From Bacillota bacterium (GTDB lineage: Bacteria > Sysuimicrobiota > Sysuimicrobiia > Sysuimicrobiales > Segetimicrobiaceae), in assembly GCA_021324975.1 (NCBI GenBank), contig JAJPIA010000095.1, positions 1-37,923 on the forward strand: 37,923 nucleotides of DNA. Reading direction: 5' to 3'. Below are positions 1 through 37,923 of the stretch, piece by piece. Within the stretch, counting starts at the first letter, position 1. Each line of letters begins with the position of its first letter. Under the pieces are notes generated by a model. The model was not told the origin of the DNA. It worked only from the letters and a program-made list of their open reading frames with translations, and did no database searches. Position numbers and translations under genes: made by a program.

Positions 1-1892
1 ACTCGGTGATCGCGGCGATGATCGGCGGCGAGCCGACGGTCATCCCCAACGCCGAGGGGAGCCGGCTGACGCCCTCCGTCGTCGGGTTCACCAAGACGGG
101 GGAGCGCCTGGTCGGCCAGATGGCCCGGCGGCAGGCGATTCTCAATTCCGAGAACACCGTCTACTCGATCAAACGCTTCATGGGCCGGCGCTACAACGAG
201 GTGGCCGCCGAGCGGTCGATCGTGCCGTACCGGGTCGAGGAAGGCAAGACAGGCAACGCGGTCGTCAACATTCCGGCCGCGGGCAAGACGTTTACGCCGG
301 AAGAGATCTCGGCGATGATCCTGCAAAAGCTGAAGACGGACGCCGAGGCGTACCTGGGCGAGAAGGTGGAGCAGGCCGTCATCACGGTCCCGGCCTACTT
401 CAACGATGCGCAGCGCACGGCCACCCGGAACGCCGGGGAGATCGCCGGCCTCAAGGTGCTGCGGATCATCAACGAGCCGACGGCGTCGTCGCTGGCGTAC
501 GGCCGGCAGCTCGAGGAGAAGCACGCGAAGACGATCCTGGTGTTCGACCTGGGCGGCGGGACGTTCGACGTGTCGGTGCTGGAGATCGGCGAGGGCGTGT
601 ATGAAGTCAAGGCGACGAGCGGCGACACGCACCTCGGCGGCGACGACTTCGACGAGCGCGTGGTGAACTGGCTGGCCGACGAGTTCCGCAAGCAGCAGGG
701 GATCGATCTCCGCGCGGACCGGCAGGCGCTGCAGCGGCTGCGGGAGGCGGCGGAGCGGGCGAAGATCGAGCTCAGCACCGTCGTGCAGACGTCGATCAAC
801 CTGCCGTTCATCACGGCGGATGCGTCGGGCCCGAAGCACCTGGACATGGTGCTCACACGGGCGAAGTTCGACGAGCTGACCGCGGATCTCGTGGAGCGGT
901 GCATCGGACCGTTCAAGCAGGCGCTGTCCGACGCCAAGCTGTCCGAGGGCGACATCAACGAGGTCATCCTGGTCGGCGGGTCCACGCGCATGCCGAGCGT
1001 GCAGGAGCTGGTCCGGCGCCTGACGTGCAAGGAGCCGAACAAAGAGGTCCACCCGGACGAGGTGGTCGCCGTGGGCGCGGCGATCCAGGCCGGCGTGCTC
1101 GGCGGCGAGGTGCGCGAGGTCGTGCTGCTGGACGTGACGCCGCTCTCCCTCGGCATCGAGACGCTCGGCGGCGTCAACACCATCCTGATTCAGCGGAACA
1201 CGACGATCCCGACGCGCAAGACGGAGACGTTCAGCACGGCCGAGGACGGGCAGACCGCCGTCGACATCCACGTGCTCCAGGGTGAGCGGCCGATGGCCCG
1301 GGACAACCGGACGCTCGGGAAGTTTATCCTCGACGGCATCCCCGCGGCGCCGCGCGGCATGCCGCAGATCGAGGTCACGTTCGACATCGATGCCAACGGC
1401 ATCCTGAACGTGTCGGCGAAGGACAAGGCGACGGCGCGCGAGCAGTCCATCAAGATCACCGGGACGGGGACGCTGGACAAGCGCGAGGTCGACCGCCTCG
1501 TCAAGGAGGCCGAGGCCCACGCCGCCGAGGACCAGCAGAGGCGCGACATCGCGGAGGTCAAGAACCGCGGCGACAGCCTCGCGTACCAGACCGAGCGGAT
1601 GCTCAAGGAGGTCGGCGACAAAGTATCGGCCGACGAGCGAGGAAAGGTGGAGACCGCGCTCGCCGAGCTCAAGCAGGCCACGAAGACCGACGACACGGAG
1701 CGCATCAAGCGGGCGACCGAAGCCCTGCAGCAGGCCAGCTACAAGCTCGGCGAGGAGATGTACAAGCGGACGACGGCGGGCGCAACGGCGGGTGCCGGGG
1801 GGGCCCAGGGCGGCGGGGCGCAGCCCGGGAGCTCGGAGGGCGGCGGTGACGATGTCATCGACGCGGAGTTCAAGCCGTCGGACAAACCGTAA
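1..1892 (+). CDS. dnaK: Chaperone DnaK (Hsp70), 5' end cut by window edge
   Basis: ATP-dependent Hsp70 chaperone of the cytoplasm, working with DnaJ and GrpE on unfolded proteins. The reading frame is open to the left edge and its first visible residues ([11 protein letters not shown]) match family positions just after the N-terminal phosphate-1 loop. About a dozen N-terminal residues therefore lie outside the window, and the GTG at 6 and ATG at 18 are internal codons. The phosphate-2 motif [15 protein letters not shown], the adenosine motif [11 protein letters not shown], the substrate-binding domain (around [20 protein letters not shown]) and a Gly-rich tail ending DDVIDAEFK are all in the expected order. 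About 629 residues are visible. It is the first visible gene of a dnaK-grpE-dnaJ-clpB run, and any CIRCE or HspR-type operator would lie upstream of the window. Confidence 0.98.
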
Positions 1893-1961
1893 GCGTCGCG
1901 CGAGAGGGCGGGCGCGTGCCCGCCCCAGGATACGCATGTTTGGACCGATTGAGGTGGCGGC

Positions 1962-2627
1962 ATGACGACCGAACACGCGCACGGGCGGCCCGAGGTGGAA
2001 CACACCCCCGGGCCGCTGGAGGACGATGCGGCCCGCGCCGCCGAGCGGCCGGCGGAACCGCAAGACAGCCGCACCGAGGCCGCGGCGCCGGCGCAGGACG
2101 ATGACTTGGCGGGACTCACGCCGGAGGAGCTGCGGGCCAAGGTCCGCGAGGCGCGGGCCGAGGCCCAGCGAAACTGGCAGCAGTTCCTCCACTCCGCCGC
2201 GGACCTGGAAAACTACAAGAGGCTCGCGGCACGCGACCGGCAGGATGCGGTCGACCGGACCCGGCGGCAGGTCCTCGGCGTGGCCCTCGGCGTGCTGGAC
2301 AACCTGGAGCGCGCGCTCACCTATGCCACGGGCCAAGACGCGGAGAGCAAGGCGTTGCGGGACGGTCTGCAGATGGCGCATCGCCAGATGCTCGATCAGC
2401 TCGCGGTGATGGGCGTGCGTCCCATCGACGCCGTGGGGCGCGAGTTTGATCCGCGGCTGCATGAAGCCGTGGCGGCCGTGCCGCCTCTGGACGCGACGCA
2501 GGCGCCGGGCACGGTTGCGGCGGAAGTGCTGCGGGGCTACCGGCTCAACGACGACGTTCTGCGGCCGGCCCGGGTGACCGTGGTCTCGGACATCCAGGGG
2601 GACGGCCGGGGACGGACCGCCGGCTGA
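1962..2627 (+). CDS. grpE: GrpE, nucleotide exchange factor for DnaK
   Basis: Cofactor that releases ADP from DnaK. The 221-residue protein has an acidic, Pro/Ala-rich disordered start (about 1-55), a long helical coiled-coil region (about 55-150) and the C-terminal beta domain. That domain contains the family signature around G-R-E-F-D-P-R-L-H-E-A-V and the later L-R-G-Y-R-L-N-D-D-V-L-R-P-A-R-V. The ATG at 1962 follows a GAGGTGG ribosome-binding site at 1951-1957. It lies 69 bases after dnaK and 66 bases before dnaJ, consistent with one transcript. Length and motif order are normal. Confidence 0.97.
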   Translation: MTTEHAHGRPEVEHTPGPLEDDAARAAERPAEPQDSRTEAAAPAQDDDLAGLTPEELRAKVREARAEAQRNWQQFLHSAADLENYKRLAARDRQDAVDRTRRQVLGVALGVLDNLERALTYATGQDAESKALRDGLQMAHRQMLDQLAVMGVRPIDAVGREFDPRLHEAVAAVPPLDATQAPGTVAAEVLRGYRLNDDVLRPARVTVVSDIQGDGRGRTAG

Positions 2628-2693
2628 GCGGCGGCATGACGCACCTCGGCGGCCGACGACCTCGGCCGGCGGGTGCGCCACGGGGACGGTGCG

Positions 2694-3659
2694 ATGGAGT
2701 TCAAGGATTACTACAAGATTCTCGGGGTCGCGCGTGACGCCGACCAGAAGGCGATCAGCCAGGCGTTTCGTAAGCTGGCGCGCCAGCACCATCCGGACGT
2801 CAATCCCGGCGACGCCGAGGCCGAGCAGCGGTTCAAGGAGATCAACGAGGCCTACCAGGTCCTCAACGATCCGGAGCGGCGGTCGAAGTACGACCAGATC
2901 CTGGACCTCCGGCAGCGCGGCGGTGGATGGGAAGAGCTGCTGCGCCGCGGGGGCGCGCCGGGCGACGACGGCACGTTTACCGTCTTCAGCGAAGGCGTCG
3001 GGCCCGAGGGGCTTGGACAGTTCAGCGAGTTTTTCCAGCAGATCTTCGGCGGCGCCTTCCGGGCGGGCGCGGGACGCCGCCGCGGCCGGGGTGCGGGCGC
3101 GGACCCCTTCGAGGATCTGCTCCGGCAGCGCGGGGCGCGCCGCGCGGCGGGCGATGTCGAGCGGCCCGTGGAGATCACGCTCGAAGAGGCCTACGGCGGG
3201 ACCACGCGCACGGTCACGATCTCGGACGGCCGGGGCGACCGGTCCCTGGACGTGAAGATTCCGAGCGGGGTGCGGGACGGGCAGCGGATCCGCGTCGCGG
3301 GGCAGGCCAACGGCGGCGACCTCTACCTCCTCGTGCGCGTCCGCCCGCATGCGATGTTCGTCCGCGACGACGACAACCTCTCGGTGGAGGTCGCCGTCCC
3401 GGTCTGGACCGCGGCGCTCGGCGGCGAGGCCGAGGTGCCGACCCCGGGCGGGCCCGTGCGCATGACGATCCCGCCCGCATCCCGCGACGGCCGCACGTTT
3501 CGGCTGCGCGGGCGCGGGATGCCGCACCTGCGCGGTAGGGGCGCGGGTGATTTGCTCGCGAAGATTCGACTCGCCCTGCCGGATCCCCTGACGTCCCGAG
3601 ACCGGGAGCTGCTCGAGGAGATGCGGCGGGCGCACGAGCCGGCGGCCAAGACTTCGTAA
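2694..3659 (+). CDS. dnaJ: DnaJ/CbpA-type J-domain co-chaperone without zinc finger
   Basis: Hsp40 co-chaperone that stimulates the DnaK ATPase. The J domain occupies about residues 1-70, with the HPD motif in Q-H-H-P-D-V-N. A Gly/Phe/Arg-rich linker (about 75-160) follows, then two beta-sandwich substrate-binding domains and a C-terminal dimerisation helix. The four CxxCxGxG zinc-finger repeats of classical DnaJ are absent, so this is a class II, CbpA-like protein of 321 residues. I chose the ATG at 2694 ([12 protein letters not shown]) because the J domain begins there; the frame is open from a GTG at 2673. Its place between grpE and clpB argues that it is the main DnaJ of this operon, as in Thermus, whose DnaJ also lacks the zinc finger. 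Confidence 0.95.
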
Positions 3660-3687
3660 ACCACAATTTTTGACGAGGCGACAATCG

Positions 3688-6297
<2,610 letters not shown>

Positions 6298-6344
6298 CGG
6301 CTCCGCGGCCCGGCCGCGCCTGCGCCGAGCAGGGTGCGCGTACC

Positions 6345-6379
6345 CCGCGGGGAAGTGTTGCCCACCTGCTTCCCCGCGG
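6345..6379 (+). promoter_or_regulatory. Perfect 11-bp hairpin between clpB and the spermidine-synthase-like gene
   Basis: CCGCGGGGAAG at 6345-6355 is exactly complementary to CTTCCCCGCGG at 6369-6379, leaving a 13-base loop. The right arm ends in the first two bases of GGAGGG (6378-6383), the likely Shine-Dalgarno of the next gene. No T-run follows, so a classical intrinsic terminator is unlikely. Control of translation or of readthrough from clpB is the better guess. The pairing is seen directly; the function is inferred. Confidence 0.55.
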
Positions 6380-6388
6380 AGGGCAGCC

Positions 6389-7879
6389 ATTCTTCAACTC
6401 ATCGTCTTCACGAGCGGCGGCGTGCTGCTTGCGCTGGAGATCGTCGCGAGCCGGGTGGTGGCCCCCTACTTCGGCAACTCGATCTACGTGTGGGGCAGCC
6501 TCATCGGGGTGTTTCTGGCGGCGCTCAGCCTTGGGTACTTTCTCGGCGGGCGGATCGCCACGCGCTGGCCGTCGTGGGGCCCGTTCCTTGCGCTCGTGTT
6601 GGCCGCCGGCGTCTGCATCTACCCGATTCCACACGTCGCGGGCGACATTCTCGGCGCGATCGCGGCCCGCGACTACGGGCCGCGGGCCAACCCGCTGGCG
6701 GGCGCCATGGCGCTCTTCTTCCTGCCGAGCGTCCTGCTCGGCACGATCTCGCCGTATGCGGTGCGCCTGAGCGCGCGGTCCGTGGAGGGGATCGGCAACG
6801 TCGCGGGCGTCCTCTACGCGCTGAGCACGCTCGGCAGCATCGCGGGGACGCTGCTCGCGGCGTTCGTGCTGATCTCCGCGTTCGGCGTACGCGCCATCGT
6901 GCAGATCCTCGGCGCGACCGAGATGGCGCTCGCCGTGCTGGGGTTCCTGTGGTCCCGGCGGCTGCGCGGCGCCGGGGCTGCCGCCGCGGTCACAGCCGCC
7001 GTGCTCGCCGCCACCGCCGCGGTGCCGCCCGACGGGCCGGACGTGGTGTACGCCCAGGACACGATCTACCACCGTATCACAGTGAGCGACGAGGGTGCCT
7101 ACCGGTACCTCAGGCTGGACCGGTACTGGCAGAGCGCGGTCGAGCGCGGCGCGCCGCGCGTCACCGTCTTCCCCTACACGGACTACCTGCATCTCGGCGT
7201 CCTGTTCGCGCGGGCGGTGCGCCGCGTGCTGTTCGTTGGGATGGGCGGCGGCACCGCGCCGACCCGGTTCTATCATGACTACCCGCGCGTCCACATCGAC
7301 GTCGTGGAGATCGATCCCGCGGTCGTGGCGACGGCCCGGCGGTTCTTCGCCCTCCCCGACGATCCGCGTGTCGCCGTGCACATGCAGGATGGCCGCCTGT
7401 GGATGCGCCGGACCGTCGATCGGTACGATCTCATCGTCCTGGACGCGTACTTGATCGACACGATCCCGTTCCATCTGGCGACGCTGGAGTTCTACGAGAG
7501 CGCCACGGCCCACCTCACGCCCGGGGGGGCCGTCGTGAGCAACGTGATCGGCGCCATCCGTGGACCGCAGAGCCCGCTGTTCCGGGCGTTCTACAAGACG
7601 TTCCGCACGGTCTTTCCGTCGGTGTACGTGTTCCCGGTCGGCGGTGACGCCGGCGAGGGCCTGCAGAACATCATCCTCATCGGCGCGACCGGCCCCGCGT
7701 TGAGCCCTGCGGACGTGCGGGCGCGCGCCGCGCACGCCGTCGCGGACGGGGCCGTCCGGATCGCCGGGTTTGCCCGCGACGCCGCCGACCTCTATACCGG
7801 CCCGATCGAGACGCAGGACGTGCCGGTGCTGACCGACGACTATGCGCCGACCGATCTGCTTGTCGCATCCGGGCGCTGA
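6389..7879 (+). CDS. Membrane-anchored spermidine-synthase-like protein, probable AUU start
   Basis: A fused integral-membrane and spermidine-synthase-like protein. Residues about 1-210 hold several hydrophobic segments with the family pattern L-E-I-V-A-S-R-V-V-A-P-Y-F-G-N-S and G-Y-F-L-G-G-R. Residues about 220-496 form a Rossmann-type domain with GMGGG (284-288), VEID (306-309) and D-L-I-V-L-D-A-Y. Aminopropyl transfer is not proven for this family, and some members may do something else. No ATG, GTG or TTG lies in frame between the clpB stop and the first conserved residue. An ATT at 6389 sits 6 bases after GGAGG (6378-6382) and places I-L-Q-L-I-V-F at the N-terminus, as in homologues. The only other in-frame start is a GTG at 6212 inside clpB, which would add 59 unlikely residues. 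A sequencing frameshift is the other explanation. Confidence 0.85.
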   Translation: MLQLIVFTSGGVLLALEIVASRVVAPYFGNSIYVWGSLIGVFLAALSLGYFLGGRIATRWPSWGPFLALVLAAGVCIYPIPHVAGDILGAIAARDYGPRANPLAGAMALFFLPSVLLGTISPYAVRLSARSVEGIGNVAGVLYALSTLGSIAGTLLAAFVLISAFGVRAIVQILGATEMALAVLGFLWSRRLRGAGAAAAVTAAVLAATAAVPPDGPDVVYAQDTIYHRITVSDEGAYRYLRLDRYWQSAVERGAPRVTVFPYTDYLHLGVLFARAVRRVLFVGMGGGTAPTRFYHDYPRVHIDVVEIDPAVVATARRFFALPDDPRVAVHMQDGRLWMRRTVDRYDLIVLDAYLIDTIPFHLATLEFYESATAHLTPGGAVVSNVIGAIRGPQSPLFRAFYKTFRTVFPSVYVFPVGGDAGEGLQNIILIGATGPALSPADVRARAAHAVADGAVRIAGFARDAADLYTGPIETQDVPVLTDDYAPTDLLVASGR

Positions 7880-7894
7880 TCGGAGGGACCGCCG

Positions 7895-8116
7895 GTGCCG
7901 GTGCTCAAGTTGGCCATCGGAGACGTCATCCAAACGCGCAAAGCCCACCCATGCGGGGACGACCGCTGGGAAATCGTCCGGCTCGGCGCCGATATCGGCA
8001 TCCGCTGCCTCGGCTGCGGGCGCTACGTGCTGATGCCGCGGTCGAAGCTCGAACGCCGGATCAAGGCGTTCACGAAGCGCGGTCCCGCCGCGGCGGAGGA
8101 GCCCGGCCGGGCCTGA
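7895..8116 (+). CDS. DUF951 family small zinc-ribbon-like protein
   Basis: A 73-residue protein of the DUF951 family (COG4481), whose function is unknown. It shows the family pattern G-D-V-I-Q-T-R-K-A-H-P-C-G, then W-E-I-V-R-L-G-A-D-I-G-I-R-C-L-G-C-G and M-P-R-S-K-L-E-R. The three conserved cysteines (one in HPCG, two in CLGC) could bind metal. The GTG start at 7895 follows CGGAGGG at 7881-7887. It lies 15 bases after the preceding gene and 32 bases before ychF, so the three probably share a transcript. The family is best known in Firmicutes, where it is commonly found next to ychF, and that supports the taxonomic reading of the window. Confidence 0.92.
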   Translation: MPVLKLAIGDVIQTRKAHPCGDDRWEIVRLGADIGIRCLGCGRYVLMPRSKLERRIKAFTKRGPAAAEEPGRA

Positions 8117-8148
8117 GGTGCGCGTCCGCGCGCCCGCCGGAGAGCACC

Positions 8149-9246
8149 GTGTCGCTGACCTGCGGCCTGATCGGGTTGCCCAACGCCGGGAAGTCGACCC
8201 TGTTTCGCGCGATCACCGTGGCCCACGCCGAGATCGCGCCCTACCCGTTTACGACGATCGCGCCGAATGTCGGGGTGGTCCGGATTCCGGACGATCGGCT
8301 CAGCGCCGTGGCGGCCGTCACGCATCCAGAGCGCGTCGTGCCGGCCACGCTGGAGCTGGTCGACATCGCCGGGCTCGTGCGCAACGCCCACGCGGGCGAG
8401 GGGCTCGGCAACCAATTCTTGGGCCACATCCGCGAAGTGGACGCCCTGCTCCATGTCGTGCGCTGCTTCGGCGGCCCCGCGGCGCACGTGGAAGGCGGCG
8501 TGGACCCGGTGCGGGACATCGGCATCGTAGACTCGGAGCTACTGCTCGCCGATCTGGCGGCGGTCGAGAGGGCGCAGACTCAGGTAGCGCCACGAGCGCG
8601 GACCGGAGACCGTGCGGCGCGCGAGGAAGAGACCGTGCTCAACGGGCTGGCCGCCCACTTGTCCGGCGGCCGGCCGGCGCGGTCGTTCACCGTGCCCCAG
8701 ATGGCCGAGGCGGCAGCTCAGGTCATCGGCCGTCTCCATTCCCTCACCGCCCGGCCGGTCCTGTACGTCGCCAACCTCGACGACCGCGATCCGGCAAGCC
8801 GTGCCGCCTTCGACACGGTGGAGCGCTACGCGGCCGGGACCGGCGCGCAGGCGCTGGGGCTCTACGGCAAGCTGGAGCTGGAACTGTCGGAGCTTCCGCC
8901 GGACGAGGCGTCCCAGTTCCTCGCCGCGCTGGGCCTCTCCGAGCGCGGGCTGCCGCGCCTGGTTCAGGCGTGCCGGTCGCTCCTGCGACTCCATACGTTC
9001 TTCTCGATCGCGTCCGCGGAAGTACGGGCCTGGCACGTCCCCGCAGGGACGCGTGCTCCCAAGGCGGCGGGCCGGATCCACACGGATATGGAGCGCGGGT
9101 TCATCCGGGCGGAGGTCATCGCGTGGGAGGACCTTGTCGCCTGCGGATCCGTCGCCGCCGCGCGCGAGGGAGGGATGCTGCGGCTGGAAGGGAAGGAGTA
9201 CCTGGTCCGCGACGGCGACGTGATCACGTTTCGCTTCGCGGCCTAA
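8149..9246 (+). CDS. ychF: YchF/OLA1-type ribosome-binding ATPase
   Basis: Universally conserved P-loop NTPase of the Obg branch that prefers ATP and binds ribosomes. The 365-residue length is normal. P-loop GLPNAGKST is at residues 9-17, and the switch II motif D-I-A-G-L-V is near 72-77. The G4 position reads N-L-D-D, the YchF form that fits ATP rather than GTP. A helical insert follows, then the C-terminal TGS domain, recognisable from A-P-K-A-A-G-R-I-H-T-D-M-E-R-G-F to L-V-R-D-G-D-V-I-T-F-R-F. The GTG at 8149 is chosen because the family starts two or three residues before the first beta strand; the frame is open further upstream. Its position before rpsF matches yyaF-rpsF of Bacillus. Confidence 0.96.
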   Translation: MSLTCGLIGLPNAGKSTLFRAITVAHAEIAPYPFTTIAPNVGVVRIPDDRLSAVAAVTHPERVVPATLELVDIAGLVRNAHAGEGLGNQFLGHIREVDALLHVVRCFGGPAAHVEGGVDPVRDIGIVDSELLLADLAAVERAQTQVAPRARTGDRAAREEETVLNGLAAHLSGGRPARSFTVPQMAEAAAQVIGRLHSLTARPVLYVANLDDRDPASRAAFDTVERYAAGTGAQALGLYGKLELELSELPPDEASQFLAALGLSERGLPRLVQACRSLLRLHTFFSIASAEVRAWHVPAGTRAPKAAGRIHTDMERGFIRAEVIAWEDLVACGSVAAAREGGMLRLEGKEYLVRDGDVITFRFAA

Positions 9247-9302
9247 GCCGCCGCGGACGCCCCTGTACCTGGTCTCTTGCGGCCCTCTACGGCCGGGGTT
9301 TC

Positions 9303-9332
9303 TTGAGGCCGGTATGCGGCACATGCTATAAT
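9303..9332 (+). promoter_or_regulatory. Sigma-70 type promoter of the rpsF operon
   Basis: TTGAGG at 9303-9308 and TATAAT at 9327-9332 are separated by 18 bases. The -10 is a perfect consensus and the -35 matches at four of six positions. It lies 57 bases after the ychF stop and about 160 bases before rpsF, so transcription should start near 9339 with a leader of about 155 bases. Confidence 0.75.
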
Positions 9333-9368
9333 CGACTGTCGGTTTGACGTCGTGCAATTGCATAGCGG

Positions 9369-9389
9369 GCGGCCGCGTCGCGCGGCCGC
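9369..9389 (+). promoter_or_regulatory. Hairpin in the rpsF leader
   Basis: GCGGCCGCG at 9369-9377 pairs exactly with CGCGGCCGC at 9381-9389 across a 3-base TCG loop, within the transcribed leader of rpsF. Leaders of rpsF in several bacteria carry an S6:S18 binding structure that controls translation. I cannot identify the conserved bulge of that element here, so a feedback role is only a possibility. The GC-rich background makes chance stems more common. Confidence 0.4.
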
Positions 9390-9494
9390 GGCCTTCCTGC
9401 TCTGTCGGGCTTCGCGCGGCGCACCCGCGTGGAGGCACACGGCAGGGCCGTGGGATCGACTCGACCCGAACGTCCGGAGGAAGGAGGGTGCCGA

Positions 9495-10052
9495 TTGAGC
9501 ACCTATGAGATTGTGGCCATTGTTCGTCCTGATCTCGACGAGGAAGCGCTGACCGCCGCCATCGAGCGGATCCACCAGCGGATCGCCGAGAACGGGGGCA
9601 CCGTAAAGTCCGCGGATCGCTGGGGCAAACGCAAGCTCGCCTACCCCATCCAGAATCACCGCGACGGCTTCTACTTGATGACGGTCTTCGAGCTCGACTC
9701 CGGCCGCGTGGGACCGCTCCGGCAGACGCTGGGCCTCCACGAAGCGTTACTGCGATTTACCGTCGCGACGCATCGGATCGCCGCGCCGGCGGCCGCGGGA
9801 GCCTCAAGTACCGCCGCGCCGGCCGGTCACACCTCGGCCGCGGGAGCCTCAAGTGCCGCCGCGCCGGCCGGTCACACCTCGACCGCGGGGACCTCAAGTA
9901 CCGCCGCGCCGGCCGGTCACACCTCGGCCGCGGGAGCCTCAAGTGCCGCCGCGCCGGCCGGTCAGGCCCCGACCACGGGAACCCCAGGTACCGCCGCCGC
10001 CGGCGGAGAGGAACGGCCGGCGGGTCCGGCCACGGGTGGTGCCCATGTATAA
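9495..10052 (+). CDS. rpsF: Ribosomal protein S6 with a repeat-encoded C-terminal tail
   Basis: Small-subunit protein S6, partner of S18 on 16S rRNA. Residues 1 to about 95 form a normal S6 domain (L-S-T-Y-E-I-V-A-I-V-R-P to L-L-R-F-T-V-A-T-H). The start is the TTG at 9495, seven bases after a near-perfect AAGGAGG at 9481-9487. The family's usual length is about 95-100 residues, but here about 85 more follow. They are made of Ala, Ser, Thr, Gly, Pro and His in a 15-residue repeat (G-A-S-S-x-A-A-P-A-G-H-T-S-x-A), then a short Gly/Pro/Glu end. Such tails are expected to be disordered. The last eight bases overlap ssb, so translation of the two may be coupled. Confidence 0.94.
   Translation: MSTYEIVAIVRPDLDEEALTAAIERIHQRIAENGGTVKSADRWGKRKLAYPIQNHRDGFYLMTVFELDSGRVGPLRQTLGLHEALLRFTVATHRIAAPAAAGASSTAAPAGHTSAAGASSAAAPAGHTSTAGTSSTAAPAGHTSAAGASSAAAPAGQAPTTGTPGTAAAGGEERPAGPATGGAHV
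9797..9990 (+). repeat. 45-bp in-frame tandem repeat in the 3' part of rpsF
   Basis: Units start at 9797, 9842, 9887 and 9932, with a degenerate partial fifth from 9977. Each begins GGGAGCCTCAAGT or a close variant and contains GCCGCGCCGGCCGGTCACAC. The unit is a multiple of three, so changes in copy number keep S6 in frame. The fourth and fifth units diverge most. Confidence 0.9.
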
Positions 10053-10452
10053 TCGCATCATCCTCATCGGCCGTCTTACCCGCGATCCCGAGCTACGCTA
10101 CGTCCCAAACGGCGCACCCGTCGCGTCCTTCACGCTCGCGGTCGACCGGCCGTTTCGCGATCAGCAGGGCAACCGGGAGACCGACTTCATCGACATCGTA
10201 GCCTGGCGAAAGCTGGCGGAGCAGGTGAGCCAGTACATGACAAAGGGCCGAATGGTGGCCGTGGAGGGTCGGCTGCAGATCCGGTCCTACGAGACGCAGG
10301 ACGGGCAGCGGCGCAAGGTCGCCGAGGTCGTCGCCGACGGCATTCGGTTCCTCGATCGCGGCGATCGCGCGCGCGCCGCGGCCGCTCCTGCCGACACCGG
10401 GATGGGCGACGAGCCGGCGCAAGGCGGCCAGGACGAAGACGTGCCGTTCTAG
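10045..10452 (+). CDS. ssb: Single-stranded DNA-binding protein
   Basis: Binds single-stranded DNA during replication and repair. The 135-residue protein has an N-terminal OB fold (about 1-105) with M-Y-N-R-I-I-L-I-G-R-L-T-R-D-P-E-L-R-Y and D-F-I-D-I-V-A-W-R-K-L-A-E-Q. A short Ala/Gly/Asp-rich linker leads to the acidic tip D-E-D-V-P-F, the docking peptide for repair and replication partners. The ATG at 10045 overlaps the end of rpsF by eight bases and gives the standard N-terminus. The rpsF-ssb-rpsR order is widespread in Firmicutes and many other bacteria. The length is slightly short because the linker is brief. Confidence 0.96.
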   Translation: MYNRIILIGRLTRDPELRYVPNGAPVASFTLAVDRPFRDQQGNRETDFIDIVAWRKLAEQVSQYMTKGRMVAVEGRLQIRSYETQDGQRRKVAEVVADGIRFLDRGDRARAAAAPADTGMGDEPAQGGQDEDVPF

Positions 10453-10527
10453 GCACGGTCGAAGCTCAGACCGCTTTGGCGCGCCCCACGCGCCGGCGTT
10501 GCACGAACAAGCCTCAGGAGGGACGCC

Positions 10528-10788
10528 ATGCCCGAAGTAAAGGAACGCGAATCACGCCCGCGCCGGGATTACCGGCGGCGCCCGCGGCGCAAGGTCTGTT
10601 CGTTTTGCGCCGAAAAGGCGACGTTCATCGACTACAAGGAAGTCAATCGCCTGAGGCGATTCGTAACGGAGCGCGGCAAGATCTTGCCGCGGCGCGTCTC
10701 CGGCAACTGCGCGAGGCATCAGCGCGCCCTCGCTGTGGCGATCAAGCGCGCGAGAGAACTCGCCCTCCTGCCGTACACCGGGGAGTAA
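10528..10788 (+). CDS. rpsR: Ribosomal protein S18, cysteine-containing form
   Basis: Small-subunit protein S18, which binds S6 and 16S rRNA. The 86-residue protein has a basic N-terminal tail rich in Arg, then K-V-C-S-F-C-A-E-K, the core [13 protein letters not shown] and the signature [18 protein letters not shown]. The CxxC pair plus the later Cys and His mark the zinc-capable form of the family. The ATG at 10528 is preceded by CAGGAGGG at 10516-10523. The gene sits 75 bases after ssb, in the same operon. Confidence 0.97.
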
Positions 10789-10823
10789 GGATCGCCTCAG
10801 GACAAGTCCGCTCCACCGGCGTC

Positions 10824-11873
10824 GTGGCCAAGGCAACGCATCGTCCCCCAACGCGGGGGCTGACCGAAGGCGCGATTCTCGCCGCGCTCACCGTCATCGT
10901 GGCCGCGGCCGGCCTATTTGCGCCCGCCGTGGGCGTGTTGCTCGCGCCGCTGCCGATCATGCTGCTGACGATCCGGTGGGGACCTCGCGTCGCAATCCTC
11001 GCCGCCGTCGTGGCCGCCGCGGTGCTGCTCCAGTTTGTCGGACCGTCGAATGCGCTCCCCGCGGCGGCGATGTTCGGGCCACCCGGGCTCGCCCTCGGGT
11101 GGGGCATCTGGCGTGGCCTGGGGGCCGAGCTGACGATTCTGGCCGGGGCCGCGGCATTTCTCCTGTCCACCTCGGCAGTCGTCGTCGCCGCCAACGTGCT
11201 CCTTCATCAAGATTTCATCGGGGAGCTCATCAAGAGCCAGATGGACGCGCTCCGGATGGCGGCCTCGCTCCAGCAAAAGCTCGGTGGGCCCTCCGAGCAG
11301 ATCACCGAGCTACGGCAGCTTGCCGACCAGATGCCGAACGTGCTGCACGCCCTGCTCCCCGTCATCCTCGCCGGCAGCGCGCTCGTTTCCTCATATCTGT
11401 GCTACGCCGTGGCGCGGGCCGCGTTGCGCCGGGTCGGCCACGCGCTGCCGGCCACGCGGCCAATCCTGACCTGGCGGGTCCCCCCCGTCCTGGCGACGGC
11501 GTTGCTGTGGATCAGCGGAGGCCTGTCGCTGGCGAGCCTGCGGCTGCTGTCGCTGCAGACGGCGGCGTTCGATGCGATGCTGGCGACCCTGTTCGTGTTC
11601 GGTTTCCAGGGCGCGCTGGTCGGCATCAAATGGCTGGCGGCACGGCAAATACCCCGGTTCGCCATCGTGCTGGCCGGCCTGCTCCTGATCTCGAGCGGCC
11701 CTCTGCCGATCATGGCCGTGGCCATGCTCGGCGTCCTCGACACGTGGTTCGACTACCGCAAGCTAGGCCCGGGCCCTGGACCCGACCGGCCACCGGCCGG
11801 TGGTGCGGCAACAACCGGCGGCGGCGGCGAGGCGCGGCCCGGCGACCACACAAAGGCGGTGCATCCGCGATGA
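10824..11873 (+). CDS. DUF2232 (YybS-like) integral membrane protein
   Basis: A hydrophobic protein of about 349 residues with roughly eight membrane segments. The best visible ones are near G-A-I-L-A-A-L-T-V-I-V-A, V-L-L-A-P-L-P-I-M-L-L, L-T-I-L-A-G-A-A-A-F-L-L and A-I-V-L-A-G-L-L-L-I-S-S. Its composition and its place between rpsR and rplI match the DUF2232/YybS family, whose role is unknown. It ends in a Gly/Pro-rich hydrophilic tail. The start is uncertain: GTG at 10824 is the first usable in-frame start after rpsR, but no good ribosome-binding site precedes it. Its stop overlaps the rplI start as ATGA, indicating translational coupling. The gdpP (yybT) gene that often sits between yybS and rplI is missing. 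Confidence 0.85.
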   Translation: MAKATHRPPTRGLTEGAILAALTVIVAAAGLFAPAVGVLLAPLPIMLLTIRWGPRVAILAAVVAAAVLLQFVGPSNALPAAAMFGPPGLALGWGIWRGLGAELTILAGAAAFLLSTSAVVVAANVLLHQDFIGELIKSQMDALRMAASLQQKLGGPSEQITELRQLADQMPNVLHALLPVILAGSALVSSYLCYAVARAALRRVGHALPATRPILTWRVPPVLATALLWISGGLSLASLRLLSLQTAAFDAMLATLFVFGFQGALVGIKWLAARQIPRFAIVLAGLLLISSGPLPIMAVAMLGVLDTWFDYRKLGPGPGPDRPPAGGAATTGGGGEARPGDHTKAVHPR

Positions 11874-12316
11874 AAGTCATTTTGCTCAAAGACGTTCCTT
11901 CCATCGGGCACGCCGGCGACGTCCGGGACGTCAAGGACGGCTACGCCCGCAACTTCCTGCTGCCGCGAGGCCTCGCCGCGGCCGCGACGACCGGCAACCT
12001 GCAGCACCTCGCGCAGGCACAAGAAGCTGCAAAGCAACGGGAAAGCCGGGTGCTCCGGGAGGTCGCCGAGCTCAAGACGCGTCTCGAGGCGCTGGTCGTC
12101 GAAGTGCGGGCCCGCGCCGGCGAGGAGGGACGGCTGTTCGGCTCGATCACGGCGCAGGACATCGCCGACGCGATCGTCCGGAAGGGCTTCGAGATCACCA
12201 AGAAGCAGATCGATCTGACGGATCCGATCAAGACGACCGGGTTCTACAAGGTGCCGGTGCGCCTGCACCAGCAGCAGACCGCGATGGTGGAGATCAACGT
12301 GGTCGGCGCAGGATAA
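11870..12316 (+). CDS. rplI: Ribosomal protein L9
   Basis: Large-subunit protein L9, which binds 23S rRNA at the base of the L1 stalk. The 148-residue protein has the N-terminal domain (M-K-V-I-L-L-K-D-V, then G-D-V-R-D-V-K-D-G-Y-A-R-N-F-L-L-P), a long connecting helix (about 42-75) and the C-terminal domain with G-R-L-F-G-S-I-T-A-Q-D-I-A and K-V-P-V-R-L-H. The length is normal. The ATG at 11870 overlaps the stop of the preceding membrane-protein gene (ATGA). The rplI-dnaB adjacency is classic in Gram-positive bacteria. Confidence 0.97.
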   Translation: MKVILLKDVPSIGHAGDVRDVKDGYARNFLLPRGLAAAATTGNLQHLAQAQEAAKQRESRVLREVAELKTRLEALVVEVRARAGEEGRLFGSITAQDIADAIVRKGFEITKKQIDLTDPIKTTGFYKVPVRLHQQQTAMVEINVVGAG

Positions 12317-12390
12317 GCGCCCGGACCTTCCGCGAACGCGTCAACCGCGTTGTCCACATCCCATCCGCATTTACCCACACCCTACCAACA

Positions 12391-12432
12391 GCGCCGCCCG
12401 TGCCTGCACACAACCTGCGCATCGGGCGGCGC
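12391..12432 (+). terminator. Possible end-of-operon hairpin after rplI
   Basis: GCGCCGCCCG at 12391-12400 is exactly complementary to CGGGCGGCGC at 12423-12432 around a 22-base loop. It lies 75 bases after the rplI stop. No T-tract follows, so it is at best a non-canonical or Rho-assisted terminator, or a processing hairpin. Confidence 0.4.
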
Positions 12433-12601
12433 CCTCGCCTAGCTATCCCCAGGAATTTCGCAACAAAGACGCAAGGAGCGCACAAGGGAAGCCACAACAG
12501 GGCCGCGCATTTGTGTCACTGCGTCAGCACCCTACGCCGGCGGCTCACCGAGCGCACCCTCGCCGCGGTATCAGCGCTATCTGACGGGTGCTCTCTGCCG
12601 C

Positions 12602-12630
12602 TGGACGAGACCGAACATATGTTCTATAAT
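12602..12630 (+). promoter_or_regulatory. Probable dnaB promoter
   Basis: TGGACG at 12602-12607 (four of six to the -35 consensus) and TATAAT at 12625-12630 (perfect -10) are 17 bases apart. Transcription would start near 12637, giving a leader of about 26 bases with GGAGG at 12649-12653 before the GTG start. Confidence 0.7.
12612..12625 (+). promoter_or_regulatory. LexA/SOS-box-like operator in the dnaB promoter
   Basis: CGAACATATGTTCT contains the perfect 12-bp palindrome GAACATATGTTC. It matches the Gram-positive LexA (DinR) consensus CGAACRNRYGTTYC at 13 of 14 positions. The box fills most of the spacer between the -35 and -10, where a bound repressor would block RNA polymerase. The match is seen directly; LexA binding is inferred, and no lexA gene is in the window. 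Confidence 0.6.
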
Positions 12631-12662
12631 ACCCGCAAGCCCCGATCTGGAGGCCCGTCGGC

Positions 12663-15600
12663 GTGAGCATCGTCCAACAACTGGAGCGCGTTCCCCCCCA
12701 AAATCTCGAGGCCGAGCAAGGCGTCCTCGGCTCGATGTTGCTCGACCGTGACGCGATCGCACGTGTCGTGGAGGCGGTGCGGGCGGAGGATTTCTACCGC
12801 GACGCGCATCGGGTCATCTTCGCGGCCATGGTCGATCTCTTCGAGCGCGGCGAGCCCGTGGACCTGATCACGATCACGAATCGCCTGACGAGCATGGGCA
12901 AGATCGAGGACGTCGGCGGTGCCACCTATCTCGCGTCGCTGCCCAACGTCGTGCCCACCGCGGCCAACGTCGACTACTACGCCGGGATCGTGCTCGAGAA
13001 ATCCATGCTGCGCGCGCTGATCAACGCGGGGACGCACATCGCCGCGCTTGGCTACGAGGGCGCGGACGACATCGCGGCCCTCATCGACCACGCGGAACGG
13101 CTCGTCTTCGGGATCGCGGCCCGGCGCAACGTCCAAGACTTTCAAGTGATCAAGGAAATCCTCAAGGAGAGCTTCGAGAAAATCGACAAGCGGTACCAGG
13201 AAAAGGGCACGGTCACCGGCGTATCCACCAGCTTCTCCGATCTCGATATGATGACGTCCGGCCTGCAGCCGTCCGACATGATCATCGTCGCGGCGCGCCC
13301 GTCCGTGGGGAAGTGTGTGAGCGCAGGCGCCGAAATCACGCTCGAAGACGGAAGCGTCACGACGATCGAGGAAGTCGTGCTGCGCCGGCACGGGCGTCTT
13401 CTGACCCTGAGCGCCGATTGGACATTCCGGTGGACCGAGCCGTCCGCGTTCGTGGACGACGGCTGCAAGCCGGTGTTCCGCGTTACCACCGGGTTGGGCC
13501 GGTCGATCGAGTGCACCGCGATCCACCCGTTCCTGACGGTGGAGGGATGGCTGCCCCTCGCCTCATTGCGGGCCGGCGACCGCATCGCCGTGCCGCGGAC
13601 ACTCGGCGTTTTCGGTAGTGTCTCGATGCGTGAATGCGAGGTCAAGTTGCTCGCGTATCTGATCGGAGACGGATCGCTGACCGGCGGAAAGGCCGTGTTC
13701 ACCAACACGGACCCGCGTCTCGTCGAGGACTTCGCGCAGGCAGTCGATGCATTCGGAGCCGTGCGCTGTCAGCAGGAGAGTCACCCAGGGGGCCGGCGGG
13801 CTCCGTCGTTCGCGGTGACCGGTGATCCAGGCAAGAACCCACTCGTTCTATGGCTGGCGGAGCATGAGTTGTGGGGAAAGGGCGCCGCGCACAAAGAGAT
13901 CCCGCGGGCCGTCTTCACGCTACCGCGGCCGCAGCTCGCCTTGTTCCTCAACCGCCTTTTTGCAACAGATGGGTGGGCCTGCGCCATGCCGCAGCACCGC
14001 ACGGCCCACGTGGGATACGCGACTGTCCGCAAGCGGCTCGTACGGCAGCTGCAGCATCTATTGCTCCGCTTCGGTGTCATCGCGAGGGTGCGGAGACGGT
14101 CGACTCGCTACCTCAAGACGCAGCGCGTCTTCTGGCAGCTCCAGATCACCGAGCCCGATTCCCTGCAGACCTTCGCGCGGCAGGTCGGGATCTTCGGCAA
14201 GGAAGACCAGCTCGAACGGGTCCTCGAATTGGTGGCGCTGAGGCGGCGCAAGCCTAACGTCGACAGGATCCCCGTCGAGATATGGACGTCCATCGCGGCC
14301 AGCAAGGGGATGGAATCCTGGGCGAGCGTCGCCCGTCGGGCTGGACTGCGCGGGGTGTCCAACATCCACGCGGGGAAGCGCGCGCTATCCAGAGAGCGCC
14401 TTGGCGCGCTTGCCCGCGCCATGCGCAGCGACGTCCCGCAGCAACTGGCTTCCAGCGACGTGTACTGGGATCGTATCGCCTCCATCGAGCCTGCCGGGAT
14501 GAAACACGTGTACGATCTCACCGTCCCCGTCACTCACAACTTCATCGCCAACGACGTGCTGGTCCACAACACGACGTTCTCGTTGAACATCGCGCAGCAC
14601 GCGGCGCTGCAGCACAAGATCCCGGTGGCCATCTTCAGCCTCGAGACCAGCAAGGAGCAGCTCGTCCAGCGCATCCTGTGCGCCGAAGCGCAGGTCGACA
14701 ACAGCAAGCTTCGCACCGGTTTTCTCGCCGACGACGATTGGCGCAAACTCGCGAGGGCCATGGGCGTCTTGAGCGAGGCGCCGATTTTCATCGACGACTC
14801 GGCGACGCTGTCGGTCGTGGAAATGCGCGCGAAGGCGCGCAAGCTCAAGGCGGAGCACGGCCTGGGGCTGATCGTCATCGACTACATCCAGCTGATCCAA
14901 TCGTTCAGGCGAACGGAAAACCGCACCCAAGAATTGAGCGAGATCGCGCGCAATATCAAATCGCTGGCGAAGGAGCTGGACGTTCCGATCATCGCGATCT
15001 CGCAGTTGAGCCGCGCGGTCGAGGCGCTGGGGCAGAAGCGCCCGATGCTGAGCCACCTGAGGGAATGCGTGACGGGTGACACGCTTGTACTCCTCGCCGA
15101 CGGACGCCGGGTCCCCATTCGCAACCTCGTAGGAACGACGCCGCCAGTACTCTCAATGGCAGCCAGCGGGAAAATCGTCCATGCAATCGCCGAAGCCGTG
15201 TGGCCCGTCGGATGTCGAGATGTCGTCGAGGTAAGACTCGCCAGCGGCCGAGCAACCAAGTTAACGCAGGAGCATCGCCTCTTTAGCGGCAAGGGCTGGG
15301 CTCGGGCAAGAGACCTTTCGGTCGGAGACCGCATAGCGATCGCCCGCGAGATCCCGCAGCCGCTAGCGCCGGATGCTTGGCCGGAAGCACACGTCACCCT
15401 CCTTGCGCATCTGATTGGCGACGGATGCTACTTGCACTCCCGCAGCATCTCGTACACGACGAGTTCTGAAGAGAATAGTGCGGCGGTCGCCAAGGCGGCT
15501 CTCGAATTCGGTGCATCGGTCCACTACGTTGCCGGACGGCGTACGTGGCATCAACTGCGTTTGAGCGGAAATGGCAATCGCTGGCACCCGGGAAAAATGA

Positions 15601-16532
15601 AGTGCTGGCTCGAGGACCTGGGAATTTACGGACAACGCTCGCACGAGAAACGTATCCCGGCGCCAATCTTTAGACTCAGCAACGAGCAAATCGGTTTGTT
15701 CCTCAGGCATTTGTGGGCGACCGATGGAGCGATTTGGACTCCGGACGTTAACCGACGGGCTGGCCTGCGGGTTTTCTATGCCACAAATAGCAGCGGCCTT
15801 GCGTTCGACGTAGCAGCCCTATTACTCCGCCTCGGGATCGTTGCTCGCGTCTACAGGGTCAAGCAGGGGCGCTTCAAACCGCAGCACCACGTGGTTGTGA
15901 TTGGCGTGGTGAATCAGCGCAGGTACCTGGAGCGCGTTGGGACATTCGGTCCGAGGGTCGCCCAAGGTGAGCGGCTGCGCTTGGCACTCGCCGAGCGCGT
16001 TGCAAACACAAACGTCGATACGCTTCCACGCGAAGTCTTCGGCAGAGTGCGCGCCCTGATGCGGAAGCGGGGCATCACCCAACGTGCGATGGCAACTCTC
16101 CGCGGTACCAGTTATGGTGGCACGGCGCATTTCAAATTCGCTCCGTCTCGAGCGACAGTACTCGAATATGCACGCTTGTTGGACGACGCCGATCTCCTAA
16201 CCGAATGCAGTAACGATCTGTTTTGGGACCGCATCGTGTCGATCGAACCGGCCGGACGGGAGGAAGTGTACGATCTCACGGTACCGGGCCCCGCGTCGTG
16301 GCTGGCCGATGGCATCGTCACTCACAATTCCGGAGAGATCGAGCAGGTGAGCGACCTCGTGCTGTTCCTCTACCGCGAGGACTACTACGATCAGGAAAAG
16401 GCGCAGAAGGAGAACAAAGAAAACATCTGCGAGGTGATCATCGCGAAGCACCGCAACGGCCCGATCGGCACGGTCGAACTCTACTTCCACAAGGAGCACA
16501 GCCGGTTCGACAACCTGGCGAAACAGCGATAG
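12663..16532 (+). CDS. dnaB: Replicative DNA helicase DnaB with two in-frame inteins
   Basis: Hexameric helicase that unwinds DNA at the replication fork. The open frame is 1289 codons because two inteins interrupt it. Exteins are residues 1-217, 637-801 and 1223-1289, giving a spliced protein of 449 residues, normal for DnaB. The N-terminal domain begins [14 protein letters not shown]. The Walker A motif A-R-P-S-V-G-K / T is split by the first intein. Walker B lies in [10 protein letters not shown], and the late motif L-R-E / S-G-E-I-E-Q is split by the second intein. The GTG at 12663 follows GGAGG by nine bases. Neither the P-loop nor the late motif is complete before splicing, so helicase activity must depend on both splicing events. 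The gene stands alone under its own promoter. Confidence 0.97.
13314..14570 (+). other. Intein 1 of DnaB (P-loop insertion, LAGLIDADG type)
   Basis: 419 residues, inserted after the Lys of the P-loop (S-V-G-K) and followed by Thr as the +1 nucleophile. It begins with Cys ([10 protein letters not shown]) and ends V-L-V-H-N, the standard Cys1 and His-Asn splice residues. Block B carries T-A-I-H-P-F-L. The central region has two LAGLIDADG-type motifs, L-A-Y-L-I-G-D-G-S (Asp at residue 336 of the precursor) and L-F-A-T-D-G-W (Asp 436), so the homing endonuclease keeps its acidic residues. A helical stretch (about [12 protein letters not shown]) may be a small DNA-binding unit before Block F. Confidence 0.93.
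15066..16328 (+). other. Intein 2 of DnaB (LRE/SGEIEQ insertion, LAGLIDADG type)
   Basis: 421 residues, inserted between Glu and Ser of L-R-E-S-G-E-I-E-Q; Ser is the +1 nucleophile. It begins [10 protein letters not shown] and ends G-I-V-T-H-N. Block B carries T-Q-E-H-R-L-F. The endonuclease motifs are L-A-H-L-I-G-D-G-C (Asp at residue 920 of the precursor) and L-W-A-T-D-G-A (Asp 1021). A helix-turn-helix-like segment ([14 protein letters not shown]) precedes Block F. By eye its DNA is less GC-rich than the exteins around it, which fits separate acquisition. Confidence 0.93.
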
Positions 16533-16758
16533 GCACAGGATAGTGAACCTTGCGCGCTCATGCGGCTCGCCGCCGATGCGTGGGGCGAATAGGCGTCGAT
16601 GTCCCGCGCGACGGCGGACGCTCCGTAGGGGATCAACCGGTCGGTCATCTCGCCCTCTCCTATCGCAGGTCGACGCTCGCGCAAAGTTCGAGCGTGTTGC
16701 TTCCACTCCGACTCTCAGCCGGGTCGTTGGCGGGAACGGCGAACGTCCCTGCCGTAGG

Positions 16759-17181
16759 TCAATTCGGAAAGGTCTCGAGACCAGCCTGGCCCGCGGCGTG
16801 TGCGAGGGTGCGGTCCCAACACGCGAACGTCACCGGCTCACCGCTGGCACGGGTCGCGAGGCCAGCGGCAAGATGGAGCGCATCGTAGGCTCGAAGCGCG
16901 TAGCGGTCTGCCAGGGCGGCTGCATCCCGCAGGAGCGTCCCTACAACCAACAGAAAGAAGGACGGCCAGTCCCGGTCGAGATCGCGGACCGCGCGGAGAT
17001 ACCCTGATCGACTCAAGCCGTGTTCACGGTGGCGTCGTGCCAGTGCCGCGCGGGCTTCCACGTACGCGACTTCGCACGTGGCGACCACCGCGGCGTCCTC
17101 GACTGCCCGGTGAACGAGATCTGCACCATCTTCTGCCACGTACAGTTTGACGAGCGCGCTGGTATCCAGATAGACGATCAC
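16759..17181 (-). CDS. VapC-like PIN-domain toxin
   Basis: Predicted ribonuclease toxin of a type II toxin-antitoxin pair. The 140-residue protein begins M-I-V-Y-L-D-T-S-A-L-V-K-L-Y and has the acidic quartet of PIN domains at Asp6, Glu42 (Y-V-E-A-R), Asp100 (A-Y-D-A-L-H-L-A) and Asp123 (C-W-D-R), so the active site looks intact. PIN toxins usually cleave tRNA or rRNA; the target here is unknown. The GTG start at 17181 overlaps the antitoxin stop as GTGA, so the toxin is likely made by translational coupling after the antitoxin. No target or cargo gene is adjacent. Confidence 0.9.
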   Translation of the reverse strand: MIVYLDTSALVKLYVAEDGADLVHRAVEDAAVVATCEVAYVEARAALARRHREHGLSRSGYLRAVRDLDRDWPSFFLLVVGTLLRDAAALADRYALRAYDALHLAAGLATRASGEPVTFACWDRTLAHAAGQAGLETFPN

Positions 17182-17450
17182 CGGCGCCCTTCGATCACGG
17201 CCTCAGCGACGGTGTCGCCACGGAGCAGCCGGGGTGGATGCGCGGAGCCGGCGGGTTTCCCGCCCGACCAGCGGGCGGCACCGCGCTGCACCAGTACATC
17301 CAGCCGCGCTAAGGAGGCCGTCGAGGTGACGGGGCTCATCGACACGATCGGACGTCCGCGATCCGTGACAATGAGGCGTTCCCCGCGCTCGACGCGCCGG
17401 AGATAGCTGCTTAGCTGAGCCTTTAGGTCGCGCACTCCCACGGTCACCAT
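17178..17450 (-). CDS. Phd/YefM-type antitoxin
   Basis: DNA-binding antitoxin paired with the downstream PIN toxin. The 90-residue protein starts at the ATG at 17450 (M-V-T-V-G-V-R-D-L-K-A-Q-L-S-S-Y-L) and continues R-V-E-R-G-E-R-L-I-V-T-D-R-G-R-P-I, the typical Phd/YefM N-terminal DNA-binding fold. Its C-terminal part (about 50-90) would wrap and inhibit the toxin. The frame is open for 34 more codons upstream, but the operator and promoter lie there, so the ATG is preferred. No Shine-Dalgarno precedes it, and the promoter position implies a nearly leaderless mRNA. Autoregulation through the inverted repeat at 17450-17482 is likely. Confidence 0.88.
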   Translation of the reverse strand: MVTVGVRDLKAQLSSYLRRVERGERLIVTDRGRPIVSMSPVTSTASLARLDVLVQRGAARWSGGKPAGSAHPPRLLRGDTVAEAVIEGRR

Positions 17451-17482
17451 TGTAGTCACATCATACCGCAAAATGACTACAA
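17450..17482 (-). promoter_or_regulatory. Operator and promoter of the toxin-antitoxin pair
   Basis: TTGTAGTCA at 17450-17458 and TGACTACAA at 17474-17482 form a perfect 9-bp inverted repeat with a 15-base spacer. Read on the minus strand, TATGAT (17465-17460) is a good -10 inside the spacer, and TCGACC (17488-17483) sits 17 bases upstream as a weak -35. Transcription should start about three bases before the antitoxin ATG. The downstream half-site includes the A of that ATG. Confidence 0.7.
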
Positions 17483-17533
17483 GGTCGAGGGAGCGCGGCC
17501 GAGTCCCCGTGTCCGGGGGCTGGAAAGAATTAG

Positions 17534-17640
17534 GCTTGTAGGAAATGGCCAACTATCGCCGTCAGCCAGGTCGGTCGGGAAGCCCGCATTGGCCGAATAT
17601 CCCCGGGTAAATTGGCCGACTACGATGAACTCCTACAAGC
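17534..17640. repeat. 10-bp perfect inverted repeat bounding a 107-bp segment
   Basis: GCTTGTAGGA at 17534-17543 is the exact reverse complement of TCCTACAAGC at 17631-17640. Inside, ATGGCCAACTA (17545-17555) and TTGGCCGACTA (17612-17622) form a near direct repeat. No target-site duplication is visible. It could be the ends of a small non-autonomous element or a long-range hairpin; either reading is weak. Confidence 0.3.
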
Positions 17641-17828
17641 GCCCAGGAACCTGCTCAAAAAATTCTCGTTTGCAAGCCTCAAATGCGCTAGGGGCGGCAA
17701 ACCCTGCCGCCGATCCTCCGTCACATTTCCCGGTCGCGTTGCGTCAACCAACAAGAGCCGGCAGTCATTCTTGGCCGCCGGCGCTCAGTCCAGTGGCCGA
17801 GCAAAGACGTCGGCGGGGAAAACTGCCG

Positions 17829-17876
17829 TCATGGGTACGAGACGCGGACGGCAACATCATCGGCCTCACGCAGTAA
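17829..17876 (+). pseudogene. C-terminal remnant of a VOC/glyoxalase gene
   Basis: The frame ending at the TAA at 17874-17876 encodes S-W-V-R-D-A-D-G-N-I-I-G-L-T-Q. This is the typical last strand of VOC-superfamily proteins (usually D-P-D-G-N-x-I-G-L). A G-K-T-A-V-M string typical of the preceding VOC strand lies just upstream in another frame, suggesting a frameshift and internal loss. No intact N-terminal part precedes it. Confidence 0.45.
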
Positions 17877-18005
17877 GGGACCGGCACGACGCTGTGCCGC
17901 CTCGGGCCCATCGAGGCAATCGATGGCACACCGAAGGCGACTGGGGCCGGCTGCTCCAGGCATTCGCGGCGCGCGCCGCGGCCGTCGCGTAGGGCTAGGA
18001 CGTCG

Positions 18006-18323
18006 ATGTCGGACATCGTACGTGCGCTCGAAGCGGTAATCGCGCGGATTCTGGAGGGGAGCGGGCGGGCAGATCCCGCCATGCGCCGGGCGGCCTTCGA
18101 GAATACAAATCTCACCGGGCCCACCGCCACGCTGGTGAGGAAAGTCGCCGAGCAGCCTTCGCGGGTCACCGATGCGGATGTCGCGGCGGCGCGGAACGCT
18201 GGCCTGACCGAGGATCAGATCTTCGAGATCGTGGTGTGCGCAGCGGTCGGCCAGGCGACACGGCAGTACCACACGGGGCTCGCTGCGCTCGAAGCAGCGA
18301 CCGGCCGCCCGGACCACGGATAA
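18006..18323 (+). CDS. AhpD/carboxymuconolactone-decarboxylase-like protein without CxxC
   Basis: A 105-residue helical protein. The second half (V-T-D-A-D-V-A-A-A-R-N-A-G-L-T-E-D-Q-I-F-E-I-V-V) matches the C-terminal helices of AhpD-like peroxidase or CMD proteins. The redox CxxC pair of active AhpD proteins is absent and only one Cys is visible (V-V-C-A-A-V), so peroxidase activity is doubtful. The function is unknown; a carrier or scaffold role is possible. It starts at the ATG at 18006 and is followed within about 260 bases by a second, CxxC-containing AhpD-like gene. Confidence 0.7.
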   Translation: MSDIVRALEAVIARILEGSGRADPAMRRAAFENTNLTGPTATLVRKVAEQPSRVTDADVAAARNAGLTEDQIFEIVVCAAVGQATRQYHTGLAALEAATGRPDHG

Positions 18324-18423
18324 GGAGAGCCCGATGAACGCGGGGGCTCGCCGAAGCGCAACGCGAAGCGGCAGCAAAGCTAGACGACGGGCCACGACGT
18401 CAGGGAGATCAAGGAGGAGGGTC

Positions 18424-18573
18424 ATGGCTCAGCCCGTGATGTACTTCGAGATGATCGCCAAAGACCCGAAGAAACTGAAGGCGTTCTACACGAACCTCTT
18501 CGGATGGCGCGTCGAGGACTATGGCGAGATGAACTACGCGATGCTGCACGCCGATCCGAACAAGGGGATCTAG
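18424..18573 (+). pseudogene. N-terminal fragment of a VOC/glyoxalase gene
   Basis: AAGGAGG at about 18409-18415 and the ATG at 18424 start a clear VOC N-terminus (M-A-Q-P-V-M-Y-F-E-M-I-A-K-D-P, then F-Y-T-N-L-F-G-W-R). The frame stops at TAG 18571-18573 after 49 residues, right after N-K-G-I. Family members run to about 120 residues with a second beta-alpha-beta-beta-beta unit, which is missing. The next gene starts six bases later, so a deletion probably joined the two. A matching C-terminal VOC end lies upstream at 17829-17876, in the wrong order to complete it. Confidence 0.75.
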
Positions 18574-18578
18574 CAACC

Positions 18579-19160
18579 GTGCGTCTTTCTATCCTCGATC
18601 GCGGCCAGACCATCGGCACCCGGGCCCTGTTCGCGTTCATTCGCGCCGTTTCGCGCCAGCCGGTTTTGGATGTTGTCAAAATGGCCGCCTACCGGCCCGA
18701 CTTCTACGGCAGGCTGATGCAGGCGGTCACGCATGAGGCGATGCGCGGGCCCTCCACGTGGTCGGTGGGCGACCGGGAGTTGATGGCCGCCGTCGTCTCG
18801 AAGGCGAACGAGTGTGAGTTCTGTGTCAACGCGCACACCGCCACCGCGGCGAGGGCGTACGGCGACGGCGTGAAGGTGGCCGCGGCGCTCTCCAATCTCG
18901 AGACAGCGCCGATTGAAGAGCCGCTGCGTGTGACGCTGCGGATGCTGCGCACGCTGACGCGCGAGCACACGGTCGGCCCGGACGACATGCGTACCGTGCT
19001 GGCCGCCGGTGTCTCGCGCACGCAAATCGAGGACGCCCTCGCGGTCTGCTTCGCCTTCAACGTGGTCAATCGGCTGGCCGACGCCTTTGAGTTTTTCGTG
19101 CCGGAGCCCGACGCGTTTGAGGCCGGCGCGAAGTACCTGCTGACACGCGGCTATCGTTGA
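18579..19160 (+). CDS. AhpD-like (carboxymuconolactone decarboxylase family) peroxidase-type protein
   Basis: A 193-residue all-helical protein of the AhpD-like superfamily. The redox site C-E-F-C-V-N-A-H is at residues 79-86 (Cys79, Cys82, His86), the arrangement used for hydroperoxide reduction. A Glu lies just before the first Cys. The substrate is unknown. The GTG at 18579 gives an N-terminus M-R-L-S-I-L-D-R-G-Q. It lies six bases after the stop of the truncated VOC gene, with AAGGGGAT at about 18562-18569 as a possible ribosome-binding site. The frame is open further upstream across the VOC fragment, so the original start may have been lost in the rearrangement. Confidence 0.82.
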   Translation: MRLSILDRGQTIGTRALFAFIRAVSRQPVLDVVKMAAYRPDFYGRLMQAVTHEAMRGPSTWSVGDRELMAAVVSKANECEFCVNAHTATAARAYGDGVKVAAALSNLETAPIEEPLRVTLRMLRTLTREHTVGPDDMRTVLAAGVSRTQIEDALAVCFAFNVVNRLADAFEFFVPEPDAFEAGAKYLLTRGYR

Positions 19161-19309
19161 CGCACGGCAGACCGCCCTATCTCGCCGCCATGGTCACAGC
19201 CGGCTGAGTTCCTCCACGGCGCCGGGCTCACGGGCTGCGCCGGACGAAGCTCGCGGAGCCCAATGGGTGGCAAAACGCAGCAGCACCGCATGTACTTCAA
19301 GCGGCTTGA

Positions 19310-19996
19310 TTACCTGCTCTTAGAGCCGACGGGAATCTCCGAGCCGCCGGCCGCCGCGGAGCCTCGCTTGGGCCGGCGGACGGCCCTCACCTTCCCGCTC
19401 CTCTGTCCTCCGCAGAAGAACAGATCGCTGCCGTCGGACTCAAGCCCCGAAACGCCCACCCCAGGCGGCATCTCGATCGTCTCGAGGACCGCTCCCGTTC
19501 GCCGATCGACTCGCCGCAAATCACTCTGGCCGCCCTCCCAGGTGCCGTGCCAGAGTTCTCCGTCGACCCAGGTGACTCCGGTGACAAAGCGGTTGGACTC
19601 GATCGTGCGCAGAATCGTCCCTGTTTCGGGATCGACTTGATGGATCTTCCGGTTCCGATATTGCCCCACCCAGAGCGTCCCTTCGGCCCACGCCAGCCCC
19701 GAGTCATCGCCGCCGCCGGGCGCCGGGATCGTGGCGATCACGCGGCCGGTCTCGGGATCGATCTTTTGGATCCGACCGTCGGCGAGCTGAAACAGATGTC
19801 TACCGTCGAAGGCCGTCCCGGCGCGCGCGGCGACATCGATGGAGCGGAGAATCTTCCCGCTCGCAGGATCGAAGGCGTGCAGCTTGTCCCCGGCGCCAAA
19901 CCAGACGCGCCCGCCGTCATATGTGACCCCATGCACGTGGTCCACACCGGGAAAGGGTCCGTACTCCCGGACGATTTCGGCAGCAGATCGGCTCAT
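19310..19996 (-). CDS. Beta-propeller protein, glutamine-cyclotransferase/YncE-like
   Basis: A 228-residue cytoplasmic-looking protein (no signal peptide) built of repeated strands with the pattern W-F-G-A-G-D-K-L-H-A-F-D-P-A-S-G-K, then I-D-P-E-T-G-R and V-D-P-E-T-G-T. This is characteristic of five-bladed propellers related to glutaminyl cyclotransferase and YncE. The C-terminal 20 residues are low-complexity. The catalytic role is not established. The ATG at 19996 is nine bases after the stop of the upstream regulator gene, so the two form an operon. From memory, similar regulator plus propeller pairs occur in Proteobacteria, which would fit transfer; this needs a search. Confidence 0.8.
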   Translation of the reverse strand: MSRSAAEIVREYGPFPGVDHVHGVTYDGGRVWFGAGDKLHAFDPASGKILRSIDVAARAGTAFDGRHLFQLADGRIQKIDPETGRVIATIPAPGGGDDSGLAWAEGTLWVGQYRNRKIHQVDPETGTILRTIESNRFVTGVTWVDGELWHGTWEGGQSDLRRVDRRTGAVLETIEMPPGVGVSGLESDGSDLFFCGGQRSGKVRAVRRPKRGSAAAGGSEIPVGSKSR

Positions 19997-20005
19997 GCTT
20001 CCATC

Positions 20006-21226
20006 CTAGCCGCTCGGCACGGGAGTGGGAAGTAACAAGGCCGCGGTGAATCCCGGCACGGGCGGGATCATCCAACGACGGGCGCGTCCGCGTCCAAACG
20101 ACTGTACCTTGTCTGCCGCTGCAAGCGAGTCGAGGGCCCGCTGCACGGTACGCTGGCTCGTCCCGAGCGCCAGCGCGAGGGCCGAGCTCGACCAGGATTC
20201 ACCGTCGGCGAGAAAGGCGAGCACCGCGGCATGTTCGTCTTCGACGGGGCGGGCCAGCACGACGACCTCGCGTGCGCGGCGCGGCGCCAGGGCAAACCCA
20301 TGCTTCGTCGCGCGGACGTCGGCCTGCATCCAAAGCACCCTGCGAAGCCGCCCCACTTCGACGCGCAGCCGCGCGCGATGCGATTCATCGGCGACCCTCC
20401 AGCCGAATGCGCGCGCGACGAGCGCGTCCCTCGATACGTCTCCCGGCCACGCTTCGCCCAGCGCGCGCGCCAGTGTAAACAATACCGGACGCCTGGCGAG
20501 CGAGACCACCGCGTGTGCGTCACGCACGACATAACGGCACGCATCCACGACGAGCGCTTTGGAGGCCAGCAACCTCTCGACCTCCTGGAGGACAAGAAGG
20601 CGCTCCTCGCCGTTTGCAATCAGGCGCGCCGCGGGCACGCTGAGAAGGAGGGAGGCGCGTTCGACCTCCGCCGTCAGCGCAGGAATGCCGGCGCGGCGGG
20701 CGGCGCGTCCGGCCCGGGCCAGCGCGTCGTACGCCTCCTTCGTCCGGAGGCGCCTCACTGCGATCCCCGCCGCGACCAGCTCGTTGGCGGCCCTCAACGC
20801 AGGCGGGAAGGGCGCGGAGTCGAGCCCGGCAAGCACACGCTCGGCCTCATCGAGGCGCCCGATCAGGAGGAGGCGCCGGGCCTGGAGATGCCGTGCGTGC
20901 GCGGCATTCACCCGGTCGCCGTGCCGTTCGAGTGTCGCCCGCGCCGCGTCGAGGGCCTTCGCAGGCCAACCCAAGTCGCGCGAGACGAGCGCGATCTCGG
21001 CCTCGGCGACGACACACCGCGCGCGGGCGACCGCGTCTCTCGGGCTGAACGCCCGGGCGGCACGTCGCAGGAGCGCCTTGGCTCGAACGAGATCGCCGAG
21101 CTGGGCCATCGCGATGCCTCGCAGCGCGAGCGCAGGCGCGTCGTCGCGCAGGGAGACCCGGTTTAATGCGCCGAGGGGATCACCCGCGCCGAGCGCGCGC
21201 GCGGCGGCCGCGATTAGCGAGTCCAT
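20006..21226 (-). CDS. TPR-like protein with two C-terminal winged helix-turn-helix domains
   Basis: A 406-residue predicted regulator. Residues 1 to about 250 are Ala/Arg-rich antiparallel helices resembling TPR repeats (L-G-D-L-V-R-A-K-A-L-L-R-R-A-A-R-A, then L-D-E-A-E-R-V-L). Residues about 255-325 look like a transcriptional-activator winged helix (L-R-V-E-V-G-R-L-R-R-V-L). Residues about 340-400 form a second winged helix (A-L-A-L-A-L-G-T-S-Q-R-T-V-Q-R-A-L-D-S-L) followed by G-R-G-R-A-R-R-W-M. I chose the ATG at 21226 (M-D-S-L-I-A-A-A-A-R-A-L); upstream codons in the same frame have no protein-like character. It is divergent from the DUF899 gene, with 107 bases between them that could hold a shared operator. 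The target is unknown; the adjacent propeller gene is the best candidate. Confidence 0.75.
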   Translation of the reverse strand: MDSLIAAAARALGAGDPLGALNRVSLRDDAPALALRGIAMAQLGDLVRAKALLRRAARAFSPRDAVARARCVVAEAEIALVSRDLGWPAKALDAARATLERHGDRVNAAHARHLQARRLLLIGRLDEAERVLAGLDSAPFPPALRAANELVAAGIAVRRLRTKEAYDALARAGRAARRAGIPALTAEVERASLLLSVPAARLIANGEERLLVLQEVERLLASKALVVDACRYVVRDAHAVVSLARRPVLFTLARALGEAWPGDVSRDALVARAFGWRVADESHRARLRVEVGRLRRVLWMQADVRATKHGFALAPRRAREVVVLARPVEDEHAAVLAFLADGESWSSSALALALGTSQRTVQRALDSLAAADKVQSFGRGRARRWMIPPVPGFTAALLLPTPVPSG

Positions 21227-21333
21227 GGGAATCCCGCCACACTTGTCACTCCCACCTGTCGGGTACCCGGCACTATCATATCTCGCGACGACACATCGGC
21301 ACGGCGTACGAGCGGCGAAGGGAGTGATGGGCG

Positions 21334-22143
21334 ATGACGAAACACACGATTGGAACACGCCAGGAGTGGCTGGCTGCGCGGCTCGAGCTGCTCAAGGCGG
21401 AGAAGGAGCTTACGCGGCGCAGCGACGAGGTGGCGCGGCGGCGGCAGGAGCTGCCGCGGGTTCGGATCGACAAGACGTATCGATTCGAGACCGACGACGG
21501 GATCTGCTCTTTGGCAGATCTTTTCCGCGGCCGCTCGCAGCTGCTCATCTACCACTTCATGTTCGGGCCCGAGTACACCGCCGGCTGCCCGGCGTGCTCC
21601 GCGATTGCGGACGGCTTCAACGGCTTTGCCGTGCACCTCGCCAACCATGATGTGATGCTCTGGGCGGTGTCGCGGGCGCCGCTGGCGAAGCTGCAGGCCT
21701 ACAAGCGGCGGATGGGGTGGACGTTTCCCTGGGCGTCCTCGTTCGGCGGCGACTTCAACGCTGACTTCAACGTTTGGTTCACCGAAGAACAGCAGCGCGA
21801 GGGGGGCATCGAGTACAACTACCGGCGCGAGCCGGCGGTCGTCGCCGACCGCGCGCCCGAGGGTCGCGAGACGGGGCTGCAGCAAGGGAGTTCGGAGACC
21901 ACCAGCGAGGGGTCTGTCGCCCAGGTCGCGGCCATGTGCGGAACGGATACGCGCACGTACATCCGCGAGAGGCCGGGCATGAGCGCATTTGCGCTTCGGG
22001 ATGGCGTCGTCTACCACACCTATTCTACCTATGCGCGCGGGCTGGACGCGCTGTGGGGCCTGTACCAGTGGCTCGACCGCGCCCCCAAGGGGCGCAACGA
22101 GACGGGCTTTTGGTTCCGCCGCCGCGACGAGTACAACGGATAG
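21334..22143 (+). CDS. DUF899 family thioredoxin-like protein
   Basis: A 269-residue protein of the DUF899 family, which has a thioredoxin-like fold and is of unknown function. Visible family features are the N-terminal helix E-W-L-A-A-R-L-E-L-L-K-A-E-K-E-L-T-R, the segment L-I-Y-H-F-M-F-G-P and the G-C-P-A-C-S motif near residue 85. Later come F-P-W-A-S-S-F-G-G-D-F-N and the C-terminal T-G-F-W-F-R-R-R-D-E-Y. The CxxC suggests redox chemistry. The ATG at 21334 follows GAAGGGAG at about 21316-21323. It is four bases upstream of the DUF2182 gene. Confidence 0.9.
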   Translation: MTKHTIGTRQEWLAARLELLKAEKELTRRSDEVARRRQELPRVRIDKTYRFETDDGICSLADLFRGRSQLLIYHFMFGPEYTAGCPACSAIADGFNGFAVHLANHDVMLWAVSRAPLAKLQAYKRRMGWTFPWASSFGGDFNADFNVWFTEEQQREGGIEYNYRREPAVVADRAPEGRETGLQQGSSETTSEGSVAQVAAMCGTDTRTYIRERPGMSAFALRDGVVYHTYSTYARGLDALWGLYQWLDRAPKGRNETGFWFRRRDEYNG

Positions 22144-22147
22144 ACTG

Positions 22148-22969
22148 ATGCCCCAGCGTCAAGGGGTCGACGCCGCGATGAGTACGATCCGCAGCGGGCG
22201 TTGGAGCGCCGGTCTGGCCCTCGCCGGCCTCAGCGGCGTCGCGGGCGCTGCGTGGCTTTACCTCGCCGCCGGCGCCGGACTGGGCGCCGCGACGCGCGGG
22301 ATGGACAGGGCCCGCGCCGGCATGATGCCGATGGCGGCTGGGTGGACGCCCGGCTACGCGGCCCTGACGCTCGGCATGTGGGCCGTCATGATGACCGCAA
22401 TGATGCTGCCGACCGCGGCGCCCGCCGTCCTCAGGGTGGCTGCCCCGGCGGCTCGCGGACGCGGCGACGCCGGCGGCGGTGCCGGACGGGCGGCATGGTT
22501 TGCTACCGGCTACCTGGCGGTCTGGGTCGGGTTTGGTGCAGCGGCGACCGGGCTCCAGTGGGCGCTCGACTCCGCTCATCTCCTGTCAGATGCGCTGGCG
22601 GTCCGAAGCTCCACGCTCGTCGGGCTCGTGGTGGTGGCCGCCGGCGTCTATCAGTTGAGCCCATTCAGGCGCGCGTGCCTTGAGCGCTGCCGTGCGCTGG
22701 ACGATTGCCTGGCGGGGCAGACGCGGCACGTGGTGCGCGAGGGTCTGTGCTACGGGGTCTCGTGCCTCGGCTGTTGCGCCGCCCTGATGAGCCTGTTGTT
22801 TGTCGGCGGCGTGATGAACCTGGTGTGGGCGGCCGCGATCACGGTCTGGGTACTCGCCGAGAAGACCCTGCCCTGGGGCGGCCGCATCGCGCGGCTAGGT
22901 GCTGACGGGCTACTCGCCGGCGGAACAGCGGCACTCGCCACCGCTTTGGTTCGCGGGTACGTCCATTAA
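22148..22969 (+). CDS. DUF2182 predicted metal-binding integral membrane protein
   Basis: A protein of about 273 residues in the DUF2182 family (COG5486) with six or seven membrane helices. The Met-rich segment M-W-A-V-M-M-T-A-M-M-L-P-T-A-A-P and the P-F-R-R-A-C-L-E-R-C-R segment are family hallmarks; the Met, Cys and His residues suggest metal binding, possibly copper. A second Cys cluster, C-Y-G-V-S-C-L-G-C-C, lies in a later helix. The start is either the ATG at 22148, four bases after the DUF899 stop, or the ATG at 22178, which has AAGGGG 11 bases upstream. DUF2182 genes elsewhere often pair with DUF1326, which is not present here. Confidence 0.85.
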   Translation: MPQRQGVDAAMSTIRSGRWSAGLALAGLSGVAGAAWLYLAAGAGLGAATRGMDRARAGMMPMAAGWTPGYAALTLGMWAVMMTAMMLPTAAPAVLRVAAPAARGRGDAGGGAGRAAWFATGYLAVWVGFGAAATGLQWALDSAHLLSDALAVRSSTLVGLVVVAAGVYQLSPFRRACLERCRALDDCLAGQTRHVVREGLCYGVSCLGCCAALMSLLFVGGVMNLVWAAAITVWVLAEKTLPWGGRIARLGADGLLAGGTAALATALVRGYVH

Positions 22970-22989
22970 GGCAGCGGAAAGGAGCAACC

Positions 22990-23439
22990 ATGGCGAAGGT
23001 AATCTTTGGAAATCACTCGTCGGTGCTAGTTCCGCGGCGAGATCGAGACAGCATTCGTAAATTTTATTGTGATGTCCTCGGTGGCAAAATCATGAGAGCT
23101 GATCCCGAACGGGACTTCATTCGCTTGGGAGGAAACTTCTACATCGCGTTTCTCTACGGGGATGTCACTGATGAAAGCGAGTTCGCACGAAATGCCAGAG
23201 CTATTTGGCTGGAAATCAAGTCCGACAGCGTGGAAGAAATGAGGCGGAAAATCCTCGAGTCCGGTCTCGTGAGGAAGCTTGAGATGCCGGACCCTCACCT
23301 CTATTTCCAGGCTCCCGGAGGTCAATGCCTCCGGTTGGTCGGAATCGACGAGGATCTCTCCTTTTATGAGGGGGCCGGAGAAGGCCCGGACGTGGCAAAG
23401 GTAAAAGACGCCATCAAGAAGGACGCAATGAAAAAATGA
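22990..23439 (+). CDS. VOC (glyoxalase/bleomycin-resistance) family protein
   Basis: A 149-residue protein with two VOC half-modules: S-S-V-L-V-P-R-R-D-R-D-S-I-R-K-F-Y-C-D-V-L-G-G, then D-P-H-L-Y-F-Q-A-P-G-G-Q-C-L-R-L-V. It ends in a Lys-rich tail (V-K-D-A-I-K-K-D-A-M-K-K). VOC proteins bind a divalent metal and act on small molecules; the substrate here is not predictable. The ATG at 22990 has AAAGGAG at about 22979-22985. By eye the gene is clearly less GC-rich than its neighbours and uses many A/T-ending codons, so recent acquisition is likely. It is intact, unlike the two VOC fragments near 18 kb. Confidence 0.88.
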   Translation: MAKVIFGNHSSVLVPRRDRDSIRKFYCDVLGGKIMRADPERDFIRLGGNFYIAFLYGDVTDESEFARNARAIWLEIKSDSVEEMRRKILESGLVRKLEMPDPHLYFQAPGGQCLRLVGIDEDLSFYEGAGEGPDVAKVKDAIKKDAMKK

Positions 23440-23855
23440 GCTAACCTGCCCCTATGACCTTGGGGTCCGTTACTGGTGAACATCGTGATCTTGTCCACGA
23501 TGGCTTCGTCGGGCAGCGGCCCGAGCTCGGGTATGATCTGGAACTGAGGAGAGTCCCGTGGAAAGGCGGGAACGGTGGCCGCGGCCCATTCGGCCCCTTG
23601 CCACGCCTTGGCCCGCCGCAATTGGGTCACCCCGGCGATGCTGTTGGGCAGCGACAAATGACGGGTGAAGAAGACACGGAACCCGCCGGCCCGTGCTCCC
23701 CGCAGCACCTCCTGCGCGCGGGCGACGACGGTCGGAGCGGTCGCCAGCTGCGAGACGATGCCCGCCTGCATGTCGTACACAATGAGGGCCGTCCGGCCCG
23801 GATGGCACGTCTCGTCGAGCGCCGACGGGATCTCGAGACCGAAGGCGCGCTCCAT
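23364..23855 (-). pseudogene. Isochorismatase-family hydrolase, 3'-truncated
   Basis: The first 125 or so residues are a good isochorismatase-like fold. The catalytic Asp is at residue 28 (L-I-V-Y-D-M-Q) and the Lys at 122 (I-V-D-K-I-T-M). After about position 23480 the similarity stops: the remaining residues (N-G-P-Q-G-H-R-G onwards) have no family character and run antisense into the VOC gene. The catalytic Cys and the last two strands and helices, about 70 residues, are missing, so hydrolase activity is not expected. The start is the ATG at 23855. The break most likely reflects a deletion or insertion that also brought in the adjacent less GC-rich VOC gene. Confidence 0.75.
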
Positions 23856-24219
23856 CCTACTTTCCCCACCCCTCTGGCCGCCGGCGTCCTGTCATACGGC
23901 TCGTTCACGTCGACCGCGGCGTCAAAGAGAACCTCGAGCGGCAACGGGACCTGCACCGCGATGAAGAACCACTCGATGAGGCCCGCCTTGGTCAGCGGGA
24001 AGTCGTCGGTGTAACGCTTGGCCCTCTCAACGCCGTCCACCAGTCGGCACGGTGCTCGCGGAGGAGTACGACACGCCGCAGCTGCTCGCCTTCTTCCGGA
24101 AGCACGTCATCGAACCGCGGCGTGTGATGCTTCGTGCCGTGCTGGCGCGCGCAGGATGTCGGCATCGACGAACCAGAACCCAACGCGTATCGACAAAGCC
24201 GGGGGGAGGAAGACAGCTG
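23856..24219. other. Gene-poor stretch with decayed fragments
   Basis: No intact gene is seen in these 364 bases. On the minus strand, 24040 down to about 23870 is open (R-Y-T-D-D-F-P-L-T-K-A-G-L-I-E-W-F-F) but matches no family I know. On the plus strand a TetR-like remnant lies at 24046-24156. The last bases hold the GGGGGGAGGA ribosome-binding site (24201-24210) of the next gene. Confidence 0.5.
24046..24156 (+). pseudogene. Possible TetR-type regulator C-terminal remnant
   Basis: The frame encodes L-A-E-E-Y-D-T-P-Q-L-L-A-F-F-R-K-H-V-I, then E-P-R-R-V-M-L-R-A-V-L-A-R-A. This pattern resembles the ligand-domain helices of TetR-family regulators, where the next residues are usually x-R-G-E-L. 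After A-R-A the frame loses that pattern. No DNA-binding domain precedes it. It is short, so the assignment is tentative. Confidence 0.3.
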
Positions 24220-25380
24220 ATGGCCAACGTGGCGCGCGCCGTCAATATCGCGGATCTCCGCGAGATGGCGCGGCGGCGGCTGCCGAGAGCGATCTTCGAC
24301 TATGTCGACGGCGGCGCGGAAGACGAGACCACGCTCCGCGAGAACCGACGCGCCTTCGAAGAGGTCACGTTCCGGCCCCGGCAGAGCCTCCCGGTGCAAA
24401 ACCCCGACCTGCGCGTCCGGGTGCTGGACCACGACCTCGCGATGCCGGTGATCCTCGCCCCGGTGGGCTACCTCCGCATGATGCACCCCGAGGGGGAGTT
24501 GGCGGCCGCGCGCGCCGCCGCCGCCGCCGGCCTACTGTGCGTCCTCTCCACGGTCTCCGGGCATCCCTTGGAGGCGTTTCGCGCCGCCACAACCGGACCG
24601 GCGTGGTTCCAATTGTACCTGCTCGGCGGCCGCGATGCGGCCGCGGCGGCGATCGAGCGGGCGCGCAACGCGGGGTTTTCCGCGCTTGTCGTCACGATTG
24701 ACGTCTATGTCGCGGGCATGCGCGAGCGGGATCTGCACAACGGGACGCCCCAACTACTCGGCAACAATCTGTTGGACAAGCTGCCGTATATGCCGCAGGT
24801 CTTGGCGCGGCCGGAGTGGCTCATTGACTTCCTGCGGGACGGCGGCATTCACCGGCTGCCCAACGTCGTCGTGCCGGGCGAGGGGCCGATGCCGCTGCGC
24901 GACGTCAGCACGGAGCTCTTTCGGAGCTCGTTCACCTGGGACGACATGTCGTGGATCCGCGAGATTTGGCCCGGCCCGATCGTGTTTAAGGGCGCGTTGT
25001 CGGCCGACGACGCGCGACGGTGCCTGGACCACGGGGCCGCCGCCATCGTCGTCTCGAATCACGGTGGCCGCCAGCTCGACTCGTCGCCGGCGACGCTGCG
25101 CGTCCTCCCCGAGATCGCAGCGGCCGTCAACGGTCGCGCGGAGATCCTGCTGGACGGCGGCGTGCGGCGGGGCGTCGACGTCATCAAAGCCATCTGCCTC
25201 GGCGCGAAGGCCGTGCTGATCGGACGCGCGTACGCGTACGGGCTCGGCGCGGGCGGCGAGAACGGGGTCGCGCGGGCCGTCCAGATTTTCCGCACGGACC
25301 TCGTTCGCAACCTCAGACTCCTTGGCTGTCCTTCGGTCCGGGACCTGGACGCCTCCTATGTAACCCCGCCGCGCCGGTAA
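24220..25380 (+). CDS. FMN-dependent alpha-hydroxy-acid oxidase/dehydrogenase
   Basis: A 386-residue flavoenzyme of the lactate dehydrogenase/glycolate oxidase family that oxidises 2-hydroxy acids to 2-oxo acids. The TIM barrel shows F-D-Y-V-D-G-G-A-E-D-E (Tyr28), W-F-Q-L-Y (Tyr133), T-I-D-V-Y-V-A-G-M-R-E-R-D (Asp161, Arg168), F-K-G (Lys257), V-S-N-H-G-G-R-Q-L-D (catalytic His281, Arg284) and the FMN-phosphate site L-D-G-G-V-R-R-G and L-I-G-R. All catalytic residues are present. The exact substrate (lactate, glycolate, mandelate or another) cannot be told. The ATG at 24220 follows GGGGGGAGGA by nine bases; upstream codons in frame belong to a decayed fragment. Confidence 0.92.
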   Translation: MANVARAVNIADLREMARRRLPRAIFDYVDGGAEDETTLRENRRAFEEVTFRPRQSLPVQNPDLRVRVLDHDLAMPVILAPVGYLRMMHPEGELAAARAAAAAGLLCVLSTVSGHPLEAFRAATTGPAWFQLYLLGGRDAAAAAIERARNAGFSALVVTIDVYVAGMRERDLHNGTPQLLGNNLLDKLPYMPQVLARPEWLIDFLRDGGIHRLPNVVVPGEGPMPLRDVSTELFRSSFTWDDMSWIREIWPGPIVFKGALSADDARRCLDHGAAAIVVSNHGGRQLDSSPATLRVLPEIAAAVNGRAEILLDGGVRRGVDVIKAICLGAKAVLIGRAYAYGLGAGGENGVARAVQIFRTDLVRNLRLLGCPSVRDLDASYVTPPRR

Positions 25381-25429
25381 CGACCCGGCCGGATCGAGCC
25401 CACGATCCGCGGCTCGCTTTCCCGCCAAT

Positions 25430-25768
25430 CTACACGGCCTTCCAGCCGAACTTTTCGAAGTCGATCCGCCCCGCACGGTTGAACCGTACACCCTCGCGCC
25501 GGAGCAGCGTGCGCTGAAGGGCATGGCCGCCGGACGGCCGCCAGCTGATCTTTCCCTGGGCGTTGACGACGCGGTGCCAGGGAATGTCGTCCGGACACGC
25601 ACTGAGCGCCCAGCCGACCGTGCGGGCGGCTCCCGGCACCCCGAGCGCGCGCGCAATCGCTCCGTAACTGGTCACGCGGCCGCGCGGGATCCGGCGCACG
25701 ACGACGTACACGCGTGCAAAGAACGCGGAACGCCGCCCGGCACGGGGGCGTGTCCCGACGCCCGGCAT
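25430..25768 (-). CDS. Alkyltransferase-like protein (ATL), Cys-to-Trp MGMT homologue
   Basis: A 112-residue protein with the DNA-binding domain of O6-alkylguanine-DNA alkyltransferases: R-V-T-S-Y-G-A-I-A-R-A-L-G, the helix-turn-helix A-A-R-T-V-G-W-A-L and I-P-W-H-R-V-V-N. The active-site P-C-H-R-V of true alkyltransferases reads P-W-H-R-V here, with Trp64 at the Cys position. This is the ATL signature, so the protein should bind alkylated guanine without repairing it and hand lesions to nucleotide excision repair. The ATG at 25768 gives a length normal for ATLs; an ATG at 25810 would add 14 residues. No repair genes are adjacent. Confidence 0.88.
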   Translation of the reverse strand: MPGVGTRPRAGRRSAFFARVYVVVRRIPRGRVTSYGAIARALGVPGAARTVGWALSACPDDIPWHRVVNAQGKISWRPSGGHALQRTLLRREGVRFNRAGRIDFEKFGWKAV

Positions 25769-25905
25769 GCGCCCATCTACGACCCATTGACGCAAGAAAT
25801 GTCGCCCCATGCCTCGGAACACTTGGCCGTGTCGCGCCGGCGTGTCCTCCCGAACCGGCGGCGCACGGCGCACCCGACGCGGGCGCCCCTGCATCGACAA
25901 CATTC

Positions 25906-26289
25906 TCACAAGGGGCGCCTGGCTGTGACCTCGATCTCGATCTTCATGCGCGGGTCCGCGAGCCCGCAGGCGATCATGGTCGCGGCCGGACGCACGTCGC
26001 CGAACCATCGACGGAGGACCGGCCAGCAGGCCTCAAAATCGCCGCTGTTCGGCAGCATATAGCGGACCCGTACAACGTCGGCGATCGAGGCGCCCGCCTG
26101 CCCGAGCGCCCACTGAATGTTGCGCAGGCACTGCTCCGCCTGCTCGCGGACATCGTCCGCGATCGTCATGCTGGCGTAGTCGAACCCCGTCGTACCCGAC
26201 ACGAACACCCACTCACCGTCGACAACGGCCCGCGAGTAGCCGATCTGGGTCTCGAACGGCGAACCGGAGGAAACGCGTCCCCTCGACAT
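25906..26289 (-). CDS. RidA/YjgF/YER057c family protein
   Basis: A 127-residue protein of the RidA superfamily, trimeric enzymes that deaminate reactive enamine/imine intermediates or act as related hydrolases. Visible features are the N-terminal G-S-P-F-E-T-Q-I-G-Y-S-R-A-V, then F-V-S-G-T-T-G, the helix Q-A-E-Q-C-L-R-N-I and R-P-A-A-T-M-I. The Arg that binds the substrate carboxylate in RidA proper cannot be placed with confidence; the C-terminal I-E-I-E-V-T-A-R-R fits other subfamilies, so the imine deaminase role is not certain. The ATG at 26289 is preceded on its strand by GAGGGGG. It is divergent from msrB. Confidence 0.88.
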   Translation of the reverse strand: MSRGRVSSGSPFETQIGYSRAVVDGEWVFVSGTTGFDYASMTIADDVREQAEQCLRNIQWALGQAGASIADVVRVRYMLPNSGDFEACWPVLRRWFGDVRPAATMIACGLADPRMKIEIEVTARRPL

Positions 26290-26598
26290 AGCACCCCCTC
26301 TTGCGCGTGTCCGCTGGCAGCGATCGCGCAGCGGCTACTTCGATGAGCGCCGCACCCCGCCTTCCGGTCGCGCCGTTGCGCCTGGCAGTGTCAATACGAA
26401 AAGCTCGGCGCAGGGCGGCTCAAAAGTCCCGATCCTTGCAGCTTCTGGCGCTTGGTCTCACCGCCTGTCCAGCCGTCCGGGGCGAGCGCTGCATCCGAGG
26501 GCCGCCGTAGTAGAATTGATCTGAGGCGAGCGGCGCCGGCGCGAAGTCCCGCACATCGGGGGGACGGCGTGCTTCGCCAAGCGCGGAGGAATGATGAT
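26290..26598. other. Divergent intergenic region between the RidA-family gene and msrB
   Basis: No gene is seen in these 309 bases. On the minus strand a perfect TTGACA (26394-26389) could be a -35 for the RidA-family gene, but no matching -10 stands 16-18 bases downstream. On the plus strand TAGAAT (26511-26516) could be a -10 for msrB with a poor -35. GGAGGA (26585-26590) is the msrB ribosome-binding site. Confidence 0.5.
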
Positions 26599-26997
26599 AT
26601 GCAGCAAAAGATTCGAAAGACGGACGCGAAATGGCGGGCTCAGCTGACGCCGGAGCAGTATGCGGTCACGAGACAGAAGGCCACGGAGCCGCCCTTCAGC
26701 GGGGAATACGAGCACACCACAACACCCGGCGTGTATCGCTGCGTATGCTGCGGGGCGGAGCTCTTCGAGTCCGATACCAAGTTCGACGCGGGGTGCGGTT
26801 GGCCCAGCTTCACGCAGCCGGCGGCCGGCGACCGAATCGACACGAAGGTCGACCTCAGCCACGGGATGGTCCGCACGGAAGTCCTGTGCGCCGCCTGCGA
26901 CGCGCATCTGGGGCACGTTTTCAACGACGGCCCCCGCCCGACCGGGTTGCGCTACTGCATCAATTCCGCGGCATTGAAGCTGAATCCAAAGAAGTAG
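26599..26997 (+). CDS. msrB: Peptide-methionine (R)-S-oxide reductase MsrB
   Basis: Repairs the R form of methionine sulfoxide in proteins, using thioredoxin. The 132-residue protein has the zinc site from two CxxC pairs (Cys48/Cys51 in C-V-C-C-G and Cys97/Cys100 in C-A-A-C-D). The catalytic Cys is at 120 in R-Y-C-I-N-S, and G-C-G-W-P-S-F around residue 66 carries the recycling Cys. [10 protein letters not shown] is also present. All functional residues are intact. The ATG at 26599 lies eight bases after GGAGGA; two earlier ATGs at 26591 and 26594 are out of frame. It stands 12 bases before the peptidase gene. Confidence 0.96.
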
Positions 26998-27009
26998 CGG
27001 GGAGGCGCG

Positions 27010-28341
27010 ATGCGCTGCGATTGGCCCGCGCGCCGGGAAGGCGTGGACAGCCCGCGTGGGCGGCGGTGTGCATCCCGGAGCCTGGTCGCGTTTGCGGCGT
27101 GCGCCGCGGTCGGGCTCGCGGCGTTCACTCCCCTCCAGCGAGTCGATGCCGGCGCGGCGAGCCAGGAGGCGCTCCTGTCGCGGGTCTCGGGACAGCGTGC
27201 CTACCAGCACGTGCTCGCGCTGGCCGGGAAGATCGGGCCCCACGTCGCGGGAACACCGGAGGATCGGACGTCGGGGCAGTACATCGCCGCGGAACTGGCG
27301 CGGGATGGATACGCGGTTTCGTGGCAGCCGTTTACGTTCCCGTACTTCGCCGTAAGGACGGTGTCCCTCGCCGTCACTTCCGGGCCCGCGCTGTCCCTCC
27401 ACCCCCGCGTCTTGCAGTATTCAGGCGCGACGCCGGCCGGCGGGCTCGCGGCCGAGATCTACGTCGCGGGGCTCGGGCGGCCCGAGGATTTCGCGGGCGG
27501 CGCCGCCTCCGGAAAGGTCGCGGTGATCGAGCGCGGCGGGGCCACCTTTAAGGCCAAAGCGGAAGCCGCGGCCGCGGCGGGCGCCGTTGCGGCCGTGATC
27601 TACAACACGCAGCCGGGAGAGTTCTCGGGCACGCTCGGCGGTGCGGCGAAGATTCCGGTCGTGGGCCTGTCCGGCGCGGAGGGGCAGCAGCTCGTCACAG
27701 CCGCCAAGGCGGATCGGATCGCCGTGCAGCTCAACGTGCAGGCCGCGAACGAGCAGCGCACCACGTGGAACATCATCGGGACCAAGCCCGGGACGCGCGA
27801 ACCCCACCGCATCGTCATCGTCGGAGCCCATCGCGATACCGTCCCGGGCGCGCCCGGCGCCAACGACAACACGTCGGGGGTCGCGGTGGCGCTCGACCTG
27901 GCGGAGGTCCTCAAGAACGTGCCCCTTGGGAGCACGGTCCGGTTCGTGTTCTTCGGCGCGGAGGAAGAGGGCCTCTACGGCTCGGCCTACTACGTCGACC
28001 ACCACGGGCCCGATCCAATCGCGGCCTACGTGAACCTGGACATGGAAGGAGTCGGGCAGCGGTTGATGATCTCGACGTTTCGAGGCAGCGACAGCTTGGT
28101 GCAGACGGGTGCGCGCCTAGCGTCGGAGCTGCGGATCCCGGCCATCGTGGGGCATGACGGCGGAAGCGATCACATCAACTTCGAGCGCATCGGGGTCCCG
28201 GTCGCCTTCGTGTTTCGTCCGGACGATCCATACTACGATACGCCGAAGGATACCGTGGATCGCGTGGATCCCTCGCTGCTCCAGGTCTCGGGGCGTCTTG
28301 CACTCGCGATCCTCCTCGATGCCGCGGGGGTCTCGCAGTAG
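27010..28341 (+). CDS. Secreted M28-family zinc aminopeptidase with PA-domain insert
   Basis: A 443-residue predicted exported peptidase. A hydrophobic stretch at about residues 24-40 (S-L-V-A-F-A-A-C-A-A-V-G-L-A-A-F) is a signal sequence or anchor. A protease-associated domain lies at about 130-245, followed by the M28 catalytic domain. Zinc ligands are His274 (V-G-A-H-R-D-T-V), Asp286 (G-A-N-D-N-T-S-G), Glu319 (G-A-E-E-E-G-L) and Asp344 (N-L-D-M-E-G). The fifth ligand, normally His in Y-H-T-P-x-D-T, reads Asp410 (Y-D-T-P-K-D-T). Activity may be changed, or Asp may substitute. The ATG at 27010 has GGGGAGG at about 26999-27005; the N-terminus is long and positively charged, so a later start is possible. 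Confidence 0.9.
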   Translation: MRCDWPARREGVDSPRGRRCASRSLVAFAACAAVGLAAFTPLQRVDAGAASQEALLSRVSGQRAYQHVLALAGKIGPHVAGTPEDRTSGQYIAAELARDGYAVSWQPFTFPYFAVRTVSLAVTSGPALSLHPRVLQYSGATPAGGLAAEIYVAGLGRPEDFAGGAASGKVAVIERGGATFKAKAEAAAAAGAVAAVIYNTQPGEFSGTLGGAAKIPVVGLSGAEGQQLVTAAKADRIAVQLNVQAANEQRTTWNIIGTKPGTREPHRIVIVGAHRDTVPGAPGANDNTSGVAVALDLAEVLKNVPLGSTVRFVFFGAEEEGLYGSAYYVDHHGPDPIAAYVNLDMEGVGQRLMISTFRGSDSLVQTGARLASELRIPAIVGHDGGSDHINFERIGVPVAFVFRPDDPYYDTPKDTVDRVDPSLLQVSGRLALAILLDAAGVSQ

Positions 28342-28451
28342 GCCGCCAGCTCGGGCCTAGACCGCCCCGCTCTCACGATCGGTGGCGAGCCACCGCCCTA
28401 TTCCCGATACCTCGCCGGTGCGGCACCTAGAGGAAAACACCGCAGCCGGCA
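28342..28451. other. Convergent intergenic region with a small hairpin
   Basis: The peptidase gene and cofH end towards each other here. GGTGGCGAGCCACC at 28381-28394 is an inverted repeat (five pairs around a CGAG loop). There is no T-run on either strand, so it is at best a weak bidirectional terminator. Confidence 0.35.
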
Positions 28452-29759
28452 TCACGGCGTGGCTGGGCCGCGCGAGCCCACGCGCTGCCGGTGGGGATGC
28501 TGGTAGCGGAACCGGTCCATCTTGATGAGCTGCCGGTAACTGCCAAACGAAGCGGCGTCGGCGGTATCGAGCGGATCGGCGGCGCCGTCGTCGGCGCCGA
28601 AGGTGCGCCGGATCCCGTACGTCGTGGAGCGCTCGGCCGGTACACGCCCGGCCTCGCGGGCGAGCCGGCGCATCTCGTGGGGCGGGATGAGCTGTCCGTA
28701 GCCCGCTCCCGCGGCCGTGGAGATGCTTTCGTTGATGAGCGTGCCCCCAAGGTCGTTGGCGCCGGCCCCCAGCAGCAACTGCGCCATGCGGGGACCCTCC
28801 TTGACCCACGATACCTGAAGGTTCGGTATGGCCTTGTTGAGCACGATTCGGGCGACGGCGTGCACCCGGAACACTTCCACGCCCGTCGGACCCGCGCGCA
28901 ACCCCGGTACGAGACCGCGCTTCCACATCGGCGCCTCGGTATGCACGAAGCTGAGCGGGACGAACTCCGTGAAACCGCCCGACGCCCGCTGCAGATCACG
29001 AAGCAGGACGAGATGCCGCGCCTGATGACCGGGCGTTTCCACGTGGCCAAACATCATCGTCGAGGTGGTGGGGATCCCCAGCTCGTGCGCCGTGCGAATC
29101 ACCTCGATCCATTGACCCGTGCGGATTCGCCCGGCGGCGATGCGGCCGCGCACCTCGTCGTCCAGGATCTCCGCTGCCGTCCCCGGCAGGCTGCCCACCC
29201 CCGCGTCGCGGAGCGCGAGCAGATAGTCGCGGATCGTCCGGCCCGAGCGAACCGACCCGTAGAGGACCTCCTCGGGCGAGAACCCGTGAATGTGGATCGA
29301 CGGGAGCGCGTCCTTGATGCGCCGTGTGAGATTGATGTACAGGTCACCGTCCATCTTCGGCGGCAGCCCCGCTTGGATGCACACCTCGGTCGCACCGAGC
29401 TCCCACGCTTCCCGGGCGCGGCGCAGGATCTCCTCCTCGGGGAGAAAGTACCCCTCCTCCTCGCGGTAGTCCCTGCTGAACGCGCAGAACCCGCAGCCCT
29501 TGATGCACACGTTGGTGAAGTTGATGTTGCGGTTCACCACGTAGGTGACCAGCTCCCCGACCGTCTCACGGCGGAGGACGTCGGCCGCGGCGATCGTAGC
29601 CGTGAGGTCCGCGCCGGTCCCGGTGAGAAGGCGCTCCGCCTCCTCGGCGCCGACGTCCGCGCCCGAGAGGACCCGATCCAGAATGCGCGCGACCTCCGGG
29701 GACGTACCGGCAAGCAAGCGGTGGAGCCCGGCGTTCGGCTCAGGAACCGGCGGCAGCAT
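28452..29759 (-). CDS. cofH: FO synthase subunit 2, CofH (radical SAM)
   Basis: Radical-SAM enzyme that couples tyrosine to the flavin precursor 5-amino-6-ribitylamino-uracil, the first of the two steps to FO, the chromophore of coenzyme F420. The 435-residue protein has C-I-K-G-C-G-F-C-A-F (Cys85, Cys89, Cys92), the cluster-binding motif. The TIM-barrel body includes I-H-G-F-S-P-E-E, T-T-S-T-M-M-F-G-H-V-E and L-G-A-G-A-N-D-L-G-G-T. The sequence E-V-C-I-Q-A-G-L-P-P-K separates it from the menaquinone enzymes MqnC and MqnE. Its ATG at 29759 overlaps the end of cofG by 20 bases, so the two are cotranscribed. The tail after about residue 400 is a little long and basic. Confidence 0.93.
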   Translation of the reverse strand: MLPPVPEPNAGLHRLLAGTSPEVARILDRVLSGADVGAEEAERLLTGTGADLTATIAAADVLRRETVGELVTYVVNRNINFTNVCIKGCGFCAFSRDYREEEGYFLPEEEILRRAREAWELGATEVCIQAGLPPKMDGDLYINLTRRIKDALPSIHIHGFSPEEVLYGSVRSGRTIRDYLLALRDAGVGSLPGTAAEILDDEVRGRIAAGRIRTGQWIEVIRTAHELGIPTTSTMMFGHVETPGHQARHLVLLRDLQRASGGFTEFVPLSFVHTEAPMWKRGLVPGLRAGPTGVEVFRVHAVARIVLNKAIPNLQVSWVKEGPRMAQLLLGAGANDLGGTLINESISTAAGAGYGQLIPPHEMRRLAREAGRVPAERSTTYGIRRTFGADDGAADPLDTADAASFGSYRQLIKMDRFRYQHPHRQRVGSRGPATP

Positions 29760-31023
29760 GGGATCCGAACCCTCCCTTAGCGTACCCGTCCTTGTCGGCC
29801 GCGGCGCGCAGGCCGGGCCGGAGGGACGGTGAGATGTACTCAGGACGGTAAAGCAGGTATTCGGGATACACGGGCAGCCGCGCGCGCAGCGTCAGCCCCG
29901 CCTCGGCCGTGCGCGCGGCGAGGGAGGCGATTGCCGGCCACGGAGCCTCCGGATTCACAAAATCGATCGTCACGGGCGAGATGCCTCCCCAGTCGTTGAT
30001 CCCGGCCGAAAGGTAGATCGGATAGCCATTCGCGGTCAGGTTCGGCGGCACCTGAATGTTGATCGTCGAGCCGAGCATCAGCCGGGCGACGGCGGCGGCG
30101 CGCACCACTTCGCCGACGTCGGGTTCGGCCGACGACCCCATCGGCGTCTTGGGCTTGGCCCGGAAATTTTGCACGATCACTTCCTGGACGTGGCCCCAGC
30201 GGTCGTGCGAATCGCGGATGGCGAGCAGCGTGTCAACGCGCTCATCCGGTGTCTCACCGATGCCGAGGAGCAGACCCGTGGTGAAGGCCACGCGCAACCG
30301 CCCGGCCGCCTCAAGCGTGTGGAGCCGAGCGCGCGGGTGCTTGCTGGGCGCATGCTCGTGCGGCCCGCCGGGTGCGCACAACCGCTCGCTCGTGGTCTCG
30401 AGCATGAGCCCCATCGAGGCGCTGACGTCCCGAAGGGACGCCATCTCGGCCTCGCTCAGGGTCCCCGGATTCACGTGCGGCCACAGCGCCGTCTCGGCCA
30501 GGACGAGCGCGGCCATGTCGCGCAGGTAGCCGAGCGTGCTGCGATATCCGCGGTGCCTCAGCCATTCACGCGCCTCCGGAAACCGTTGCTCGGGACGCTC
30601 GCCCAATGTGAACAACGCCTCCGTGCAGCCGAGCTGCTCGCCCCGCCGGGCGACGTCCAGCACCTGGTCGGGCGTCATGTACAGCGCGGGGTCGGAGCCG
30701 GGCGTGGTCCTGAACGTGCAGTACCCGCACGCGTCGCGGCACAACCGGGTGAGTGGGATGAAGACCTTGGGGGAGAAGCTGACCGTGCGGCCGCGGCCGC
30801 GGTCGCGGATCACGCACGCGGCGGCGCACACCGCGCCCACGTCCCGGGGGCCACACCCGATGAGGCGCACCCCGTCGTCGCGCCGCAGCGCCTCACCCGC
30901 GAGGGCCCGCTCGAGAATCGCCGCGATCTCGGGCGAGGGACGCTCATCCACGCCGCGGGCCGGGCGCGCCGCGGTCTGGGGGAGGTCCGGCATGAGGATA
31001 GGGTCGAGGTAGTCTCGCTCCAT
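29740..31023 (-). CDS. cofG: FO synthase subunit 1, CofG (radical SAM)
   Basis: Second radical-SAM half of FO synthase, completing the deazaflavin ring. The 427-residue protein has C-R-D-A-C-G-Y-C-T-F near residues 95-104, the cluster motif, preceded by F-S-P-K-V-F-I-P-L-T. Later family features are A-L-F-T-L-G-E-R-P-E, H-V-N-P-G, L-E-T-T-S-E-R, G-L-L-L-G-I-G-E-T and G-G-I-S-P-V-T-I-D-F-V-N-P-E. I chose the ATG at 31023; the frame extends four codons further to a weaker start at 31035. In Actinobacteria the two halves are fused as FbiC; here they are separate, as in Archaea and Cyanobacteria. No other F420 genes (cofC, cofD, cofE) are in the window. Confidence 0.93.
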   Translation of the reverse strand: MERDYLDPILMPDLPQTAARPARGVDERPSPEIAAILERALAGEALRRDDGVRLIGCGPRDVGAVCAAACVIRDRGRGRTVSFSPKVFIPLTRLCRDACGYCTFRTTPGSDPALYMTPDQVLDVARRGEQLGCTEALFTLGERPEQRFPEAREWLRHRGYRSTLGYLRDMAALVLAETALWPHVNPGTLSEAEMASLRDVSASMGLMLETTSERLCAPGGPHEHAPSKHPRARLHTLEAAGRLRVAFTTGLLLGIGETPDERVDTLLAIRDSHDRWGHVQEVIVQNFRAKPKTPMGSSAEPDVGEVVRAAAVARLMLGSTINIQVPPNLTANGYPIYLSAGINDWGGISPVTIDFVNPEAPWPAIASLAARTAEAGLTLRARLPVYPEYLLYRPEYISPSLRPGLRAAADKDGYAKGGFGSHAAAGS

Positions 31024-31385
31024 ACAACACAACACCCGCCAATGCGCCTACATGGCGAGCAGGGCGAAATCCTGCACCAACACAGTGTACCTTTGCGCAC
31101 CCGACGGCGCGCCCATCGGCAACGGCCGCCAGCTCGAGGAGCCGGGAAATCACCGCGGGGTCGCCGAAGTTGCTATAATACGTGGGTGGGGAGGTGGCAC
31201 GCGCCATCCCCGCCACCGCGGCATGCCGTTTGAGAGTGTCGCGAGTGGCCGCGTGCCCTCCCGAGGAAGGCAGCCCGAGAGCCAGTTCGTCCAACATAGG
31301 CATGCGTCTCCACGTGTCCGCGCCGGCGGCCGCGCGGGTGTGTCTTGGGTGTCCCCTGAGGACGCCATTGGGGAGGTGAGGAGTC
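31024..31385. other. Divergent intergenic region between cofG and the permease gene
   Basis: No gene is seen in these 362 bases. The permease promoter (31171-31179) lies in the middle. It is followed by a GC-rich leader of about 200 bases with a possible stem formed by GGTGGGGA near 31185 and TCCCCGCC near 31207. I could not match the leader to a known riboswitch. On the minus strand TACACT (31089-31084) is a possible -10 for cofG with no clear -35. Confidence 0.5.
31171..31179 (+). promoter_or_regulatory. Extended -10 promoter of the permease gene
   Basis: TGCTATAAT is a perfect -10 (31174-31179) with the TGn extension. The sequence 17 bases upstream (CACCGC) does not resemble a -35, which extended -10 promoters can lack. 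Transcription would start near 31186, leaving a leader of about 200 bases before the GTG at 31386. Confidence 0.6.
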
Positions 31386-32771
31386 GTGTCGCAGTCCGTC
31401 TTGTACCGTGATGAGGTCTTGCTCGTCGAGCCGCACGGGCTCGAGCGTATCCCGGATGCCGAGCGCCACGGCACACTCGCGGGGCAATTCAATGTCTGGT
31501 TTGCCGCGAACATGCACTTGACCACGCTCGTGCTCGGCGCGCTCGGTGTCACGCTCGGGCTGGGATTTTGGGGCGCCGCCGTGAGCTGCGCGCTGGGGAA
31601 CCTGTTCGGCGCGCTTGGCAACTCGCTGTGCGCCGCGATGGGACCGCGGCTCGGCATGCCGCAGCTGCCGATGAGCCGATCTGCCTTTGGCTACCGCGGC
31701 AACTACGTGCCGGCATTCCTGGCGTGGCTCGGATATATCGGCTGGGTCACGGTCGACAACACCCTCGGGTCCCAGACGAGTCAGCAGATCTTCGGCACGC
31801 CCTATGTGCCGACCGCCCTGATCCTCGGCGTCGCCACCATCGTGATCACGATTTACGGATACAACTTCGTACACGCGTGGGAGCGCTGGCTGACGTGGGC
31901 CAGCCTCGTGGTGTTTGCGCTCCTCACCGTGCTCGCCGTGCGCCACGGAGCGGGCCCGGCCGTCGCGCCGACCAAGAGCGGCGGCACGTTCTGGCTGGCA
32001 TTTCTGCTGGAGTTCACGATCATGTTCTCGTACACGGTCAGTTGGGCGCCGTACGCGGCGGACTATGCACGGTACCTTCCGAGCAACACGCCGATCCGGC
32101 GGCCGTTCTGGTACTCGTTCTGGGGAATGTTCCTCTCCACCACGTGGACAAACGTGCTGGGCGCCCTGCTCGGCACGCTGGCCGTCGCCGGCGGGGTCAT
32201 TCCGGCCATGCGGACGGTCGCCGGCGCGGGCGCGACCGCGATCTATGCGATCCTGGTGCTGGGATCCATCAGTTCCAATACGCTGAACATGTACAGCGGC
32301 GGCATGGGCGGCCTGACCTGGGGACTTCCCCTCCGCCGCACGGGCGCGACGTTCGTCGTCGGCGCGATCGGCGTCCTGCTCTCGATGTTGTTCGGAGGAC
32401 CCCAATTCATCAAATTCTTTCAGGGATTCTTGTTCATGCTCGTCTACTGGGTGACGCCGTGGATCGCGATCATCGCGATCGATTTCTACGTGTTTCATCG
32501 CCAGGGCCTTCAGTACCCGGACCCCGCTGAGTTCTACCGCCCGCACGGCGTGTTCGGCCCGGTCCGCTGGGTCGGTCTTGCGGCGTTCGCGATCGGCGTG
32601 GCCGTGTCGGCGCCCTTCATGGCGACGGATTGGTACACGGGCCCGATCGGCAAAGCGCTCGGCGGGGCCGACTTCAGCTATCTCGTCAGTTTCGTGGTCA
32701 CAGGAGCCGTGTATCTCGCCGCCGGCCGCCCTCAGCACTCGCTCGCCGCGGCACCCGCGCAGGGCGAATGA
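31386..32771 (+). CDS. NCS1-family cytosine/purine/hydantoin-type permease
   Basis: A 461-residue inner-membrane transporter with about 12 helices, of the nucleobase:cation symporter-1 family. Typical features are the N-terminal L-A-G-Q-F-N-V-W-F-A-A-N-M-H, then R-S-A-F-G-Y-R-G-N-Y-V-P and Y-T-V-S-W-A-P-Y-A-A-D-Y-A-R-Y. Further on are N-M-Y-S-G-G-M and W-V-T-P-W-I-A-I-I-A-I-D. Substrates in the family include cytosine, allantoin, hydantoins and thiamine-related compounds; the exact one is not predictable, and no catabolic gene lies beside it. The GTG at 31386 follows GGAGGTGAGGAG (about 31373-31383). It is divergent from cofG. Confidence 0.92.
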   Translation: MSQSVLYRDEVLLVEPHGLERIPDAERHGTLAGQFNVWFAANMHLTTLVLGALGVTLGLGFWGAAVSCALGNLFGALGNSLCAAMGPRLGMPQLPMSRSAFGYRGNYVPAFLAWLGYIGWVTVDNTLGSQTSQQIFGTPYVPTALILGVATIVITIYGYNFVHAWERWLTWASLVVFALLTVLAVRHGAGPAVAPTKSGGTFWLAFLLEFTIMFSYTVSWAPYAADYARYLPSNTPIRRPFWYSFWGMFLSTTWTNVLGALLGTLAVAGGVIPAMRTVAGAGATAIYAILVLGSISSNTLNMYSGGMGGLTWGLPLRRTGATFVVGAIGVLLSMLFGGPQFIKFFQGFLFMLVYWVTPWIAIIAIDFYVFHRQGLQYPDPAEFYRPHGVFGPVRWVGLAAFAIGVAVSAPFMATDWYTGPIGKALGGADFSYLVSFVVTGAVYLAAGRPQHSLAAAPAQGE

Positions 32772-32866
32772 ATGCGCCGCGCGCCCCAGCGCGTCACGGC
32801 CTCGTCGGGATCCGGTGCTCACGGTATCATAGCGGGTGCGGCACCAAGCCGGGCATGGGGTGAGGC

Positions 32867-33793
32867 ATGCGCGCCGTTCGCGCACTCCTCGTTGTTGTGG
32901 CATTGAGCGGGACCGCCCTGGACGGGCCGGCGGGGCCGGCCAGCCCGGGGACGCCGCCGGCTTCCGCGCCGGCGAGCGCGTACTATCAACGTGCCGTGCT
33001 CGTGCTCACCTACCACGACGTCGCTCCGGTCGTCCCGCGAGGGACGGACACGGTGTCCCCGTCGGAGTTCGCGGGCGAGATGGACCGGCTCGTGCGCGAC
33101 GGCTTCCACTTCGTTTCGGTGCCGCAACTGGAGCGCTTTGTCTCGGAGAACGCGCCGGTGCCGCCCAACGCGGTGTGCGTCGTCTTCGACAACGGGTATG
33201 AGGGCATCCACCGGTACGCGCTCCCGGTGCTCCGGGGGCACCACATCCCGGCCGCGGTGTTCCTGATCGTGAGCTACGTCGGTCATCTCTCCAACGACCT
33301 CACGTGGGGCGAGATCCGCGGCATGGCGCAAACCGGGCTCGTGCACTTCTACACGGAAACATACGATCTCCACCGCGGGATCGCGATCGGGCGAGGCGCG
33401 AGCACGGCCGCCACCGTCGGGCGTGGCATCGCCCCGGACGGGCGGCAGGAGTCCGAGGCGGCGTACGAGGCGCGCGTGCTGGCAGATCTCACGCAGGCCC
33501 GCGCGACCGTCGAGCGGGAAACGGGCGAGCCGGTCGACGCCCTCGTCTACCCGTACGGCCAATACACGCCGGCGTTGATCGCGGTGGCGCGCCGGGCCGG
33601 CTACCGCTACATGTTCACGACGCTGGGCTGGGCCATTCTGCCGCACGCCGACCCGGCGCGCCTGCCGCGCTTGGACATCGGGGTCTGGGATCAGACGCCC
33701 TCGAGCGCCGAAGGCGCGATCCTGACCGTGGCCGCGCAGGCCCAGCGCACCCCGTACACGCCGCCCGAGAGCTACACGCGTGTCTGGCGCTGA
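32867..33793 (+). CDS. Exported polysaccharide-deacetylase-like protein with altered catalytic residues
   Basis: A 308-residue protein with a signal peptide (M-R-A-V-R-A-L-L-V-V-V-A-L-S-G) and a NodB/CE4-type domain closest in layout to PgaB/IcaB (L-V-L-T-Y-H-D-V, then D-L-T-W-G-E-I-R-G-M-A and Y-P-Y-G-Q-Y). CE4 enzymes need F-D-D-G and H-(S/T)-x-x-x-H. Here motif 1 reads F-D-N-G (Asp108, Asn109), so the second, metal-binding Asp is Asn. Motif 2 reads E-T-Y-D-L-H, with Glu164 at the first His position and His169 kept. Two of three metal ligands are therefore changed, and deacetylation may be lost or altered. The ATG at 32867 follows GGGGTGAGG. It is convergent with livF. Confidence 0.85.
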   Translation: MRAVRALLVVVALSGTALDGPAGPASPGTPPASAPASAYYQRAVLVLTYHDVAPVVPRGTDTVSPSEFAGEMDRLVRDGFHFVSVPQLERFVSENAPVPPNAVCVVFDNGYEGIHRYALPVLRGHHIPAAVFLIVSYVGHLSNDLTWGEIRGMAQTGLVHFYTETYDLHRGIAIGRGASTAATVGRGIAPDGRQESEAAYEARVLADLTQARATVERETGEPVDALVYPYGQYTPALIAVARRAGYRYMFTTLGWAILPHADPARLPRLDIGVWDQTPSSAEGAILTVAAQAQRTPYTPPESYTRVWR

Positions 33794-33817
33794 GCCGGAC
33801 GGGGTGCGGGCGCGTGC

Positions 33818-34528
33818 CTACTGGCCGAGGTAGGCGCGCCGCACCTCCGGGTTGGCCTGCAGGTCGGCGGCCGGTCCCTGGAGGACGACGGCGCCGGTCT
33901 CGAGGACATACCCACGCTGCGCGGTCTCGAGCGCCATCACCGCGTTTTGCTCCACGAGCAGAATCGTGGTGCCTTCGCGGTTGATGCGCCGCACCGCTTC
34001 GAAGATCTGCTCGACCAGCACGGGGGCCAGCCCCATGGACGGCTCGTCCAGGAGCAGAATGCGCGGGCGCGCCATCAGCGCGCGGGCGATCGCGAGCATT
34101 TGCTGCTCGCCCCCGGACAGGGTGCCGGCCAGCTGCCCGGCCCGCTCCTGAAGCCGCGGGAAGAGCGCAAACGCGTGGGCGATGCCTTCGCGGATGGCAT
34201 GCGACGACCGCTGCGTGAACGCCCCCAACTGCAGATTCTCCAACACCGACAGCCGGCCGAAGATCCGTCGGCCCTCGGGCACCTGGACGACGCCGCGCGC
34301 CACGATGCCGTGGGGCGGGACGAGCGTCAAATCGTGGCCCTCGAGACGGACGGTGCCCCGGTGCGGCCGCAGCAACCCGCTGATGGTGTTGAGCGTGGTG
34401 CTCTTCCCGGCGCCGTTCGCGCCGATCAGGGTGACGATCTCGCCCTCGTGCACTTCCAGGGACACGCCGCGCAGCGCCTGGATGGCGCCGTACGAGACCT
34501 GCAGGCCGTCGAGCTCAAGAAGCGCCAT
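33818..34528 (-). CDS. livF: ABC transporter ATP-binding protein, LivF type
   Basis: Cytoplasmic ATPase of a branched-chain amino-acid (HAAT) importer. The 236-residue protein has Walker A G-A-N-G-A-G-K-S-T (36-44), signature L-S-G-G-E-Q-Q (137-143), Walker B I-L-L-L-D-E-P (157-163) and a late His-free switch (L-L-V-E-Q-N-A). The short form and sequence match LivF rather than LivG. The ATG at 34528 overlaps the end of livG by 14 bases, so it is the last gene of the operon. Substrates may be branched-chain amino acids, but HAAT systems also import urea, amides and aromatics. Confidence 0.94.
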   Translation of the reverse strand: MALLELDGLQVSYGAIQALRGVSLEVHEGEIVTLIGANGAGKSTTLNTISGLLRPHRGTVRLEGHDLTLVPPHGIVARGVVQVPEGRRIFGRLSVLENLQLGAFTQRSSHAIREGIAHAFALFPRLQERAGQLAGTLSGGEQQMLAIARALMARPRILLLDEPSMGLAPVLVEQIFEAVRRINREGTTILLVEQNAVMALETAQRGYVLETGAVVLQGPAADLQANPEVRRAYLGQ

Positions 34529-35321
34529 GGACGTGGTCGGAGGCGAAGCCGGTCTCGGCGTGGCGCGCCCCCAGGTACGCCTCGATGACGCGAGGATCGC
34601 GCTGGATGGCCGCCGGGGGGCCTTCGGCGATTGCGACGCCGTGGTCGAGCACCGTCACGCGGTCCGAGATGCCCATGACGACCCGCATCTGATGCTCGAT
34701 CAGCACGATCGTGATCCCCAGCTCGTCGCGCAGGCGCCGGATGAAGGCCATCGTATCCAGGGCTTCCCGCGGGCTCATCCCCGCGGCGGGCTCGTCGAGC
34801 AACAGCACGGCCGGCCGCGACGCCAGCGCGCGCGCGAGTTCCAACCGGCGCTGCGCCCCGTACGGCAGGTGCTTCGCCAGCCGCTCGCGCTGGTCGTCGA
34901 GGCCCACGAACTGGAGGAGCCGGCGGGCTTCGTCGAGGACCCGTGCCTCCTCGAGGCGCGCGGCGCGTGTGTTGAGCACGGTCCCCAGCCACGTTCCTGT
35001 CACATGAATGTGGTGGCCCACACGCACATTGTCGAGCACCGTCATGTTGGCGAAGAGCCGGATGTTCTGATAGGTGCGCGCGACGCCGCGCCGGGCGATC
35101 TCGTCGGGCGAGAGCCCGTCGATCTGCTCCTCCCGGAAGCGCACGTGCCCCTCATCGGGGCGATAGAAACCGGTCAGGCAGTTGAACACGGTCGTCTTGC
35201 CCGCGCCGTTGGGCCCGATCACGCTATGGATTGTCCGCTCGGGCACCTCGAGCGTGAGGTCGGAGACGGCGATCAGGCCGCCGAACCGTTTCGTGAGATG
35301 ATCCAGCGCGAGCACGCTCAT
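34515..35321 (-). CDS. livG: ABC transporter ATP-binding protein, LivG type
   Basis: Second ATPase of the same importer. The 268-residue protein has Walker A G-P-N-G-A-G-K-T-T (36-44), the LivG-typical Y-Q-N-I-R-L-F-A-N-M-T-V-L-D-N-V segment, the degenerate signature L-P-Y-G-A-Q-R-R (152-159), Walker B V-L-L-L-D-E-P (172-178) and the switch His in L-I-E-H-Q-M. The ATG at 35321 lies nine bases after the livM stop. All ATPase motifs are intact. Confidence 0.94.
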   Translation of the reverse strand: MSVLALDHLTKRFGGLIAVSDLTLEVPERTIHSVIGPNGAGKTTVFNCLTGFYRPDEGHVRFREEQIDGLSPDEIARRGVARTYQNIRLFANMTVLDNVRVGHHIHVTGTWLGTVLNTRAARLEEARVLDEARRLLQFVGLDDQRERLAKHLPYGAQRRLELARALASRPAVLLLDEPAAGMSPREALDTMAFIRRLRDELGITIVLIEHQMRVVMGISDRVTVLDHGVAIAEGPPAAIQRDPRVIEAYLGARHAETGFASDHVHGAS

Positions 35322-35330
35322 GGACCGCGC

Positions 35331-37037
35331 CTACGCCTCGGCCGAACCGGCCCCGGACACCGCAATCGCGGACGCGGGCTCGCCGGCCGGCACGTCGTCG
35401 ACGGCATGCAGCTCGCGCCGCTGCGCGGCGGCCGGCAACAGTCCTTCAGGCCGGAACAGCATCATCACGACCAGCACGATGCCGTAGACGAGAAACCGGT
35501 AATCGCCGAACTCTCTGAGCAGCTCGGGCAGGCCCACGAGCACGAGGGCCCCGACCACGACGCCCCACAGGCTGCCCAGCCCGCCGAGGATGATGAGCAC
35601 CAGCACGTTGATCGAGATCAACAGCGAAAAGCTCTGCGGGAACACCGAGCCGACGAGCACGGCGAAGATGGCGCCGCCCACACCCCCCATCGCGCCGCCG
35701 AGGCCGTACGCGAGGAGCTTGGTCGTGACCAGGCTGATGCCGATGGCCTCGGCTACGTCCTCGTCCTCCCGGATAGCCATCCACGCGCGGCCCAAGGGCG
35801 AATCTTGCAACCGCCACGCCACGTAGGCGATGAACCCCGAAGCGACCAGGGTCAGATAATACAACTCCCGGGGGCCCGACAGCTCCCATCCATCGATGCG
35901 CGGCTTCGGGATCAACACGATGCCAAAGGAGCCCCCGAGCCACGGGCGCAACGCGTCGGAGAGGACCAAGAGCCGCACGATCTCGCCCAGCCCGAGCGTG
36001 GCGATCGCGAGGTAGTCCCCCCGCACGCGCAGCACGGGGATGCCGAACAGGATGCCCGCGACGAGCGACACCGCCATGGCCGCGGGCACCGCCGCCCAAA
36101 ACGACCAATGCGCGATGCCGTGCTCGCCCCGTGACGTCAGCAGCGCCACCGTGTACGCCCCGATCGCAAAGAACGCCACGAACCCGAGGTCGAGCAGGCC
36201 GGCGAAGCCGACTTCGAGGTTCAGCCCCAGGCCCATGAGGATGTAGAGACCGACGAGAACCATCACCTGGGCCACAAACGGGCCGCCCGCGATCGGCACG
36301 ATCAAGAGCAGGCCCACGACGAGCGCCCAGCGCAGCGCCTGCAGGCCGCGTTGCGCGCCGGGGCTCAGCGATGCCGTGGCGCGGCGCAGCGCGCCGTCAT
36401 ACCGGCCGCGCGCCGCCAGCACCGCCCAGGTCAGCACGCAGAGGGCCGCCGCCCCGCCCGCGGACGGCCCGTCGACGGTAAAGACGGCGCCCCGGACCGC
36501 GGTCACCACCGCCGGACCCTGCAGCAGCAGCTGCAGCAGATCCTGGAAGATCCCGACGATCAGCACGACGACGAGTCCGGAGAGCAGCGTGCGCCGGGCG
36601 CGCGGCGCCATCGCGGCCAGCGCCCAACCGGCCAATCCCGCTGCGGCCCCGAGCGCGACGAGCAGCGGGACGGCCGCCGCCGGCGCGTGTCCCAGCGCGA
36701 GAATCTGGTACAGCTGCGGGGACGCGTTGATGAACATCACGCGCAGGTCGATCGCCGCGCCGCCGACCAACAGGGCCGCCGGCGAGGCGCCGACCAGGGC
36801 CCCGGCGGCAAGCGCCGCGAGGGGCCCCCGCCGCCGGGCGAACTCGCCGTGCGACATGGTGGCCACGTAGCCGGCGCCCGCCCCCACCGCGAGCAGCACG
36901 ACGTGCCCCAAGCTCACGACGTCGGCGATGACCCAGCGGCGGCTGAACGTCTCGACGATGCCGACCAGGCACAGGTAGACGGCGGCCCCGCCGAACACCA
37001 AACCGGTCGCGACGACGCTACGCCCGCTTTCTCGCAA
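35331..37037 (-). CDS. livM: ABC transporter permease, LivM type, with extra N-terminal membrane domain
   Basis: Inner-membrane permease of the importer. Residues about 230-545 are a standard LivM core: G-L-G-L-N-L-E-V-G-F-A-G-L-L-D-L-G-F, L-R-V-R-G-D-Y-L-A-I-A-T-L-G, R-A-W-M-A-I-R-E-D-E and I-L-G-G-L-G-S-L-W-G. The usual family length is about 310-420, but here 568 residues are encoded. The first 230 hold about six hydrophobic segments without LivM features. The TTG at 37037 is supported by GGGAGAG a few bases upstream and by overlap with the livH stop, so the extension is probably real. The C-terminal 25 residues are an Ala/Ser/Gly-rich tail. Confidence 0.92.
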   Translation of the reverse strand: MRESGRSVVATGLVFGGAAVYLCLVGIVETFSRRWVIADVVSLGHVVLLAVGAGAGYVATMSHGEFARRRGPLAALAAGALVGASPAALLVGGAAIDLRVMFINASPQLYQILALGHAPAAAVPLLVALGAAAGLAGWALAAMAPRARRTLLSGLVVVLIVGIFQDLLQLLLQGPAVVTAVRGAVFTVDGPSAGGAAALCVLTWAVLAARGRYDGALRRATASLSPGAQRGLQALRWALVVGLLLIVPIAGGPFVAQVMVLVGLYILMGLGLNLEVGFAGLLDLGFVAFFAIGAYTVALLTSRGEHGIAHWSFWAAVPAAMAVSLVAGILFGIPVLRVRGDYLAIATLGLGEIVRLLVLSDALRPWLGGSFGIVLIPKPRIDGWELSGPRELYYLTLVASGFIAYVAWRLQDSPLGRAWMAIREDEDVAEAIGISLVTTKLLAYGLGGAMGGVGGAIFAVLVGSVFPQSFSLLISINVLVLIILGGLGSLWGVVVGALVLVGLPELLREFGDYRFLVYGIVLVVMMLFRPEGLLPAAAQRRELHAVDDVPAGEPASAIAVSGAGSAEA

Positions 37038-37923
37038 GACGCTCTCCCAGAATGCCCTGCGGCCTGAAGATCAGCATGACGAGCAGCATCGTAAAGCCGA
37101 TGACGTCGCGCAGCTGATACGGCGCGGGGACGCCGAGGCCGTCGAGAAAGAGCGCCGGACCGACCGATTCCACCACACCGAGGAACAGCCCCCCGAGCAT
37201 GGCGCCGGGGACGTTGCCGATCCCGCCGAGCACGGCGGCCGTGAACGCCTTGATCCCCGGGACGAAGCCCATGAAGAAATGCACCTGCTTGTACGTGAGC
37301 GCATACAGGATCCCGGCCGCGCCCGCCATGGCCCCGCCGAGCGCGAACGTGAACACGATGACCCCGTCGACGTCGATCCCCATGAGTGCCGCGGCGTCCC
37401 GGTCCTCGGCGACGGCCCGCATGGCCTTGCCGGTCCGCGTGCGCATCACGATCCAGTAGAGCAGCAGCATCATCGCCAGCGCCGACGCCACGACGAGCGC
37501 CTGCGTGCGGGGAACGGCGATGCCGAGCAGCGACATGCTCCCGGTCAGCGCCGCGATATCGGGATAGGACTGCACGCCGGCGCCGTACAGGCTGCGGAAC
37601 GAGTACTCGAGGAAGAACGACGCGCCGATGGCGGTGATGAGGGGCACGAGCCGCGGCGCACGACGGAGCGGCCGGTATGCGACGCGCTCGACGGCGATGG
37701 CGATGCCCGTCGAGGTGGCGACCGACACGGCGAGGACGAGCAGCATGCCGGCCAGCAGATGGCGCGCGAGGAACCCCGACGCGCCGAGCGGGGCGGCGAC
37801 GTAATACGCGGTGTATGCGCCGGCCATGAACACGTCGCCGTGCGCGAAGTTGATCATGTTGAGGACGCCGTACACCATGGTGTAGCCGAGCGCGATGAGG
37901 GCGTAGATGCCGCCCTGGGCCAG
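37018..37923 (-). CDS. livH: ABC transporter permease, LivH type, N-terminus cut by window edge
   Basis: Partner permease of LivM. The frame is open to the right edge, and the first visible residues (L-A-Q-G-G-I-Y-A-L-I-A-L-G-Y-T-M-V-Y-G-V) fall inside the first membrane helix of LivH. The true start is therefore outside the window, and the ATG at 37878 is internal. About 301 residues are visible. Family motifs are I-N-F-A-H-G-D-V-F-M, V-A-E-D-R-D-A-A-A-L-M-G-I-D and L-G-G-I-G-N-V-P-G-A-M-L-G-G. It overlaps livM by 20 bases. The periplasmic binding protein gene (livK or livJ) is not seen and may lie to the right. Confidence 0.94.
   Translation of the reverse strand: MAQGGIYALIALGYTMVYGVLNMINFAHGDVFMAGAYTAYYVAAPLGASGFLARHLLAGMLLVLAVSVATSTGIAIAVERVAYRPLRRAPRLVPLITAIGASFFLEYSFRSLYGAGVQSYPDIAALTGSMSLLGIAVPRTQALVVASALAMMLLLYWIVMRTRTGKAMRAVAEDRDAAALMGIDVDGVIVFTFALGGAMAGAAGILYALTYKQVHFFMGFVPGIKAFTAAVLGGIGNVPGAMLGGLFLGVVESVGPALFLDGLGVPAPYQLRDVIGFTMLLVMLIFRPQGILGERLARKRA

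Follow-up and report, generated by a model that had tools for sequence, protein, structure and literature searches.

The gene that follows clpB in the DNA analysed here raises a simple question: where does its translation begin, when no ATG, GTG or TTG codon (canonical codons, below) is present in frame where the conserved protein sets in? The window, by which we mean the whole analysed stretch of 37,923 nucleotides, is one of the 144 contigs of a 4.43-Mb draft genome. Its nearest named loci belong to Bacillota MAGs (91 and 76% identity) and to Terrabacteria group bacterium ANGP1 MAGs. ANGP1 is Candidatus Segetimicrobium genomatis of the phylum Candidatus Sysuimicrobiota, and the window is assigned to this phylum through these named relatives.

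The gene behind clpB and its putative AUU start

The gene is located at 6389..7879 on the plus strand and encodes a 496-residue fused MFS/spermidine-synthase-family membrane protein (NCBIfam NF037959, 260.5 bits against a cut-off of 40, residues 13-491; Pfam PF01564). Neither the equivalog of true spermidine synthase, TIGR00417 speE (38.6 against a cut-off of 249.55), nor the best PRK equivalog, PRK04457 (86.8 against 304), was reached, and despite these sub-cut-off scores the best PDB fold matches of the AlphaFold model are aminopropyltransferases. The model has a mean pLDDT of 88, and its helical half begins at residue 2 with a helix spanning residues 2-28. Upstream of the gene are dnaJ and clpB, both recognised by Pfam. 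The clpB open frame as listed, taken from its first start codon, spans 3670..6297 on the plus strand, and 91 nt separate the end of its stop codon from the AUU. Antisense to clpB, an open frame of 1058 residues covers window positions 3214-6390 on the minus strand and is probably a by-product of high G+C.

The first-pass annotation of this DNA had placed the start of the gene at an ATT six bases past a GGAGG, with no ATG, GTG or TTG after the clpB stop. The coordinates bear this out: the Shine-Dalgarno sequence (SD) GGAGGG lies at 6378..6383 and the AUU at 6389..6391, both on the plus strand, which leaves 6 nt between GGAGG (6378-6382) and the start, and the SD scan of the orthologue alignment likewise returned 5 bases at spacing 6. 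From the clpB stop to ATT 6389 there is no in-frame canonical codon. The sole in-frame canonical codon between the upstream stop of the frame and ATT 6389 is GTG 6212, within clpB, and the first one 3′ of it is a GTG at codon 12; the GTG at 6334 is not in frame with the gene. From its sequence context the gene thus appears to begin at AUU 6389.

The start column in orthologues, paralogues and other gene families

The phylum sample comprised 43 genomes of one order, and 42 of these had a match to the gene at 1e-60. Excluded from the counts were G009 (no match at this threshold), G008 and G015 (paralogue type only) and the truncated paralogue L165. The start could be read in 40 of the 43 genomes, 39 by direct alignment and G023 via L094, a locus assigned to this genome by inference, since in both the gene starts at position 618 at the end of a contig. 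The alignment column of the AUU is mostly preceded by an SD and is occupied by ATC in 17 genomes, ATT in 11, ATA in 2, ATG in 6, GTG in 3 and GTT in 1. An AUH codon (AUU, AUC or AUA) is therefore found in 30 of the 40 readable genomes, or in 29 when G019, which has a GTG directly before its ATC and no SD, is set aside as in the strict count. The remaining 10 genomes have other codons there, which makes the AUH start dispensable.

The most trivial explanation would be an error made in sequencing or in assembly, and a draft genome in 144 contigs is the kind of setting in which it might arise. The same codon class in 29-30 separate genomes speaks against it and leaves this explanation with a negligible probability. 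An indel in relatives that restores an ATG or GTG had been named as the observation that would speak against the AUU start; instead, the two congeners of the window genome carry ATA and ATC in this column, with no indel between SD and codon, and a base error or indel near 6334-6390 was discarded because relatives share the codon class.

A second alternative is that the AUU is an inner isoleucine codon, and that the true start lies in clpB, is joined by a frameshift or is the GTG at codon 12. In support of this, the head of a membrane helix tolerates interchange of I, V and M, and some of the genomes have long open frames upstream. The SD distribution argues otherwise. With an SD defined as at least 4 bases at a spacing of 3-11 before the codon, one was present at 28 of the 29 AUH start columns in the 39-genome alignment, compared to 154 (14.8%) of the 1044 internal Ile codons in these genes, which marks the column as a start codon far beyond chance; over all start codons, 36 of the 39 orthologues carry such an SD ahead of the column. 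At a threshold of at least 5 bases the figures are 21 of 29 AUH columns and 31 of the same 1044 internal codons. Codon make-up also differs from that of internal Ile codons, since ATT and ATA together account for 12 of 29 starts as opposed to 131 of 1078 internal codons (expected 3.8; P 7.5e-5 in a simple test that ignores ancestry, and kinship inflates such P values).

The reading frame itself also constrains where else translation could begin. In 12 of the 29 AUH genomes no canonical codon occurs between the upstream stop (at most 100 codons back) and codon 10, and in G021 and G042 a stop at −15 to −13 is followed by no ATG, GTG or TTG up to +57. Conservation of the protein starts at this very column (jump 0.70), with 2% of identities upstream, and the spacing from clpB to the start varies in both length and phase, ranging between −25 and +1864 nt in the genomes with a detected clpB. 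In sister lineages the very column of the AUH codon is occupied by ATG or GTG. A start at codon 12, which is not always GTG, would according to the structural model remove about ten residues of the first helix. Starts within clpB or at codon 12 were accordingly rejected on the stops, the SDs and the helix model, and the inner-codon explanation is very unlikely. The first-pass proposal of an AUU start behind clpB is thus corroborated by the same, SD-preceded column in relatives across the phylum.

Some individual orthologues deserve mention. In G041 (L021 around 1501) GTT occupies the start column behind AAGGAGG. In G019 and G020 (L029, L121), where the search for an SD gave none, the start region overlaps with the stop codon of clpB, which suggests coupled translation. 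The G016 orthologue (G016:C2:5513-7015) was reported with one in-frame TAG within the match.

In a maximum-likelihood tree the orthologues form one clade (100/99) of 40 rows, including x045, which duplicates G022. All five basal groups of this clade, whose deep root is without support, contain AUH rows. ATG has emerged three times (G037-G040, G020 and G028), GTG once (G005-G007) and GTT once (G041); with three ATG events only, the tree gives no support for selection that would disfavour a return to ATG. The paralogue (44-51% identity) carries a GTG one codon earlier at all 14 readable loci, the fifteenth being truncated. Among relatives outside the phylum, many have an ATG 12 nt earlier and a few carry one in the column itself; others show no plain start within the range examined.

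A phylum-wide habit of AUH starts could in principle account for these observations, and gene starts were surveyed in 84 stretches (2.56 Mb), from which 338 families of at least 2 genomes were aligned. The start column had to pass both an SD and a conservation-boundary test, and this left 253 of the 338 families without a resolved column. The 85 resolved families were canonical in 81 cases and AUH in 4, and such a habit was rejected on this strict survey. Restricted to families with at least 5 genomes, 14 of 36 were resolved, 12 as canonical and 2 as AUH, namely infC and the window gene, and these two are the solid AUH families of the survey. Two smaller AUH families were judged artefacts: a 3-member family that is presumably ABC ATPase-like, which has a weak boundary, and a 2-member family that we take to be ribosomal protein S1-like, for which an ATG alternative is available. 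Four canonical families each had one AUH member; in the family that we take to be mreB-like, the ATA of G013 is directly preceded by ATG.

It must be noted that the strict thresholds were chosen after a laxer run had been viewed. That run labelled 34 of 120 families AUH, 75 canonical and 11 undecided, and most of its AUH labels fell on Ile columns inside the genes, where SDs were few. An earlier form of the survey picked inner columns for several families. Another form, in which 313 of 1156 genes came out as "forced non-canonical", was dropped as an artefact because many of its anchors fell on the codon that opens the reading frame, a long way 5′ of the gene itself. As 253 of the 338 families lack a resolved column and the thresholds were tightened post hoc, further AUH genes may exist.

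Leader hairpin and linkage to clpB

The first-pass annotation had also described an 11-bp perfect hairpin whose right arm runs into the SD, and this repeat was found as described. The perfect inverted repeat lies at 6345-6355/6369-6379 with a loop of 13 nt. The predicted fold lengthens the stem to 6343-6356/6368-6382 with A6380 bulged and the rest of GGAGG paired, so that the hairpin as a whole covers 6343..6382 on the plus strand. A switch after clpB that depends on temperature or on readthrough had been proposed on this basis. The predicted pairing of the SD is in its favour, as is the congener G001, whose arms are identical to those of the window.

Several observations weigh against such a switch. 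Close copies of the hairpin sequence were detected in no genomes other than the three of this genus, and the arms are intact only in the window genome and G001; the right arm of G002 lacks one base and carries two substitutions. The hairpin was therefore rejected as a feature that the orthologues share, and also as a genome repeat, since in the window genome it is a single copy with short partial matches elsewhere. Perfect repeats of such size (loop 3-20) number one in the window, with about one expected by chance, and ten shuffles of the window contained 0, 1, 0, 2, 3, 0, 0, 0, 0 and 3. When only the 94-nt leader is considered, 13 of 3000 shuffles contain such a repeat. The 133-nt leader did not stand out by the stability of its fold, which 51 of 200 shuffles equalled (z −0.67). 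By sequence reading the stem is followed by AGGGCAGCCATTC without the U-run of an intrinsic terminator, and Rfam gave no match in the window at gathering score, i.e. no described riboregulator or RNA thermometer. So GC-rich a stem would, moreover, probably be a poor thermometer. Predicted SD accessibility has a median of 0.34 in the orthologues (n=36), the same as in the GTG-started paralogues (0.34, n=14). What speaks for some pairing in the leaders is that a strongly paired SD is also predicted for those of G025, G031, G007 and G036 (unpaired probability at most 0.04).

The AUH codon spans the phylum and the hairpin only the genus, so the codon is independent of the hairpin. With a hairpin confined to one genus and a start kept phylum-wide, even behind a gene other than clpB, control through the hairpin, temperature or clpB readthrough, as first proposed, finds no support, and we regard such a switch as improbable. 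The genus hairpin is possibly, at most, a local extra brake. Within it, the stretch at window positions 6347-6372, GCGGGGAAGTGTTG.CCACC.GCTT, is common to all three congeners and better kept than the hairpin; it might be a binding site or a piece of a short reading frame.

The relation to clpB was tabulated for the readable genomes other than G014, G019 and G023, with an upstream view of only about 1.4-1.5 kb in G035, G036, G037, G039 and G040. AUH starts are adjacent to clpB in 22 genomes and not in 5, and other starts in 4 and 6, respectively; where over 250 nt separate the gene from clpB, canonical starts are thus commoner (Fisher P 0.038, without phylogenetic correction). The AUH start is kept in G034, G035 and G042 behind a different gene, presumably thioredoxin-like as judged from a WCGDC motif, and clpB is therefore not required. 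ATT is also retained in G036, a congener of G035 with no clpB within 1.4 kb.

A weak start as a probable limit on synthesis

The explanation that we favour, at a probability of roughly three in four, is that the AUU is a weak start discriminated by IF3, kept phylum-wide, which would limit the synthesis of this membrane protein. The reading is by analogy with infC, pcnB, sigR and ccpN, and it implies that translation of the gene is probably held low on purpose. The SD would recruit the 30S subunit to the AUU, IF3 would often reject the imperfect codon-anticodon pairing with initiator tRNA, and the outcome would be a low, IF3-sensitive output even though the gene often lies directly behind clpB. 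The protein would still start with formyl-methionine, and output might rise when IF3 is scarce. A non-canonical codon, a spaced SD and conservation in relatives were all found at this locus, and on these sequence features the start would belong to the IF3-discriminated class. IF3 was detected in 40 of the 43 genomes.

The best known member of this class is infC, which has an AUU, AUC or AUA start and whose product IF3 represses its own synthesis. The likeness to infC that had been suggested from the window alone extends to the infC genes of the phylum (L133-L162), in which AUC was found at 23 and AUA at 4 of 30 loci, preceded by an SD, in an automatically chosen column. Both genes share an AUH codon behind an SD and conservation over great distance. 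They differ in that infC forms a feedback on itself, whereas the window gene encodes a membrane protein without a known link to initiation. In E. coli, Binns and Masters are said to have found in 2002 that the AUU start of pcnB limits translation; this work, cited in PMC9410913, would concern the same kind of start on an unrelated protein.

AUU, AUC and AUA are described as targets of IF3 discrimination (PMC4611024), and more IF3 is reported to give less of the correct product from AUU read by a CAU anticodon (PMC10158994). The closest worked case is sigR of Streptomyces, an IF3-repressed gene with a GTC start (PMC5472188). As the window gene would be, it is an IF3-type start gene in addition to infC, with a strong SD and conservation, and the GTT reported for 2 of 34 species (PMC5472188) has a counterpart in G041. 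In contrast, sigR has experimental proof and is documented by 32 GTC and 2 GTT starts in 34 Streptomyces genomes (PMC5472188), while the start described here is of the AUH class, phylum-wide and known by sequence comparison. The S. aureus genes ccpN (AUA) and cvfC1 (AUU) are likewise conserved AUH starts with an extended SD alongside an AUA-started infC, but they encode other proteins and were demonstrated by Ribo-Ret and luciferase, and cvfC1 is reported as conserved among staphylococci (PMC13009471). According to the same source, S. aureus AUU and AUA starts reached about 10% of the output from AUG in one medium, and the ccpN start up to 30% in another (PMC13009471).

A narrower form of the favoured explanation is a plain throttle, in which the codon sets a low fixed level within a heat-shock operon and changes in IF3 are physiologically irrelevant. 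The excess of canonical starts away from clpB is consistent with it, as is the report that, of three weak starts in S. aureus, two showed little or modest change in relative output from one medium to another (PMC13009471). The AUH starts of G034, G035 and G042 behind the other gene, and the four clpB-adjacent genomes without AUH, fit it poorly, and we see the odds of this narrower form as even. More tentatively, and with rather low probability, the IF3-discriminated start may be part of an ancient small IF3 regulon, with infC and the window gene as its only clear members in the sample, derepressed together when IF3 is short relative to 30S subunits during stress or starvation. As pure speculation, if the synthase-like domain makes or binds a polyamine and if polyamines aid weak codons, a feedback loop with initiation could result.

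A switch to AUU is reported to be very rare, at 1 of 61,358 ancestral AUG starts (PMC5622118). In the published accounts on which we draw, conserved non-canonical starts beyond infC concern a handful of genes, within a genus or a few relatives. Listings of the open-licence literature contained no paper on the start of the window gene or on Sysuimicrobiota start codons, and the main text of the phylum paper (PMC11604079) does not contain "start codon", "spermidine" or "polyamine". A start kept across most of a phylum indicates that weak initiation can itself be a conserved trait, and the window gene would be a second natural reporter for IF3 discrimination. Gene callers limited to ATG, GTG and TTG would misplace its start in most members.
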